Of a stretch of DNA of 64,000 bases, positions 1 to 64,000 are shown piece after piece. A program made the translations under genes and the position numbers. Under the pieces are notes generated by a model. It saw only the letters and a list, made by a program, of their open reading frames with translations. It searched no databases and was not told the DNA's origin. Position 1 is the stretch's first letter. Every line of letters begins with the position of its first letter. This DNA is from an uncultured Schlesneria sp. (lineage in GTDB: Bacteria; Planctomycetota; Planctomycetia; Planctomycetales; Planctomycetaceae), in the NCBI GenBank assembly GCA_903899985.1, contig CAIULL010000131.1, forward strand, positions 1 through 64,000, given 5' to 3'.

Positions 1-95
1 ATGTACCGGGGTTGATCCCTCCGGATACCGAAGATGAAGAGCTCGAAACGGAAAACCCAGCGGAGGGGGAAGTCACAAGCGAAGAGAACGCATAG
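1..95 (+). CDS. C-terminal end of an unidentified protein (partial)
   Basis: An open frame enters from the left edge and stops at TAG 93-95, giving about 30 residues. The tail is strongly acidic and rich in Glu, Pro and Asp, and ends SEENA. Acidic disordered tails of this kind occur on many proteins, so no function can be read from it. The rest of the gene lies outside the window. The next protein-coding gene on either strand begins only at 870. Confidence 0.5.
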   Translation, partial: VPGLIPPDTEDEELETENPAEGEVTSEENA

Positions 96-402
96 TTGCC
101 CAAACCTGGCATTGTTGGCCAACGATTTCGAAGAGAATTGCAATAAGAATTAGGGTGCAGCAGGCGACCCAACGAAACCCCACCCCCCCTGCGGGGGTGG
201 TCAGCGGGCCTTTGCCCTACCCCCAACGATTATGCGCTGACATGAAGGACGGGTCGCTTCGAAACCCCTTTTGGAAATAATTGATTCTTTGGTTTTGATG
301 CGGGTTGTAGGGCAAAGGCCCGTTAACCACCCCCGCAGGGGGGGTGGGGTCGCGATGCGGGAGAACCCCTCTCATAGTTGGCCAAACTTGGTCATTGTTG
401 AC
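91..402. repeat. Imperfect direct repeat, about 30 bp, two copies
   Basis: Positions 91-120 and 373-402 carry the same sequence with a few substitutions and one inserted base. The shared core reads catagttg-ccaaac-tgg, then cattgttg. The first copy overlaps the end of the partial gene at the left edge. The second is followed at 411-425 by a further partial copy (cattgttgctcaacg). The pair brackets the 44-bp inverted repeat at 177-350. The motif itself contains short palindromes such as gttggccaac at 113-122. Confidence 0.6.
177..350. repeat. 44-bp inverted repeat with an 86-bp spacer
   Basis: The left arm, 177-220, and the right arm, 307-350, are reverse complements at 42 of 44 positions. 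The two mismatches lie in the middle of the arm. Each arm carries a run of seven C (or G) next to tgcggggg, so the arm tips can also fold on themselves. The spacer, 221-306, has no clear coding content. The structure could be a small palindromic repeat element, possibly a MITE-like remnant, or a very long transcribed hairpin. No transposase is present in the window. Confidence 0.75.
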
Positions 403-516
403 AAAAAATCCCATTGTTGCTCAACGTCAGTGAGATCAGCGGTTTGAAAAGCGGGTGTCGGTTTTAGCTTGTACTACAACGATTTTGATCTTTGACATTT
501 CGGAATGAATTTTAAA

Positions 517-559
517 ACGGATCACCCCGCCGCCCAATAAAAGGCGGCGGGCGATCCGT
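517..559. terminator. Strong GC-rich hairpin, possible terminator
   Basis: The arms around 517-534 and 543-559 pair over about 17 bases with one bulge, and the loop is T/A-rich (caataaaa). Read on the minus strand the hairpin is followed by ttttaaaatt, so it could end transcripts coming leftward from the pfk side. Read on the plus strand it has no T run and could instead be the first hairpin of the RNA candidate that follows. Confidence 0.5.
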
Positions 560-846
560 GGTCGGTTCGTTGTCTGTCGTGCGCGGTTCAGTCTTCGAGG
601 CCCATCAATCCGAACACGGTTTGGTGGGACTCGAAGACTTGTCCCACGCCGGCATGAACGATTTGCGATTCGTGGTGGATTACCGGACCTGAAGGACCGG
701 TCAATCGATACCGAAAACCTGACTTTTACGAGTCAGTCTGGATCGGGGCGCGTATCGACCTGGCGGCTGCGCGGGAGTTTCGCTCTCCCGATGGGTTGAA
801 CACCTGGCAAATAAAAAAACCGGGGAATGTCTTCCCCGGTTTTTGT
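560..846 (+). ncRNA. Candidate structured non-coding RNA, family not recognised
   Basis: This stretch holds no plausible protein gene but several nested complementary segments. A 9-bp perfect stem, 591-599 with 629-637 (gtcttcgag/ctcgaagac), continues into cccatca/tggtggg. There, one pair is G-U on the plus strand but a C-A mismatch on the minus strand, which favours plus-strand transcription. Further stems are tcgatac/gtatcga (about 704-758), ctgact/agtcag (719-736) and cgggag/ctcccg (772-789). The 3' end runs into a terminator at 813-846. A TTGACA at 492-497 with TAAAAC at 513-518 is a weak promoter candidate (15-bp spacing). It does not match tmRNA, SRP RNA or RNase P RNA motifs that I know. 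Confidence 0.45.
813..846. terminator. Bidirectional rho-independent terminator
   Basis: accggggaa at 819-827 pairs with ttccccggt at 832-840. The stem is flanked by an A run (814-819) on the left and a T run (840-844) on the right. It can therefore end the phosphofructokinase transcript on the minus strand and the RNA candidate on the plus strand. The stop codon of the phosphofructokinase gene is 24 bases away. Confidence 0.85.
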
Positions 847-869
847 GATCCATCGTCAATCTCGGCCGG

Positions 870-1904
870 TTACTTACTGAACTCGTACACGTCCTTGATC
901 CAGTCTTCGCTGACGGTTTTCATTTGTCCAACAGCATCGGCGATCGCGACGTCGATGATTTTCGTTCCAGCGAGTGCGACCATGCGGCCGAACTTCTTTT
1001 CCTGGACGAGTCGACCGGCGGCGAGACCGAGTCGAGTCCCGAGAATGCGGTCGAAAGCGGTTGGTGATCCACCTCGCTGGATGTGACCGAGTACCACTTC
1101 GCGTGTTTCGATACCGGTTTTTTCGGTAATCGCCTGTGCGACGAGTCGGCTGACCCCGCCGAGCATTTCATGACCGAAGGCATCGACGGTGGCGTCACGG
1201 GTGACCACATCGGTCCCTCCGATCAGCTTGGCTCCTTCACTGACGATGACCATGCCCCATTGTTTGCCCGCTTCGCGGCGTTTCTTGAGCATCGCACACA
1301 TATCATCGAGGTTGACCGGGATTTCCGGCAGCAGCACGTAATCGGCACCGACAGCCATGGCGACTTCGCAGGCGATCCAGCCGGCATGTCGGCCCATTGT
1401 TTCGACCACGCCGATTCGTCGATGTGATTCGACCGTGGTGCGAACTCGTTCGACCGCTTCCATGGCGATGTTGATCGCGGTATCGAACCCGAACGTCACG
1501 TCGGTGCAGCTCAGGTCGTTATCGATCGTCTTGGGGCAGCCGATGGTGTTCAGCTTGTAGTCTGCATAAAGCTTGCTGGCGACACCAAGCGTGTCGTCTC
1601 CGCCGATGGCGACGAGTGCATCAAGACCGAGCTTTTTGAAGCTTTCCAGCAGCTTGGGGACATCACGATCTTTTTCCTTGTAGGGATTGGTTCGGGACGA
1701 ACCGAGGATTGTGCCACCCTTCCAGATAATGTCGTCGGTGTTTTCGATCGTCAGCGGCATGGTGACGCCGTTGATGGCACCTTTCCAACCGTTGATGAAA
1801 CCGAGGCATTCGCCCCCCGCGTTGTGAATGGAGCGAACGACACCCCGGATCACCGGATTTAAACCAGGACAATCGCCGCCACCAGTCAGCAGTCCAACCT
1901 TCAT
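870..1904 (-). CDS. pfp: PPi-dependent 6-phosphofructokinase
   Basis: The 344-residue product belongs to the PfkA family, which interconverts fructose 6-phosphate and fructose 1,6-bisphosphate in glycolysis. The N-terminal glycine loop [13 protein letters not shown] is present. The phosphoryl-donor loop reads GGDDT (about residues 101-105) and the catalytic loop PKTIDND (about 124-130). ATP-dependent enzymes normally carry GGDGS and PGTIDND. Asp and Lys at these places are the known signature of the PPi-using, usually reversible, enzymes, so PPi as donor is inferred. I chose the third codon, ATG at 1904, because AAAGG sits 9 bases upstream; an ATG two codons earlier is too close to it. The gene lies 129 bases downstream of accC on the same strand and ends at a strong terminator. 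Confidence 0.93.
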
Positions 1905-2033
1905 GATCATCGACCTTTCATCAGCTAATTTTCACGGAAGAGCGTCTCCGTGCAACAGGATCATACTCAGGGACGAGGCTGTCCGTGAGACAGAAAATAT
2001 CACGTTGGCCGACTGCGCGCAGTCAGACCTTCA

Positions 2034-3383
2034 TCACGACTTGACGAGCAACTGTTGCTCGATGAACGTAGTATACATTTTGCCTTCGACGAAGGCGGTA
2101 TGATTCAAGATTCGCTTCAGCAGCGGAATCGTGGTTTTGATCCCGTCGACGACGAACTCGTCCAGGCATCGTTTCATGCAGGCGATGGCTTCGGCGCGAG
2201 TCGGTTTGTGGACAATCAATTTTCCAATCATCGAGTCATAGTAGGGACCGACGACATACCCTTCGTGGATGTGTGAGTCCCAGCGGACACCGTGACCACC
2301 CGGTACGCGAAGCCTGGTGATTTTTCCTGGCGAAGGTCGGAAGTCGTTATCAGGATCTTCGGCATTGATCCGAACTTCGATGGCGGCTCCGTTACAGGGA
2401 ATGGCTCGTTGCTTCCAGGGCAGTGGCTGTCCCGAAGCGACCTTGATCTGCTGCTGAATCAAATCGACGCCGGTCACCATTTCGGTGACAGGGTGTTCGA
2501 CCTGGATACGGGCGTTGACTTCGATGAAGTAGAACTGGTTGTTCTGGTCAACGATGAATTCGACGGTTCCCGCATTGGTGTAATTGGCGATCTGGATCAG
2601 CCGGACCGCCGCTTTACAGATATCTTCGCGGACAGACTGGGGCAGATTTGGCGCGGGTGATTCTTCGATCAGTTTCTGATGTCGGCGCTGGGACGAACAA
2701 TCGCGTTCCCACAGGTGGACAACATCGCCATGCAGGTCAGCGATGATCTGCACTTCGACATGTCGCGGGTTCTCGATGTATTTTTCCAGATAGACACCCG
2801 CGTTATTGAAAGCCTTTTCGGCTTCCATGGCAGCGGCTTTCAAGCCCGCTTTCAGCGAAATGTCATTACGGGCGACCCGCATCCCTTTGCCACCACCGCC
2901 GGCCGTGGCTTTGATCAGGACCGGATAACCGATTTTTTCGGCGACCACCAGTGCTTCGGCTTCGCTGGTAATCAGGCCGTCGCTTCCTGGAACGAGATTC
3001 ACCTGGGCCGCCTTGGCGATCTCTTTCGCGGTCACCTTATCGCCGAGTTTGGCCATTGCATCGGCCGATGGTCCGATGAATTCGATTTTGCATTCGCGGC
3101 AGACTTCCGCGAAATGTTCGTTTTCGGAAAGGAACCCATAGCCGGGGTGAATGGCCTGAACGTTGCCGATTTCGGCAGCGGCGATGATATTTTTAATCAC
3201 GAGATAGCTCTGATTGGCGGCGGCAGGGCCAATACAGATGGACTCGTTAGCGGCTTTCAGGTAGTCGGCCCCTCGGTCTGCGGCACTACAGACAGCAACG
3301 GTTTCGATACCCATCTCACGACAGGCACGGAAGACCCGCAGGGCGATTTCACCACGATTCGCAACCAGGATACGCTGGAACAT
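2034..3383 (-). CDS. accC: Biotin carboxylase subunit of acetyl-CoA carboxylase
   Basis: The 449-residue product carboxylates biotin on AccB using ATP and bicarbonate, the first half-reaction of malonyl-CoA formation for fatty acid synthesis. The start [16 protein letters not shown] is typical of the family. The ATP-grasp glycine loop (AGGGGKGMR), HPGYGFLSE and the active-site stretch [14 protein letters not shown] are all present, and the length is normal. The frame stays open upstream to 3464 and would overlap accB, but the family N-terminus fixes the start at ATG 3383. It lies 31 bases downstream of accB, in an accB-accC operon. Confidence 0.97.
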
Positions 3384-3414
3384 AGAGCAGAACGATTCTG
3401 TGTTCGAAGACCGG

Positions 3415-3930
3415 TCAAGACTTATAACGGAACAGCGGGGTATCGAACTCGACGGCATCGCCACTCTGGACGAGGACCGCCGTGATCGTTCCGCTGACTC
3501 CAGCCTGAATTTGATTGAAAACCTTCATTTGCTCGATGGTGCAGACAACGGTTTCCGGAGTGACGACCGAACCGACGGTGACAAACGGGGGATCCGTCGG
3601 AGCTGGAGCGGCGTAAAACGTGCCGATGGTCGGACTCTTGATCGATGGCCCGCCGGCATTCGGGTCGGCAGCGGGTGCTGCGGCCGCCTGAGCTGCGGCC
3701 GCAGGTGCAGCCGGAGCATGTGCGGGTGGCGGGGGTGGTGCAGGTGCATATTGAAACTGAGGTTGCGGGACGGCGTGCAGGACTTCTTTTGCCCCGCGGC
3801 GCAATCGCCACTGTTCATCGCCCCGTTTCAGGTGAACTTCGCTGAGACCGTGCTTTTCCATCATCTCCACAAGCTGTTTCAACTTGTCGAGATCAAAGGG
3901 TGCGTCTCCAGTGGAAGGTGGTTCTGCCAT
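3415..3930 (-). CDS. accB: Biotin carboxyl carrier protein of acetyl-CoA carboxylase
   Basis: The 171-residue carrier protein shuttles carboxybiotin between AccC and the carboxyltransferase. Residues 10-50 form the N-terminal region with [20 protein letters not shown]. An Ala/Pro-rich flexible linker follows at about 60-95, then the biotinyl domain. The biotinylated lysine is Lys136 in EQMKVFNQI. The usual motif is EAMK, so Gln replaces Ala here. The start at 3930 is preceded by AAGGAAA; an upstream in-frame ATG at 3981 has no such site. The gene sits 55 bases after the M24 peptidase gene and 31 bases before accC. Confidence 0.96.
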
Positions 3931-3985
3931 GCGTTTCCTTTTCGTCGGTTTCGGGGGAGTCCCCTGCGTCGCTCGTTTCACGAGA

Positions 3986-5074
3986 TTACGCCTCCAACTC
4001 GTGTGGCACGGATGTCAGCACTTCGCAGCCATCTCGTGTCACCAGTACATCATCTTCAATTCGGACACCGCCAAGACCAGGAAGATATATTCCCGGCTCG
4101 ACCGTGACTACCATACCGGGTTTCAGTTCATCCGTCGAAATTGGACTGAGGCGAGGTCCCTCGTGGATATCCAACCCGATTCCATGCCCCAGCCCATGTC
4201 CAAAATACTTTGAGTAACCAGCCTGTTCGATCACCTTGCGAGCCACCCCGTCGACTTCCTGGCATTTGACTCCAGGACGAATTGCCGCAATGGCCGCCTG
4301 TTGTGCATTCAACACAACTCCATATATTCTCAGGAGTTTGGGCGGGACTTTACCGGTGCCCCAAACTCGCGTCAAGTCACTGTGGTAGCCTCGGGGGCTG
4401 ACGGCACCCCAATCGCAAAGCACGAAAGGAGATTCGTCAAATCGTCGCAAGCCTGCTCGATAGTGCGGCAGTGCGGCATGACTTCCGACGGCGATAATCG
4501 GTTCGAACGCCGCTTTCAGTGCTCCAAAACGCCGCATTCCGTGTTCCAGTTCATGCGCGGCCTGTCGTTCGGTCATGGAGGGAAGCAGCAGCGACTTCAT
4601 CAAGGCATACCCGCGTTCCGCCTGATCCACGGCCAGCCGCAGTTCGTCGATTTCCTCGGGATCTTTGATCTGGCGAAGTTCTTCGACCAGTCCGGTCTGG
4701 GAGACAAGTTGCAGCGGGCTGAGTTTTTCGACGAGGGAATCCCGGACATCGACGGTCATTGATCGGGCTTCGATCCCGATCTGCGAGAGTTTGAACTTGG
4801 GGAGTTCTTTCGCGAGAAATTCGGGCATCGTTGTGCGAGCCGTCCGGACTTCTGCCTGAATCGTGGGGCATTCGTCGTGCAACTGGGTTTCGAATCGACT
4901 GTCACTGAAGATCTGGGTCGCATCGGGGCCGATCAGCAGGTACGAATCTTCACCCGTAAATCCCGTGAGATACGAGACATTTTTGGGATTCGTCACGAGC
5001 AGGGCTGACAACCCCGCTTTACGAATGGCTTGAATGAGTTTTTGGCGGCGGGAAATGTGCCGGTCAGTCGTCAT
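3986..5074 (-). CDS. M24 family Xaa-Pro peptidase (PepP/PepQ-like)
   Basis: The 362-residue protein is a pita-bread-fold metallopeptidase that should release N-terminal residues preceding proline. The creatinase-like N-terminal domain (about 1-125) starts with the family pattern [19 protein letters not shown]. The C-terminal M24 domain shows the metal-ligand stretches [33 protein letters not shown] and [23 protein letters not shown] 5074 is preferred to a TTG at 5089. It lies 11 bases after the MMPL gene and upstream of accB; a peptidase of this family upstream of accBC is seen in other bacteria. Substrate and cellular role are inferred from the family. Confidence 0.9.
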
Positions 5075-5085
5075 ACGGAAACGTT

Positions 5086-7551
5086 TCAAGTCAGAGTTTT
5101 AGGGTCCACGGGGAGTTCTGGTGCGCCGTCCGGGCCACCGAGCCACGTTCCAAATTTGCCGAAGCGACCACTGTGCAGTAACACGAGATACGCAGGGACA
5201 AGGATTGGTCGGACAACGAACGTGTCGAGCAGAACACCGAATGCGAGTGCGAAGCCGAGCTGGATCATTCCTTTCAGCGATCCGGCACAAAGCGAGGCGA
5301 AGGTTCCGGCCATGATAATGCCGCAACTGGAAATGATCCGCCCGGTTTTCGAAAGTGCCTCGATGACCCCTTTAACAGGACCATGTTTTTCCTGTTCTTC
5401 GTCGATTCGAGTCATCAGAAAAATGTTATAGTCTTCGCCGACGGCGATCAGGATGGTGAACAGGAACATCGGCACTTTCCAGTCGAGTCCTGCGAACTGG
5501 GGATCGGTCGCCCAGAAGAACGCGTACGTGGCGCCCAGGGCCACAAGATAGCTGAAGAGCACTGTCAGAATCAGATAAGTACAGAGGGCCACTCGCCGCA
5601 GCAGTACGACGAGGATCACAAAGACGGCGAAAACAACGAGCAGATCAATCCGAATCTGATCGCCATCGGTGACCGCTTTCAGGTCTCGAATACTGGCTGT
5701 GGAACCCGAGACAAGGATTTTTGTATTGGCCTTCAGTTCATCCGGCAGCAGCCGGCCGATTTCCTGTTCCAGTCGGGTGAGCTGAACGATGCTGTCGCGG
5801 GCAAACGGGTCGTTTTCCGCCGTCAGTTCGATTCGCGTAACATGCGTGGCCAGATTCTCTTCGTCTGAGACGTAATAGTCTTTAGACTTCTGCATGGCCA
5901 CTTTACGTTTGCCGCCAGCGGGCAACTGGGTTACCGGTTCCTCCGAACCACCCAGCGGACGAGAAACACTACGTATGTCGGCCAGTTGAAGTTGCTTCTT
6001 TCGCTGGGGCTCGTTAAGGGATTCCGTCAGTTCATCGATCCAGGCGAGGCCCGTCGATTCATCAGAAAAGTCAACGTCGTCATTTCGCAGCAGTACAGTA
6101 ATCGACCCTGTTGCACCGGCTGGAAAATTCTCTTGTAAGGCCCTGGTTCCTCGCACGCTGGGTGAATCGGTGCTGAGATCCGAGAGCAATCCATAGCTGA
6201 GGTGCGAGTAGAACAAGACACCGATGATGGCAAACGGGAGCATGAGCAGGATGCTCACCAGCCAGATCGTCATGGGGTTTTTGATCAGGGCTTGTCCGAC
6301 AATTTCCCAGGTGTTCTGCAGCCAGTGAATCTCGCTTAGACGCGACCACAGGGAGGTTGACGAGATCCATCCGCCGCTGACACGTTCGGTGCGAAGTTGC
6401 GGCCAGAAAGCCCATTTCCCCGTCAAGCGCAAGAGGGCGGGGGTGAGAGTTAACGAAGCGATCAGTACGACGGTCAAACCAAACGAGATGGCGATTCCTG
6501 CATCTCGAAATTTTCCAAATTCAGCAAAGATCATCATGCCGATTCCGCAGATGACCGTCCCGGCACTGGCGGCAATGGCGGCACCGACTTTGGCGACACT
6601 GTTTGAGACCGCTTCGTCAAAGCTGACCCCCGCATCGATTTCTTCTTTGTATCGGGCGATCAGGAACAGGCAATAATCGACACCTGCGCCGTAAGTGAGG
6701 ACCGCGACGTAGGACTCGATCCCCTGAAACAGTACCACCCATTTCTGTGTCGCCATCAGGATAAGGACGGACATCGACAGTTTGACCGCGATGACGACGG
6801 TGACCAACGGGATGAAAGCCAGTGCCGGTGCGCGATAGATTGCACCCAGCAGGCCAAGCACCAGCACGAAGGTGAGTAATTCGGTTGCTTTGGCGCTATT
6901 GCGAGCGGCAATAATCATGTCGCGGCCAACCGTCGCTTCGCCGCTGAGCGAGAGGGATAAGCCGGCGGGAATATGCTTCGAGAAATCCTCGTCTGTAAGC
7001 AGGGATTCGATTTTTCCCACAGGCCAGCGATTTCGGCCGTCCATGAATTCTGTGGTTAATTCGACAAGCATCAGGCGGGCATTGCTGGTATCACCTCGTT
7101 TGCTTTTGAGCAGGGCACCCGCATTGGGATCTCGGAACGATCGAATTCCAGAAATGACGGGGGAACCGACTTTTTCGTCGTTCGCTTCCTCGTACATGAT
7201 TTTGAGCAATCGCTCGCGCAATTCAAATTTCCGTTCGGGGTCATTGAACGGAAACTTTTCGTCCTCGTCGTCGCCGTCATCGAGAAAATTTTCGTCTTCG
7301 GGAGTGATTCCCGTGTCCCGGGTGGCGATGATGACGATGCGACTGGGACAATAGCCATCAGGAAAGGCCTTGCGAAACAGGCTTTCCGCCAGATGGCTGG
7401 GGCTTTGGGTGGGGAGAAACGCAAACTCTTCCGTTTCAGCAACTCGATCCAGCCCAGGTGCGGCAATGGAGGCGCAGACGACCGCAATGACCCAGGCGAT
7501 GAGGACCGCTGGCCAGGCACGGACGACGAACTCGCCGAGCTTCGCAAACAT
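5086..7551 (-). CDS. MMPL/RND family transporter
   Basis: The 821-residue inner-membrane protein has the two-fold RND plan. A membrane segment near the N-terminus (about 10-30) is followed by a periplasmic domain, five clustered membrane segments, then a second periplasmic domain and a second cluster. The typical MMPL sequences GAGVDYCLFLIARYKEE in the first half and GEDYNIFLMTRIDEE in the second are present. Relatives export lipids, hopanoids or drugs using the proton gradient. The substrate here cannot be read from sequence. Residues about 85-95 form an Asp/Glu-rich patch (DDGDDEDE). The gene sits directly upstream of the M24 peptidase gene, probably in one transcript. Confidence 0.9.
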   Translation of the reverse strand: MFAKLGEFVVRAWPAVLIAWVIAVVCASIAAPGLDRVAETEEFAFLPTQSPSHLAESLFRKAFPDGYCPSRIVIIATRDTGITPEDENFLDDGDDEDEKFPFNDPERKFELRERLLKIMYEEANDEKVGSPVISGIRSFRDPNAGALLKSKRGDTSNARLMLVELTTEFMDGRNRWPVGKIESLLTDEDFSKHIPAGLSLSLSGEATVGRDMIIAARNSAKATELLTFVLVLGLLGAIYRAPALAFIPLVTVVIAVKLSMSVLILMATQKWVVLFQGIESYVAVLTYGAGVDYCLFLIARYKEEIDAGVSFDEAVSNSVAKVGAAIAASAGTVICGIGMMIFAEFGKFRDAGIAISFGLTVVLIASLTLTPALLRLTGKWAFWPQLRTERVSGGWISSTSLWSRLSEIHWLQNTWEIVGQALIKNPMTIWLVSILLMLPFAIIGVLFYSHLSYGLLSDLSTDSPSVRGTRALQENFPAGATGSITVLLRNDDVDFSDESTGLAWIDELTESLNEPQRKKQLQLADIRSVSRPLGGSEEPVTQLPAGGKRKVAMQKSKDYYVSDEENLATHVTRIELTAENDPFARDSIVQLTRLEQEIGRLLPDELKANTKILVSGSTASIRDLKAVTDGDQIRIDLLVVFAVFVILVVLLRRVALCTYLILTVLFSYLVALGATYAFFWATDPQFAGLDWKVPMFLFTILIAVGEDYNIFLMTRIDEEQEKHGPVKGVIEALSKTGRIISSCGIIMAGTFASLCAGSLKGMIQLGFALAFGVLLDTFVVRPILVPAYLVLLHSGRFGKFGTWLGGPDGAPELPVDPKTLT

Positions 7552-7785
7552 TTAAACTTCTCGTGACAATGAGTCAGGCATTTTTGCAGACCCCGCCGTC
7601 CGCAACGAATCCCGAAAAACCGACGGGGGCGATCGAACCGATGAGCGTGGCCGGGAAGAGAAGACAGGAGTTGTTTTCAGCGACGCGACGAGCCACATGT
7701 GCTCGAATGCCTTTTATTACCGAACAGGGAAAATTAACAATCGTTGAGTGACGCCGCTCATCGGCGTCAGGCAACGTCGAGCAGG

Positions 7786-8271
7786 TCAGTGTGCGTGAGC
7801 ATGATCACCGTGCCCGTGATCCGCATGGGCATGATTCGCATGCCCATGAGCATGGTCGTCCCCATGATGATCATCCCCGTGATGTTCATCGGGGACATCT
7901 TCCGGAAAGAGCGAACCAAAGGCACCTGACAGTTGAACCGAGCCACACAAGGCCATAATCGTCATCAGCATGGTCACGTAAATTCCCTTGCCAACAAAGT
8001 TGGAGGGGCGCAACCCGAACAGATAGTGAACACCATCGGGGGGTGGAGCGATCAATCCCCAGACGAGCGCGGTCATCAGTCCGATCAAGACGACGCCGAT
8101 GACAGCTCCTTTCGCCAGCACGGGATAGAGTTTTTCCCAGTTAACCGCCAGAAGCCAGAATGCCACCCAGGCGATGAGCGGAGTCCAGGGGATCAGTAAA
8201 GCGAATAAAGAAATACCGACTTCCCAACCGGCGGTGAGGAGTTTTTGCAAGCTGAAGAACAATTGTTCCAT
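7786..8271 (-). CDS. Small membrane protein with a His/Asp-rich C-terminal tail
   Basis: The 161-residue protein has three to four predicted membrane segments (about 15-45, 50-72 and 95-115). The last 34 or so residues are almost entirely His, Asp, Gly and Ala (HHGDDHHGDDHAHGHANHAH and similar). Such tails bind Zn, Ni, Co or Cu in many metallochaperones and transporters. I do not recognise the membrane part. The gene lies between the CorC-like gene (upstream, 203 bases) and the MMPL gene on the same strand, so a role in metal handling is a reasonable but unproven inference. The ribosome-binding site before ATG 8271 is weak. Confidence 0.75.
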   Translation of the reverse strand: MEQLFFSLQKLLTAGWEVGISLFALLIPWTPLIAWVAFWLLAVNWEKLYPVLAKGAVIGVVLIGLMTALVWGLIAPPPDGVHYLFGLRPSNFVGKGIYVTMLMTIMALCGSVQLSGAFGSLFPEDVPDEHHGDDHHGDDHAHGHANHAHADHGHGDHAHAH

Positions 8272-8473
8272 TCAAAGGATCTTTCGACAGAATGCGGACA
8301 ACGAGAAGAGGCGGGTTGCCTCGAATACAATCCACAAGAAATAACACAACTTGGCAAGCTAAGCCAGCGTTCCGCCCATCTCGTGGTTCTGTCGGTTTCA
8401 CCGAGTCGGCCGGTCTGGCGGTTTGTGTCCCATGGATGGAATCGATCAAACCCAGGCGGATCGGGGCTTCAAG

Positions 8474-9850
8474 TCACGGAGAATCCTTCGAATCCGAAGC
8501 GGCTTCGGCGTTGTCATCTTCTTGAGAAATGAGTAACCGATCGATTTTTGGACCGTCCATATCCACGATTTCCAGGCGAAGGTCATTCCAGTGAAGCACA
8601 TCACCAATATGAGGCGGTCTTTTCAGCAAAGCCAGGACAAGACCTGATACCGTGCCGACTCCACGCGGAACAGGGTCGGTCCAGCGCGACACATCCAGGG
8701 CTGTTTCCAGTTCATGCAGGTTTGAGGAACCATCGACAGACAGGCTTCCGTCTTCTCGCCGGACGATGTCTGGTTCGTGGCTGTCCCCGTCACGGCCATG
8801 TCGATGTTCATCGTGAATATCTCCGACCAGCATTTCGAGCACATCTTCGAGGGTGACCATTCCCTGCGTGCCACCGTACTCGTCCAGCACAATGGCGAGT
8901 TGCGTTTTGTGTTCACGGAACAATTCGAGCAGCCGGGTAATGGTGATCGATTTGGGAATGAAGAGGGGAGCTCGAATCATTCGTCGCAGATCGATCGGCC
9001 GCCCCAGGTACTGTTGGAGAAAGACATCCTTCAGGTAGACGAAGCCAACAATATCGTCGATGGTTCCTTCGCAGACGGGAATTCGTGAAAATCCGGACAT
9101 CGCCAGGGCACCGACGACTTCGTTAGAAGGGGTATCGATATCAAGCGCGTCGATATCGACTCGCGGCCGCAGGATTTCGGTCACGGTCCGGTCACCAAGC
9201 CGCAATGCCTCCATCGCGACTTTCTGTTCCGACTCTTCGAGCAGTCCGGCCTCGGTTCCGGCGTCGATCAGGTGTTGAATATCTTCGACCGAGACCGATT
9301 GCATCTGGTCGGTGCGCTGTCCAAGAACCTGTAAGACGAACTTGGTTGTTGCCTTTAAGAACCAGATGACGGGACGCGAAATCCGCTGCAAGATCAGCAT
9401 CGGATAGGCGACAAAACGAGCCAGTGGCTCGGCATTCTGAAATGCAATTCGCTTGGGGACAAGTTCACCGAGAATCAGGATGAGAAACCCGACACCGCAA
9501 ACAACAGCTGCGAAAGCGAGGCTGGATTTGTTTTCAGCAACCCAGGTGATGTTAACTTTTGAAAGGATTTCTTCCAGCGGCTCTTGTAAATGGGCACCGG
9601 CAAACGCGGATGCCATGACTCCGACAAGAGTCATTCCTACTTGGACCGTGGGGAGGAAGCGGTCTGCGTCTTTAGCCAGATTAAGAGCAACCTGCGAGGC
9701 GCCATCGCCTTCTTCGGCCCATTGTTCAAGGCGACCGCGTCGCGCTGTGAGAATAGCGATTTCGGCAGCTGCGAAAAAACCATTCAACAGCGCCAGCAGG
9801 ACAATCATACTCAGCTCGACAGCCCACGACACAATAGTCTCCAAGGTCAC
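8474..9850 (-). CDS. CNNM/CorC (HlyC) family membrane protein
   Basis: The product of about 458 residues has the family order: an N-terminal DUF21 membrane domain with LLALLNGFFAAAEIAIL, two CBS domains (around FSRIPVCEG and VLDEYGGTQGMVTLEDVLE), and a C-terminal CorC_HlyC domain (VSGLVLALLKRPPHIGD). Relatives export Mg2+ or Co2+; older annotation as hemolysin is misleading. The frame is open to 10090, but the first 80 residues look non-coding. I place the start at GTG 9850 shortly before the first membrane segment; an ATG 14 codons further in is an alternative. It is the first gene of the minus-strand run and is divergent from the MarR cassette. Confidence 0.85.
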   Translation of the reverse strand: MTLETIVSWAVELSMIVLLALLNGFFAAAEIAILTARRGRLEQWAEEGDGASQVALNLAKDADRFLPTVQVGMTLVGVMASAFAGAHLQEPLEEILSKVNITWVAENKSSLAFAAVVCGVGFLILILGELVPKRIAFQNAEPLARFVAYPMLILQRISRPVIWFLKATTKFVLQVLGQRTDQMQSVSVEDIQHLIDAGTEAGLLEESEQKVAMEALRLGDRTVTEILRPRVDIDALDIDTPSNEVVGALAMSGFSRIPVCEGTIDDIVGFVYLKDVFLQQYLGRPIDLRRMIRAPLFIPKSITITRLLELFREHKTQLAIVLDEYGGTQGMVTLEDVLEMLVGDIHDEHRHGRDGDSHEPDIVRREDGSLSVDGSSNLHELETALDVSRWTDPVPRGVGTVSGLVLALLKRPPHIGDVLHWNDLRLEIVDMDGPKIDRLLISQEDDNAEAASDSKDSP

Positions 9851-10109
9851 GGACCTGTTCAATTGACATGAATCAAGATTATGAGCAAGACACCTCAGAA
9901 CAACCAGCCAAAGGAGTTCAATCAAGATCGAAATTCGATTTTCGTCTGTACATCGCCTTGCTTTTCCAGAGAAAAATGTGGCGGCCTGGTGCGGCGAATT
10001 TGCGTGTTCAACAATTGACGAGCCCCACGTCATTGACCCGTTTTGACACGGCGTCGCGTCAGCGCAGTCAGCCTTCGCCGGTGATTTCACGAAATCTCAA
10101 GAAAACAAT

Positions 10110-10142
10110 TTGACACGACGATAGTTCACATGTAAACTATCG
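10110..10142 (+). promoter_or_regulatory. Near-consensus promoter overlapped by a palindromic operator
   Basis: TTGACA at 10110-10115 is followed, after 17 bases, by TAAACT at 10133-10138, with a TG just upstream of the -10 element. Lying across the spacer and -10 box is a 24-bp palindrome at 10119-10142, cgatagttcacatg meeting catgtaaactatcg, with one mismatched pair. Its size and position fit a MarR-family dimer site that would block RNA polymerase. AGGAGG and ATG 10166 of a marR-type gene follow at once, so self-repression of the cassette is likely. Confidence 0.85.
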
Positions 10143-10165
10143 TCCGACAGGAGGCAGCCGTCACG

Positions 10166-10663
10166 ATGACACCGAACCAGCTACAGCACGAACTGAAAAA
10201 GAAGCACCCGTTTGAATCACTCGAACAGGAAGCGACTTTGAATATTGTTCGCACGAACGATCAATTCCAGAACCGGTTTGGGCGACTGTTTCGCGAACAC
10301 GGGCTGACTTCGTCTCAGTACAACGTGTTGCGGATTTTGCGAGGGGAAGGGAGGCCAATGCCATGCCTGGATATCGCGGAAAGGATGGTTCAGGTCGTTC
10401 CCGCGATGACGGGGCTTGTTGACCGGCTGGAAAAACAGGGACTGGTTCGGCGGGACCGATGTACTGAAGACCGTCGAGTGATCTTTATTGAGTTGACGGA
10501 GAAAGGTGCGGAGTTGCTTCAGCGGCTGGACGAACCTGTCATGGAGCTGCATCGGACCCTGGTTGGACATCTGAGCCAGGCCGAACTGAAGGAGTTGAGC
10601 CGCCTGTTGGAAAAATGTCGTCAGAGCGTGAGATCTGCTGATTGCGTGAGATCTGCTGAGTGA
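10166..10663 (+). CDS. MarR family transcriptional regulator
   Basis: The 165-residue protein has the MarR winged-helix fold. A helical N-terminus leads to FREHGLTSSQYNVLRILRGEG, the recognition region (CLDIAERMVQVVPAMTGLVDRLEKQGLV) and the wing (RRDRCTEDRRVIFIELTEKG). Start ATG 10166 follows a clean AGGAGG. The only cysteines outside the wing region are Cys67-like in PCLDIAERM and one in the C-terminal tail, so thiol sensing is possible but not shown. A 16-base direct repeat at the 3' end encodes the tail VRSADCVRSAE. It is the first gene before pirin, DoxX and old yellow enzyme genes, a set typical of quinone or electrophile defence, and probably represses them. Confidence 0.9.
   Translation: MTPNQLQHELKKKHPFESLEQEATLNIVRTNDQFQNRFGRLFREHGLTSSQYNVLRILRGEGRPMPCLDIAERMVQVVPAMTGLVDRLEKQGLVRRDRCTEDRRVIFIELTEKGAELLQRLDEPVMELHRTLVGHLSQAELKELSRLLEKCRQSVRSADCVRSAE
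10626..10659 (+). repeat. 16-bp tandem-like direct repeat at the 3' end of marR
   Basis: gcgtgagatctgctga occurs at 10626-10641 and again at 10644-10659, an 18-base period that keeps frame. It duplicates six codons at the very end of the regulator. The second copy leads into the stop codon. Confidence 0.85.
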
Positions 10664-10738
10664 TAGACGTCGACCAATTTCCTTGCCAGTCAGATCACCT
10701 GCGAACCATCGTTTCACCACGAGATTCAGAGTGTCAAT

Positions 10739-11437
10739 ATGATCCAGATTCGTAAGTCGACAGACAGAGGCCACGCAGATCACGGCTGGCTGAATACCTA
10801 TCACACATTTTCATTTGCCTCGTATCGGGACCCGAAGCAGATGGGGTTCCGATCGCTACGGGTGATGAATGAAGACTGGGTTACTCCGGGTCAAGGTTTC
10901 GGCGCTCATCCGCATCAAGACATGGAGATTGTGACATACGTCCTGGAAGGAGCCCTGGAGCATAAGGATTCGATGGGTAACGGTGAGGTTCTGCGGCCTG
11001 GCGAATTTCAACGGATGACAGCCGGAACCGGGATTACTCATAGTGAATTTAATCCATCCGCTACCGAGCCGGTCCACCTGTATCAGATCTGGCTTTATCC
11101 AAACCAGAAAGGTCTGGAGCCCAGTTACGAACAAAAGCGATTTCCTGAAGCGGAACGACAAAACCGTTTGCGGCTTGTCGCATCACAGGGATCTGACCAG
11201 GGTTCGTTGTTAATCCACCAGGACGCTCGGATTTTTCTGGCTCGTCTGGAGCGCGGTCATGAAGTTGTTCATGAGCTGGCCGTGGGTCGTCATGCGTGGC
11301 TGCAGGTCATGCGTGGTTCGGTCAAATTAAACGGGCAGGAATTACATACCAGCGATGGGGCTTCCGTCAGTGACGAGACGTCGCTGTCGATTCAATCGAC
11401 AGATGACGCGGAAGTGATGTTGTTCGATCTGGCGTAA
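10739..11437 (+). CDS. Pirin family protein (bicupin)
   Basis: The 232-residue bicupin resembles YhhW/YhaK. The metal site of the N-terminal cupin is intact: His57 and His59 in AHPHQDMEIVTYVLEG, then His101 and Glu103 in GITHSEF. Relatives bind Fe and some show quercetin dioxygenase activity. In bacteria pirins also act as redox or stress proteins. The second cupin (about 145-230) is more diverged, as usual. The gene lies 75 bases after marR and 38 before the DoxX gene. The ribosome-binding site is weak, so it may rely on read-through from marR. Confidence 0.92.
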   Translation: MIQIRKSTDRGHADHGWLNTYHTFSFASYRDPKQMGFRSLRVMNEDWVTPGQGFGAHPHQDMEIVTYVLEGALEHKDSMGNGEVLRPGEFQRMTAGTGITHSEFNPSATEPVHLYQIWLYPNQKGLEPSYEQKRFPEAERQNRLRLVASQGSDQGSLLIHQDARIFLARLERGHEVVHELAVGRHAWLQVMRGSVKLNGQELHTSDGASVSDETSLSIQSTDDAEVMLFDLA

Positions 11438-11475
11438 ACGATCTTGATAATCCCTTTCATGAAAGAGATCTGTCG

Positions 11476-11916
11476 ATGAAAACGGTCCTCCATGGTCTGT
11501 TGAATGTCTTAAGCAGAGTGATGATCGCGACAATTTTTCTATTGAGTGCCGTCGGAAACAAGATTCCGAAATTTGACGATGTCGCGGCCTTGATGAAGTC
11601 TCAGGGAATCCCACAGCCACAGGTCATGCTGGCGGGAGCGATTCTTTTCCTGATTGCCGGCAGCCTGTCAATTATTCTGGGCTACAAAGCCCGCATCGGA
11701 GCGGGCCTTTTATTTGTATTTCTCGTGTTGGCAACCTATTACTTTCACGACTTCTGGAACGTCATCAACCCGCTGAAACAGCAGTTGAAGCAAGAGCAAA
11801 TGATCCAATTCATGAAGAATCTCTCGCTGATGGGAACCATGCTGTTCGTCATGGCCAATGGCTCAGGACCGATGAGCCTGGACCAGCGTCACTCGTCAAA
11901 ATCCCGCAAGGGCTAA
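11476..11916 (+). CDS. DoxX family membrane protein
   Basis: The 146-residue protein has four hydrophobic segments (about 10-28, 50-70, 75-95, 115-135), as expected for DoxX/DoxD-like inner-membrane proteins. The N-terminal pattern RVMIATIFLLSAVGNKIPKF is typical. Family members such as Bacillus MhqP and CatD are induced by quinones and electrophiles, which suits its position between pirin and old yellow enzyme genes. Biochemical activity is unclear. A GC hairpin at 11689-11706 followed by ctttta lies inside the coding sequence. Confidence 0.88.
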   Translation: MKTVLHGLLNVLSRVMIATIFLLSAVGNKIPKFDDVAALMKSQGIPQPQVMLAGAILFLIAGSLSIILGYKARIGAGLLFVFLVLATYYFHDFWNVINPLKQQLKQEQMIQFMKNLSLMGTMLFVMANGSGPMSLDQRHSSKSRKG

Positions 11917-11993
11917 TAAGTCCTGGCGAGGCGCTCTCGCCGTTTCCTAGTGTCCCCGCCCGTCGACCCGTTTAGAAACTCAAAGGAAATCTC

Positions 11994-13094
11994 ATGTCTG
12001 ACCAGGCTCTTTTTCAGTCGTTTGCTCTCGGTGATCTGACGCTTCGCAACCGGATTGTATTGGCTCCGATGACACGTGCCAGGTCAGGAGCCGACCGACT
12101 GGCGAATTCGATCAACGCGAAATATTACGCTCAACGAAGTTCTGCTGGCTTGATTGTGTCGGAAGGGACAACGATCTCTGAAGAGGCGAACGGGTGGGGT
12201 GAATCTCCCGGGATCTACACCGACAAGATGGCCGACGCCTGGAAACCGGTTGTTGACGCCGTTCATCAGAAGCAAGGGGTGATTTTCTTACAACTGTGGC
12301 ATTGTGGCCGAGCTTCGCACAGTTCGTTTCAGAATGGAAAATTGCCCGTTGCACCTTCGGCAATAAAACTTAACGGAGACTACGTTCATACGCCGACGGG
12401 TAAGCAGCCTTACGAAGTTCCCAGAGCGTTGGAAACAGCGGAAATTTCCCGTGTTGTCGGTGACTACCGGCTGGCTGCCGAACGGGCGAAATCGGCGGGA
12501 TTTGACGGCGTCGAGATTCACGGCGCGAACGGGTATCTGATCGACGAATTTCTCCAGTCGAAGACCAACCACAGAACCGATCAATATGGTGGCAGTATTG
12601 AGAATCGATTCCAATTCTTAAAGGAAGTTGTGGAAGCGGTCACATCGGTCTGGTCGGCACACAAAGTCGGCGTCAGGTTGTCTCCGAATGGCGTGTACAA
12701 CGACATGGGATCACCGGATTACCGGGAACAATTTACCTACGTGGCAAAGCAACTCAATCAGTACAAACTGGCCTATCTTCACGTGATGGACGGATTGGGA
12801 TTCGGCTTTCACAATCTTGGCGAGCCAATGACGTTATCCGAGATCCGTGCGGTGTTTCACGGTACGCTGATTGGAAATTGCGGGTACACGGAAGCGACTG
12901 CGACGCAGGCGGTTTCCGCGGGTTATGCGGACTTGATTGCTTTCGGGCGGCCCTTCATCAGCAACCCTGACCTGGTTGAGAGATTTCAGAAAGGGCTTCC
13001 GCTCGCCGAACCAGCCCCGATGTCGGACTGGTATTCTCCGACGGGTGAAAAAGGATATACCGATTACCCAAGTTACTCGGCGAATCACGCTTGA
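11994..13094 (+). CDS. Old yellow enzyme family alkene reductase (NemA-like)
   Basis: The 366-residue FMN barrel reduces activated C=C bonds of enones, quinones, nitro esters and similar electrophiles using NAD(P)H. Recognisable stretches are LAPMTRARS near the start, LWHCGRASH, the substrate-binding region FDGVEIHGANGYLIDEFLQ, and NHRTDQYGGSIENRFQFL. The C-terminal phosphate-binding part is IAFGRPFISNPDLVERF. ATG 11994 has AAGGAAA 5 bases upstream. It is the last gene of the MarR cassette and is followed by a terminator. Confidence 0.95.
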   Translation: MSDQALFQSFALGDLTLRNRIVLAPMTRARSGADRLANSINAKYYAQRSSAGLIVSEGTTISEEANGWGESPGIYTDKMADAWKPVVDAVHQKQGVIFLQLWHCGRASHSSFQNGKLPVAPSAIKLNGDYVHTPTGKQPYEVPRALETAEISRVVGDYRLAAERAKSAGFDGVEIHGANGYLIDEFLQSKTNHRTDQYGGSIENRFQFLKEVVEAVTSVWSAHKVGVRLSPNGVYNDMGSPDYREQFTYVAKQLNQYKLAYLHVMDGLGFGFHNLGEPMTLSEIRAVFHGTLIGNCGYTEATATQAVSAGYADLIAFGRPFISNPDLVERFQKGLPLAEPAPMSDWYSPTGEKGYTDYPSYSANHA

Positions 13095-13128
13095 ACGGCT
13101 TAAAGACTGAGGAACATTAACGACTGGG

Positions 13129-13172
13129 CCACCCTTTCTGCTTCTGCGTCATGCTGAAAGGGTGGTCTTTTT
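13129..13172 (+). terminator. Rho-independent terminator after the MarR cassette
   Basis: ccaccctttc at 13129-13138 and gaaagggtgg at 13155-13164 form a perfect 10-bp stem followed by tcttttta. It lies 35 bases after the old yellow enzyme stop codon and should close the marR-pirin-doxX-OYE transcript. Confidence 0.85.
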
Positions 13173-13259
13173 ACGACGTCCGAATGAAAGGCCATAACTC
13201 GATTGAGCTTTTTGACGTAATTCCGAAAATTTCTCGGGTTTTTATGTGAAACCTCAGGT

Positions 13260-14864
13260 ATGATTTCGTCTGTAAACCGAACCTTTGCGATTCTCGCGAC
13301 CGACCCATGCATTTTGTACGGTTGTCACCCGTCACGGGCAGTTTTCCACTTGTTGGTAGTGCGGGGGTTTACCGAAGGTGAAACTCAGGTCAAGGACGTA
13401 GTTGTGCACGAAATCGATTCTACGCAACGTCGCCGTCGGTTGAGATTGATCAAAGCCGAAGACGAACAAACCGATGATCGTTTTCGTTCCGCCGCATCGA
13501 TTCTTGCACCCGCTTCGACGACAGAAGCGGCTCGATTTGAAGTCGAACGGATTCATCGACGGATGATGATGGACTGCCGGGCGAAATCTGGAGCCAGGAT
13601 TCGAATTGAATTTCCCGGTGAGGAAATTCAGTTTGTCACGATGAACCAACCCTACCTGTTAATTGGTCGTGATCCCCATTGTGACTTGAAGTTAGACCAC
13701 GAAGCGGTCCATCCACGGCATATTTTTCTGCAATGGGTCAACGGGCAGATCTTCTGGTGCGATATTGCTCCACGTGAGAATGCCGATCAGCGTCAGCCAT
13801 CAAATGGAAATTGGTTCGACGTCGAGCCGATCAGCATCGGACCCTACCGGCTGTCTCTCGACAAACCGGGTGTTTCTGCAAAACTCGACGACTCGCCGCT
13901 GGATCGCTCATCCCAGTTGGCCGACGAGTTTCCTCAGTTAGCGTTTCAATTTGTGGGTGTCGAACAAAGCGAAAACCTTTGGTCAGTGAATCGCATCCTG
14001 ACAATGATCGGTCGGGGTTCGCAGTGTAAGCTTCGTTTAAATCATCCCTCGATGCCGTATGTGCAAGCCTGTCTGTTGCGGACAAGACACTGTTGTTGGC
14101 TTGTCGATATTGAGGGGACAGGGACAACCGGCGTCAACGGCAGGGCCATCACCGTCTCGCCGATTGATATTGGCGACATTTTGCAGCTCGGGCCGTTCCG
14201 AGTTGAAGTCGTGACAAAGTCGATTTCAAAACCAGATTCGTCTGCAACCAGTCGCTCGAAAACACCTCGCAACGTGCGACAAGCGAGCAGGACGGAAGCT
14301 CGGAATAATGACCTGATTGCGGACGTTACTTCGAAATCCTCAGCGACCCCAGTCAACAATCCAGTCGAACTGCAATCTGCGACAGGCAACGTGGTTTTCG
14401 CAAAAGACACTGGAGTGACTCAGCTTCAGAAGGAACCGACGATCAATGGTCATCTGGCTGACCCTGGTAAGACGCCTGACGATGATCCAAAAGTTAACTA
14501 TCCTGTGGTTGCGGATTTGAATTTGATTCAGGCGACCGAGAAGAAAAGGAATGTCGCGGGTGCGGATCAGCCGAGTTCCCATCCAGAGGAATTGCCTGGT
14601 TTAACGATCACGCTTCCCGCAACAAAACTTCCCACAGCGGTGGCACTAGATCCGTCGATTGCGAGTTTTATTAAAGCGCATGAGCTTCAACTGTTAATTC
14701 TCAAGGCTCAACTGGAACGAATCAAAGCGGTTTATGAAAAGCCGAGAAGTCAATCGATTTCCAAACAGGCCCGGTCGATGCTGGACAAAGCGATGTGCGA
14801 AACAATGAAAACCCACGAATTGATGTATGAATCGATCAAGCAGTTAACTCAACAAATCAAGTAA
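13260..14864 (+). CDS. Protein with two FHA domains
   Basis: The frame encodes up to 534 residues. Two forkhead-associated domains can be seen. The first, about 130-195, has the pattern YLLIGRDPHCDLKLDHEAVHPRHIFL. The second, about 235-310, has LTMIGRGSQCKLRLNHPSMPYVQACL. FHA domains bind phosphothreonine and usually link to Ser/Thr kinases, which planctomycetes have in number. After residue 320 the chain is polar and low in complexity until a helical C-terminus (about 460-534). No signal peptide or membrane segment is seen. The true start is uncertain: the first 90 residues look poorly conserved and no good ribosome-binding site is seen, so it may begin further in. Partner kinase unknown. 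Confidence 0.8.
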   Translation: MISSVNRTFAILATDPCILYGCHPSRAVFHLLVVRGFTEGETQVKDVVVHEIDSTQRRRRLRLIKAEDEQTDDRFRSAASILAPASTTEAARFEVERIHRRMMMDCRAKSGARIRIEFPGEEIQFVTMNQPYLLIGRDPHCDLKLDHEAVHPRHIFLQWVNGQIFWCDIAPRENADQRQPSNGNWFDVEPISIGPYRLSLDKPGVSAKLDDSPLDRSSQLADEFPQLAFQFVGVEQSENLWSVNRILTMIGRGSQCKLRLNHPSMPYVQACLLRTRHCCWLVDIEGTGTTGVNGRAITVSPIDIGDILQLGPFRVEVVTKSISKPDSSATSRSKTPRNVRQASRTEARNNDLIADVTSKSSATPVNNPVELQSATGNVVFAKDTGVTQLQKEPTINGHLADPGKTPDDDPKVNYPVVADLNLIQATEKKRNVAGADQPSSHPEELPGLTITLPATKLPTAVALDPSIASFIKAHELQLLILKAQLERIKAVYEKPRSQSISKQARSMLDKAMCETMKTHELMYESIKQLTQQIK

Positions 14865-15031
14865 TGAACGATTCATGATCACAAGAATGTGACTGGTGCG
14901 GATTTCCACCTTTAGAAAACCTGGTCTTGGTCAAGCCCTTTGGAATGACGTCTGAGCAGATGTCAAAGCGTTGATTTTCGAGCAGCATCGCGAGGTCGAT
15001 CTGTTCTCCGCGGGTGATTCTCTGTCGGAAT

Positions 15032-17059
15032 TCAAGCACGTAGCGTGGCTGACAACTTTTCGAAACACGAGGCGATGACAGCCTTTTGAGCGGCTTCTAT
15101 TTCCTCACTGGTCAACGTGCGGTCAGATCGATACGAGAGTGTCACGACGTACGACTTCTTTCCTTCAGGAATTTGTTTACCCCGATATTGACCACCGAAG
15201 GAAACGGTTTCCAGGAGCGGTCCTCCCGCCTGACGTACTGTCTGTTCGAGCGTTGACCAGGTGACGGATTCTTCCAACACAAAATTCAAATCACGGGAAG
15301 ACGCTTGATGTGTCGGAAGCTCGCGGAATTTCGGGACGAGATCGGCGTGAGCTTCAAGGACGGCCAGATTCAGTTCGGCAACTGTGACGGCATCTCGCAA
15401 ATCGAGTTGATCAGTGACGGAGCGATCCAATTCACCAATCAAACCCCACAATTGGCCATTGACGAGAACTTCGGCGCCTCGACCTGGCACAAATTGATCC
15501 AACGCGAATTCGCGGAATGTCAGTTCGGCAATCGGATTCACGCACATTGCGAGTTGCTCGACCACCCCCTTCAGTTCATGAAACGCGCGTCCGCTGACGA
15601 GACTCACCATTCTTGGTTCTGCGTCGTGTTCTGGTACAGCCTTATCGGCAGAAAGATAAACGCGGGCAATTTCGAAAAGCTGTGCGTGAAATTGTCCATG
15701 TCGCTCGTTCTCGCGTCGCGAGACGAGCAGACTTGGGATTAGGCTTTGACGAAGTCGGCTGAATTCCGGGAAATCGGAGTGTTCAATACACAGCGGAGCT
15801 CGTGCGTCACCGTGCGGAGTAAAAAGTTTTCTTTCCGTTTCACTCACCAGGGAGACCGTCATTGCTTCGTAGAAGCCCGCAGCGGTTAATGTCTCGCGCA
15901 CACGATCACTGACGCGATCCTGAAATCGTTTTTTGCTGGCACATAAGGGGACTGGCGAGTCTTCGGGGATTTTGTCATACCCATAAATTCGAATGATCTC
16001 TTCGATCAGATCGATTTCGCGAGTCAAATCGCGGCGATTGGAAGGGATTGAGAACGTCGCCGAGGTATCGCCATCACGAGTTTGCACGTTCAAACCGAGT
16101 GCTTCGAGAATTCGGACGGTCTCTTTAACCGAGATATCGATTCCGAGTACCTGACGGATTCGTTGGAATCGCAATGTGACCAGCTCACGCTCAACAGGTG
16201 GTCGAACGCCCGCGAAGAGAGGCTCGTCGAGTAATTCACCTCCCGCGAGTTCAAGGATGAGTTCACAACAACGTCGGCTGGCCCAATCAGGCCCATGCGG
16301 GTCGAGTGATCGTTCGAACCGGTAGGACGAGTCACTTCGAAGTTTCAGCTTGCGAGAGGCGTTACGAATCGCCAGGGGCGAAAAGAGCGCTGACTCAATG
16401 AGAACGTCTTTCGTTGCAGATGTGATTTCGGTTTCGGCTCCGCCCATGATTCCGGCGATCGCGACCGGATGATCGGCGTCGGCGATGACACAAATCTCAT
16501 CAGTCAACGAGTACTCTTTATGATCAATTGCCTGCAGTTTTTCGCCAGATTTTGCTCGGCGTACAATGATCCTTTTTCCGTGGAGCTTATTGAAATCGAA
16601 TGCATGCAGGGGCTGACCGCATTCCATCAGCACATAGTTGGTGATATCGACAATGTTATTGATCGATGGAATGCCAACCGTCTTTAATCGCGCAACCATC
16701 CAAGCCGGGCTGGGCCCCACTTTGACGCCCCGAATGACGCGCGCATAGTACTGTGAACACAAATCAGGAGATTCGATCGAGACCGAAGTGATTGTTGTTG
16801 TTTTTGTTGAAACGGACCGAGGTGCCGCCGCTGGAATCTTGATCGGTTTTTCGTACAAGACGGCAGCTTCGCGGGCAACTCCCAGGTGTCCGAGACAATC
16901 AGGCCTGTTGCTGGTCACTTCAAGATCAATGCACGAATCGGCGTCGATGGCATGGAACTCTTCTAAATTAAGACCCGACATCGTCAATCGATCGGACAAC
17001 TCAGCGACCGAGACATCGAGGGAAACATATTGATTAAGCCAGTTCCAGCTGACGAGCAT
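15032..17059 (-). CDS. pheT: Phenylalanyl-tRNA synthetase beta subunit, short form
   Basis: The 675-residue protein pairs with PheS to charge tRNA-Phe. The N-terminal B1 part (VSWNWLNQYVSLD, LTMSGLNLEEF) runs straight into LEVTSNRPDCLGHLGVAREAAVLYEKP at about residue 50. In E. coli or Bacillus PheT (about 800 residues) the EMAP-II-like tRNA-binding OB domain of roughly 110 residues lies between these. That domain is absent here. The B3/B4 region, the B5 domain and the C-terminal anticodon-binding FDX-ACB domain (LPTHQASSRDLNFVLEE onward) are present. pheS is not next to it, unlike the common pheST operon. It is divergent from the PQQ propeller gene at 17335. Confidence 0.95.
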   Translation of the reverse strand: MLVSWNWLNQYVSLDVSVAELSDRLTMSGLNLEEFHAIDADSCIDLEVTSNRPDCLGHLGVAREAAVLYEKPIKIPAAAPRSVSTKTTTITSVSIESPDLCSQYYARVIRGVKVGPSPAWMVARLKTVGIPSINNIVDITNYVLMECGQPLHAFDFNKLHGKRIIVRRAKSGEKLQAIDHKEYSLTDEICVIADADHPVAIAGIMGGAETEITSATKDVLIESALFSPLAIRNASRKLKLRSDSSYRFERSLDPHGPDWASRRCCELILELAGGELLDEPLFAGVRPPVERELVTLRFQRIRQVLGIDISVKETVRILEALGLNVQTRDGDTSATFSIPSNRRDLTREIDLIEEIIRIYGYDKIPEDSPVPLCASKKRFQDRVSDRVRETLTAAGFYEAMTVSLVSETERKLFTPHGDARAPLCIEHSDFPEFSRLRQSLIPSLLVSRRENERHGQFHAQLFEIARVYLSADKAVPEHDAEPRMVSLVSGRAFHELKGVVEQLAMCVNPIAELTFREFALDQFVPGRGAEVLVNGQLWGLIGELDRSVTDQLDLRDAVTVAELNLAVLEAHADLVPKFRELPTHQASSRDLNFVLEESVTWSTLEQTVRQAGGPLLETVSFGGQYRGKQIPEGKKSYVVTLSYRSDRTLTSEEIEAAQKAVIASCFEKLSATLRA

Positions 17060-17334
17060 TTCGATTCACCAATCTCATACAAAAGTCTACCGAGTTTGAT
17101 TTCGGAGGTTTTCTTGACCCGTTTTGACCGCAGACCTGAACGTTAAGGTCAGAGCGTCAAATTACCCGATGTTGGTCGAAAAGTAACCTGTACGCCAAAA
17201 TCGGGATCATGGCCCTTGTGCGGGCTTGGCTGCTTGCTCGACCGATCGTGTTTGGGTATGTTTAGGACCAATACTTATAGATCCCGCCATGATCTGCCCG
17301 CCCGATTTCGAGTCTGAAACACAGGATGTTCACC

Positions 17335-19905
17335 ATGCCGATGCGACCTTGGTTTGCGTGTTTGTTTGGTTTGCTGATTGCGCTTCCCTCTGGTCTGCTC
17401 GCCGAAGACAAGAAGTCGGTTGATCCTCTCGACTGGCCTTATTGGCGTGGTCCCGAAATGAATGGGATTTCGCGAGAAAAGAATCTGCCTGATACGTGGT
17501 CACCGGATGGCGAGAACGTCATCTGGAGTAAAGCCGAACTGGGTACCCGGTCGACGCCGATCGTGATGAATGGAAAGCTTTATACGCTCGTTCGTCACAA
17601 TCCAGGGACGACCAAGGAAGCCGAGAAGGTCGTCTGCGCCGACGCCGCAACGGGCGAAATTAAATGGGAAAATATTTTCAACGTCTTTCTGACAGACGTT
17701 CCGGATACACGTGTCGGGTGGTCAAGTGTCGTTGGCGATCCCGCAACAGGAAATGTCTTTGCGCTGGGTGTTTGCGGCTACTTCCAGTGCATTGATGGCG
17801 AAACGGGAAAGACCATCTGGTCACATTCGATGAGCGAAGAATATGGAATGCTCAGCACTTATGGTGGGCGAACAAATTTTCCAATCGTCTTCGAAAATCT
17901 GGTCATTGTGAGTGGGGTTGTCATCGGATGGGGTGAGATGGCGCGGCCTGCTCATCGCATCATTGCCTTCGACAAGCGAAACGGACAGTCGGTTTGGTTC
18001 CAGAGCACGAGGCCGCTACCAGAAGACACAACCTATAGCGCTCCGGCGATTTCGGTCATTAACGGACAGGCTCAATACGTCATCGGATGTGGTGACGGCA
18101 GCGTTTATGGTCTGCAGCCGCGCACGGGAAAAATTCTCTGGAACTACGATGTCTCGCTTCGTGGCATCAACACGGCACCAACCATCATTGGAAGTACGGT
18201 CCTTTGCGGGCACAGCGAAGAAAACCTGGATGACACCGCCATGGGTGCTCTCTTTGCTGTTGACGCATCCAAAGCGGGCAACATCACGAAATCGGGCGAG
18301 CTCTGGAGGACGAAGGAAGAATTTATCGGTAAGACGGCTCCTCTGGTGATCGACGATCGAGTCTATTCTGTTGACGATGGCGGCATCTTTTTTGTCAACG
18401 ATTTAAAGACTGGAGCGCTCGTCGGGAAATCGAAAATCGGGACGATGGGTCGTGGTAGCCCGGTCTATGGCGATGGAAAAATTTATGTGGTCGACGGCAA
18501 TGGCCGGTGGTTTATTTTCGCCCCCGATGCAGCCAAAGGACTCAAGAAAGTTCATAGTTTGCGACTGGAACAAGGCGACGTGAACGCGTCACCGATCATC
18601 TCGCATGGCAGAATCTATCTTGCGTGCGAAACCATGATGTATTGTATCGGCAAGGCCGACGCGAAGCCGACGGCCGATCCTATTCCAGTGGCGGCTGTTG
18701 AGACTCCTGTTGCCGAAGACCAGAAGCCAGCAACGGCACTCGTCGTCCCGGTGGAATCACTGCTAAAGCCTAAGAACAAGCAACAGTATTCTGTCTACGT
18801 CTATAATGCAGCCGGACAGTATTTGAAGACGGCCGATCCAAAGGACGTCAAATTTGCGATCCAAGGACCCGGTACGATCGATGCTTCGGGTGTTTACACG
18901 GGTCCTGGCGGTAGTGTGAACGCTCCAGTCATCGTCAACGCCGAGTTGGGTGAATTGAAGAGTCAGGCCCGCATTCGAGTGATTCCTGAGGTGACGACAG
19001 AGACACCGTGGTCTTTCACTTTTGATGACGGACTTGTCCCGGTAACCGGGGTTGGAATTCGCTATCGTCACATCGCGATCGATTACGATTTCTATCGAGA
19101 ATTGAAAGCGAAGGATCCATTAGCGGCAAAGCTGTACATTGCCCTGACGACGCAATTTACTAACGTTCCTGCACCGAAAGCGACGTATGACGATTCGACA
19201 CCGGCTCAGGCATTTACTGGCTTTAAGAGATATTTAGGTTTGCTGGAATCGATAACAAATCAGGATCAGGCAAAAGAGAAACTCGACCCATCGCTGAAGC
19301 TGTTGCAGGAGCAAGGGGTGATCGCCGGTTTTGAATGGACAGGAACCGATAAGATTCCCATTCAACTTGTTGTCACCAAAGGGTCTCGAAAGGTGACAGG
19401 CAATGGGGTGATGTGCAAGATTACCACGATTCCGAAGGGGACTCGCAGCCAAGGCTGGCTCGGTCATCCGGGCTCGAAAAGCTACAGCATTCAGGCGGAT
19501 GTACTGGCGAATAAAGTCGATGCGGGAGCGGATGCTGACAAAAACGCTAAGGTACCGGATATCGGAGTGACCAATCAGCGTTATCGGTTTGAGATGATGG
19601 GTGCCGCTCAAAAACTCAAGGTCTACTCCTGGGTGCCACACGATCAGAAGGTCCATGAAGTGGATTTTGCGTGGGAACCAGAGGTCTGGTACACAATGAA
19701 GTTCATCGTGACCAATGAAGTGCAGAACGGGGAAAAAGTTTCGGTCTGCCGTGGTAAAGTTTGGAAACGTGACGATCCTGAACCATCGCCATGGTCGATC
19801 GAATGGGTCGACAGTCCCTCCAACGACAGTGGCAGCCCAGGTTTGGTTGGCAATGCAAAAGACGCCGAGATCTTCATCGATAACGTCAAAGTTGTGCCAC
19901 AGTAA
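17335..19905 (+). CDS. Secreted PQQ-type beta-propeller protein with a C-terminal extra domain
   Basis: The 856-residue protein starts with a signal peptide (RPWFACLFGLLIALPSGLLA). A PQQ-like/BamB-like propeller covers about 35-440, with repeated blades of the type GKLYTLVR, ATGEIKWE, TGKTIWSHS, TGKILWNYD. A Pro/Ala/Val-rich linker follows (about 445-480). Then come an Ig-like segment with GPGTIDASGVYTGPGG and a C-terminal domain (about 570-856) that resembles the jelly-roll part of planctomycete secreted proteins. ATG 17335 is preferred because AGGA lies 9 bases upstream of it but abuts ATG 17326. The product is likely periplasmic or on the cell surface. PQQ binding is not implied. A related gene follows after 77 bases. 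Confidence 0.85.
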   Translation: MPMRPWFACLFGLLIALPSGLLAEDKKSVDPLDWPYWRGPEMNGISREKNLPDTWSPDGENVIWSKAELGTRSTPIVMNGKLYTLVRHNPGTTKEAEKVVCADAATGEIKWENIFNVFLTDVPDTRVGWSSVVGDPATGNVFALGVCGYFQCIDGETGKTIWSHSMSEEYGMLSTYGGRTNFPIVFENLVIVSGVVIGWGEMARPAHRIIAFDKRNGQSVWFQSTRPLPEDTTYSAPAISVINGQAQYVIGCGDGSVYGLQPRTGKILWNYDVSLRGINTAPTIIGSTVLCGHSEENLDDTAMGALFAVDASKAGNITKSGELWRTKEEFIGKTAPLVIDDRVYSVDDGGIFFVNDLKTGALVGKSKIGTMGRGSPVYGDGKIYVVDGNGRWFIFAPDAAKGLKKVHSLRLEQGDVNASPIISHGRIYLACETMMYCIGKADAKPTADPIPVAAVETPVAEDQKPATALVVPVESLLKPKNKQQYSVYVYNAAGQYLKTADPKDVKFAIQGPGTIDASGVYTGPGGSVNAPVIVNAELGELKSQARIRVIPEVTTETPWSFTFDDGLVPVTGVGIRYRHIAIDYDFYRELKAKDPLAAKLYIALTTQFTNVPAPKATYDDSTPAQAFTGFKRYLGLLESITNQDQAKEKLDPSLKLLQEQGVIAGFEWTGTDKIPIQLVVTKGSRKVTGNGVMCKITTIPKGTRSQGWLGHPGSKSYSIQADVLANKVDAGADADKNAKVPDIGVTNQRYRFEMMGAAQKLKVYSWVPHDQKVHEVDFAWEPEVWYTMKFIVTNEVQNGEKVSVCRGKVWKRDDPEPSPWSIEWVDSPSNDSGSPGLVGNAKDAEIFIDNVKVVPQ

Positions 19906-19982
19906 TTCAACTTGCGATACGACCCCTAATTGCGCATTTCAATAACTGACGCCGGAAGACGATTTCACGATAAGGAATGACA

Positions 19983-21704
19983 ATGGTTTCACTTTCAACA
20001 AAAATCGCCGTCGTGGCGCTCGGTTTTGCAATCGCTGGTTCGGTATCAGGTGCCGACAAATTTAATCCGACCGACGACGCAATGAATTTCATCAGCAAGA
20101 TGAAGGTCAGCAAGTACGACTGGCCACAATGGGGCGGTTCCCCTCATCGCAATAACACACCTGCCGGTGAAAACATTCCATTCAAATGGAATCTCGAAAC
20201 TGGTGAAAACGTCCTGTGGGCTTCACCACTTGGTTCACAGACCTACGGAAACCCTGTCATAGCGAATGGCAAGGTATTTGTCGGTACGAACAATACTCAT
20301 GGGTACTTGAAACGATATCCATCGAAGATTGACCTCGGAGTTCTTCTCGCATTCGAGGAAAAAACGGGCAAGTTTTTGTGGCAGGCATCGTCACCAAAAC
20401 TCCCGACCGGTCGTGTTCATGATTGGCCGCAACAAGGGGTCTGTTCTACCGTTTATTGCGATGACAAGCGTCTCTGGTACAACACCAGCCGAGGTGAAGT
20501 CGTTTGCCTGGATGTCGAGGGTTTCCACGATGGCGAGAACGATGGGCCGTTTAAAGCAGAAGCCAATGAAAACCTCGATGAAGCCGATATCATCTGGCGT
20601 TATGACATGATGGGTGATCTCGGCGTTTCACAGCACAACATGTGTTCGTGTTCAATCACCTGTGTTGGGGATCGCTGTTTTGTCATCACTGGAAACGGTG
20701 TGGACGAAGGTCACATCAACCTTCCAGCACCAAATGCACCTAGTTTCATTTGCCTCGACAAGAATACGGGGAAATTGCTTTGGACCGACAAATCGCCCGG
20801 ATTGAACATCCTTCACGGACAATGGTCCAGCCCATGCGTGTTTGAGGCTGGCGGACGCGAACAGGTCGTGATGGGGGGCGGTGACGGGTGGCTTTACAGT
20901 TTCGACCCCGCTGGAGATGGCAAAGGGGGAGCCAAGCTGATCTGGAAATTTGACGGCAATCCGAAAGATTCTCTGTACGTACTTGGCGGTCGATCAACCC
21001 GAAATCACCTCATCAGTACGCCTGTCTTCTACGACGGCTATGTTTACGTAGGAATGGGAGAAGATCCTGAACATGGTGAGGGGAATGGCCATCTGTATTG
21101 CATCGATCCTACCAAACGGGGAGACGTGAGTCTCGAATTGGCCGTCGATGCTGAAGGGAAGGAGATTCCCCACAAACGGCTGAAAGCAGTCGACTCCAGT
21201 AAGGGTGAAAAAGCGATCCCCAATCCGAATACGGCCGCCATCTGGCATTACGATGTCGTCGATCGTAACAAAAACGGTAAGAAGGAATTTGAAGAAACAA
21301 TGCATCGCACAATGGGAAGCGTTGCAATTAAAGATGACCTGCTTTTCGTGACGGACATCGGGGGGCTTGTCCATTGTGTTGATGCGAAGAAAGTTGTCGA
21401 TGGAAAACCCGTCGTCTACTGGACTCACGACATGTTTTCGGCAGCTTGGGGTTCAGTATTAATCGTCGACGGTAAAGTCTACGTGGGCGATGAAGACGGA
21501 GACATCACCGTCTTCGAGCTTTCGAAAGATTTGAACGTTCTCGCCGAAAACAACATGATCAACTCACTCTATACGACGCCGGTTGTCGCAAGCGACACAC
21601 TTTTCATTGCCAATAAAAGCACTCTGATCGCCCTGAAAGCGGGAGCTAAGCTTAAAGGGGGCGTCAAACAGGGCTCAACCGAAGATGCTGGCGGCAATGA
21701 ATGA
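19983..21704 (+). CDS. Secreted PQQ-type beta-propeller protein
   Basis: The 573-residue protein has a signal peptide (about 1-22, ending SVSGA). It then shows WPQWGGSPHRNNTP, the opening motif of this planctomycete propeller family, and an eight-bladed-type repeat pattern (EKTGKFLWQAS, KNTGKLLWTDKS, YVGMGEDPEHGEGNGHLYC, KVYVGDEDGDITVFEL). ATG 19983 is chosen because AAGGA lies 7 bases upstream; an ATG two codons earlier is too close. It is homologous in type to the upstream gene and may share its transcript. coaE starts 28 bases after its stop. Function is unknown; the family is thought to act as periplasmic scaffolds or dehydrogenase-like proteins. Confidence 0.87.
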   Translation: MVSLSTKIAVVALGFAIAGSVSGADKFNPTDDAMNFISKMKVSKYDWPQWGGSPHRNNTPAGENIPFKWNLETGENVLWASPLGSQTYGNPVIANGKVFVGTNNTHGYLKRYPSKIDLGVLLAFEEKTGKFLWQASSPKLPTGRVHDWPQQGVCSTVYCDDKRLWYNTSRGEVVCLDVEGFHDGENDGPFKAEANENLDEADIIWRYDMMGDLGVSQHNMCSCSITCVGDRCFVITGNGVDEGHINLPAPNAPSFICLDKNTGKLLWTDKSPGLNILHGQWSSPCVFEAGGREQVVMGGGDGWLYSFDPAGDGKGGAKLIWKFDGNPKDSLYVLGGRSTRNHLISTPVFYDGYVYVGMGEDPEHGEGNGHLYCIDPTKRGDVSLELAVDAEGKEIPHKRLKAVDSSKGEKAIPNPNTAAIWHYDVVDRNKNGKKEFEETMHRTMGSVAIKDDLLFVTDIGGLVHCVDAKKVVDGKPVVYWTHDMFSAAWGSVLIVDGKVYVGDEDGDITVFELSKDLNVLAENNMINSLYTTPVVASDTLFIANKSTLIALKAGAKLKGGVKQGSTEDAGGNE

Positions 21705-21732
21705 TGCATCTCTTGGGTCTGAATTGCAGGAT

Positions 21733-22356
21733 ATGACATCCAAACACATTCCGGTCATTGGTATTGTGGGTGGGATCGGGTCGGGAAAAAGTGCCGTTGC
21801 CAACTGGGTCGCGGCACAGTCCGACGTAGCGGTGATTGATGCAGACAAACTGGGACACGATGCCCTGAAGTCGGATAACGTTAAAGACGCACTTCTTCGA
21901 CGGTTTAGCATCGATATTCTTGGAGCTGACGGGTCCATCAATCGGTCAGCTTTGGCCAGGAAAGTTTTTGGAGATCATCCAGAGCAGCTGGCGGCGAGGC
22001 ATGATCTCGAGCAAATTGTTCATCCTGAGATTGGTCGAAGGATTTCAGAAGACGTTGCTCTTGCGGCAGCTAACGGTCGAAAGGGAGTCATGCTCGATGC
22101 CGCCATCCTTCTCGAAGCAGGTTGGCGAAAGTTGTGTGATCTTGTGATCTTCGTAGACACTCCTGATGCCATACGATGGTCTCGCATTCAGAAAAATCGC
22201 AACTGGACGGAAGATGAGCTTCGGCGGCGCGAAGCCAGCCAGTGGAGCTTGGACAGAAAGCGTCAAGACGCGGACTTCGTTATCGCAAACGATCGCGATC
22301 TGGAGTATGCCGGCAGACAGCTTCTAAAAATCCTTGGAGCACGAGGCGTCGTTTAA
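21733..22356 (+). CDS. coaE: Dephospho-CoA kinase
   Basis: The 207-residue P-loop kinase carries out the last step of coenzyme A synthesis, phosphorylating the 3'-hydroxyl of dephospho-CoA. The Walker A motif GIVGGIGSGKSAVA lies at residues 10-23, followed by VIDADKLGHDAL and the LID-region pattern WSLDRKRQDADFVIAND near the end. The frame is open from 21685, which would overlap the previous gene. ATG 21733 follows GCAGGAT and matches the family N-terminus. Confidence 0.95.
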   Translation: MTSKHIPVIGIVGGIGSGKSAVANWVAAQSDVAVIDADKLGHDALKSDNVKDALLRRFSIDILGADGSINRSALARKVFGDHPEQLAARHDLEQIVHPEIGRRISEDVALAAANGRKGVMLDAAILLEAGWRKLCDLVIFVDTPDAIRWSRIQKNRNWTEDELRRREASQWSLDRKRQDADFVIANDRDLEYAGRQLLKILGARGVV

Positions 22357-22562
22357 GTAGCTTAATTTCAATTCTTAGTTGATTCTCACCTTGGAATTGA
22401 AAAAGAAGCGTTATGGTCCCTACAGGATGTATTTACGGAATTATCCGATTTTCCGTCAAATTCGATTCAAGTGACTCTGCGAATGGTGCCGATTCTGTTG
22501 TTGGGCTGCGTAGAGTTTGCGCGGCTTTATGGATTTTGAGTCGCTTCGGCACCAGGGATGAA

Positions 22563-22784
22563 ATGATGCGACATCGCCTTCGACTATTTACCGGTGAAGA
22601 AGAGACGACTCAGGCAGTTGCCGAGAATGTCACTGTTCGTTTAAGTGACATCTCGCGGGCTTTGCTCGACGCCGCTCGATGGAATCGGACATGGCTGGCC
22701 GATTTTGCCGATGATGAAATTCAGGTTTCAAGTGATCTTTACGAGATCATTTCCGCATACATGCGATTGCGGCCAGGTGCGTGA
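22563..22784 (+). CDS. Small conserved-looking protein of unknown function
   Basis: This frame encodes 73 residues from ATG 22563, or 123 from an upstream ATG at 22413. The second half reads like a real soluble helical protein (RLFTGEEETTQAVAENVTVRLSDISRALLDAARWN). The first 50 residues of the longer version do not. CAGGGA lies 7 bases before ATG 22563. It is on the same strand as coaE and the glycerate kinase gene, between them. I do not recognise a family beyond a vague memory of similar short planctomycete proteins. Confidence 0.5.
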   Translation: MMRHRLRLFTGEEETTQAVAENVTVRLSDISRALLDAARWNRTWLADFADDEIQVSSDLYEIISAYMRLRPGA

Positions 22785-22917
22785 CGAGGTTAAGCTCGAA
22801 GCAGTAGCGGCAGAAGTTGCCGGTTCGTTCAATCGAACCAGGTCGATTCATCGACTTCTCACATCGTGCCACTAGATGACTATCAGCGACCACTTTTCAT
22901 CTTTGGGATGACGATAA

Positions 22918-24276
22918 GTGACTCTGCGAAAACAGGCAGAGGCCATTTGGAGCGCGGGTGTCGCCGCAGTTGACTCTGCGACGCTGGTTCGTCGTGCGTT
23001 CCTGTGCGACCGTACTTCCATTACGGTCGCCAGTGAGAGGCTCGAAGTTGCTTCGATTGGTCGTATCGTCGTTGTCGGCGCCGGAAAAGCCGGGGCTGGT
23101 ATGGCCGCTGGTATTGAGTCGTCGCTCGGAAGCGGATTGGTGGAATCCAAGGTTGTTGGATGGGTCAATGTCCCTTCCGATTGCGTTCGACCATTGCGGA
23201 AGATTCATTTACACGCTGCTCGCCCTGCGGGATTAAATGAACCAACTTCTGATGGCGTGTTTGGTTGCCAGCGAATACTGGAGCTGGTTTCATCACTCAA
23301 TGCAAACGATTTATGCCTGGTGTTAATATCAGGTGGCGGTAGTGCACTTTTACCCGCCCCGGTTCCAGGAATCAGTCTGGAAGACAAACTCAAGGTGACT
23401 CGTTGCCTGATGCAATCTGGAGCCTCGATCCAGGAACTCAATACCGTTCGCAAGCGACTCTCGCTTGTGAAAGGGGGAGGCCTTCTGAGAGCGGCCAAGG
23501 CGGGAAGAATGATTGCTTTGATCATTTCAGACGTCCCGGGCGATCCTCTGGATATTATTGCGTCCGGGCCAACAGTCTGTGACACCGGCACCGCGAACGA
23601 CGCACTTGCAGTACTTCAGAAATATGCTGCCTGCACAGGTCACGATTCAACTGTATCGGACTCTGTTCGGAAGGTTCTGGAAGAGCAGACTCGAAATTCC
23701 GACTCGCGAAGTGTTCCCTCAATTGATTGTCGAAACTGCATTATCGGCAACAATCAAACGGCACTCGATGCGGCAGCATCCCATGCGCGATCGCTCGGGT
23801 TCGAAGTCCGCAACCTCGGTACGAATCGTCAGGGTATCGCGAGCGAAATTGGTTTCGAATTAGCAGAAACCTGTCTTCGCTCGTGCCAAGAGACTATGGG
23901 ACAAGGTCTGTGCTTTCTGGGCGGAGGCGAACCTGTTGTCAAACTGGCCGCGACCGATCTCCCTCGAAAGGGGGGCCGAAACCAGGAAGTGGCATTGGCG
24001 GCCGGTCACCGCTGGGCAAATGAGGACATCCGACGTTTCATCGTTTTATCCGGTGGGACAGACGGTGAGGATGGCCCGACCGATGCAGCCGGTGCTTTTT
24101 ATGACTCGGTAATCCAATCGAACGCCCGGGAACGTGGGTTACAACCGGGTAATTTTCTGGCGATTAATGATTCATACACCTTTTTCGATCAGGTGGGTGG
24201 ACTGATTAAGACAGGGCCCACTCACACCAACGTAATGGACTTGCAAATCGCACTCGTGTCTGGCGATGAAAAATGA
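22918..24276 (+). CDS. Glycerate 2-kinase (GckA/TtuD type, MOFRL family)
   Basis: The 452-residue protein has an N-terminal DUF4147 domain (VVVGAGKAGAGMAAGIE, LISGGGSALLPAP, LNTVRKRLSLVKGGGLLRAA). A C-terminal MOFRL domain follows (GGEPVVKL, GGRNQEVALAAGHRW, LSGGTDGEDGPTDAAGAF, TGPTHTNVMDLQIALV). Members phosphorylate glycerate at the 2-position, feeding 2-phosphoglycerate into central metabolism. GTG 22918 is taken as start; no ATG lies near. The stop overlaps the start of the next gene by 4 bases (ATGA), so the two are translationally coupled. Confidence 0.92.
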   Translation: MTLRKQAEAIWSAGVAAVDSATLVRRAFLCDRTSITVASERLEVASIGRIVVVGAGKAGAGMAAGIESSLGSGLVESKVVGWVNVPSDCVRPLRKIHLHAARPAGLNEPTSDGVFGCQRILELVSSLNANDLCLVLISGGGSALLPAPVPGISLEDKLKVTRCLMQSGASIQELNTVRKRLSLVKGGGLLRAAKAGRMIALIISDVPGDPLDIIASGPTVCDTGTANDALAVLQKYAACTGHDSTVSDSVRKVLEEQTRNSDSRSVPSIDCRNCIIGNNQTALDAAASHARSLGFEVRNLGTNRQGIASEIGFELAETCLRSCQETMGQGLCFLGGGEPVVKLAATDLPRKGGRNQEVALAAGHRWANEDIRRFIVLSGGTDGEDGPTDAAGAFYDSVIQSNARERGLQPGNFLAINDSYTFFDQVGGLIKTGPTHTNVMDLQIALVSGDEK

Positions 24277-24878
24277 CGGTCGTTTTCAAGCTCGGAGGCA
24301 GCCTGTTGACGTTGCCCGGACTCGTGGAAAAGCTTAGGACTGTCCTTGATCAATTCTCTGACAAAAATCGGTTGCTTGTGATTGGCGGTGGTGCGTCCGC
24401 AGATGTTGTCCGCGACTGGAGCCAGATTCATCAACTGAGTGACGAAATCGCTCATTGGCTTGCGATTGCCAGTACCGACTTGAATCGTCAGTTTATTGAA
24501 ACCTTATTTTCATATCGGTCAGTCAGCGATCGCGAGGAAGCGACTCGTCTTTGGTCTATCGACTCGTCACCGCTACTTTTGGATTGCAGCCGATTTGTCA
24601 AAAACGAAGAAGCAAAGTCGCGTGAACCGCTACCACATGATTGGAATGTGACCAGCGACTCGATTTCTGGTTGGGCGGCACTGCGATGGCCTGCGGATGA
24701 GCTCGTCTTGCTGAAGTCCGTCCCGACGCCCGTCAACATGACGGCTCAGGCGGCCGGTGAAAAATCCCTGGTCGACCCATACTTCTCTCACATTTCCAAG
24801 GATCTTCGAAAGATCTCATGGTGTAATCTTCGAGCAGCACAAATTGTCATCGAGCCGTGGTTGTTAAATTGTCGCTAA
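24273..24878 (+). CDS. Amino-acid-kinase-fold small kinase, MfnE-like (COG2054 type)
   Basis: The 201-residue protein belongs to the aspartokinase/uridylate kinase fold. Visible motifs are VVFKLGGSLL (nucleotide-binding Lys6), VIGGGASADVVRDW (about 36-49), SDEIAHWLAIASTD (about 57-70) and NVTSDSISGWAALRWPADELVLLKSV (about 126-151). The pattern AHWxAIxxxD with TSDSI resembles the archaeal-type kinase MfnE of methanofuran synthesis. Relatives of that enzyme are found in methylotrophs and planctomycetes with tetrahydromethanopterin-linked C1 metabolism. That assignment is inference. It overlaps the glycerate kinase gene by 4 bases. Its stop codon directly abuts the stop of the convergent purQ. 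Confidence 0.7.
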   Translation: MTVVFKLGGSLLTLPGLVEKLRTVLDQFSDKNRLLVIGGGASADVVRDWSQIHQLSDEIAHWLAIASTDLNRQFIETLFSYRSVSDREEATRLWSIDSSPLLLDCSRFVKNEEAKSREPLPHDWNVTSDSISGWAALRWPADELVLLKSVPTPVNMTAQAAGEKSLVDPYFSHISKDLRKISWCNLRAAQIVIEPWLLNCR

Positions 24879-25694
24879 TCATGCGAAGTAATCGATGCCG
24901 TTCTGAAACAGCTTCAACCCCGCACCGTTTCCTTCAAGGTTCAACCGCGTCCATTGAGGATGTTGAGTCGCAAACAGGAATCGTTCCGGGTGCGGCATCA
25001 AGCCCAGAATTCGACCACTTGGATCGCTTAAACCAGCAATGTCGGCAACCGCTCCATTTGGATTCGCCTCCCATCGTTCATTAATCGGGTTTGACGCCCC
25101 GTCGCTTCCCGCAGCCCAAGGCGCATACTGAATCGCGATCTGATGTTGATTTCGCCATGTTTCCACGACATCCGCACTGCGCGGGACAAGTCGCCCCTCG
25201 GCATGTGCGATGGGAAGGTCCAGTTCCGAGATGTCGCGTAGAAACACGTTATTCGAGCCACCAACTTTCAGATGGACCCATCGAGCGGTATATCTTCCAT
25301 TATGATTCCATGTCAGTGTCGCATCTGCATCGCTTCGATCAGATTTCCCCCAACCTGCGGCACCATAGGGCAATACACCTGCTTTCAGCAATGTTTGAAA
25401 GCCGTTGCAGATTCCCAGCACGAGTTTGTCAGCGGTTAGGAATTGGCGAACGACGTCGCCGAGATGACCTCGAAGCTGGCTGGAAAAGACGACCCCTGCA
25501 CCGATATCGTCTCCATAACTAAAGCCGCCAGGAATGCAAAGGATTTGATAATCTTCGAGAAGCGACGGTTGCTCGATGAGGCGAAACAAGTGGACTCGAT
25601 CCGCACGACCTCCGCAGGAATCGAACGCATAAGCCGTTTCGACATCACAATTCGTCCCGGGAGCACGCAAGACACAAACACGAGGCGACGCCAT
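24879..25694 (-). CDS. purQ: Phosphoribosylformylglycinamidine synthase, glutaminase subunit
   Basis: The 271-residue class I glutaminase supplies ammonia to PurL in step four of purine synthesis. The N-terminus is VCVLRAPGTNCDVETAYAF. The oxyanion region FSYGDDIGAG, the nucleophile Cys96 in LVLGICNGFQTLL and the C-terminal GLMPHPERF holding the catalytic His/Glu are all present. It is longer than the about 227-residue Bacillus PurQ, mostly through an insert in the middle, as in other long PurQ forms. ATG 25694 follows AAGGAACTGGTGGAAG. purL and purS are not in the window. Confidence 0.95.
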   Translation of the reverse strand: MASPRVCVLRAPGTNCDVETAYAFDSCGGRADRVHLFRLIEQPSLLEDYQILCIPGGFSYGDDIGAGVVFSSQLRGHLGDVVRQFLTADKLVLGICNGFQTLLKAGVLPYGAAGWGKSDRSDADATLTWNHNGRYTARWVHLKVGGSNNVFLRDISELDLPIAHAEGRLVPRSADVVETWRNQHQIAIQYAPWAAGSDGASNPINERWEANPNGAVADIAGLSDPSGRILGLMPHPERFLFATQHPQWTRLNLEGNGAGLKLFQNGIDYFA

Positions 25695-25959
25695 CTTCCA
25701 CCAGTTCCTTAACGGAAAACGACGACCTCCCGACAAATTCGTGACGACTGTCGATTCCAAACTTTGAGTCTGCATATCATACAAACATGAGGCTCGGTCA
25801 CAACAGCGGACATCGCAGCTCTCTTTTTAATCGGTAAGACGTCTGCTTCCACCCTGCGGTTATCCGATTCATTCAAAGCAAGATTTCCCCCGATGCGTGA
25901 ACTTCACCGACATGACAGGTATCCTGCAGATTCTTAAGTCATTAACCGAAGGATTTTCG

Positions 25960-27357
25960 ATGTCCAATCAACAAAGACGCGACGAGTCTGAACCTGGGAC
26001 GCCGCTGCACACGAAGATTTTCATCGGCTTGATCGTCGGTATTGTGGCCGGTCTGGCGGCAAACGCCCTGGGTTCAACGCAAAAAGGAGCCGTGGGTGAT
26101 GCTAACTCCAACGGGCTGACCGATTGGCTCGACACAATGATCTACTGGGCAGAACCGGTCGGCAAGATCTTCCTTCGGCTGATGTTTATGGTCGTCGTGC
26201 CAATGGTTTTCTCGGCATTGGCATTGGCGGTCGTCGAAATTGGCGATCTTCGAAAACTGGGACGAATGGGGCTTAAGACTTTGGGATTCACGGCAATCCT
26301 CTCGTCATGTGCAGTCTTGATCGGTATCGGTCTGGTGGATTTCATGCAGCCCGGCCGGTCGCTCAGCGAAGAACAACGCCAGAATCTTCTCGAAAAATAT
26401 GCCTCTGGCGCTACCGACAAAGTCAATAAAGCGAAAGAGGCAAAAGCCGTTCGTGACACCATTGTCGACCTCTTTCCCGAAAACCCATTACAGGAGATGG
26501 TCGGTGCCGTGGATGGCAGTTCTAAGGGAAATGGTATGCTCGCCGTAATGGTGTTTGCACTCGTCTGCGGTATGGCCATCACCACGAACCCCACCGAAAC
26601 AAAAACGTTCGTCGGTTGGCTTGAAGGTCTGTATGCTATCTCGATGTCAGTGATCGAATTCGCCATGAAGCTGGCCCCATACGGGGCGGGTTGCCTTGTA
26701 TTCGCCCTTTCTGCGCAGCTGGGTTTCGATATTTTGAAGACCCTGCTGTGGTTTGTCATCACGGCTCTTCTTGGCCTCAGCCTGCAATTGTTCGTCGTCT
26801 ATTCAATCGTGGTACTCGCCTTCGCTCGAATGTCACCTTGGAAGTTTTTCTCAAATGTGTCTGAGGCGATGATGGTGGCCTTTGGTACCTCGTCATCCAG
26901 TGCGACGTTGCCTACGGCAATGAACGTCGCCACCAACGAATTGAAACTCCCTTCCCGTGTTTCCAATTTTGTACTGACGGTCGGAGCCACCGGCAATCAG
27001 AATGGAACAGCTCTCTACGAAGGCGTGGTCGTTTTATTTCTGGCACAGGTAATGGGAGTAGATCTCACCGCGAGCCAGCAATTTACAGTAGTACTAATGG
27101 CAATTCTGGCGGGAGTAGGAACAGCCGGTGTTCCAGGCGGTTCATTGCCGCTGATCGTGGTCGTGATGCAGTCAGTTGGAGTTCCCGGTGCTGCGATCGG
27201 CATTATTATGGGTGTTGATCGCGTTTTGGACATGTGCCGGACCGTCGTCAATGTGACCGGTGATCTGGCCATCGCCGTCTGTGTCGCAAAGTCAGAACCC
27301 GTCGATATGATGATAGCCTCTGAGAGCGTCAACGAGACTGTTTCTACGTCCGAATGA
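25960..27357 (+). CDS. Dicarboxylate/amino acid:cation symporter (SDF family)
   Basis: The 465-residue membrane protein resembles DctA/GltP/GltT and should take up C4-dicarboxylates or acidic amino acids with Na+ or H+. Family hallmarks are the serine-rich re-entrant loop FGTSSSSATLPTAMN, the NQNGTALYEG helix (NMDGT in many members, here NQNGT) and AGVGTAGVPGGSLPLI. About eight membrane segments are visible. A 60-residue charged stretch after FMQPG (about 150-205) is usual in this position. ATG 25960 is preceded by AAGGA. The next gene, pdxH, starts 47 bases downstream. Confidence 0.93.
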   Translation: MSNQQRRDESEPGTPLHTKIFIGLIVGIVAGLAANALGSTQKGAVGDANSNGLTDWLDTMIYWAEPVGKIFLRLMFMVVVPMVFSALALAVVEIGDLRKLGRMGLKTLGFTAILSSCAVLIGIGLVDFMQPGRSLSEEQRQNLLEKYASGATDKVNKAKEAKAVRDTIVDLFPENPLQEMVGAVDGSSKGNGMLAVMVFALVCGMAITTNPTETKTFVGWLEGLYAISMSVIEFAMKLAPYGAGCLVFALSAQLGFDILKTLLWFVITALLGLSLQLFVVYSIVVLAFARMSPWKFFSNVSEAMMVAFGTSSSSATLPTAMNVATNELKLPSRVSNFVLTVGATGNQNGTALYEGVVVLFLAQVMGVDLTASQQFTVVLMAILAGVGTAGVPGGSLPLIVVVMQSVGVPGAAIGIIMGVDRVLDMCRTVVNVTGDLAIAVCVAKSEPVDMMIASESVNETVSTSE

Positions 27358-27404
27358 ACGTAGGTAACGGACAACGACAAAACATCTCCGTTTGCGAGAC
27401 CATC

Positions 27405-28043
27405 ATGACTGAAGATTTTGTCCATGCCGACTTCAATCTCGGTACGCTCGATGTTACTGACCTGGCCGCCAACCCGATTCAACAATTCACCAAGTGGTAC
27501 AACGAGGTTCAGGCAGCCGGGGTGTCCGAATACCCTGCGATGACACTCGCGACATGTCCCAACAATGGACGTCCAGCTTCTCGAATCGTTTACTTGCGCG
27601 GATTCGACGAACGCGGCTTTGCATTTTATACCAACTACAATAGTCGTAAAGGTGAAGAACTCGCCCAGAACCCGCTCGCCTCTTTATGCTTCTACTGGAA
27701 AGAGCTTGAGCGACAAGTTCGAATTGAAGGTCGAGTTGATCGAGTTTCAGAAGCAGAATCGGATTCTTATTTTGCGGGTCGACCTCTGAATAACCAACTC
27801 GGTGCCTGGGCTTCATCTCAGAGCGGTCCACTTGAGTCATCTCAGGCACTGTACGCTCGGGTTGAAGAATTCCGACAGCGGTTCGCCGGGGGGCCGATTC
27901 CGCGCCCCGCCCATTGGGGTGGTTATCGACTGGTCCCTGATCGCATCGAGTTTTGGCAGGGTCGCCCGAGCCGATTGCACGATCGATTCGCCTATATCCT
28001 GGTCACCAACGGTAATTGGACCGTGAACCGCATCAATCCTTGA
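27405..28043 (+). CDS. pdxH: Pyridoxamine 5'-phosphate oxidase
   Basis: The 212-residue FMN enzyme oxidises pyridoxamine or pyridoxine 5'-phosphate to pyridoxal 5'-phosphate. Clear family stretches are PAMTLATCPNNGRPASRIVYLRGF, FYTNYNSRKGEELAQNP, LERQVRIEGRVDRV, SYFAGRPLNNQLGAWAS and the C-terminal WGGYRLVPDRIEFWQGRPSRLHDRF, which binds PLP and FMN. The C-terminus ends correctly in VNRINP. The frame is open upstream to 27354, but ATG 27405 matches the family start best. Confidence 0.96.
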   Translation: MTEDFVHADFNLGTLDVTDLAANPIQQFTKWYNEVQAAGVSEYPAMTLATCPNNGRPASRIVYLRGFDERGFAFYTNYNSRKGEELAQNPLASLCFYWKELERQVRIEGRVDRVSEAESDSYFAGRPLNNQLGAWASSQSGPLESSQALYARVEEFRQRFAGGPIPRPAHWGGYRLVPDRIEFWQGRPSRLHDRFAYILVTNGNWTVNRINP

Positions 28044-28158
28044 TCGGCCCTTTCCCTAACGAAAACCGATCTTGAATCGCTTTCGTTGACGTGCAATAGT
28101 CAATGAGCATCGTGCGGTTGAAAGGAATCTGACGTCACCGCTTTCATGGGGAGGAATC

Positions 28159-29688
28159 ATGTTGCGCTCATTGATCTGTCTGACGTTATGTTTTGGAATC
28201 GGAAGCTTCTGCTTTGCGGCAGAACCCGTTAAAGAGCAGAAATCTGGTAAGTCCAAGGTTTCTTCCACTCCGGTTGCTCCTGCTGCGCCCGCTGCTTACT
28301 CTCCCATGCCCCTCGTCGAAGGGATCCCCGCTTCCTCGGCCAACCCCTACAGAGACTCCAATTCCCCCACCGAAAAGCCGACGTACATTAATCCAACTGC
28401 GGCGACACCAGCCTCGAAAAGTTCAGAGCCTCTCAACGCCCCTCCCGTTGATCTGAAACCTGTCCCATTGACCGGCCAGAAGAAATGGGAAGCAATACTG
28501 GCCCAGCCTTCTGAACTGGATTTCGGCGAGCGTCAGACGGTAACAGTGAAAGAACTGCTGGATCAGCTTCGTGAACGTCACCAGCTTTCGTTGCGGTTGG
28601 ACATCCCGACATTGTCCGCTCTTTTAGGGAAAGAAAATGTTATTGGTGAGACGAAGGAACCGACAAAAACGGCTTCATTAATTGCCAAGCGAAATACTCC
28701 CGTTCGAGTTATCAGCGGAAGTCCCACAAAAAAAGCAAAGCTGATTGTGATTTCCGAACCTGATCAAAGTGCCAAGGTGGATTCCGATGACGAGAAACCG
28801 TCTGAAGACGCTCAAGACGAAGGCAAGGATGCTGATTCTAAAATGAAAAATGAGACCGGTGACAAAGAATGCGATGATGACTGCGACGACGACGCAGATC
28901 ATGAAGACAAGTCCAAAGGCGAAGATGATGATGAAAAACCTCAAACCAATATCGTCGAAGAATTCCTCTCGCTCGAAGTCAACATCCAGACGATGTGCCT
29001 GAAGCAGGCGAACGTTTCGACGGTGCTTCGACAGGTGCTTGACGCCATGCCGATTGTGTTTGGAAACGATGTGATGGAAATGCCGTTACCCATCTCTCTC
29101 ACGAATGCCTGTCTGTTGGACTATCTTGTCGAAAACGATGGTTTGCTGATCACCACCCGTATGCAGGCCTTGTCTCACAAGGAGACTCGCGTTTATTCCG
29201 TCAAGCATTTGAGCAACCTGAATCCTGAACAACTCGCCAAGATCGTGCGTCAATCGATCCGTCCCTGGAGCTGGCGATCGCAGATCAACGACCTGGGAGA
29301 CCAGCTTCGCGGTAACGGACATATCCCCTCCGAAATGGTCAAATCAATCGTCGTAACAGGAGTCCAACTGGCGGCAGCCCAATCCGGCGCGACAGTCAGC
29401 ATCTCAGATAACGTCACCATCGCCAATAACGACGAATCACCCGAATCCCCCAGCCCGTCAGAGAAATCGAAAAAGTCGGAAGCGGAAGAATTGGATGCTC
29501 TCGGATACGCCACCGTCAATGGTCTGGTAGCGCTGGCTCATGCAACGGTCTTAAGTCTTGAAATGGTCCATCACGCCGATTTCCCAACAGGTACGATTTT
29601 TACGCTTCCGGGAAAATTAATTGTGACCCAGTCTCAGGCCACCCATCGGGAAATTGCGGATTTGCTCAAGCAATTGTCGGAAGACTAA
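28159..29688 (+). CDS. Secreted protein with an acidic middle region, unknown function
   Basis: The 509-residue protein has a signal peptide (LICLTLCFGIGSFCFAAEP, cleavage about residue 22) and a strong GGGGAGGAA site before ATG 28159. Residues 25-110 are Pro/Ala/Ser-rich. A folded segment around 120-155 (TVKELLDQLRERHQLSLRLDI) resembles the short STN/secretin-N-like units of planctomycete proteins. Residues about 205-260 are almost wholly Asp, Glu and Lys. A second folded part (about 265-400) repeats the STN-like theme (MCLKQANVSTVLRQVLDAMPIVF, ARVYSVKHL-type). The product is likely periplasmic. No enzyme motif is seen. Confidence 0.75.
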   Translation: MLRSLICLTLCFGIGSFCFAAEPVKEQKSGKSKVSSTPVAPAAPAAYSPMPLVEGIPASSANPYRDSNSPTEKPTYINPTAATPASKSSEPLNAPPVDLKPVPLTGQKKWEAILAQPSELDFGERQTVTVKELLDQLRERHQLSLRLDIPTLSALLGKENVIGETKEPTKTASLIAKRNTPVRVISGSPTKKAKLIVISEPDQSAKVDSDDEKPSEDAQDEGKDADSKMKNETGDKECDDDCDDDADHEDKSKGEDDDEKPQTNIVEEFLSLEVNIQTMCLKQANVSTVLRQVLDAMPIVFGNDVMEMPLPISLTNACLLDYLVENDGLLITTRMQALSHKETRVYSVKHLSNLNPEQLAKIVRQSIRPWSWRSQINDLGDQLRGNGHIPSEMVKSIVVTGVQLAAAQSGATVSISDNVTIANNDESPESPSPSEKSKKSEAEELDALGYATVNGLVALAHATVLSLEMVHHADFPTGTIFTLPGKLIVTQSQATHREIADLLKQLSED

Positions 29689-29838
29689 GCCATTGGCAAT
29701 CTTATGAATCAAGATGCCGCTGCCTGAACGTCCTCGATCATGCAGTGCGCTCTTATCTATTGTCTACTTTCATTTCTCTACCATCTACTCTCTAAATCCG
29801 GGGTTGCCGTACTTTTTAAGATCGAGTACAGACCTCAC

Positions 29839-31209
29839 ATGAGGTACCTCGCAAACGACGCCCAGTTCGACTCAAACCCGGCGCCCGGCGTCGTGGTCAA
29901 GGTCGCTATTTCACTGGCGCTCTGTTTTTCGCAGGGTTGTGCCACAACTCGAATGATGATTCAATCGCCCACGGCGGCGGGTTTGAAGCCCGCTGAACTG
30001 GTCGATACCACCGCGTATGGCCCTGACGGAACACCCCCAATGGTGTTTCGCCAGTTGTTTGCCCAGGGTGAACGAGTTCGTGCTTCGCAACGACCCGAAG
30101 TCATCCCCCCTAAACGATCTGCCCTGGTCCTTTCCGGCGGCGGATCTTACGGAGCATACTCGGCCGGAATCCTGTGTGGATGGACCGAAGCCGGAAATCG
30201 CCCTCAATTTGACGTTGTTACCGGCGTCAGTACGGGAGCACTGATTGCTGTTTTCGCCTTTCTTGGCTCCGATTACGACGCGGAACTCTGCCGAAATTAT
30301 ACCACGCTTAGATCATCTGATATCTACCGCAGGAAGCATCTTCCCTGGGCACTTTTGTCGGATTCTCTTAACGATAGCGAGCCGTTGCATCGGCAGATCC
30401 ATTCGGCCATCACACCGGAGGTGGTTGAGAGGATTGCTGAAGCTCATGCATGTGGACGTCGACTGTATGTCGGCACCACCGACCTTGATGGTCGCCGACC
30501 TGTGGTTTGGGATCTGGGCGCCATCGCCGCGTCCGGAAAGCCTGATAGTCGCCAGCTAATTTGTAAAGTTCTTCTGGCCTCGGCAGCAATTCCCGGCTTC
30601 TTCCCGACAGTCGAAATTCCGGTCGTGGTCGATGGCAGGAAATATATCGAACGGCACGTTGATGGAGGGCTGACCCAGCCGCTATTCTTTCGTCCGCCAT
30701 ATATCCCTCCCGAACAGCGTTCTGCCGCAACCTTGTCCGAGCTATTGTACGGTTCGGATGAATACGTCATCGTCGCCGGCAAGCTGTACGCCGATCCCCA
30801 GCCGGTTCCAACTCGGGTCATTAGTATCGTTGGCGAAAGCGTTTCAACATTTCTTTATGCCCAGACTCGCGACTCGCTCGTCAAGCTTTACATGCAAAGC
30901 CTGCTGACAGGAATGCAGTACCATCTTGCAGCCCTTCCAAATGATTTTGATGCTCCAATGTCAGGAGCGGACTTCGATCCGGTCGCCATGCGACACATGT
31001 TTGACGAAGGACGGCGTCAGGTCCTTGCTGGAACAGCCTGGAGACATACTCCGCCAGGTGTCGGCAGCGGAGAAGAATTACTTCAACGAGCCGGTACAAC
31101 ACTGACCGTCGTACCCCACGCTCCACAAGCAATGCCGAGCATGACACAGCCCGCCGATGAATCCTCGTCGGAACTGGAATTCGATATTCCGCCTTCACCC
31201 TTCGACTAG
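29839..31209 (+). CDS. Patatin-like phospholipase, predicted lipoprotein
   Basis: The 456-residue protein begins with a signal sequence ending in CFSQGC (Cys34), a plausible lipobox although not canonical. The patatin domain follows, with oxyanion loop SGGGSYGAY (about 99-107), nucleophile Ser131 in GVSTG and catalytic Asp in HVDGG (about residue 275). This Ser-Asp dyad hydrolyses acyl ester bonds of lipids. The C-terminal 60 residues are Pro/Ser-rich. The frame is open upstream to 29740, but that part lacks coding character. The gene is convergent with the WD40-cytochrome gene across a perfect inverted repeat. Confidence 0.87.
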   Translation: MRYLANDAQFDSNPAPGVVVKVAISLALCFSQGCATTRMMIQSPTAAGLKPAELVDTTAYGPDGTPPMVFRQLFAQGERVRASQRPEVIPPKRSALVLSGGGSYGAYSAGILCGWTEAGNRPQFDVVTGVSTGALIAVFAFLGSDYDAELCRNYTTLRSSDIYRRKHLPWALLSDSLNDSEPLHRQIHSAITPEVVERIAEAHACGRRLYVGTTDLDGRRPVVWDLGAIAASGKPDSRQLICKVLLASAAIPGFFPTVEIPVVVDGRKYIERHVDGGLTQPLFFRPPYIPPEQRSAATLSELLYGSDEYVIVAGKLYADPQPVPTRVISIVGESVSTFLYAQTRDSLVKLYMQSLLTGMQYHLAALPNDFDAPMSGADFDPVAMRHMFDEGRRQVLAGTAWRHTPPGVGSGEELLQRAGTTLTVVPHAPQAMPSMTQPADESSSELEFDIPPSPFD

Positions 31210-31395
31210 CATTTCAATCGTAAGCGTGAATTGTTACTGATCGGTCACGCATCTGAGCGATGCTCTCAACAAAACTTATCGCCGCTGCCGGGCCAAGTTC
31301 CCAGATTCTTTTGACGATCTCAAACAAACTTCCAAGTAAATAAAAAAAGTTGGCAGAAGTTATCGCTAACTTCCATTTTCATAGGTTTTGCAAAG

Positions 31396-31442
31396 GCTTA
31401 CTTTTCGTTCACAAAACGGCAGTTTGGGAACGAAAAGTAAGC
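31396..31442. terminator. Perfect 15-bp inverted repeat between convergent genes
   Basis: gcttacttttcgttc at 31396-31410 and gaacgaaaagtaagc at 31428-31442 are exact reverse complements around a 17-base loop. It lies between the stops of the convergent patatin and WD40-cytochrome genes and probably ends both transcripts. It lacks the usual T run on either side. Confidence 0.6.
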
Positions 31443-31450
31443 GTGATGGT

Positions 31451-33376
31451 TCACTTGGCGGCGACAGGTTGTGCGAGTCCTGGTGCCGCGATGAATTTAA
31501 TGAGTTCTTTGCCATCATCGTAATTCCAGATCCTGACCTGGCCGTCGTGGCTGCCGCTGGCGACGCGTTTCGATGCGGCGTGGTAGCTGGCGGCGTAGAC
31601 CCAGTCTTCGTGTGGGCCGAACTGCTTTATTTGAGCGCCGTTGGTCAAGTTGTGCTGGCGGGCGAACTTGTCGGCACTGCCGCTGAAGGCGGTTCCGTCT
31701 CCCTGCATGGTGATCCGAAAGACCTCACCACCCAAGGCGATTTCGCGAGCTTGTTTTGCATCGGCACTGGCCCAGACACGGATTCGGTTGTCACGTCCGC
31801 TGCTTGCCACATTGGCACCGTCCGGAAGGAAGCCGACGCCAAAGACCGGCTGGGCGTGCCCGTTAAATGTTGACTGAGATTCCCCAGAAGTACTGTCAAA
31901 TACTTTACATGTTTTATCACGACTTGCGGTTGCAATTTTTTTACCATCAGGAGACCAGGCGACGTCCATGACCCAGTCGGCGTGATCTTCAATCAGTTTT
32001 TGGAGTTGTCGAGTTGCCACATCAAACAATCGTACCGATCGATCGGCACATGCTGCGGCGAGTCGAGTTCCATCAGGACTGAATGCGACGGAGAAGACTT
32101 CGTCATCAGTGGTGAACAGGTCTGCCAATAAAGCTCCGTCAGCGACATTGAACAATTTAACCTCACCCAGCTGGCCCGGCGTTCCAGCGGCGACTGCCAG
32201 GACGGACCCATCTGCAGAAAACTCGAAGTCATGTGGACGCTCGGCGAGATTTTTGATTCGGCGAACAAGCTGGCCATCGGCCGGGTTCCAAAGCAGAACT
32301 TCGCGGTATCCGGACGTGGCCAGCAGGTTTCCGTCGGGACTGAATGCAAGCGCCATCACGGGGACAGAGACTCGATACGACTCAGGAGGCATCGGCTGAA
32401 CCAGTTTTGGAATAATCGTGATCAGTGTTGCCGTTGCCGCGACGCCGGCATCCAGGCGGGCACCGGTCTCCACCCATTTTTTGATAATCGCAATTTGTTC
32501 AGGGAGCAAAGGGTCAGCGTCTTTGGGCATCGAATGGTCTTCAATCATTGTTTGCAACAACGATTCAGCCGGCTTACCTGCCACAACAGAAGGGCCGCTT
32601 TCGCCACCCTTCATCATGTTGGCATAATTTTCCATATTCAGCCGCCCCTTGGCGGTGCGGGCGTTGTGACAGGCGAGGCATCGTTGAGAAAAGATTGGCG
32701 CCACCTGATGTGCAAACGACACCAGCCGTCCCGTGGCCACGAGACTTTTTTCCAGGTCAATCTGGCGGGCAACTGCTTCTTTGCTGAGTGCGGCGAAGGT
32801 CGCCTCCGCTGCTTGCAGTTCAGCCTGGAACGCGGCGACAGCTGCTTCAGCCGCCTTGATTTTTACAGGTTGCTCGGCGATCAGTTTGCGAGCGGCTGCT
32901 AATCCTTCTTCAACAGGTTGAATTGCTTTGAGTGCGTCTTCAAGAGCTTTTGTAGAGGCGACCAGTTTTTCGGCAGCGGCTTTTGATTTGTCGGCTTCTG
33001 CCTGTTCGGTCTCTTTACCCTTGGCGTCAACAGCGGCTTTTGCGGCGGCGACGGATTCTGTTTCCGCCTTCGTTCGTTCTTCGACCGCCTTCTTGATCGC
33101 CTCCTGCAATTTGGGGAGTTTTCCTTCGGAGTCTTTAACGCTCGCTTCCGCCTTATTCTGTTCGACTCGCAATGTCGCGACTGCTGCCGCTCGTTCTTTG
33201 GCTATCGTTCGCGCTGCAACAACGGCAGGCTCACCAGCGACTTTGCGAGCCGCCGCCTCATCGGCCAGCTTCTGTTGTTCAGCGATCTTCTGATCAAGAT
33301 TCTCTTGAGCCAGAACCTGAGTAGCCAGAATCAGTAACAATGAATTCACAAACAGTATGTTGGTTAAACGCTGCAT
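31451..33376 (-). CDS. WD40-repeat protein with cytochrome c and coiled-coil domains
   Basis: The 641-residue secreted protein has a signal peptide (ILFVNSLLLILATQVLA). A long Ala/Glu/Lys-rich helical, probably coiled-coil region follows (about 25-215). Next is a planctomycete-type cytochrome c domain with one haem site CLACH (about 233-237) and a likely distal Met in HSMPKDADPLL (about 285). A WD40 propeller forms the rest (about 330-635), with blades such as VMALAFSPDGNLLATSG and VMDVAWSPDGKKIATASRDKT. Planctomycetes encode many such proteins; electron transfer or surface scaffolding has been proposed. Start ATG 33376 lies inside a frame open to 33424 and begins the signal peptide. Confidence 0.88.
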   Translation of the reverse strand: MQRLTNILFVNSLLLILATQVLAQENLDQKIAEQQKLADEAAARKVAGEPAVVAARTIAKERAAAVATLRVEQNKAEASVKDSEGKLPKLQEAIKKAVEERTKAETESVAAAKAAVDAKGKETEQAEADKSKAAAEKLVASTKALEDALKAIQPVEEGLAAARKLIAEQPVKIKAAEAAVAAFQAELQAAEATFAALSKEAVARQIDLEKSLVATGRLVSFAHQVAPIFSQRCLACHNARTAKGRLNMENYANMMKGGESGPSVVAGKPAESLLQTMIEDHSMPKDADPLLPEQIAIIKKWVETGARLDAGVAATATLITIIPKLVQPMPPESYRVSVPVMALAFSPDGNLLATSGYREVLLWNPADGQLVRRIKNLAERPHDFEFSADGSVLAVAAGTPGQLGEVKLFNVADGALLADLFTTDDEVFSVAFSPDGTRLAAACADRSVRLFDVATRQLQKLIEDHADWVMDVAWSPDGKKIATASRDKTCKVFDSTSGESQSTFNGHAQPVFGVGFLPDGANVASSGRDNRIRVWASADAKQAREIALGGEVFRITMQGDGTAFSGSADKFARQHNLTNGAQIKQFGPHEDWVYAASYHAASKRVASGSHDGQVRIWNYDDGKELIKFIAAPGLAQPVAAK

Positions 33377-34035
33377 GGAGGAGCGATCCTTAATCATGAA
33401 TCTTGATGATGCTCGACAGGTCACGGATCAGGAACATCCGAAACGGTCTTATTGCAAGGTGGGAGGAAATCAGGCAGGTTCGGTCAAAACGCCAGGATCA
33501 GCATCGCCCGATATGAGGCCGATGTCAAGCGGTTATACGTTTTGACCTTGATTCGGACGCTTGTTTTCAGACCGGGAATGCGATCGATGATGACGAGCTG
33601 ACAACCGAACGACGTTGAAGTGACGTGACAATCCGTCATGTGTGACGACCGGACGTGAATGCGTTACTCGGAGGGCCATGTTGCAAATCGGCAGAAACTG
33701 CGTCTTTTCGAAGAGGTTGAAATATTCGACGACATCGTTTCATGCAACATCCCACGACTGATTATTGCTTTCTTAATCTCGGGTAAATACGCGAAGAAAA
33801 CATGGCGGCTTTGCAGAGTCGATGGTTGAGACTGCGGACGGTTCCGGTTTCGGTCATGGGGCTAAGGTCTGTGGCCGATACGAAAAAGAAAAGTGTCGAA
33901 AACGGATATTAATCCTGTCGACTTCAATTCCTGTTGATCGAACCGTCTCAGAACGAGGCAACGTTGACTATACCGGTACGAAGACGAACTTGGTGCTGAG
34001 AATCTCGGAAACCGAACTGTTTTGAAAGCTTGCAG
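33377..34035. other. Intergenic stretch between divergent genes
   Basis: About 660 bases separate the WD40-cytochrome gene (minus) from the AAA ATPase gene (plus), so promoters for both should lie here. A short open frame at 33822-34025 has no family resemblance or good start. I find no clear RNA, repeat or terminator. Confidence 0.5.
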
Positions 34036-35508
34036 ATGCCCTCAACCGAGTCGTTTCGAAGTCAAGCTGAATCCACGAACGGACATATTGCAGACGGGTC
34101 TCATATGAATGAACTTATGACAGTCAACTCGTCCATCGTGAACGTGGAAGAACTTCCTTCGATCGCCTGGAAAGAGGCGAATGCTCCTGTTCAAGCTCCC
34201 CCTGCTCCGGCACCCCGCAGCCCGCGCACATTGTCAGAAACAGGAATTTCCCTGGGCCATCTGACCGACCTGCTTCTTAAAACTCTTTACGTCCATGGGG
34301 TTTTGCAGGGAAACGATCTGGCTCGGATGACTCGATTGCCATCCAGGGTTATTGAAGAATCATTGCGGAAGCTCAGGGAGCAAATGCTGCTGGAGGTCAG
34401 TCTGGCCGATGTTTTCGGTCGTATTGGAAATCGTTACGAGTTAACCGAGAAGGGTTATGCTCGCGCGAAAGAGGCGGTTGAAGCCTGTCGTTATGTGGGG
34501 CCTGCGCCAGTTTCTCTCGAGCAATATCTTGAACATTGTCAGCTTCAACGTGTGACGGGAACACAATGCAATCCTCTGGCTCTTCGTGCCGCATTCCATG
34601 ATTACGTCATGCGGCCTTCCATGCTGAGTGAGTTGGGCCCCGCAATCTGCAGCGGCAAATCCATTTTGTTGTATGGTCCGCCCGGTAACGGAAAGACGGT
34701 CATTGCAAAAGGGTTGGGCCGGTTTTTGAGTCTGTTCTGTGGCGAGATTTACGTTCCTTACGCAATCATGGCCGAGAACTGCATCATCACACTGTTCGAT
34801 CCGGGTGTCCATCAGACGACCGACGACGAGGATTTGTCTCAACGCGGAATGTCATCTTCAAGCGAATCGTCCAGACAAACCGTCAACGAAGGTCCCGTGG
34901 ATCTGCGATGGCGACGGATTAAACGCCCCGTTGTGATCACGGGGAGCGAACTGACTCTCGACCTGCTCGAATTGAAATACAACAAGATGGCAAACTTTTA
35001 CAACGCGCCATTGCACATCAAAGCAAACGGAGGTGTGTTTTTCGTTGACGATCTCGGTCGGCAAGCGATTCGAACAAGCGATTTGCTTAACCGCTGGAGT
35101 GTTCCGCTTGAAGAAGGCGTTGATTATCTGACGCTCGTGACTGGTCGGAAGTGTGCACTTCCGATCGAACAGCTGACAATCTTCGCGACGAATCTCCATC
35201 CCCGGGAGATTTCCGACAGTGCGTTCATGCGTCGGATTAAACACAAACTACCGATCAATCCTCCGTCGCAAGAACTGTTTGCCGTGATCTTCCATCACGC
35301 TTGCCGACAGCGCGAGATTCCGTACGACGAATCGATTGTCAACTTTCTCTTTGAGAACTATTACGACAAAGGTCGGACACCGCGAGCGAGCGACCCTCGG
35401 GATCTGCTCGAAGTCGCCCGGTCGATTTGTCGATTCAGCGAAATGCCCGTTGAGCTCACTGAAGATTTAATTGACGAGTGTGCTCGACGATTCTTCGAAG
35501 CACTATAA
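34036..35508 (+). CDS. AAA-type ATPase with an N-terminal winged-helix-like domain
   Basis: The 490-residue protein has a Pro/Ala-rich N-terminus (about 45-65). A winged-helix-like domain follows at about 70-150 (LTDLLLKTLYVHGVLQGNDLARMTRLP, then LREQMLLEV and RYELTEKGYARA). The ATPase has Walker A GPPGNGKT at 214-221 and a Walker B-like FFVDDLGRQ around 336-343, with Asp-Asp rather than Asp-Glu. A possible sensor is IFATNLHP. About 40 residues between these motifs are polar and Ser-rich. No signal peptide is seen. I do not know the target. Its stop lies 83 bases before the next gene's start. Start ATG 34036 is uncertain; ATG 34105 is an alternative. Confidence 0.8.
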   Translation: MPSTESFRSQAESTNGHIADGSHMNELMTVNSSIVNVEELPSIAWKEANAPVQAPPAPAPRSPRTLSETGISLGHLTDLLLKTLYVHGVLQGNDLARMTRLPSRVIEESLRKLREQMLLEVSLADVFGRIGNRYELTEKGYARAKEAVEACRYVGPAPVSLEQYLEHCQLQRVTGTQCNPLALRAAFHDYVMRPSMLSELGPAICSGKSILLYGPPGNGKTVIAKGLGRFLSLFCGEIYVPYAIMAENCIITLFDPGVHQTTDDEDLSQRGMSSSSESSRQTVNEGPVDLRWRRIKRPVVITGSELTLDLLELKYNKMANFYNAPLHIKANGGVFFVDDLGRQAIRTSDLLNRWSVPLEEGVDYLTLVTGRKCALPIEQLTIFATNLHPREISDSAFMRRIKHKLPINPPSQELFAVIFHHACRQREIPYDESIVNFLFENYYDKGRTPRASDPRDLLEVARSICRFSEMPVELTEDLIDECARRFFEAL

Positions 35509-35590
35509 CCCTTGCTTGATCGTTGCGGTGGTCGCTGCTTACAACGGTTTCGTTCGTAATGTGACTTCGCAACGAAACGAGGGTAATGGC

Positions 35591-36964
35591 ATGTCGACGA
35601 TTGTCTGGTCTTTTCGCGCTTTAGTATTTGTCGTAAGCATCACGGCGCTGCCTTTACTTGCGGCAGAACCGACCTGGAAAGCGGGAACGGCACGCGCGGT
35701 CATCACGCCAAAAAAGTCGTTATGGATGGCCGGATATGGTAGCCGGACGGCACCCGCCGAAGGGAAGCAGCACGATCTGATGATCCGCGTGCTGGCTCTC
35801 GAAGATGCCACTGGACGGCGTGGCGTGGTCCTTTCGAGCGATACACTCGGAATTCCGCAGTCCATGTACAACGACGTCTGCGGGCTCTTGAAAAGTCGTT
35901 ACGGGCTTGATCGTTCTCAAATCATGCTGAGCGCGTCGCACACCCATTGCGGACCGGTTCTGAAAGGAGCGTTACTCGATATCTATCCAGTGAATGATGA
36001 GCAGTTACGTGACATCGAAGACTATTCGAACTGGCTCACCACCGAGATTGTCTCTACGATCGGTCGAGGGCTTGACGACCTGCAACCCGCCACACTATCG
36101 CGTGGTGTTGGCATGGCAGATTTTGCTGTCAATCGCCGCACTAACCGTGAGCCCGATGTCCCGGCGCTCCGTGAGCAGAATCAACTGTTCGGTCCGGTCG
36201 ATCATACCGTTCCGGTTCTTGCCGTGAAGCGACCCGATGGAACATTAAAGGCGGTCATATTCACTTACGCCTGCCACAATACGACGCTGAGTTTTCAGCA
36301 ATGGTGTGGTGACTACGCGGGATTCGCCCAGTATTCCCTCGAGGCGCGGTATCCTGATGTCACTGCCATGTTCTGCATGGGTTGCGGAGCTGATCAAAAT
36401 CCACTTCCGCGTCGGACGGTGGAGCTATGTCAGGCATACGCCAGTCAATTGACAAAAGCCGTATCCGCAGTCCTCGATCAACCACTGGTTCCTGTCAAAA
36501 GTTCATTGGAAACACGCCACGCATTTGTCCCGCTGGCAATGGACCCGCCCCCGTCAAAGGCTCAACTCCAAAAGATGTCCGAAGAACCTGTCAGTTACAC
36601 TCAGCGTTGGGCTGCCCGACTTATGAAGGGACTTCAGTCCGGCACCATTCAAATATCTGACTACCCTTATCCGATACAGGCCTGGCGGCTGGGGGGCGAC
36701 CAGTTATGGATCACGTTAGGGGGGGAAGTTGTCGTCGACTTTTCACTACGTCTGAAAGCGGAACTTGGCGAACGGGTCTGGATCTCTGCCTATTCAAACG
36801 ACGTCATGGCTTATATTCCGTCCAAGCGGGTGTTAATGGAAGGGGGCTATGAAGGACAAAGCTCGATGATGGTTTATGGCTTGCCAACCGAACGCTGGTC
36901 GCCTGATGTGGAAGAGCGTGTGATCAAAGGGGTCCACAACGTTGTGAGGTCTCTCGATCACTGA
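35591..36964 (+). CDS. Neutral/alkaline ceramidase-like secreted protein
   Basis: The 457-residue protein has a signal peptide (ALVFVVSITALPLLAAEP). The N-terminal domain follows the neutral ceramidase pattern: AGTARAVITPKKSLWMAGYGSR, then VVLSSDTLGIP and the metal-binding SASHTHCGP. The middle has FTYACHNTTLSFQQWCGDYAGFAQYSLE and MFCMGCGADQNPLPR. Canonical neutral ceramidases are about 650-700 residues and have a C-terminal Ig-like domain, which is missing here. This shorter single-domain form is frequent in planctomycetes. The true substrate is unknown. ATG 35591 follows GAGGG; the frame extends upstream into the ATPase gene. Confidence 0.85.
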   Translation: MSTIVWSFRALVFVVSITALPLLAAEPTWKAGTARAVITPKKSLWMAGYGSRTAPAEGKQHDLMIRVLALEDATGRRGVVLSSDTLGIPQSMYNDVCGLLKSRYGLDRSQIMLSASHTHCGPVLKGALLDIYPVNDEQLRDIEDYSNWLTTEIVSTIGRGLDDLQPATLSRGVGMADFAVNRRTNREPDVPALREQNQLFGPVDHTVPVLAVKRPDGTLKAVIFTYACHNTTLSFQQWCGDYAGFAQYSLEARYPDVTAMFCMGCGADQNPLPRRTVELCQAYASQLTKAVSAVLDQPLVPVKSSLETRHAFVPLAMDPPPSKAQLQKMSEEPVSYTQRWAARLMKGLQSGTIQISDYPYPIQAWRLGGDQLWITLGGEVVVDFSLRLKAELGERVWISAYSNDVMAYIPSKRVLMEGGYEGQSSMMVYGLPTERWSPDVEERVIKGVHNVVRSLDH

Positions 36965-37173
36965 GGACGGCCCAATTAACAAAAGAGAAAGCTTTCGTTA
37001 TCTCTAAGTGCGACTGACGGATTGTCGACGATATTTTCGCTGACAATCACGACGTGAATCTGTTTCCGATGATCGATTGAGCTGGTCAAGACGATTCGAC
37101 TTTATAGGATTCTCTTGCTCATGTGTTCGAACGAAAACTTCTTATGAAGAAGGGCAATCATCGGGTAACAATC

Positions 37174-38028
37174 ATGTCGAAACACCCTCATCGTTGGATT
37201 GCATTGGAAGCGGTCATCACTCTGTTAGCGACATCAGGATGTACGCTCGCAGGGCGGCCATATTCAACGACGAGATGGACGACAGAGAGTCCGCCGTATG
37301 TTCAGCAGAAGTGTCTGCCCGTAAGTTCCTGCCCACCTCCTGAACAAGCCTCTTTAGATTTCTGGAAGATGCCGGATACCGATTGCCACGAAGAACGGAG
37401 TGGCCGTTACATCAGTGGCGGAAGTACCGATTCCCACCATTGGCCTGCCGCGATCGGATCGACGGGAGTGTTTCATCTACCAAATCCGTGGTCGACAATA
37501 CGATACGGGGTGATGGGTATGGATAATAATGGCTTAGGTGCCGGTGGCGTTGAAGCGGGGTTTCGAATGCATGCCCCGACGCGAATAAGTCCGTATGCAG
37601 GACTGTCAACAGATCTGGGGATCAGCAATGTCCATACGGAGCCCTATACATACAGTAACGGGAGACGTGGCTCCAGGATTACCAAGGCATCAGGTATCGC
37701 AGCGATCGTACCGGAAGCGGGTGTATCGTACTGGTTAACTTCGTCGACTCGCCTTAATGCGGGAGCCAGCTATTTTGTCGCGGTGAATCAACCGGACTTT
37801 CTCGTAGTTGGCCTCTCGGTCGAGTTTTTGTCACCACAGAGCAGCGGTTCGACCGGCGCGAACGATGCCTCCCAGAACTTGGGTACAGAAGGGAGTTTTT
37901 GGGCCAGCAACGAGACAAGCACGCCTTATCTCGTCGAATCAATTGACTCCGTCAGCCCGATCGATCTTGTGAACTCACGCCAGATCAATTTGCCCGGCCC
38001 CATGAATCCTGCGATCATCTTGCAGTAA
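37174..38028 (+). CDS. Predicted lipoprotein of unknown function
   Basis: The 284-residue protein starts with a short hydrophobic signal ending in LLATSGC, a lipobox-like site at about residue 23. Residues 95-225 are rich in Gly and aromatic residues (GVMGMDNNGLGAGGVEAGFRMHAP, SPYAGLSTDLGISNVH, SYWLTSSTRLNAGASYFV). They alternate like the beta strands of a small outer-membrane barrel or barrel-like domain. Two upstream in-frame ATGs (37123, 37144) would add charged residues before the signal. No family is recognised. Confidence 0.65.
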   Translation: MSKHPHRWIALEAVITLLATSGCTLAGRPYSTTRWTTESPPYVQQKCLPVSSCPPPEQASLDFWKMPDTDCHEERSGRYISGGSTDSHHWPAAIGSTGVFHLPNPWSTIRYGVMGMDNNGLGAGGVEAGFRMHAPTRISPYAGLSTDLGISNVHTEPYTYSNGRRGSRITKASGIAAIVPEAGVSYWLTSSTRLNAGASYFVAVNQPDFLVVGLSVEFLSPQSSGSTGANDASQNLGTEGSFWASNETSTPYLVESIDSVSPIDLVNSRQINLPGPMNPAIILQ

Positions 38029-38040
38029 TCCGAGGGGTTG

Positions 38041-39546
38041 TTATCGAGCAGGTGATCGTTGCGGTCCACTGGCCGTGACTGGCCGCGATTGCTCGTAGGG
38101 CATCGCTTTGATGATCTGCATTAACGATTCGATTTCATCGAGTTCGATTTGGAAATCGACATTTGATTGCTCAAGTGTTCCCTGCTGAATTTCGCCCATT
38201 CCATGCTGCATGGCGGGGCCAAGGACGATTGGTCCCGAGTTGTCATTCGCGAGATACAGCGTTTGCCCGACTGGCTGCAATCGAGCCGGACTGGCAACAC
38301 GAGCCAGTTGCAATTGACCGATAATCGTGATCGTCGCTTCGGTCGATTTGAGAATTGCGACGGTACCATCGGCTGCGACTTGAATCTCGCGGGTTTCATC
38401 GGGAATCTGCATCGTCGGTTGCAACAGAACATGATCGTCCGTTACCGCGAGACAGAGTTGCCGGTCACGGTCCAGCGTGAACGCTCCACACCGCGTGAGC
38501 AGCTCTTTGTCACCTCGTTTGACCACGAAAAAGCCTTCGCCGTCAATCGCGAGATCGAGCTGTCGCCCGGTGTTCTTAAGCGATCCTTGCTTGAGATCAA
38601 GCTGAATCGGTGCGAGTCGACAACCTTCGCCATGAATTCCAGTTCCGAGCCAGGGACTGGGAACGGCCTCATCCGAGGCGGTGGAATCCAGTGATGCCGA
38701 CGCGTAGCTATCCACCAGCGTCACTCGCAAACGTTTGAAACCTGGCGTCGTGATGTTGATCAGATTGTGCCGCAACTGCGAAATCGCGGTCTCGATGGCG
38801 GCGTTTGCCGATGTGTCGTCGGGGAGTTTGAAACGGATTTTTTGAGAAACGGGTTCTGCGGAGATTTCGCGAGAATTGGGACCCCGCAACGGATCTGCGG
38901 AAGCCAGCTTTTCGAGGGATCCTCCGGTTAGCCTTGGCATTGCTCGAATTTGTTTACGCACCTGCAACAGGTCACGTACAACTCCAGCTGGTAGTGCCTT
39001 CAATTCGTCAAACCAGATATCACGTTCTTCACGAGTCGTGTGGGACAATTCCCTTTCAATCACGGATCGGACCGCTTCGTTCCCACTTTCGTCTTCAGTT
39101 CCTTTGTCACGTTCCGGTGTTTCAACGGGAACGGCGTCGACTGGCGCGGGGACAGCCGTTGGCGGATCGCTGGCGCGTACCGTTCGAACTCGTACCTCTT
39201 CATTTTGCAGTTCAATAGCGGAAATGATGTCAGAGCTGGATGTTGTCTGTGCACAACATTGTTGAATTCTCTGCTTATTGGCCTGAGTCGAATCGGCAAT
39301 GGGAACGACAAACGAACGTCGTGCTTGCGATGATCTTTGAGAACCTGTTTTTGGAACTGGACTTTCGTCGAATGAGATCGACGAAAAATCAGAGTCGCCT
39401 GAAGTCATTCCCAGGTCTTCGAAATCAACAAAAGAAACGGACGATTGAGTCGTTCGAGCAAATTGTCTTTGAACTGCCGTGAGACAAACAATGAATGCCA
39501 CCAGCGCCAGAGAAACCACGAAACTAGTGTTCCGCATCCCTTTCAT
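38041..39546 (-). CDS. FlgG-like flagellar rod protein with an N-terminal membrane anchor
   Basis: The 501-residue protein combines unexpected parts. Residues 7-25 form a membrane segment or uncleaved signal (TSFVVSLALVAFIVCLTAV). Residues 30-245 are a polar, low-similarity extension. From about 250 it follows FlgF/FlgG rod proteins: SQLRHNLINITTPGFKRLRV (rod N-terminal motif), LDLKQGSLKNTGRQLDLAIDGEGFFVV (about 316-342), LTRCGAFTLDRDRQL, and C-terminal QQGTLEQSNVDFQIELDEIESLMQIIKAM. Ordinary FlgG is about 260 residues, cytoplasmically made without a signal peptide and exported by the flagellar type III system. ATG 39546 has AAGGAG 7 bases upstream. No other flagellar gene is near. Confidence 0.85.
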   Translation of the reverse strand: MKGMRNTSFVVSLALVAFIVCLTAVQRQFARTTQSSVSFVDFEDLGMTSGDSDFSSISFDESPVPKTGSQRSSQARRSFVVPIADSTQANKQRIQQCCAQTTSSSDIISAIELQNEEVRVRTVRASDPPTAVPAPVDAVPVETPERDKGTEDESGNEAVRSVIERELSHTTREERDIWFDELKALPAGVVRDLLQVRKQIRAMPRLTGGSLEKLASADPLRGPNSREISAEPVSQKIRFKLPDDTSANAAIETAISQLRHNLINITTPGFKRLRVTLVDSYASASLDSTASDEAVPSPWLGTGIHGEGCRLAPIQLDLKQGSLKNTGRQLDLAIDGEGFFVVKRGDKELLTRCGAFTLDRDRQLCLAVTDDHVLLQPTMQIPDETREIQVAADGTVAILKSTEATITIIGQLQLARVASPARLQPVGQTLYLANDNSGPIVLGPAMQHGMGEIQQGTLEQSNVDFQIELDEIESLMQIIKAMPYEQSRPVTASGPQRSPAR

Positions 39547-39935
39547 CGTCAACTCCTTTTGGCGATCATTCGTCGTAGTCCTGGTCCAACCGTGATGTAA
39601 TCGCACAGAAAGAACCAAGAATTCAGTCCAGCCAACCGACTTAAGGGCAATCCATGCCCGTACTTTGGCAGGACGTTACTGGAATCAGGAAAATTCGGCA
39701 ATACGCAGTCCGAAAACGATCGGGAAAACTGATCGGTAGAATTCGGTTTCACCGAAAACGAAATGCGTCGCGATGCGTGAAATAGCGGGAGTTATCTCTT
39801 TGGCCCGCTTGATGAAATGAAAAAGAGACCGCTGAAGTCGACATAGAATTGTTTCGTTTTTTGATTCAACGAAAACCGATTTCCGATGAAAAGCGATGGC
39901 CAAGAGTTTTCGTTACAAAGACTTGGACAGTTATG
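39547..39935. other. Intergenic stretch
   Basis: About 390 bases between two minus-strand genes. It should hold the promoter of the FlgG-like gene. I see no convincing gene, RNA or repeat. Confidence 0.5.
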
Positions 39936-40847
39936 TTATCGCCAATCGTACTGTTTTTGTTTTCGGAAGCCGGTCAGACGAATGCTGGCATCCGATGTCA
40001 ATTCCATGGTCGCATATCCATTGTTGTCTGGCCCGGAACCTTCGACCATTGCGCGCAGGGTACAGTAGTGGATACCACCGATGTCTCTCAGGTCGTTTTC
40101 ATGGCTATGTCCCTGAAGCACAGCGATGACCTTGCCAGAATTCTCCAGAATTTTCCTCAAGATTAAGGCATTTTTGACGCCAAAGTCGCCACCGACATCC
40201 AGCCGCTGATGGACAAATACCACCGTTTTCTTTTTGGTAGATTTCAGGTCCGTTTGCAACCATTCTAATTCCAATGCTGGAATGGAGGATTCTTTCCAGT
40301 CGAAATTCTTATGACCGTAAGGCGTACCATCGATCCGAAAACAAGCATCGAGGATCACAAAATGAAAATTGCCGCGGTCAAACGAATAATAGGACTTTTC
40401 TTGCTCAACACCGCCAAGAAATTCTTCCTTGCTCAGTGTGGTCACGCAGTGGTTGCCCAGAACACAATGGCGATCTTTTGAGATCACCGAAAACTCCCGG
40501 TTGACGTCCTTGAGCCAACGCAGCTCCGTTTGCACCGTATCGGCTTCATCAATTAAGTCTCCCAGCTCGACGATAAAATTGATCTCTTCTTTTTCAAACC
40601 GGTACGCCGCTTCATCGAGTTTACCAAGTGTTTCTTGATAATAACGGGTTCCTTTGGCGGGTTTATCAGCGTGGTGAATGTCTGTGATAAGGCCGATTTT
40701 TAAGCGTTTTGCATCGGGCTCAGCGAACAGGGATGCGGGATCGAGCGTGGTTGTGGCCGTCGCGGTCAGCAATAACACTCCCTGCTGAAAAAAGGCTCGT
40801 CGGCCTAACCGCTGAATCTGTGTTGGATCGACAAAATCATCATTCAC
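39936..40847 (-). CDS. Secreted metallophosphoesterase
   Basis: The 303-residue protein has a likely secretion signal (GRRAFFQQGVLLLTATATTT). The double-arginine start with following hydrophobic stretch is weakly Tat-like. The calcineurin-like metal site is complete: LITDIHH, VELGDLIDEAD, VLGNHC, VFVHQRLD and LQGHSHEND. Such enzymes cleave phosphomono- or diesters; substrate unknown. GTG at 40847 is the only start near the signal and follows GAGAGAACTGATC. The closest upstream gene on this strand is the M20 peptidase, 191 bases away. Confidence 0.87.
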   Translation of the reverse strand: MNDDFVDPTQIQRLGRRAFFQQGVLLLTATATTTLDPASLFAEPDAKRLKIGLITDIHHADKPAKGTRYYQETLGKLDEAAYRFEKEEINFIVELGDLIDEADTVQTELRWLKDVNREFSVISKDRHCVLGNHCVTTLSKEEFLGGVEQEKSYYSFDRGNFHFVILDACFRIDGTPYGHKNFDWKESSIPALELEWLQTDLKSTKKKTVVFVHQRLDVGGDFGVKNALILRKILENSGKVIAVLQGHSHENDLRDIGGIHYCTLRAMVEGSGPDNNGYATMELTSDASIRLTGFRKQKQYDWR

Positions 40848-41038
40848 GATCAGTTCTCTCTAAAAATCGCGGATTACAAGTGTCATTCGTCAACTCAAAC
40901 TCTTTCGGAGTATACCGATCTTGCAGGGTGAAGAAAACGACTTTTTGCTGAATGCCGTCATACCTCAGGACGACTCAGTCTCAAACCATCGCTGGAGAAG
41001 CCATTTGAAAACGCTCGCTGCTCAGGATTTGCCGGCAA

Positions 41039-42454
41039 TTAGCAAATGTTATTGGGAATCGGAGTATTCAGGGAGTTTCCCATCTCGGCCAGCTTTTGCC
41101 ACAAGCCGGCGCTCGCCTTGATCCCACGGTGAAAATCGGCGACAGAAAAATGTTCGTTCGGGCTGTGCAGGTTGTCGGTGTTCTGGCCCCAACCGAGCAA
41201 CAGGGTTCCAACTCCCAGTACCTCTTTAAACGTCTGCACGACGGGGATTGAACCCCCTTCTCGAATGAGGCAAACCTTTTCGACACCCCATGCTTCCCGA
41301 ATCGCTGCAGTTGCCGCGTCAATATACGGACTGTTCGGGTCGAATACGTATCCGGGGCATCCGTGGTCGCTGGTAAAGTGAAAGGTCAGCGACTTGGGAC
41401 ATTGAGATTTCAAGTACGTGTGCAGGGCGTCCGTGAGCTTTTGAGGGTCCTGATAAGGAACGAGTCTGCAAGTGATCTTGACTGTTGCCTTCGATGGAAC
41501 AATTGTCTTGGGACCAGATCCGGTATAGCCGCTGAACAGGCCATTCACTTCACAGGTGGGTCGGGCCCAGCGTCTTTCATTCGTCGAGAATCCGACTTCA
41601 CCTGAAACTTCCGTAATTGCGAGCTCTTTTTTGAACGCAGCTTCATCGAAACCGAGGTCACGGAACTGTTGTCGCTCGACTTCTGTTAATGCCAGAACGT
41701 CATCGTAAAAGCCCGGAATCCGGACTCGTCCTTGATCGTCGTGCAACGATGCAATCATCTTGGCGATACCAACTGCCGGATTGGCCACAGCTCCACCGAA
41801 AACGCCTGAATGTAAGTCCTTTTTGGGGCCGGTAAGTGTGATCTCGACGGCGAGTATTCCTCGTAGACCGTATGTGATTGCAGGTTGATTGGGGCCGTAT
41901 TGGCTTGTGTCACTGACCACTGCAACGTCACATTGAAGCTGATCACGGTGTGATTTTAAAAAGTCTTCAAGGTTCTTGCTGCCGACTTCTTCTTCCCCCT
42001 CAATGACATACTTCAGATTGACGGGTAACGTACCCAGCGTCTGCAGCCAGGCCTCTGCGGATTTGATATGTGTGAAAACTTGCCCCTTATCGTCAGTCGC
42101 ACCTCTGGCATAGAGGCAACCATCTCGCAACGTCGGTTCAAATGGAGGGGTCGTCCAAAGATCGAGTGGATCAGCCGGTTGGACGTCGTAATGACCGTAG
42201 ACCATGACCGTAGGGGCGCCGGGAGACTTGAGCCATTCGGCATACACAATCGGATGGCCAGCCGTCGGGACAATCTCGGTCTTGAAGCCCAGATTTGCAA
42301 ACTGCCGATGAACGAATTCAGCACCTCGAATGAGATGTGGCTTACACGCCGGATCGGCGCTGACCGTCGGAATTCGCAGAAATTCTTTCAATTCCTCAAC
42401 GAATCGATCGGCATTCTGGTGAATGAATTCAGAGACTTGTTCGTTGATCGCCAA
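41039..42454 (-). CDS. M20 family dipeptidase
   Basis: The 471-residue zinc peptidase resembles the dipeptidase branch of M20 (CNDP/PepV-like). Visible are MVYGHYDVQPADPLDLW (first zinc ligand His and Asp), LYARGATDDKGQVFTHIKS, the catalytic GEEEVGS, and DLHSGVFGGAVANPA at the dimerisation domain. The C-terminal part shows LIREGGSIPVVQTFKEVLG and a terminal His in NLHSPNEHFSV. The start is TTG 42454, well supported by AAGGGGCGG 8 bases upstream; no ATG lies nearby. The product is probably cytoplasmic, splitting dipeptides or related small amides. Confidence 0.92.
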   Translation of the reverse strand: MAINEQVSEFIHQNADRFVEELKEFLRIPTVSADPACKPHLIRGAEFVHRQFANLGFKTEIVPTAGHPIVYAEWLKSPGAPTVMVYGHYDVQPADPLDLWTTPPFEPTLRDGCLYARGATDDKGQVFTHIKSAEAWLQTLGTLPVNLKYVIEGEEEVGSKNLEDFLKSHRDQLQCDVAVVSDTSQYGPNQPAITYGLRGILAVEITLTGPKKDLHSGVFGGAVANPAVGIAKMIASLHDDQGRVRIPGFYDDVLALTEVERQQFRDLGFDEAAFKKELAITEVSGEVGFSTNERRWARPTCEVNGLFSGYTGSGPKTIVPSKATVKITCRLVPYQDPQKLTDALHTYLKSQCPKSLTFHFTSDHGCPGYVFDPNSPYIDAATAAIREAWGVEKVCLIREGGSIPVVQTFKEVLGVGTLLLGWGQNTDNLHSPNEHFSVADFHRGIKASAGLWQKLAEMGNSLNTPIPNNIC

Positions 42455-42866
42455 GATTCCGCCCCTTCGTGTTCGGCAATGTCTATCCGTAGAAAATCTG
42501 ATATTAGACGAGACCAGTCATGTTACAGCGAAGAATACATTGATCGCTCGTTGCGAGGAAGGACTGATAAGAAGTACAAAGTTGCAGAAGTCGTTTTTCG
42601 AACGTTTTGTCGTCGTCGTTTGTCGCCCAATGGAATGATCCGGTAGAATAGCGTTATCGAAACATCGTCGATTTTTAGCCTGTCTGAAAACTGCAGGGGG
42701 TGACCATCAACTCGTCGAACCTTCGGCGCGAGAAGGATTTCCCCTGTAGTTCAGCGGTTTCACGATCACAATGCTTCGCCATTTGCCTCGCGGTATGATT
42801 CGGTAAGATTTGTCGTTTGAGTCAGCACAATTCGTCAGTGAACAATTTCGCCAGGAACCAGCGACT
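42455..42866. other. Intergenic stretch between divergent genes
   Basis: About 410 bases separate the M20 peptidase gene (minus) from the zinc-ribbon gene (plus). Promoters for both are expected here. A phrase resembling part of a tRNA D-arm occurs near 42740 but no cloverleaf can be formed. I see nothing else. Confidence 0.5.
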
Positions 42867-45368
42867 ATGGATTTTCCGGTTTGTCCTTCGTGTCGTCAGT
42901 CAGTCATTGATGATGATGCTGTGGACTGTCCGTTTTGCGGCGCATCAATGAAGTCCAAGCCCGGATCAAAGCCGGCTCCGGCAGCGGCAAAATCGCCCAC
43001 CACTGCGACAAAGCCGGCTCCGACAAAACCGACGTTCGGTGTGACCAAGCCGACTCTTCCTGGAGATGACCTGCCGTTTGAATCTGAGTTAACAACGGGC
43101 AAGTCGGCCATTCCCGCCATGCCAAATCCGACGAAACAGCGGACCTTGCAAGTTATTTGTCCAATGTGCGATACACCGGGTTATCTTCCGCCAACGGCGG
43201 CTGGTCAAAGCGTGCGTTGTGCCAATTCGAAATGTGTGATGCCGGTTTTCACCGCTCCGTCCGAAAAGAAAAAGGAAGAGGCACCACCGCCACCACCTGC
43301 TCCCAAGGCAAGTAACTTGCCGATGATCGGTGCCATTACTCTTGCGGCACTCGCTCTGTTCGCTGCTGGTATCTATCTGACGATGTTCCACAAGAGTGGG
43401 CCGGCTCAGAAGGTTCTGTCGGAAGAAGAAAAGCAGATGATCGCCGAGATGGCGGGCAACAACAAAAAGAATCCAGCAGTCAAACCGAACCCGGCAGATG
43501 TCGGGCCGGGCGTTCAACCGCCGAAAGATAATGGAAAAGAGAGCAAATCCGTTGACAAGACGGTCCAATCAAATGAAGAACTCGTCAAATCTGCGTTAAA
43601 GCAGATGAAAGATTCGTCGCTCGCTGCAGAAAAGCAGCGAAGTAAGCCTTACTGCAGACAGTTATCTGCTGAAGCCAATGCTGTGACGGGAAATGCTGCT
43701 ACCGCTCGAGAACATCTGGAACAATTGTCGAAGGTCGGACCTGCAGTCACATATTACCGGGTGATCCCTTTGCTCGATCTCTTCTGGGGAGAATTCATAA
43801 CAGGCGATAAAGCGGCTGCTTTGAAGACGTTGAACAGTGCCGTTTCGGAAATCTCAAAGCTTCCAAAATTCGGTCGAACTCGATTAGAGATCGTCGGTCG
43901 CGTTGTCGCAGCACTGGCAGCCGCCGATCGAATTCCGGAAGCAATAACGATGCTTTCAGGGTTTCATTCATCGGAACCCGAAGCCCAACTGGCCGCACGA
44001 TTGCAAATGGCGACTGATGGCAAACTCGGGCGACTGGTTGATTCGAATTCGGTATTGCCCTGGAAAAATCCTCAAGCAGTTGCCGCAACATCATCATTGA
44101 TCGCTCGCGATCAAATGTCGGCAGCTGTTGCTTGGATTGCTGCTCAAGCGAACGAGGAGGCGAAAGCCGAATGTCTTTCGGTCTGGGCGCAAGAGACTGC
44201 TTTTCGCAAGGCCGCTCAGGGTGAATTAGACTCAGATGGAACAATTGCGGCTAGTGCTGAAAAGCTTGCTCCCGCGTTCGCTGCCAGGGTCTGGGCACGA
44301 GCTGGTTGTGGCCGGGTATTAGCGAAGGACCAGGTGGGTGCCAGTGCTGCTGCTCGGCTCGCTCTAGAAAAGCTCGCGACGATCAACATACCAGCCGAAC
44401 CTGCGATGCCATCCATTAAACAGACTGTGAAATTTCCAAAGGAAATGCCCGCAGCGGAGCCGCTATTTCAAGCCGCCGTTGCCGCGGGTGAACTGGCGTT
44501 TTTACAGATCCAGTCGAAAGAGACGAAAGCTGATGCCGAAAAGTCTCTCGATCAGGCTTTGTCGTTTGTTCGTGCGACGGCACCGACATTTGCCGCGGCT
44601 CAACCAAGACAGGATGAAGCTGAACGACTAGGTTCGGCTGGCCTGCTCAAGCTGCTGAAACAGGAGCTGAAACTAAAATCGGACGACGAGGCACGAACGT
44701 CCGCCAGTAACTACAAGAGAGCTTTAACCGAAATCGTGGACGCATCCCAACGGAAGTTCGCGATTGAAACAGAGCTGTTATCACGACTGCGTGGTGCGGG
44801 GTTGGGGTTGAACGAAAAGGTATGGATCGTCGTCAGCACGCGGACAATGGCAGATGACATTAATCGGCGAGAAAACTTTTTCGCGACAGGTCTACCTGGC
44901 GAGTTGATCGAAGGATTGAAAGGAACCTCCGAAGAACAGGCGATTCTCGGTGCATGGTCGCTGCGTTCCAAAGCCGCTGAACCTCCTCGACCAGCACAGG
45001 TTGAGTTAAATGAATTGCTGAAATCAAATCTGCCTGCAGCTGCCGAATTTGTGCAATCGATTGATAATAAAACCAGCCGTCGAGATGAACTGTTGCTCCG
45101 AACGGCGTCGGTACTTCCCACGGTAAACCAACTTTCTACCGCCTTTCAGTTCATCGGAAAATTGGAAGATCCGGTGGCACGTGAAGAGTGTTATCGGTTC
45201 GCTGCAGCACTCGGAGCACAACGAGGTCAATCAGAAGAAGTCTGGAAACAGGTGTCGGTTGTCCAGCAACACACTGAAAAGGTAGCCCTGTGTCGTGGTT
45301 TGATTGCAGGACTCCAATACGCAGGAAAACTCATTGAAGAACTGCCTGATTCAACGCGACGTCCTTAA
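42867..45368 (+). CDS. Zinc-ribbon membrane protein with a long helical-repeat region
   Basis: The 833-residue protein starts with a double-CxxC zinc ribbon (CPSCRQSVIDDDAVDCPFCG, residues 6-25). A Pro/Ala/Lys-rich linker follows, then a second cysteine set (CPMCDTPGYLPPTAAGQ onward, about 95-120). One membrane segment lies at about 155-180 (IGAITLAALALFAAGIYL). The remaining 650 residues are mainly helical with TPR-like spacing (KTLNSAVSEISKLPKFGRTRLEIV, EAITMLSGFHSSEPEAQLAARL). The ribbon would face the cytoplasm and the repeats the periplasm if the usual orientation applies. ATG 42867 follows AGGA; a TTG at 42810 extends the frame. No function is known. Confidence 0.8.
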   Translation: MDFPVCPSCRQSVIDDDAVDCPFCGASMKSKPGSKPAPAAAKSPTTATKPAPTKPTFGVTKPTLPGDDLPFESELTTGKSAIPAMPNPTKQRTLQVICPMCDTPGYLPPTAAGQSVRCANSKCVMPVFTAPSEKKKEEAPPPPPAPKASNLPMIGAITLAALALFAAGIYLTMFHKSGPAQKVLSEEEKQMIAEMAGNNKKNPAVKPNPADVGPGVQPPKDNGKESKSVDKTVQSNEELVKSALKQMKDSSLAAEKQRSKPYCRQLSAEANAVTGNAATAREHLEQLSKVGPAVTYYRVIPLLDLFWGEFITGDKAAALKTLNSAVSEISKLPKFGRTRLEIVGRVVAALAAADRIPEAITMLSGFHSSEPEAQLAARLQMATDGKLGRLVDSNSVLPWKNPQAVAATSSLIARDQMSAAVAWIAAQANEEAKAECLSVWAQETAFRKAAQGELDSDGTIAASAEKLAPAFAARVWARAGCGRVLAKDQVGASAAARLALEKLATINIPAEPAMPSIKQTVKFPKEMPAAEPLFQAAVAAGELAFLQIQSKETKADAEKSLDQALSFVRATAPTFAAAQPRQDEAERLGSAGLLKLLKQELKLKSDDEARTSASNYKRALTEIVDASQRKFAIETELLSRLRGAGLGLNEKVWIVVSTRTMADDINRRENFFATGLPGELIEGLKGTSEEQAILGAWSLRSKAAEPPRPAQVELNELLKSNLPAAAEFVQSIDNKTSRRDELLLRTASVLPTVNQLSTAFQFIGKLEDPVAREECYRFAAALGAQRGQSEEVWKQVSVVQQHTEKVALCRGLIAGLQYAGKLIEELPDSTRRP

Positions 45369-45790
45369 TTTCCGCAGTTCCATACTGGGTCAAGGCTTTG
45401 CATAGAAGGGGATGCCTTCTTTTCAGCTTAAGTTCGACGAGATTTCTTTTACAAAACCGTGACCTTCGAACGCTTGTTCTGTGTAACAACCTGATCAAAA
45501 CTTTAAATCCTTAACACTCACTCATTCGCATGCCTGCCCACCTTTGCGAGCCGGTTTCAGCTTCGATACACTCCGTCAAACAAAAAGTGAATTGTCACCG
45601 TGAACATTCGGGTGCTTCCGCATATCTGGTTGTGGGCATGCGGTGTTTTTTGATTGTGTCGAACCACGTAATAACCCAAGGCTTTCCCGACGTCGAAGAT
45701 CAAAAGCACTCAGTCCTTTTTCACCGATGACAAATCGTTTGGCGGTATTCCAAGCTTCCTTCCAACTCAACTTCTCCAGGCAACTTCAAC
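45369..45790. other. Intergenic stretch upstream of xylA
   Basis: About 420 bases. A weak hairpin with a T run (ccgcat 45618-45623 with atgcgg 45638-45643, then tgtttttt) could be a terminator or leader structure. A shorter one lies around 45404-45420 after the zinc-ribbon gene. No operator palindrome for a xylose regulator was seen. Confidence 0.4.
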
Positions 45791-47101
45791 ATGACCTATT
45801 TTCCCGGCATTCCCAAGATTCAGTATGAAGGTCCAACCAGTAAAAATCCTCTTTCGTATCGCCACTACAACCCTGAAGAAGTGGTTGAAGGAAAGAAACT
45901 GAAGGATCTGCTTCGTTATACTGTCTGTTACTGGCACACCTTCCGGGGAACGGGTAGCGATCCTTTCGGCTCGGCGACATTGCAACGTCCGTGGGACGAT
46001 GGATCCGATTCGGTGGAAAACGCCGTGAAGCGAGTCGATGCCGCCTTCGAGTTCATCGAAAAGCTAGGCTGTCCATTCTATGCGTTTCACGATCGCGACG
46101 TGGCACCTGAAGGGGACACGCTGGCTCAGACAAACAAAAATCTGGACACGGTGGTTAAAGCGCTTAAGGCCGCACAGGAACGGACTGGGATCAAATTGTT
46201 GTGGGGCACTGCGAATATGTTTTCGCACCCGCGATTCATGCATGGAGCCGCAACGACATGCAACGCCGATGTCTTCGCGTTTGCGGCTGCACAGGTCAAA
46301 AAGGCGTTGGAAGTCACTAAGGAACTGGGTGGCGAAAACTACGTCTTCTGGGGTGGTCGCGAGGGATATCACAACCTGTTCAACACTGACATGAAGCGGG
46401 AACTTGATCATCTTGCAAAGTTCATGCATCTGGCTGTCGACTACGCTAAGAAGATTGGGTTCAAAGGGCAGTTCCTGTTCGAGCCAAAGCCAAAAGAACC
46501 GACAAAGCATCAGTACGATTTCGACGCGGCAGCCTGCCTGAACTTCTGCCGTGCTAATGGATTGATGGATCATGTTAAGCTGAACATTGAAACCAACCAT
46601 GCAACTCTGGCAGGTCATACGATGATGCACGAACTGGAATATGCTCGAATCCAGGGGGCTTTGGGAAGCATCGACGCCAATACTGGCGACCTGCTGCTCG
46701 GCTGGGACACTGATCAGTTCCCAACGGACATCTACCTGACAACGCAGTGCATGCTCGTGATCCTTGAGCAGGGTGGTCTTGCGCCTGGCGGCGTCAACTT
46801 TGATGCAAAAGTTCGTCGCGAAAGCTTTGAGCCGGTGGATCTGTTCCACGCTCATATCGGTGCAATTGACGCATTCGCGCGTGGTACAAAGATCGCTGCT
46901 GCGATTCGAAAGGATGGGGTCCTCAAGAACTTCGTCAAGAACCGTTATCGAAGCTTTGACACGGGCATCGGGGCGGAAATCGAATCGGGCAAGGCTTCGT
47001 TTGAATCGCTCGAGAAATATGTTCTTGGCAAACCACAACTTGATCCAAACGAATCAGGCCGACAGGAATTGTTAGAAAACATCATCAATCAGTACATCTG
47101 A
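45791..47101 (+). CDS. xylA: Xylose isomerase
   Basis: The 436-residue class II enzyme converts D-xylose to D-xylulose (and glucose to fructose in vitro). The active-site stretches are intact: [15 protein letters not shown] with the ring-opening His, [38 protein letters not shown] with metal-ligand Glu, [19 protein letters not shown] and [19 protein letters not shown]. It is full length. No xylulokinase gene lies next to it, so it may be regulated or used alone. A terminator follows 114 bases after its stop. Confidence 0.97.
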
Positions 47102-47937
47102 GTGCACACCGAAGATTCTCATATCCAATTGAGAATCTGTTTTCTGATTTTGATGACATGCGCGATGGGTGAAGCCAAAGTCGAATCTTCGGACTCGGCG
47201 ACAGCAAAAGTTACAAAACCGGGAACCGTTTGCGGTTCCCGGTTTTTCTTATTACTTTCGCCATAAACTGTTTCCGAAAATTCGTTCGGCGCGACGTTTC
47301 ATCGTAACGTCAACTTCGCGTCCAATTAGTGTCTTCATCCCAAGGGGATTAATAAACCTTACACCCGTTCTGACGATGCTGTGAAGAATTGTGGTCGGGT
47401 GAAACTGGTGGTAATTCCAGGTGCCAGTGACTTCGGACAGCTGTCCGATGCATTGAAATCGCTTACGCGCGATGACGCACAGAATTATTACACGCCTCGA
47501 ATAATGATTTTTTGCGAAGGAAGGGTTCGTGTTTTATTGATTCTTGCTACGTCATGTCAGGACTAAAGCAATCTGCCAGTGGCTTCGCGTCAGTGGCAAC
47601 ACAGTGTAAGGGGTTCGGTGTTGGAAAATTGAGTCTTAAAGGATGGCGGAATCGCGGTAAAGATTTCCGATTTGCCCTGATGACACCTGCAACCAACGTT
47701 TTCTTGAGAACCTTCAGGGTCAAGATTTTTTTGTCGCCAGATCTGGTGCGTTCACTTCGTTCGGCTTAAGGAATTATTGTCAGTCGTTGCAGTGCAAAGA
47801 TAATTCGCCCAAGCTTGGCATGTCAAAAAATCTGCAACCTGAACTGAGCGGCATCCAAACGGCTAATCCTCGTGTTTTCACTAAGGAAAAACCTAACCTA
47901 TTACGGTTCGATCTTCGCTTGGACGCCAAGATTCCCA
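47102..47937. other. Long intergenic stretch after xylA
   Basis: About 840 bases without a credible protein gene; the short open frames have no resemblance to known proteins. It holds the xylA terminator (47215-47246). A hairpin, cttga at 47703-47707 with tcaag at 47720-47724, is followed by a seven-T run at 47726-47732 and may end an unseen small transcript on the plus strand. Confidence 0.45.
47215..47250 (+). terminator. Rho-independent terminator after xylA
   Basis: aaaaccgggaaccg at 47215-47228 pairs with cggttcccggtttt at 47233-47246, followed by T-rich sequence. The 14-bp stem is perfect. The flanking A and T runs make it usable in both directions. Confidence 0.88.
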
Positions 47938-48348
47938 TCAGCCTCCGATTTTACCATTCGATGGTTTTGTCAATCGACCGGATTTGACCTTTGCGTTTGG
48001 CTGTTCTGAGATCAGATTTAAGATCTCTAATAACTCCCCCACTGTGTGATGCATTTCAAGGGGGTGCCTTAACTTTAGATCGACATTGACCCTGTAGTGA
48101 TTACAACGCCCTTCCTTCGTGATTTCGAGGTAGCCTGCTCCGGCTAAGTCCGCGACGATCTTTTGAACCATACGCTCCGTGATGCCAACCAGCCTCGCAA
48201 CATCGCGAAGTCGCATATCAGGGTTATGGTACAGACACAACAGGACGTGAGAATGATTGGTTAAAAACGTCCAAACGTCGCTCACTGGCGGACCGTTCGA
48301 ACTTTCAAGTGTGCGAGATTCTTTCGTTGTGGAAGAGGCTTTCTTCAT
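47938..48348 (-). CDS. Small winged-helix transcriptional regulator
   Basis: The 136-residue protein has a winged helix-turn-helix at about 30-95. The first helix region is FLTNHSHVLLCLYHNPDMRLRDVARL, the recognition helix VGITERMVQKIVADLAGAGYL and the wing EITKEGRCNHYRVN. The order and spacing resemble MarR/ArsR-type regulators known from archaea and planctomycetes. No ligand-binding domain follows; the C-terminus (about 110-136) is Lys/Ser/Gly-rich. It stands alone with long non-coding stretches on both sides. The target is unknown. Confidence 0.8.
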   Translation of the reverse strand: MKKASSTTKESRTLESSNGPPVSDVWTFLTNHSHVLLCLYHNPDMRLRDVARLVGITERMVQKIVADLAGAGYLEITKEGRCNHYRVNVDLKLRHPLEMHHTVGELLEILNLISEQPNAKVKSGRLTKPSNGKIGG

Positions 48349-48750
48349 GAATTGGCCCTTGAAACCCGGCAGGTCCGCCTTCTGAATTGAAGCGAGTTTT
48401 CTGAAAACTGGATACGCATGTACTCTAATCGAAACGTGCCTGCTTGCACCACACTGGCGATCGCCAATGAGTTCCCTTTTACGGGAGGGTGTCTTGGCGA
48501 CTGTCTATTGATTCAATGTAGAGACTTAATCGATTCCGACCGTATCAGAAACCAATCCAGGCGTTTTCCCAACAACGAAAACCGACTTTGGAAGAGTCCA
48601 GTAGAACTCAAGTTGACCCAAAGACTCTTTAAGCAAGCGTACCGGAACAAGGGTGAGCGGTCATGATCAGGCATCCCGAAATCAACTTCTGGCTGGATTC
48701 ACTTGGTAATTGCGACTCCCGATTCGCGGATTCTTAAACTTCCGAAGTTC
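48349..48750. other. Intergenic stretch
   Basis: About 400 bases between the winged-helix regulator and the small lipoprotein gene, both on the minus strand. It should contain the regulator's promoter. No gene, RNA or repeat is evident. Confidence 0.5.
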
Positions 48751-49254
48751 TCAGGGTGAAAGATCGAAATCAGCCGTATTCGAACCAGCCTTAACGGTGT
48801 ATTCCAACTTGCTTGTCAGGGTGCTCGAATATTTTGCAGGAAACGGCGGCTTGGCTGACTCCTTTACCTTCGCCGATCCCGGCGGACCCATCACTTTGCG
48901 TGCCATCTCAGAAGGGTCTTGAAGTTCGCCCTTTGAAGTCACCAGCTCGACCTTTGACGGAGGAGCCAATTGAATCCGGTAAGCGACTGCCGGGACATCA
49001 AATGACCCGTTACACGTCAATGTGTATTTTCCTTCCGACTTGACTGTCCCTACGGCGAGATACCCCCCCTCAACGGCCTGAAATGCCACCTGGCATCCCT
49101 CGGCGAGTGGTTTACCATCGATGATCATTTTTCCGGTGACCATACCGGTGGGACCCTTGTACCCGGTGCCGCTTCCACCGCCACAGCCCGAAGCGAGAAC
49201 CAGCAGGACGACAATCGAACAGTGTGCTTGCAATGATCTGACGACGTGTGGCAT
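48751..49254 (-). CDS. Small predicted lipoprotein (planctomycete, DUF1559-associated)
   Basis: The 167-residue protein starts with a signal ending in LVLASGCGGG (Cys about 24), a clear lipobox. The body looks like a small beta-sandwich of the carboxypeptidase regulatory-like type: GMVTGKMIIDGKPLAEGCQVAFQ, KSEGKYTLTCNGSFDVPAVAYRIQL. Pairs of a DUF1559 gene and a lipoprotein of this kind are common in planctomycetes. ATG 49254 follows AGGAAAAAATTGGCA; the frame runs upstream to 49317 without coding character. The DUF1559 gene ends 117 bases upstream. The role is unknown. Confidence 0.8.
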   Translation of the reverse strand: MPHVVRSLQAHCSIVVLLVLASGCGGGSGTGYKGPTGMVTGKMIIDGKPLAEGCQVAFQAVEGGYLAVGTVKSEGKYTLTCNGSFDVPAVAYRIQLAPPSKVELVTSKGELQDPSEMARKVMGPPGSAKVKESAKPPFPAKYSSTLTSKLEYTVKAGSNTADFDLSP

Positions 49255-49371
49255 TGCCAATTTTTTCCTGAGCCCTGGTTGAAAATTCGTAACATAAGAA
49301 AAGATCTTGGACGTCACGAAATGTAACGTCCAAGATTGCGATCAACTACAATGAGGAGCTGTCATGCTCGC

Positions 49372-50346
49372 TTAGAAATCACCAACAGGGAAATTGTCAT
49401 CTCGAACAGACAAGAGTGTCAAGGTTCCCATGTCAACGTTGTTGCTGATAAACCGAACGGCACCGTCGGTCATGAGGCCATGCACACCACCTACGTGTGC
49501 GGAGGTCAGCGGGCAATTGCTTCCCGAAGCGTCATCCCACGCGGACCAGACCAGACCATTCTGGCCAAGAACGCGTGCGTTTGGAGCATATCGAACGGTC
49601 ACAGTGCAAGTGGCAGGCGCCCAGTCCATCCAGCCGGACAAACCGCCCATGGACCAGCTCCAGTTTCGCGAAGGACGACGATCGTCCTTGTTGTTATTCG
49701 CGTCGAAGACGTAATGGCTCATTTCTCCTTCGATCAAGGTATTCGATGTTCCGTCAGTACAGTCTCGAATCTTCTTACCACCCCAGCAAATCATTCCGCG
49801 GCCAGAGGTCAAACCCCAATTTGTCGAGTTATCGTTCAATCCAGACGTATCTTTAAAAACACCGAAGGGGACCGCACCTTGAATACCATAGTAATGGGCT
49901 GTGACAAATCCGTTAGGGCTTTTGTCAGGGAGAATTGAGGATGGACATTTCAAGGTTGGAATCTTGGCGTCCCTTGAAATGTTCTGATTTCCACCCCAGC
50001 CTTCGTCGTTGGCAAGAAAATTCCACTGATTGAACAATGGAGCCTGATCGAAGTAAGGCAGCAGGGAAACCCATTGCGAATGGCCCCATCGCTCACCACC
50101 AGAGGAATTCACAGTCTGGTTTCCGAATGCCGACGGAAATTGGTTGAACGTATCGTGATAGTTGTGCAGTGCCAGGCCTGTCTGTTTCAAGTTGTTCTTG
50201 CACTGGGTTCGGCGGGCTGCTTCTCGAGCCTGTTGGACGGCAGGAAGCAGCAGTGCGATCAAAACCGCAATAATGGCGATGACCACCAGCAGTTCAATCA
50301 GGGTAAAACCATGCTTTCTCTTCTGAATCGACTGACAATTCTTCAT
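49372..50346 (-). CDS. DUF1559 protein with a prepilin-type N-terminus
   Basis: The 324-residue protein starts with a short leader and the type IV prepilin cleavage/methylation motif [23 protein letters not shown], cut after Gly by a prepilin peptidase. It continues with [20 protein letters not shown] and the DUF1559 body, ending with the typical [19 protein letters not shown]. Planctomycetes encode dozens to hundreds of such pseudopilin-like proteins; their function is not established. ATG 50346 has AGGAG 8 bases upstream. It probably shares a transcript with the lipoprotein gene downstream. Confidence 0.95.
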
Positions 50347-50749
50347 GCGAAACTCCTAATAACAAACGACGAAAATGACCGCCTCAGAGAAATTCCGAGC
50401 CGGGAAATGCTTGAACCAGAACAAATGACAAAACTTGTCTTTATAGTACTTAGCCGAGCCATACCGCGGACGATATCTCGACGTTGCATTCGAATTGAAA
50501 AAAATTTGGGAAAGGGATGACTCATCAGTGAAGACGAGTATGTATTCTATCTTACGCTGCAATCGATGACTGTCAATTTAGACAAAATGGCTTTTGTGAA
50601 ATCTACGTTAAGAGACGTATGTACCAACGTGAAATTCTATCCAATCGGAAGACAGGGCGACTCGGTCGTTGGATTGGATCTTTCAACTCAGACCTAATCT
50701 CGACGCATTAGAGTCAGCAAGGCCCGCAAGCCTGATGACTCGAAAAGTC
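50347..50749. other. Intergenic stretch
   Basis: About 400 bases between the DUF1559 gene and the PQQ propeller gene upstream of it. It is AT-richer than its surroundings and should hold the DUF1559 promoter. No gene, RNA or repeat is evident. Confidence 0.5.
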
Positions 50750-52060
50750 TCACTTGTTAGTCACGTCATAACACATCAGTGTATTCTGCTCTCGAAGATA
50801 TAGCTTTCCGGCAGCAACGACAGGATGTGCCCATGATTCCCGTTCTTGAAAGACGGGCATGAAACTCCCTTTGAGTTTGTATTCTGTCGGTGTTGCTTCG
50901 ATCAGGGCGACTTCGCCTGACTGGTAACGGAAGATTAAGTGTCCATCTACGGCAGTGATCGCAGCTGAACCGTTACCCGCACCACGAATTTTTCCACCCC
51001 ATTTGACGTCGCCAGAAATCAAATCGACACAAACAGGAAGCCCGTTATTGTGTCCTTCACCAAAGTATAGATGATCGCCGATCAGGACGATTCCACCGTG
51101 GTGATTCTGAAGCTCTTTTCCACGATAGTATTGCTCAACCGCGTCGACACCGTCGCCGTTTCGAGTGAGTTTCAACAACGCTGAGCCACCTTCGTTGTAT
51201 CCGGTAGAACCAAACACATAATCCCCTTTCACGATCGGTGTCGGGATATCAGCGACCCCATTCGCGATTCGGTTATAGCTCCAAAGATGCTTTCCATCGC
51301 TCGTCCGAACGCCAATCAACCCTCGTCCGATCAACTGGACATACTGTTTCACTCCCGCACCATGGCTGATTGCCATCGCCGAATATCCAGCTCCTTGGCT
51401 GCCCGCCTTACCCTGATCAGGAACAGCCGACTTCCAGATTTCTTTTCCCGTTAGTTTGTCGAGGCAAACAATCATGGCGTCAGCACTGCCGGGTGTACAC
51501 AAGACGTAGTCACCATCAACCAATGGGGATTCCGAGAATCCCCAACCCGACATCATCTTCCCTTTCCATTCGGCCTCGAAGACTTTCTTCCAGATCATGC
51601 TGCCGTCGGCCACTTTGACACACGAGATTTGACCGTTGGAGGTCACTACATACAGACGGTCGCCATCCACGCTCGGTGTGCAGCGAGATCCGTCGTAACC
51701 ATGCTTCGGAACCGAATCTGTTAACGGACTTGTCCATGCGACTTTTTGAGTTTTCAAATCGACGGCAATAAGAGCCTGAGAATTCCCGACATTTCCAGTT
51801 GTGTACAAGCGATCACCAACAACAGAAACGCTGGCGAATCCCTGACCCATTCCATCCAGTTTCCACAAAAGTACCGGGGGTTTGGCATCCCAGTCGGTTG
51901 AAATCCCTTTGAACTGGCTGATGTTATCCCCGTTAGGACCGCGCCATTGAGGCCAATCCTGGGATGATGATGATTTCGAATCAACGGCTCCAGCCGGAGA
52001 AAGAAACATTGAGCAGGCTGCAAGGACCAAAACCCCGAAAAGCACAGACCGTCGAGCCAT
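50750..52060 (-). CDS. Secreted PQQ-type beta-propeller protein (third copy)
   Basis: The 436-residue protein has a signal peptide (SVLFGVLVLAACSMFLSPAGA), then the family opening DWPQWRGPNGDNISQFKG and propeller blades (GDRLYTTGNVGNSQALIAVDLKTQKVAW, DRLYVVTSNGQISCVKVADGSMIWKK, DKLTGKEIWKSAV, HLYFGEGHNNGLPVCVDLISGDVKW). It lacks the C-terminal extra domain of the 17335 protein. ATG 52060 follows AGGGGATTTCTG. It is the first protein gene downstream of tRNA-Lys on this strand. The role is unknown. Confidence 0.87.
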   Translation of the reverse strand: MARRSVLFGVLVLAACSMFLSPAGAVDSKSSSSQDWPQWRGPNGDNISQFKGISTDWDAKPPVLLWKLDGMGQGFASVSVVGDRLYTTGNVGNSQALIAVDLKTQKVAWTSPLTDSVPKHGYDGSRCTPSVDGDRLYVVTSNGQISCVKVADGSMIWKKVFEAEWKGKMMSGWGFSESPLVDGDYVLCTPGSADAMIVCLDKLTGKEIWKSAVPDQGKAGSQGAGYSAMAISHGAGVKQYVQLIGRGLIGVRTSDGKHLWSYNRIANGVADIPTPIVKGDYVFGSTGYNEGGSALLKLTRNGDGVDAVEQYYRGKELQNHHGGIVLIGDHLYFGEGHNNGLPVCVDLISGDVKWGGKIRGAGNGSAAITAVDGHLIFRYQSGEVALIEATPTEYKLKGSFMPVFQERESWAHPVVAAGKLYLREQNTLMCYDVTNK

Positions 52061-52210
52061 CAGAAATCCCCTGAATCGAAAAAGTGTCCCTACCAGCAAC
52101 GCTCAAATACCCCAATCCTGTTTGTCAGGATCAGGGGGCGAAAATCCATAAAGGATTCTCCAGAGAGCCGACGGCGACTCACTTGAGCCAAAGCGACGTC
52201 ATCAAAACAG

Positions 52211-52283
<73 letters not shown>

Positions 52284-52529
52284 AGACTTCACTGCCATGC
52301 CAGTTGTACCGAGCAAGGACGAATCACGCCTCCCTCAAAAGCCTTTAAAAAAGGCCTAAAAAGCACAGTTCGCAATCTCGTTTCCCAGACTACAAACTAA
52401 ACCGAGCAGGATCTGAAACCGGACCAACCAACCCGGCCTTTTCCACCAAAACGCTCGAATCGCATGGAATTCTCGTCATTCTTAACGCGTACGTCAAGCG
52501 TCTCAGCCGCATCCGCTTTTACGAAACTT

Positions 52530-52988
52530 TCATAAATCTAATGCTTTTCCAATCAGGGAACTTCCGTCCGGGAAAAAAACGAATGATCCGCTTCTTTCAC
52601 TGATCATCAGCAAGCTCTTCCCGGTCGGGTACCAGATCGGATAATCGTCTTGTTCTGGATGATTAGTCACACGGACGAGATGGCTTCCGTCCGACTGCAT
52701 GACATAGACCTCATAATTGCCGTCCCGATTGCTCGTAATCGCGATTCTTGATCCATCCGGCGAAAATCTTGGACGGAGATCCTGCCCGGGACTGTTGGTC
52801 AGCCGTCTGAGATTTGAACCCTTTGATCGAGCTCGAACAAGCGTTTTTGAAGGGTTTGCGAGGGTTTGCGAGGGTTTGATATTTGATCGCCCGACCCGCT
52901 CCGGATCAGGTCGCAACTGGAATACAGGGCGGAAATTGAAGAGGAGACCTTCGGTCGCGATCGGTGCGAGGTCAGGAGACCAGCGCAC
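52530..52988 (-). pseudogene. Truncated TolB/PD40-type propeller fragment
   Basis: The last 90 residues of this 152-residue frame carry two PD40 repeats as in TolB-like propellers: LRRLTNSPGQDLRPRFSPDGSRIAITSNRDGNYEVYVM and VRVTNHPEQDDYPIWYPTGKSLLMISERSG. A working protein would need six or so blades and a signal sequence, which are absent. The N-terminal 60 residues include WSPDLAPIA, another blade piece, followed by a scrambled part made by a short tandem repeat (agggtttgcg, three copies at 52851-52878). It looks like the rearranged 3' remnant of a longer gene, though a short active protein cannot be excluded. Confidence 0.55.
52851..52878. repeat. Three tandem copies of a 10-base unit
   Basis: agggtttgcg occurs at 52851-52860, 52861-52870 and, as a partial copy, 52871-52878. 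It lies within the PD40 fragment and marks a probable rearrangement point. Confidence 0.85.
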
Positions 52989-53240
52989 AACAAGTCGGTC
53001 GCGATCAGTGCGATCTACGCGCGCAACATTAAGGTCCTGGATGGCTTATACGACCTGTAAAACTGAACGGTACCGGAACGGCGATCTCGTAGAGACGGAA
53101 AACGCTGCCACGGATTTTGTTGCGAACTGATCCCGGCGATTCTGACAAGGCCTGTCGTTTGATGATGAAATGCCTGTGACAAATTGTCATACTTTGTTCG
53201 TCGCGCCATGTTCTTCTCTACGAGAGGCCTGAAACCATTC

Positions 53241-54914
53241 ATGAATGAACGCGTCTCAGACCGCAGGACTTCGGTCATCGCTTTGGGAACATTACTCGTG
53301 ATGTTGCAGGTCGCGGGAATTGCGGTCGTTCTGATCCAAGCGTCTCAAACGATGCCTCCATCGTATTTACGACCCTTTGAAATTGCGACGATTCATCGGA
53401 ATGAATTGCTGTTACTGTCAGGTAACCCGTCTGGGATTCATTACGAAATCAAGGCCGTGGATCTCCAGTCGGGCCGTGAACGAATGACCGACTATCCTGT
53501 CCATTTGCCGTGGAATGGATGGGTAACCGATGGCAAACGGCTATGGCTTATTGGTGGTGGACTGGTAGTTGAGATCGACGGTGAATGCCAGACCGAATAC
53601 CGACCGCAGCGAAAGTTAAACGCCCAGACCTGCATGCCATTTATTTTTGAAGGTTCACCTGCCGTGATTGAAAACGACGGGCTCTACCATTTGCTGGCCT
53701 TGAACAAGGGGGAATGGGCGGATCGCGGCGAAGTCGCCTTGCCTGGTGTCGGACGTCGGTGGGAAACTGATGAGCACACCAGGGAAGTACGACTCGTTCC
53801 ACTATGGAAGGAACCTCGATCAGACTCCAATCCTGCGTTGGAAAAATTCAGAGTGACATCCGTTGGAAACACACAGCATCTTTTTCATATTGAAGGCCAT
53901 TTGCAGATTGTTTCCTATCACGAAGGACTGGAATTTGTCACCCGAGACGCCGAAATCGCTTCCGCCACATCTCCAAGCAATGTCGCATCCGACGTGACCG
54001 GTTGGAAAATGCTCGACTTTGGTCCGGGGCTCTTGGGTTTTTGCCGCGCTAACGACGGCGTGTTAATTGCAAACCTCTTACAGCCCCATACGCCGATTAA
54101 ATTCTGGGAGAAAACGCCTCCCGGGAGTGAAAAGCCGTTTCAAGTGGCCATGGAAATAGCCCCGGCATCGTGGCAAACGATCTCTTTGGCCAGCACATTC
54201 GATGGGAAAGACGTTTACTTCATCGAAGACCGGAACCCTTTCAGCCCACGAATTCGCCGCTATGAACAGGGTGAGCTGAAAAAGGTCAACTTGCCGATCA
54301 GCACTCCGATTACCAAGTGGCTTCACTGGACGGAACGAGTGCTGATGCAGTTCGCTGCCGTCATGGCTGTCGGCACGATTCTGCTGGTTTGCGGAAGCAT
54401 GTGGCTTTCACGGGCGAAAGATTCGAAGTATCAGTTTGGTCACGACACCGTCCGGTTGGCTCCGATTGGTCGGCGATGTCTTGCGCGAGCCATTGATCTG
54501 ATCCTGCTGTTCAGTCCGCTGATTGTCCACGCGGCGATTTCGTTGCCGCATGTTCATAACGAACAGATCTTTCGACTTTACTGGGGATCGGGAGAAAGCC
54601 AGCGGGCCTTTAAAGAGTTATTCCACACGCTACGACCCGACGGACTGGTATCGATCGTGCTCTTTGTTATGACGATCCTGATACAGTCGCGCTGGGGAGT
54701 GACTCCAGGCAAATGGCTGTTAGGGTTGCGCACATTACGAACGACGCTACGCCCATGTGGCGTTGCCCGATCTCTGTTGCGTGAATTGTTGATGGCGGTT
54801 GACGCCCCATTATTGCTGACGCTACTGCCTGGGATCACCAGCATGCTTTCCACCGAATGCCGCCAACGATTAGGAGACCTCGCCGCCGATACTCTGGTGA
54901 TCCAAGTAAGGTGA
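53241..54914 (+). CDS. RDD family membrane protein with a large extracytoplasmic domain
   Basis: The 557-residue protein has an N-terminal membrane segment (about 15-35, VIALGTLLVMLQVAGIAVVLI). A large domain without recognised family follows (about 40-375, with weak propeller-like repeats). A second segment lies at about 380-400 (MAVGTILLVCGSMWL). The C-terminal RDD domain covers about 425-555: APIGRRCLARAIDLILLFSPLIVHAAI, then RWGVTPGKWLLGLRTLR and the end QRLGDLAADTLVIQ. RDD proteins have been linked to Na+/H+ exchange or transport. ATG 53241 is a best guess; frames open upstream to 53184. Confidence 0.8.
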   Translation: MNERVSDRRTSVIALGTLLVMLQVAGIAVVLIQASQTMPPSYLRPFEIATIHRNELLLLSGNPSGIHYEIKAVDLQSGRERMTDYPVHLPWNGWVTDGKRLWLIGGGLVVEIDGECQTEYRPQRKLNAQTCMPFIFEGSPAVIENDGLYHLLALNKGEWADRGEVALPGVGRRWETDEHTREVRLVPLWKEPRSDSNPALEKFRVTSVGNTQHLFHIEGHLQIVSYHEGLEFVTRDAEIASATSPSNVASDVTGWKMLDFGPGLLGFCRANDGVLIANLLQPHTPIKFWEKTPPGSEKPFQVAMEIAPASWQTISLASTFDGKDVYFIEDRNPFSPRIRRYEQGELKKVNLPISTPITKWLHWTERVLMQFAAVMAVGTILLVCGSMWLSRAKDSKYQFGHDTVRLAPIGRRCLARAIDLILLFSPLIVHAAISLPHVHNEQIFRLYWGSGESQRAFKELFHTLRPDGLVSIVLFVMTILIQSRWGVTPGKWLLGLRTLRTTLRPCGVARSLLRELLMAVDAPLLLTLLPGITSMLSTECRQRLGDLAADTLVIQVR

Positions 54915-55173
54915 TCAACCTCGCCGTCGAACAGTTTTATTGAACTTAGAAATACGCCGCGAATCCCGGTCGCGAGTCCTGCGTGCAATCCCAATCAGTC
55001 GATGAAAACGAAAGATCTTTAACCACGAATCTGACGAATAGCACGAATTGGAATCATGAGAAAAAAAACAAATTTTCTGATAATCGAAAATGAGTGATAA
55101 TTAGCGTTCTCATCTTCTTTTTATTCGATTATCACCGGTTCAACGCGCGAACGATACCGCTATTCTTAACCCT

Positions 55174-56709
55174 TCATCCGACGCGCATCAACCGGCTATG
55201 CCGGGCGAATTGGTAATAGATCACTCCCGCCCCAATCAGTGCGAGGACCCAGGCCAGCTTGTCCCATTGGTCGATCAATGTTCCGACGAGTGCGATGACG
55301 TAGGTTGCGATTAGCAAGCCGGGCGTAAACGGATAGCCCCATGTTTTGTAGGGGCGTTCGGCGTCTGGCCTTCGCACTCGCAACACGTAGACGGCGCCGA
55401 CGGCCAGGCTGTAGAAGATCAGTCCTGCACAAATGACGGCGTCGGTAATGAGATCGAAGACGTCTTTGGGAGTCGAACTGAAGGAATAGAACGCGACGAT
55501 CAGAATCGACGTCCAGATTCCCTGAATCAGAATCGAATTCGCGGGTGTGTGAAAACGTGGATGAACCTGCTGGATGAAGTGTGGAACAAGTCCGTCACGC
55601 GATGCGGCGAAATAGATTCTTGGTCCGGCAATCAGGTTGGAATTGGCCGCTCCGAACGTCGAGCAGCAGACGCCGAGCGCGGCAAATTTGCTTCCCCATT
55701 CTCCGAACAAGACTCGGAAGATATCGGAGGCTAGCGTCGAACTTTTCGCGACTTCGGGCATTGAGAGCACCAGGTGGTAACTCATGTTGGCACCGACATA
55801 GACCAGAACCACCACGGCGATCCCGATCGCGAGTGCTTTAGGGACATTATGCTGAGGTTCATGAATCTCTTCGGCGACTGGAGCGATATTGATCCAGCCA
55901 TCATAAGGCCAGAAGACCGCAATCAATGCCAGTCCCAACGCGGCAAGAAGAGATCGTTGCGGATGTGACTTGCTGGAATTCGGCACAGCATCAGCAGCAG
56001 AATCAACAGCATCAGCATTAGCAGCATCAGAATCAGAAGCAGCAGAATCAGGAGAAGAATCAGCAGCGGAAACCGCCGGTTCCGGCGATGCGACCCACAA
56101 TGGTAAAAGATGATCGGTATTCATCTTTCCCATTAACAGAGGCAAAACGATCAGCATGGCAAGGAAGCCCACTTTGACGACGGTCGCTACGTTTTGAACT
56201 GCCGCTCCCCAGCGAGTGCTGATAATGTTGATCGCCGTAAGTCCGATCACGATCGACAGGGCCATCACGAATTGCCCCATGTGACCCAACGGTGGCTCGG
56301 TCGCATGCGGGGGGCGAAGGAATTCATCGAGATAGATCACACTCGCGCAGGCGAGTGCACCCAGCGAGCCGGTTCGAACGACCCAGAATTCGGTCCAGCC
56401 CCACAGGAATGCAGGGAGTCTTCCGTAAGCTTCCCGCAAATACAGGTAGGGTCCGCCTGCATGAGGATACATAGCCGCCAGTTCCGCCAGCGCCAGAGAT
56501 CCACATAGTGTTACGAGACCAACAAAGATCCAGACACCAATGATCGGTAGAAATCCCCAGGCCATGAGAGCCTGATCGACCTTGCCAACCTTCAAAAAAA
56601 TCCCCGATCCGATGATCGACCCGACGACCAGCGCCGTGGCATCAAACAGTCCCAGAACCCGAGGCAGTGACTTATGAGTAATCTGACTGGCGGGTTCTGA
56701 ATTCGACAT
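55174..56709 (-). CDS. APC superfamily amino acid permease with a low-complexity loop
   Basis: The 511-residue protein has the APC fold: GLFDATALVVGSIIGSGIFLKVG in segment 1, then AELAAMYPHAGGPYLYLREAYG, and about twelve membrane segments. It should exchange or take up amino acids; substrate unknown. Between segments 6 and 7 (about residues 210-250) is an insert built almost only from Ala, Asp and Ser (AADSSPDSAASDSDAANADA). At DNA level it is a degenerate run of agcagc/gaatca units at about 55985-56065. The insert is not part of the family fold and would be a flexible loop. Confidence 0.9.
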   Translation of the reverse strand: MSNSEPASQITHKSLPRVLGLFDATALVVGSIIGSGIFLKVGKVDQALMAWGFLPIIGVWIFVGLVTLCGSLALAELAAMYPHAGGPYLYLREAYGRLPAFLWGWTEFWVVRTGSLGALACASVIYLDEFLRPPHATEPPLGHMGQFVMALSIVIGLTAINIISTRWGAAVQNVATVVKVGFLAMLIVLPLLMGKMNTDHLLPLWVASPEPAVSAADSSPDSAASDSDAANADAVDSAADAVPNSSKSHPQRSLLAALGLALIAVFWPYDGWINIAPVAEEIHEPQHNVPKALAIGIAVVVLVYVGANMSYHLVLSMPEVAKSSTLASDIFRVLFGEWGSKFAALGVCCSTFGAANSNLIAGPRIYFAASRDGLVPHFIQQVHPRFHTPANSILIQGIWTSILIVAFYSFSSTPKDVFDLITDAVICAGLIFYSLAVGAVYVLRVRRPDAERPYKTWGYPFTPGLLIATYVIALVGTLIDQWDKLAWVLALIGAGVIYYQFARHSRLMRVG

Positions 56710-56917
56710 CGTTCTTCCGTAGGTCGCCGCGTGACTACACCGTACCGCTTATGCTCCACCGATTGGAGCCAAAATCGCATATGGCTGTTGTTCAGGCAAC
56801 TCGACCGATGAAACGTTAAAACTGTAGACTCTCTTTTTTTGTCGAGTTGTTCCGTCGGCAAACCGGAATTCTGGAAGCCGATTGGCATCTGGTCGCTTTT
56901 TTCTCCCTGAAAACCGA

Positions 56918-57622
56918 CTAATCCTCATCGGGTACGTACATCAATCGTCCGCATGTACAAAAGCGCGTCTTGCCCGCTCGAAGCTCCAAATAAACCTGAG
57001 CCGTCAGAGAAACATAACACGCGCTGCATGACTTGTTCACAACGGGGGCAAGTGCATCTGAACCGTAGGCCTGAACCAGACGGCGATATTGAGGAACAAG
57101 ATCTGGTGGAAGTACCTTTTCGGCTTCGGAGACCTGAGCCTCTAACGCCGCGGCACTCGCTTTCAGACCTGCCTCTTTCGCCTGTACGTCTGCGATCAGC
57201 GTTTGCAGCTCTTTCTCGATCGCAGTCACGTCGATTTCCACCTTCTTGACTTCGATTTGAACTGCGTCAACCTTTTCAAGCGCTTCCAGGATTTCGTCCT
57301 CGAGCACGCTTTTCGCCATCGTGTCTGCAGCAATCTGGGAACGCAACGCTTCGTATTCGCGATTATTGGCCGCAGAATTCAGCTTGCCGGACAAGTCGTA
57401 GATTCGACTCTCGCTTGTTTTCAGCTGCAAGTTCTTGTTATCCGCGGCAATTTTTGTTTGCTTCAGCTTGTTGCGCTGCGCTTCCAGTTCCTCTTTTTTC
57501 TTTTCGATCAATTGCTTTCGTGCCGCAATCTGACGCGGTCCCTTTTCCAATTGGTCGGATATCTCACGCAGCTTTATCCGCAAATCATGCAATTGTTTCA
57601 TGCCAGCTGAAGTCGAACTCAT
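56918..57622 (-). CDS. Coiled-coil protein with a C-terminal zinc ribbon (CdsZ/DUF164-like)
   Basis: The 234-residue protein is almost entirely helical coiled coil from about 5 to 175 (LRIKLREISDQLEKGPRQIAARKQLIEKK and similar). It ends in a zinc ribbon, CSACYVSLTAQVYLEL then FCTCGRLMY (about 198-230). Chlamydial CT398/CdsZ and many DUF164 proteins have this plan; the chlamydial one touches the type III secretion machinery and RpoN. A precise role in planctomycetes is unknown. ATG 57622 has a strong AAGGAGAG site. Confidence 0.87.
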   Translation of the reverse strand: MSSTSAGMKQLHDLRIKLREISDQLEKGPRQIAARKQLIEKKKEELEAQRNKLKQTKIAADNKNLQLKTSESRIYDLSGKLNSAANNREYEALRSQIAADTMAKSVLEDEILEALEKVDAVQIEVKKVEIDVTAIEKELQTLIADVQAKEAGLKASAAALEAQVSEAEKVLPPDLVPQYRRLVQAYGSDALAPVVNKSCSACYVSLTAQVYLELRAGKTRFCTCGRLMYVPDED

Positions 57623-58054
57623 CCACTACTCTCCTTGGGGTCAAACAATGCGATGTTCAGAATACTATAACAGAAACCTTTGCGATGCGCATTCCGTTCG
57701 ATGAAATCTCGTCGAGGAACCTCGCATGTCTGTCACGCCTCGTCGAATTCTTGCGTCTGGCCAGGATTTTGCGACACAACTTCAAGCACGAGCGGCTTGC
57801 ACTTGACGGACTGTTCCTTCATTCTTGTGGGTGTCTTCGTCCCCATTCGAATCGTCCTGCCGTCATAGGCATCGGTGACGGAGGGTATAGTTCAAACTTG
57901 CCCAAGTTTCATGGCCTGAAACATGAGTTTGTTCATGAGTACCGAGTATCTACAAAACTTTTTTGATAAGGTTCGTGTTGGCTGAATCAACGGTCAATCC
58001 CTGCCCAGTCGAGATCGTTGAAATACCAGGCGGGAAGAGTAAAAGGGTTTCGTG
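57623..58054. other. Intergenic stretch between divergent genes
   Basis: About 430 bases between the coiled-coil zinc-ribbon gene (minus) and the phosphoesterase gene (plus). Promoters for both should lie here. No gene, RNA or repeat is evident. Confidence 0.5.
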
Positions 58055-59272
58055 ATGTCAGGATTGATTCTTGGGGCGGTCGTTTTGCTGACTGCGGGCT
58101 ACGCGAAGCTGTCTTCGATGATCTTGAATCGAATCATCGCGGTTCCATTTCCTGCATTGACGCAAAAGATCATCGAAATCATCCAGCTATTTTCCATGCC
58201 TGGATATGCAGTGATCCTGCTGAGCGTGTTGTATTTTCGCAACGCAGGTTTCGACGGTTTAACCTCGCAAACGATGACTTATGGAGAGCTTTTTCTTTTT
58301 TTAGCGGGTGCCATCGGGTTCGGGTTTCTGATTCATTCAACAATCGTTTTTCAACGTTATCGGCCGCCCCGTTGCGAAATCGCCAATGACTCGCGAATTG
58401 TTGATTTTCGAAAATCCAAAAAAGCAATCTCTTCTGAACAGTTCGCCGCGTCCGACGATTGGCAGACGACGCTTGTTGGACCGGGACCGAGGAGAAAGAT
58501 CGCGTTACTTCCCGGTAATCAACAATTTTCGTTAGAGGTAAGCACCAAAACGTATTCGCTCAACAGGCTGCCGCAAGAGTGGGAAGGCCTGTCAATCGTC
58601 CACTTTGCCGACACACATTTTCGAGGCGCGGTGACTCGTCGATATTTTGAACTCATTTGCGAACAAGCCCGTGCGCTCGAACCGGACCTGTTCGTCTTCT
58701 CGGGCGATCTATTTGATGATCTGGAACTCCTGGATTGGCTCAGGCCAACATTGGGTCAGCTGAAAGCGCCGCTGGGACAATATTTTGTGCTGGGAAATCA
58801 TGATTGGTTTCTCGATGCGAACGTTGTTCGACAAGAGTATGAGCGAGACGGCTGGATGGATATTTCCGGTCGATGCATCGAGTTGAAATCAGGCAAATCA
58901 GGCCCGCCGATCGTTATTGCCGGAGATGAGACGCCGTGGATGGGAAAGCACCCCGATTTGAGTCAGATACCCCCGGAAACGTTTCGAATTTTACTCAGCC
59001 ACGTTCCCGACAACATTTATTGGGCGCAAAAGCAGAAGTTTGATCTGATGCTGGCCGGCCACACTCACGGTGGTCAAATTCGATTACCGCTGCTGGGCCC
59101 GGTTTACGCACCAAGCCTTTACGGTTGCCGTTTTGCGTCGGGGGTTTTTTGGATGGACCCGACGCTTCTCTACGTCTCACGCGGAATCAGCGGTCGAGAA
59201 CCGATCCGTTATAATTGCATACCGGAACTGACAAAGCTTGTGTTACGACGCGGAAACGGTCTAAGCAGGTAA
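58055..59272 (+). CDS. Membrane-anchored metallophosphoesterase (YkuE-like)
   Basis: The 405-residue protein has three hydrophobic segments near the N-terminus (about 2-20, 45-65, 80-100). A calcineurin-like phosphoesterase domain follows from about 185. The metal site is complete: VHFADTHF, FVFSGDLFDDLE, VLGNHDWF, LLSHVPDN and LAGHTHGGQIRLP. The last pattern and the overall order match the YkuE/lipid-phosphoesterase group that acts on membrane lipids such as UDP-diacylglucosamine relatives; the substrate here is not known. ATG 58055 follows AAAGGG. Confidence 0.88.
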   Translation: MSGLILGAVVLLTAGYAKLSSMILNRIIAVPFPALTQKIIEIIQLFSMPGYAVILLSVLYFRNAGFDGLTSQTMTYGELFLFLAGAIGFGFLIHSTIVFQRYRPPRCEIANDSRIVDFRKSKKAISSEQFAASDDWQTTLVGPGPRRKIALLPGNQQFSLEVSTKTYSLNRLPQEWEGLSIVHFADTHFRGAVTRRYFELICEQARALEPDLFVFSGDLFDDLELLDWLRPTLGQLKAPLGQYFVLGNHDWFLDANVVRQEYERDGWMDISGRCIELKSGKSGPPIVIAGDETPWMGKHPDLSQIPPETFRILLSHVPDNIYWAQKQKFDLMLAGHTHGGQIRLPLLGPVYAPSLYGCRFASGVFWMDPTLLYVSRGISGREPIRYNCIPELTKLVLRRGNGLSR

Positions 59273-60287
59273 GTGGAACGGGACATTGTCGGCTCTTACG
59301 TCGCCATCCTCCTCGCCTCGATGGCGTGGTGTCCGGTCTTTTGCATTCGATTGATTCGCGATTTAATCGCAACGACTTTTCGGACAGCGCACTGTAAACT
59401 TCCCCTTCCTTTCGTTGCTTGCGAATGGCAAATCATCGTCGGAGCGCTGAGCTTGCTACATTGCATTTTTTGTTTGAACTGAGAGGGGTGACATCCGGTG
59501 GATGCGATGGCCGAGCGAGATCTTCGTCGAGAGTTGCGATGACACGTAATGGATGAACCGGAATTGTATTGCCGTAGGCCAGTGTATTGACAAGTTTGGG
59601 ACTATTTTCAAGCATTCGCATGTCGTACCTGTACTCATTAATTTCCGTGAAGAGTCCCCATATTTGTTCGGTTTAGTTGTCTGCGCGCCCCACATCTTCT
59701 GCCGCGAAACAAAGAGTAGTTATTCAGACGTGTTCAAAGACAAATTATTCCTGACAGCTTCGAGTGGCGGATGAACGTTGTCTCGGTATTGGCTTATAAA
59801 GACCGCTTCTTCAAGGTAACATGTCGTTCTCAGCAGGCGCCGGGAATTGCAGGTACTTTTCTGGCACCCACGAGCTTGTTGACGAGATCCGTATGGCCCT
59901 TGGTCCATGAGGAAATCTTGCAATTCAATGACTGTTCTTTCGAGCGAAATCGTGTTACGACGCGAAACGACAGGCGTAATTTTTTCGGTGGCCGGCTCGT
60001 GTTCTGACCCATGAAATTGCCATCCACGATCGCAGTCGTGATAAATACGCAGTAGTGGAGATCCAGCCAGAACGAACGATCTCATGAGAGATACAGAGCC
60101 AGGCGGATCAGCAAATGGCCAGTCAGTTTTCGTTCAGTTGAAACTGATAATAACCCACGAACGATCCTGGAACATTCTGAACAGTCACAATTACCGTCGA
60201 TCGAGAAAAGGACGTCGCGTTTCTGTACAGAAAGTAAACTAACGGCGGGCCGTGAAGACTCGACCACCCCCCGCGGTTCATTCACTT
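59273..60287. other. One-kilobase stretch with gene remnants
   Basis: No intact gene is seen in about 1,015 bases. A broken reading frame that resembles a short planctomycete/DUF2185-like protein lies at 59811-60085 on the minus strand. Other short open frames (for example 59273-59482 and 59553-59774 on plus, 60082-60285 on minus) show no family resemblance. The stretch looks like decaying coding DNA. Confidence 0.5.
59811..60085 (-). pseudogene. Frameshifted remnant of a small protein gene
   Basis: Reading from 60085, the frame gives LRIYHDCDRGWQFHGSE, reminiscent of small proteins whose core reads VxHDxDDGxWQF. It continues to VIELQDF. After that the same frame loses sense. The neighbouring frame then reads FPHGPRAIRISSTSSW and continues to a TGA at 59811-59813, matching the usual end of such proteins (DLPxGWxAxRxxxxxxW). 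A one-base shift near 59905-59910 would join the two parts. This is my reading from remembered family patterns and is not proven. Confidence 0.4.
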
Positions 60288-61769
60288 TCAGTTACCGCTC
60301 CAAACAGGAACGGGAAACTGGCCGCGCTGCCAGGCTTTGCCCGTCTCGCTGTCGGGGACGGCTGTTTTGACTTTGACTCGGAACGTTTCTGACGGACCAC
60401 CGATGGCTCCTTTCATTGGCTTTCTCGCCAATTGTGGAGGTAATTGCGAAATCTTCTGAGGTGCGACGTTGGGGAGAAACCATTCGGCGTATGTCCCGCC
60501 GTCAGTTTCGACGGTCACGTAAAAACTCATCGGACGAATCTGGGACATATTTCTCATTGTCCCTCCGACCTCAGGGATACCACCTCGTTGGTTTTTCATG
60601 GCCGTCATTTCGACTTCGGCCAGGTTCATTTGAGAAATGGAATACCCGACTACAGTCTTGTCTCCAAAGGAAACGTTCTGTTTCCTGGCGGCTTGTTCGA
60701 GCGCTTGAGGAAACTCACTTTGCAACTTGCCAACTCGTTTACCAAAAATCTTTTCGAAGTCGTCCACGCGAGTTTTCGCGTCGTCTACCTGAAGCGTTTG
60801 TTTCTGACTGAGTAACCTCAAATATTCAACGTATTGTTTGCGGTACTTCGTGACGAGAAACCAGTGAATGCTCCACGCGTGGGCGTAAGCTTCGCCCGCC
60901 AGAACGTCACCGCGGAATGCTTTGTCATCAGCAACGACGTCGTCCCAATCGACGGTCCGGGCTCGCATTGCCGCCTTAGCGTATCGCGAACTGACTCGAA
61001 GCGGACCGCCATTGATCTTGTCACCGTTTCCTTCGAAGCCTGTCGCAATCCCCTCACAGAACCAGACTGGTGCTGGCGAGAGTCGATGCAAAAGTCCTCG
61101 ATTATAGGTCTGTTGATGGATCGCTTCGTGCAGGGGAGTCTCGAACGTGTGACATTCACTCATTCGAATCACCAACCGGTTCGAGAGCCCGCTGTAATAT
61201 CCGAGGATCGAGCCGGCAGAGAGGCCTCGCCCGCCGGTTTCTTCCGCCGTGAATTTCATAAAATCGTCATCGGTCTCGAAGATCAGAAGTACCAGCGGGA
61301 ATCTTGGCTTTTCAGTTTCGATCTTCAGGTCGTTTACAAAGTCGAGAAAGACCTTCTCGACCGTCTTCATGAAGGTCGCACCCTTTTTCAGACAAACGCC
61401 GGCCTTCCCTTCGAACTGTTTGGGAAGTGGTTCGGACAAAACGAGACCGATCACATACGATCCATCGGTATGAGACCGGAATTTGTCGGAACCAAATTTT
61501 TCCGTCAGGCGGCTGATCATTTCCGCACCCGTGATCGGATCGGGATCGGGACCCGCTTTTCGATCCAGGACCTGCTGCTGAGGAATAAAGTCGATCCGAC
61601 CGTCATTCCTCTCCAAAGCGATCAAGCCCTGACCTTCGCCGACAAAACGGGCGTCGACCAGGACTTTGTTGCCGTCATCTTCCCTGACAGTGAAGGTGTC
61701 ACCATAAGTCGAAGGCGATATGCCGAACAACAAACAGCAAATCAGCGATGGAATACAAACAGTACGCAT
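60288..61769 (-). CDS. Secreted DUF1570-like protein, peptidase-like
   Basis: The 493-residue protein has a signal peptide (VCIPSLICCLLFGISPSTYG). An SHD1-like stretch follows (about 25-70: DGNKVLVDARFVGEGQGLIALERNDG). The main domain contains HEAIHQQTYNRGL (about residue 217) with downstream WFCEGIATGFEGNG, an HExxH-like arrangement plus a distal Glu as in gluzincin peptidases. The motif here is HEAIH, so both His and the Glu are present. DUF1570 proteins of planctomycetes share this plan. Proteolytic activity is inferred. ATG 61769 follows AGGG. Confidence 0.83.
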   Translation of the reverse strand: MRTVCIPSLICCLLFGISPSTYGDTFTVREDDGNKVLVDARFVGEGQGLIALERNDGRIDFIPQQQVLDRKAGPDPDPITGAEMISRLTEKFGSDKFRSHTDGSYVIGLVLSEPLPKQFEGKAGVCLKKGATFMKTVEKVFLDFVNDLKIETEKPRFPLVLLIFETDDDFMKFTAEETGGRGLSAGSILGYYSGLSNRLVIRMSECHTFETPLHEAIHQQTYNRGLLHRLSPAPVWFCEGIATGFEGNGDKINGGPLRVSSRYAKAAMRARTVDWDDVVADDKAFRGDVLAGEAYAHAWSIHWFLVTKYRKQYVEYLRLLSQKQTLQVDDAKTRVDDFEKIFGKRVGKLQSEFPQALEQAARKQNVSFGDKTVVGYSISQMNLAEVEMTAMKNQRGGIPEVGGTMRNMSQIRPMSFYVTVETDGGTYAEWFLPNVAPQKISQLPPQLARKPMKGAIGGPSETFRVKVKTAVPDSETGKAWQRGQFPVPVWSGN

Positions 61770-61933
61770 AACAAGACCCTGCGAGACGAAGGTTTTTCCA
61801 CCGGCACGCTAACATGACTCGACGCGGTCTACGAAAATACGATCACCCGATCAATTTCACCCGAACGGTATTTTTTTAAAGATCAGGATTAGAATCAGGC
61901 TCATTTTAATAAGAGGTCGGCTTGATGTTGTGA

Positions 61934-62428
61934 TCAAGTTTTCGTTTGTTCCGCCTTCCAGAGATTGAAAGTGATATGAGCCTGACCCTGATGATGAGCC
62001 TCATGCCAGATCAAAATCTGCAGGATGCGACGGATGTTCCAGCCTCGCTCACGATACCAGGGGAGAATGGTATCCAGATCACTATCGCTGAACTTTGAGA
62101 AGCAGGCCAGAACGTGCTGACGTGATTCCGTTAATACCTGACGAACCAAATCGACAGAGGGGATGTTGTCATCGGGGACACTTCCAAACTTGAATCGGGG
62201 AACCAAATCGGGAAATGCCGGTGCGATGTTCAACATTCGTTCTGTCGCGGTCAACTCTTCAGTAATACCGATATGGGTTAACTGCCAGCCAATATGAGCA
62301 CGACCTGGCCCTGGTCGCCAACCTAGAACTGCAGCGGGATCAGGCAGTTTTGCGATTTCTTCCAGTGTCCCAAGAGTGCGGATACGACATTGCTCCATAA
62401 CGTCCGCCAACACACTGATCGTATTCAT
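61934..62428 (-). CDS. DinB family protein
   Basis: The 164-residue four-helix protein matches the DinB/YfiT metal-binding fold. His48-like in RAHIGWQLTHIGITEEL and the pair in LIWHEAHHQGQAH near the C-terminus form the three-His metal site of the family. Members include thiol transferases and many of unknown role. ATG 62428 has AAGGAATT just upstream. The next gene upstream on this strand is 22 bases away, so the two may be co-transcribed. Confidence 0.9.
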   Translation of the reverse strand: MNTISVLADVMEQCRIRTLGTLEEIAKLPDPAAVLGWRPGPGRAHIGWQLTHIGITEELTATERMLNIAPAFPDLVPRFKFGSVPDDNIPSVDLVRQVLTESRQHVLACFSKFSDSDLDTILPWYRERGWNIRRILQILIWHEAHHQGQAHITFNLWKAEQTKT

Positions 62429-62450
62429 CGGAATTCCTTATTATTGTTTT

Positions 62451-62921
62451 TTAAGCAACGGACACGGGTTCAAATTGTGCAACGAGTTTTATCAGAGCAT
62501 CCTGGGGATTCATATTAAAAAGAGCTTTGCCGCCGGTTCCCCATGACCCTTGATGAAAGTGAAACACGGCAGCCGCATCACGGACGGTTGCGACTGCGGC
62601 GACATCTTCCATGTCGCCCCCTTCGATCGCTTCGAAGCGGACGTTGATGCCGACGAAGGCGGTTAACAATCCGGTCGATTTATCGCGGGCAAAGGTCACA
62701 TTGTCGAACCACTCACAGTCCAGCCACTTGAGACCTCGCGGCTTTCCCAAAGATTGCGCCAGGTCAAAGAACTTGGCTTCAAGCATTTCACGGTGATTAT
62801 GGAAGAGGACGATCGCTCGACGAGCGTCATGTGACTGCCACCATGCAGCGAGTGGAATAGCGGCAAATGCCAAACTCAGTAATGCAATCGCGCCGATGCC
62901 GAGACCCAACAGCCAGCCCAT
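62451..62921 (-). CDS. Small membrane protein of unknown function
   Basis: The 156-residue protein has one or two N-terminal hydrophobic segments (GWLLGLGIGAIALLSLAFAAIPLAAWW, about 2-28), followed by a soluble domain (about 40-150). The soluble part has a regular strand/helix pattern (GLKWLDCEWFDNVTFARDK, LTAFVGINVRFEAIEGGDME, AAAVFHFHQGSWGTGGKALFNMNP). ATG 62921 is preferred, with GGAAA upstream; TTG at 62936 would extend it by 5. It lies 22 bases before the DinB gene, likely in one transcript. I do not recognise a family. Confidence 0.72.
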   Translation of the reverse strand: MGWLLGLGIGAIALLSLAFAAIPLAAWWQSHDARRAIVLFHNHREMLEAKFFDLAQSLGKPRGLKWLDCEWFDNVTFARDKSTGLLTAFVGINVRFEAIEGGDMEDVAAVATVRDAAAVFHFHQGSWGTGGKALFNMNPQDALIKLVAQFEPVSVA

Positions 62922-63322
62922 GATAATTTCCGTCAATTCGCGATCAGACTACGGTGGTGATGCCAGTTTGCGATTTTTAAAGTGCGAGCAAATTCGACTG
63001 TACCACGTTCCCGGGAAAAATCACGGCTTAATTGTTCGAAATCTCAAGCCGTTTTTCAGCCAAAAATCCGTGTTTTCTCGCTCAATCTGTCGAAGAGGAC
63101 TGATAATCGGACTAAGGGACGTTCCTGTCGGTGAGGGGTTAAATCGAACAATTAGGGTATTTTAAGGATTTAGCGCGCCATGTTTCAGTGTGAAACACGC
63201 TAAAAGATTAGGGCGAAGTCGCGAGATTTGATGTCCGATCGATTGATCGCCAGAACGAACGTATCGAGTCGAATTCTGTTTTGGTCTATGAAGCATAATG
63301 TCACTGTTCCGAAAGTGCTGCG
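62922..63322. other. Intergenic stretch between divergent genes
   Basis: About 400 bases between the small membrane protein gene (minus) and the secreted protein gene at the window end (plus). No gene, RNA or repeat is evident. Confidence 0.5.
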
Positions 63323-64000
63323 ATGAAACTGCAATTCAGAATGACGATCGCTTGCGTAGCGGCGACGATATCGTTCGTGGTCTCGATTGGATTAGAACAG
63401 CAGATCGTTTATGGTCAGCATGTTGGTGTCGGTACGACCTCTCGAATTCATCATTCAAGTCAACCCACAGTCAATAGTACTTCCGGTTTCAGCGGTCAGC
63501 GCCAGAGCATTAACGGTTCCGCGCCGGGTGGCTTCCCGCAAGGGGGCGCCAGTACCGGATTCCGCAGCAGTCTGCAGCCTGGATTTGCGCCGAACGCGAC
63601 TGGTGGCCCTGTGACCTCCCAGACTTATAACCAGTTCGTTCCGCCGGTGAACGCCGTTGCACCGAATGGTGGAATGGTGGGCAACCATGGATTCGGTCAG
63701 ATGCACCATCACAATAACGGACAGCCAGGAAACAGTTTTGGACAGGGTTTCCAAGGTAACGGCCAATTGGGAGTGCAGCCTTCAGCTAACGGAACTCAAC
63801 CGTTTCCCGGTAGTAACCTCAATTTTAGTGGCTACACCAACAATTCTGGTGGAATCGGTTATCAGCAGACGAACTTTCGCCACTCGGGTCGTAATCATAA
63901 TCAATGGAATGGAGGTGTCGGGAACAACGGCAATTTCGGATTGAATGGGAATGTTGCTCCTGTCCAGGGATTCGGGATTGGAAATTTCAGCTCACAGCAA
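63323..64000 (+). CDS. Secreted Gly/Asn/Gln-rich protein (partial, runs off the end)
   Basis: From ATG 63323 the frame stays open to the window end, 226 codons. The start has a signal-like segment (MTIACVAATISFVVSIGLE). The rest is a low-complexity mix of Gly, Asn, Gln, Ser and Phe (NNGQPGNSFGQGFQGNGQL, NFSGYTNNSGGIGYQQTNF) with no domain I recognise. The lack of charge and the repeats suggest an extracellular or surface-exposed flexible protein. The ribosome-binding site is weak (GAAAGTGCTGCG). Confidence 0.65.
   Translation, partial: MKLQFRMTIACVAATISFVVSIGLEQQIVYGQHVGVGTTSRIHHSSQPTVNSTSGFSGQRQSINGSAPGGFPQGGASTGFRSSLQPGFAPNATGGPVTSQTYNQFVPPVNAVAPNGGMVGNHGFGQMHHHNNGQPGNSFGQGFQGNGQLGVQPSANGTQPFPGSNLNFSGYTNNSGGIGYQQTNFRHSGRNHNQWNGGVGNNGNFGLNGNVAPVQGFGIGNFSSQQ

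Follow-up and report, generated by a model that had tools for sequence, protein, structure and literature searches.

A gene on the reverse strand of the window (the whole 64,000-nucleotide stretch of DNA analysed here) encodes a 501-residue FlgG-like protein with a predicted N-terminal membrane anchor. We estimate at roughly 60% the probability that this protein is a FlgG paralogue of single origin in the bacterial family f1, repurposed as a membrane-tethered periplasmic protein that builds no rod. The source genome is a draft of 296 contigs rated 99.97% complete. The first-pass annotation, made from the sequence letters, had proposed a FlgG-like protein with a membrane anchor at this position, and the open reading frame was found at the coordinates given there. 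The features of the gene are as follows.

39553..39558, reverse strand: ribosome-binding site AAGGAG, 6 bases before the ATG; a similar site in 28 of 30 relatives
38041..39546, reverse strand: whole gene, 501 amino acids, membrane-anchored FlgG-like protein (open reading frame list and relatives)
39448..39534, reverse strand: hydrophobic N-terminal helix, residues 5-33, predicted signal-anchor (hydropathy and model)
39094..39447, reverse strand: linker predicted to be disordered, residues 34-151, proline-rich towards its end (model and composition)
38944..39093, reverse strand: three-helix module, residues 152-201 (model, dN/dS and an alignment of 40 relatives)
38809..38943, reverse strand: second linker, residues 202-246 (pLDDT under 50)
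38104..38808, reverse strand: FlgG-like domain, residues 247-481, comprising a D0-type helix, the D1 beta domain and a short C-terminal helix
38356..38550, reverse strand: FlgE/F/G D1 domain PF22692, residues 333-397 (Pfam)

The ATG at position 39546 is preceded by AAAAGGAG, in agreement with the strong ribosome-binding site noted previously. The similar sites in relatives are AGGA, GGAG or GAGG tetramers within 20 bases upstream of the corresponding start; no such Shine-Dalgarno-like tetramer was present upstream of the start in L017 and L018, and the GTG start codon of L033 was chosen by us. That no flagellar gene lies nearby was also confirmed among the translations read (those of at least 220 amino acids across the whole window and at least 80 amino acids at 36-42 kb), with neighbours judged by reading and one of them scanned against Pfam without a match. 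The convergent neighbour at 37123-38028 has a lipoprotein-like start and no Pfam family, and a gene resembling it also adjoins the FlgG-like gene in genome G005. Seven of the eight named records found by sequence with the window protein are Schlesneria assemblies; the eighth (L058, Parachitinimonas caeni) matched residues 246-491 at 32%.

Outside the rod domain, no region of the window protein matched a known family convincingly. Pfam returned PF22692 alone (E 1.2e-13, 51.5 bits against a cut-off of 27), a domain matched by 26 of 26 family members scanned at E values up to 0.1; a search with PF00460 was disregarded because it missed even the window protein. Residues 249-470 match the NCBIfam FlgG model TIGR02488 (E 2.4e-45), with a score of 155.1 bits that misses the equivalog cut-off of 252.75; for the FlgEFG subfamily model TIGR03506 the score lies above the cut-off (143.2 bits against 70.25). 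FlgG was the first match in sequence and structure searches alike: the best solved relative in a single-sequence search was FlgG 8z5u (E 1.2e-23), a family profile placed FlgG chains first among solved structures (E 6e-61), and Foldseek searches with two AlphaFold models put FlgG at the top (E 1.4e-7 and 3.3e-7). These models agree with the FlgG fold but do not define it, because their confidence is low (mean pLDDT 46 and 55) and their fit to FlgG is poor (rmsd 12-21 Å on superposition; TM-score by target of 0.29-0.55 for the FlgG hits). With the FlgG distal rod protein (TIGR02488; PDB 8z5u, 7cbm and 5wrh) the anchored protein shares the D1 domain and the TpGfKr and LExSNV motifs; unlike FlgG it has an added N-terminal membrane segment, a long linker and a helical module.

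The extension before the rod domain thus exists as first described, with its length revised from 220 to approximately 245 residues. In the AlphaFold model the linker at residues 34-151 has block pLDDT values of 23-43 and a short helix at 94-97 as its only structure, and proline makes up 19% of residues 120-151. Block pLDDT values of 70-87 were obtained for the three-helix module, for which Pfam gave no match in the window protein and nothing convincing among the 26 members scanned. Candidate Pfam domains for the module were rejected, since five families each matched one of the 26 members or the match fell in the rod part; the best of these stray matches was SurA_N_2 (E 7e-4, one member).

By hydropathy, each of the 30 anchored proteins examined, from 30 of the 37 f1 genomes, has a hydrophobic segment at its N-terminus, as do 10 of 10 proteins from further genomes; this answers affirmatively the earlier suggestion to check whether the anchor is conserved. 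In the window protein this segment reaches a mean hydropathy of 2.49 over 19 residues and is predicted to be a signal-anchor. Net charge was higher before the segment than after it in 22 of the 30 proteins, equal in six and reversed in two; the higher charge before the segment therefore favours a periplasmic body. We infer this membrane topology, with insertion of the Sec type, for the anchored FlgG-like protein. Cleavage of the segment is possible, above all in L031 and L034, in which case the protein would be secreted and not anchored.

Whole-gene dN/dS was 0.09-0.20 in seven pairs drawn from 10 sequences, with dS saturated in the two most distant pairs. Four of these pairs join G000, G001, G004 and G005, genomes in which no axial genes were found; their whole-gene values were 0.12-0.20, and those of residues 152-203, containing the three-helix module, were 0.02-0.05. 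The module had the lowest dN/dS of five regions in four of five measurable pairs, and in the G011-G012 pair the N-terminal segment and second linker fell below it. Across 40 relatives the mean pairwise identity of the module was 0.38, similar to the 0.26-0.39 of parts of the rod domain, in an alignment that omits L092, L093 and L094 (from G021, G031 and G030, respectively) and includes the G028 copy as L021. The start site, selection and conservation agree that the part before the rod domain is translated and needed, and purifying selection indicates that the gene is not decaying.

The first-pass annotation had described rod-protein motifs as clear at both ends of the FlgG-like domain, and this held in part: NITTPGFKR and LEQSNVD can be recognised, whereas the NN[LIM]AN and R-x-[FYV]-E-x-[NAS] motifs have been lost. 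The former was present in one of 29 anchored proteins, compared with 10 of 10 FlgG and seven of 10 FlgF sequences, and the latter, which is terminal, in one of 29, compared with 10 of 10 and nine of 10. From the SNV motif (found in 28 of 29 rows) to the first proline or the end of the protein the anchored proteins have 17-32 residues (median 19), compared with 38-39 residues in all 10 FlgG sequences (median 38); judged by sequence, their C-terminal assembly helix (D0) is about half the usual length. The profile match to solved structures spans FlgG residues 16-242 of 262, and such a local match may stop early for reasons besides a missing helix. The N-terminal D0-type helix occupies residues 247-264 in the model of the window protein, and this model and the alignment suggest that it too is shorter than in FlgG. 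The D0 inner tube of the rod has been modelled from FlgG residues 1-23 and 227-260, according to the available part of the source (PMC5288503). A canonical rod tube is unlikely for the anchored protein because D0 is short and the terminal motif is lost; that it does not polymerise at all would be consistent with the short D0 helices, which do not prove it. The shortened C-terminal D0 helix and a score below the FlgG cut-off together distinguish the protein from FlgG.

Within family f1 the protein was recovered with its N-terminus from 30 of 37 genomes, including a G028 copy (L021) that has lost its C-terminus at a contig end. Three more genomes gave a FlgG-like domain, of which the G021 copy is divergent and has a hydrophobic stretch and those of G030 and G031 lie at contig ends. 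G023 gave a weak, unplaced match, G016 gave shorter FlgG-type matches only, and a profile search of the 37 genomes found no match to the anchored protein in G024 and G033. Second matches were obtained in G002 (two by BLAST against one by profile) and in G014 (two by profile); in both genomes the second match is unlocated. In a sample of 246 genomes from the phylum, all 13 f1 genomes listed carried the protein, 10 of them new, and the full architecture was not seen outside f1 among the matches listed, which extend to approximately E 1e-37; the 99 of 246 genomes without a match are not listed, and weak copies elsewhere may be missed. In another planctomycete family, FlgG-type matches lie in long open frames of 374-815 amino acids (G293:C72, G196:C83, and G237:C3 and C11), which may be other extended FlgG forms or mere open frames.

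In a phylogenetic tree of 50 rows, containing 29 of the 30 anchored proteins (L021 excluded), the anchored proteins form one group apart from 10 FlgG and 10 FlgF sequences of planctomycetes, with support of 100/99. In this tree 14 forks are open and several branches long, and where among FlgG the anchored group attaches is not fixed. Alignment A1 contains 26 of the 30 proteins, the near-copies L002, L003 and L013 and the fragment L021 having been left out. A single FlgG duplication in the ancestor of family f1 would fit these results. Unlike that of FlgG, the gene of the anchored protein does not lie in a flagellar locus and is kept where no rod genes were found; flagellated relatives also have ordinary FlgG and FlgF at other sites. 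For this reason a rod tied to the membrane in this lineage, one of two explanations offered at first, fits badly.

The first-pass annotation had also suggested a search for a standard FlgG in the genome. BLAST and profile searches of the source genome each returned a single match, the anchored protein, and no other FlgG-, FlgF- or FlgE-like protein; FlgC, flagellin and FlgH were also looked for there and not found. Lack of another FlgG together with lack of the anchor in relatives had been named as grounds for giving up the reading, and here the relatives have the anchor. An assembly gap is an unlikely reason for the missing FlgG: the one-contig genome G002 likewise had one profile match only, and neither FlgC nor flagellin was found in it. 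Pfam confirmed FliF, FliG, FliH, a FliI-type ATPase, FlhA and FliN in the source genome, FliP was also matched, and FlhF, a MinD/FlhG-like ATPase, a flagellar-type sigma factor, FliQ and FliR were assigned by reading, with domains that fit where scanned. The loci of this core are as follows.

L073:5534-10323, L059:8152-14912 and L096:6520-9235 (contigs 101, 18 and 3 of the source genome): rotor and export core

Eleven of the 37 f1 genomes had neither FlgC nor flagellin, and nine of these carry the anchored FlgG-like protein; no confirmed copy was found in the other two (no match in G033, the weak match only in G023). Among the same 11 genomes FlgH was found in none, FliP in all and FliF in 10, while in 14 control genomes FlgC, flagellin and FlgH were matched in four, four and three, respectively. 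FlhA was matched in all 37 f1 genomes, in some as fragments only. Genera g1, g4 and g7 each include genomes that have the anchored protein and yielded no genes for rod, hook or filament. Schlesneria daughter cells have been described with two flagella in the accessible portion of one report (PMC4334474). Because genus g1 includes genomes of both kinds, with and without axial genes, some of its members seem to have lost flagellar genes. Two flagellated Schlesneria-type genomes, G007 and G012, each have two FlhA, two FliF and two FliP, with one FliF scoring far better against the family and the other resembling the FliF of non-flagellated members in score, which suggests that they hold a second, possibly acquired, flagellar set. 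Separately, a FlgI-like protein of 669 amino acids with a signal-like start is encoded on contig 113 of the source genome (L060:8713-10719) and combines the first two thirds of the FlgI P-ring domain with weak HEAT-like repeats. Of 59 genomes, 57 had a match to FlgI and 55 had the partial form within a longer frame; among the latter is G053, in which searches found no FlhA and no FliP.

The retained core raises a somewhat unlikely alternative, in which the anchored protein is a tethered axial-type subunit or adaptor over FliF and FliPQR, and what operates in non-flagellated species is a reduced basal body that lacks rod, hook and filament. The set of core proteins in the source genome, where the anchored protein is the only FlgG/F/E-type protein found, argues for such a role, as does the occurrence of FlhA throughout f1 and of FliP in every genome without FlgC and flagellin. 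However, the gene and the export genes lie on different contigs in the source genome, in the one-contig G002 the gene is megabases or hundreds of kilobases from flhA, fliF and fliP, and a membrane anchor and short D0 are ill-suited to an exported axial part. Furthermore, all seven genomes searched from family f2 keep FlhA and FliP and none has a match to the anchored protein. The f2 pattern and the gene distance in G002 lower the probability of this alternative without removing it.

It is improbable that the protein is an accessory of the ordinary flagellum, such as a ring or rod guide, and a mere relic in non-flagellated species. Flagellin does also occur in 21 of the 30 f1 genomes with the anchored protein, but a relic would not be expected to remain intact and under purifying selection between G000, G001, G004 and G005, or to be kept in nine of 11 genomes without FlgC and flagellin.

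In several relatives genes for an ECF sigma factor, an anti-sigma factor, a coiled-coil protein and MscL lie downstream, and a part in envelope stress sensing with these proteins is conceivable and very improbable. In seven of 29 sequences searched (short loci included, some genomes represented twice), ECF sigma, anti-sigma-like and coiled-coil genes come after the FlgG-like gene in the same orientation, with MscL in between in five of the seven; these loci come from G027, G017, G015 and four Schlesneria-type genomes, covering four genera. They include L031:4314-6305, L036:1228-2911 and L056:10057-11881. The anti-sigma-like membrane protein of the cluster has a C-terminal PxWMLAAVS-type motif, and its coiled-coil protein belongs to no convincing Pfam family. 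The coiled-coil gene, however, could not be found in the source genome or several further genomes that carry the FlgG-like gene, and it does occur in families lacking the FlgG-like protein; because the two are distributed differently, the link to the cluster is not obligate. Finally, an ordinary FlgG with a wrongly chosen start is almost certainly wrong: convincing family matches are confined to the rod domain in the window protein, but the upstream part is conserved and constrained, the start with its ribosome-binding site recurs, and selection on residues 152-203 excludes use of a start further downstream at the rod domain.

Repurposing of a FlgG paralogue as a membrane-tethered periplasmic protein is the reading with the best support. 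Of the two explanations first offered, reuse for an envelope role is the one that fits better, given the conserved anchor, purifying selection and short C-terminal D0, and the function itself would follow from these features by inference. The N-terminal helix would hold the protein in the inner membrane, and the flexible linker of approximately 118 residues would let the remainder reach into the periplasm, where the three-helix module may dock a conserved partner and the FlgG D1 domain may be reused as a binding or scaffold domain. A normal rod protein must pass the flagellar export channel and polymerise; the anchored protein, with D0 shortened, would form no hollow rod tube and would not be a flagellar export substrate. 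Since the FlgI ring surrounds FlgG in flagella, the FlgI-like HEAT-repeat protein is a possible partner, although it is far more widespread than the anchored protein. A more speculative extension, which we consider unlikely, is that non-flagellated f1 members run an axis-less envelope machine with a core of FliF, FliG, FliN, FliH, FliI, FliPQR and FlhA and no rod, hook or filament, in which the tethered FlgG paralogue, possibly inside a FlgI-like ring, would be the sole axial-type part. We found no description of the protein or of an axis-less planctomycete core in the literature searched, which mostly excluded subscription journals.

Extra copies of rod proteins are familiar from Bacillus FlhO/FlhP and other FlgF/FlgG paralogues, which are flagellar proteins not known to have an anchor. 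Flagellar remnants without a filament have been reported, in the parts of the sources available, as basal bodies in Buchnera (PMC8109811), as FliI, FlhA and FliF in Chlamydia pneumoniae (PMC2830194) and in Lysobacter enzymogenes (PMC9927559). As far as those excerpts go, these are likewise flagellar components retained in non-swimming bacteria, but they are ordinary flagellar proteins, whereas the rod protein described here has acquired an anchor and additional regions; moreover, Buchnera keeps basal-body structural proteins, whereas FlgC, FlgE/F/G and FlgH were not found here. It appears, then, that a rod protein was remodelled as a tethered envelope protein, which is kept across a bacterial family and accompanies a retained rotor and export core in these bacteria; the case is relevant to the question of how flagellar components are co-opted for other tasks.
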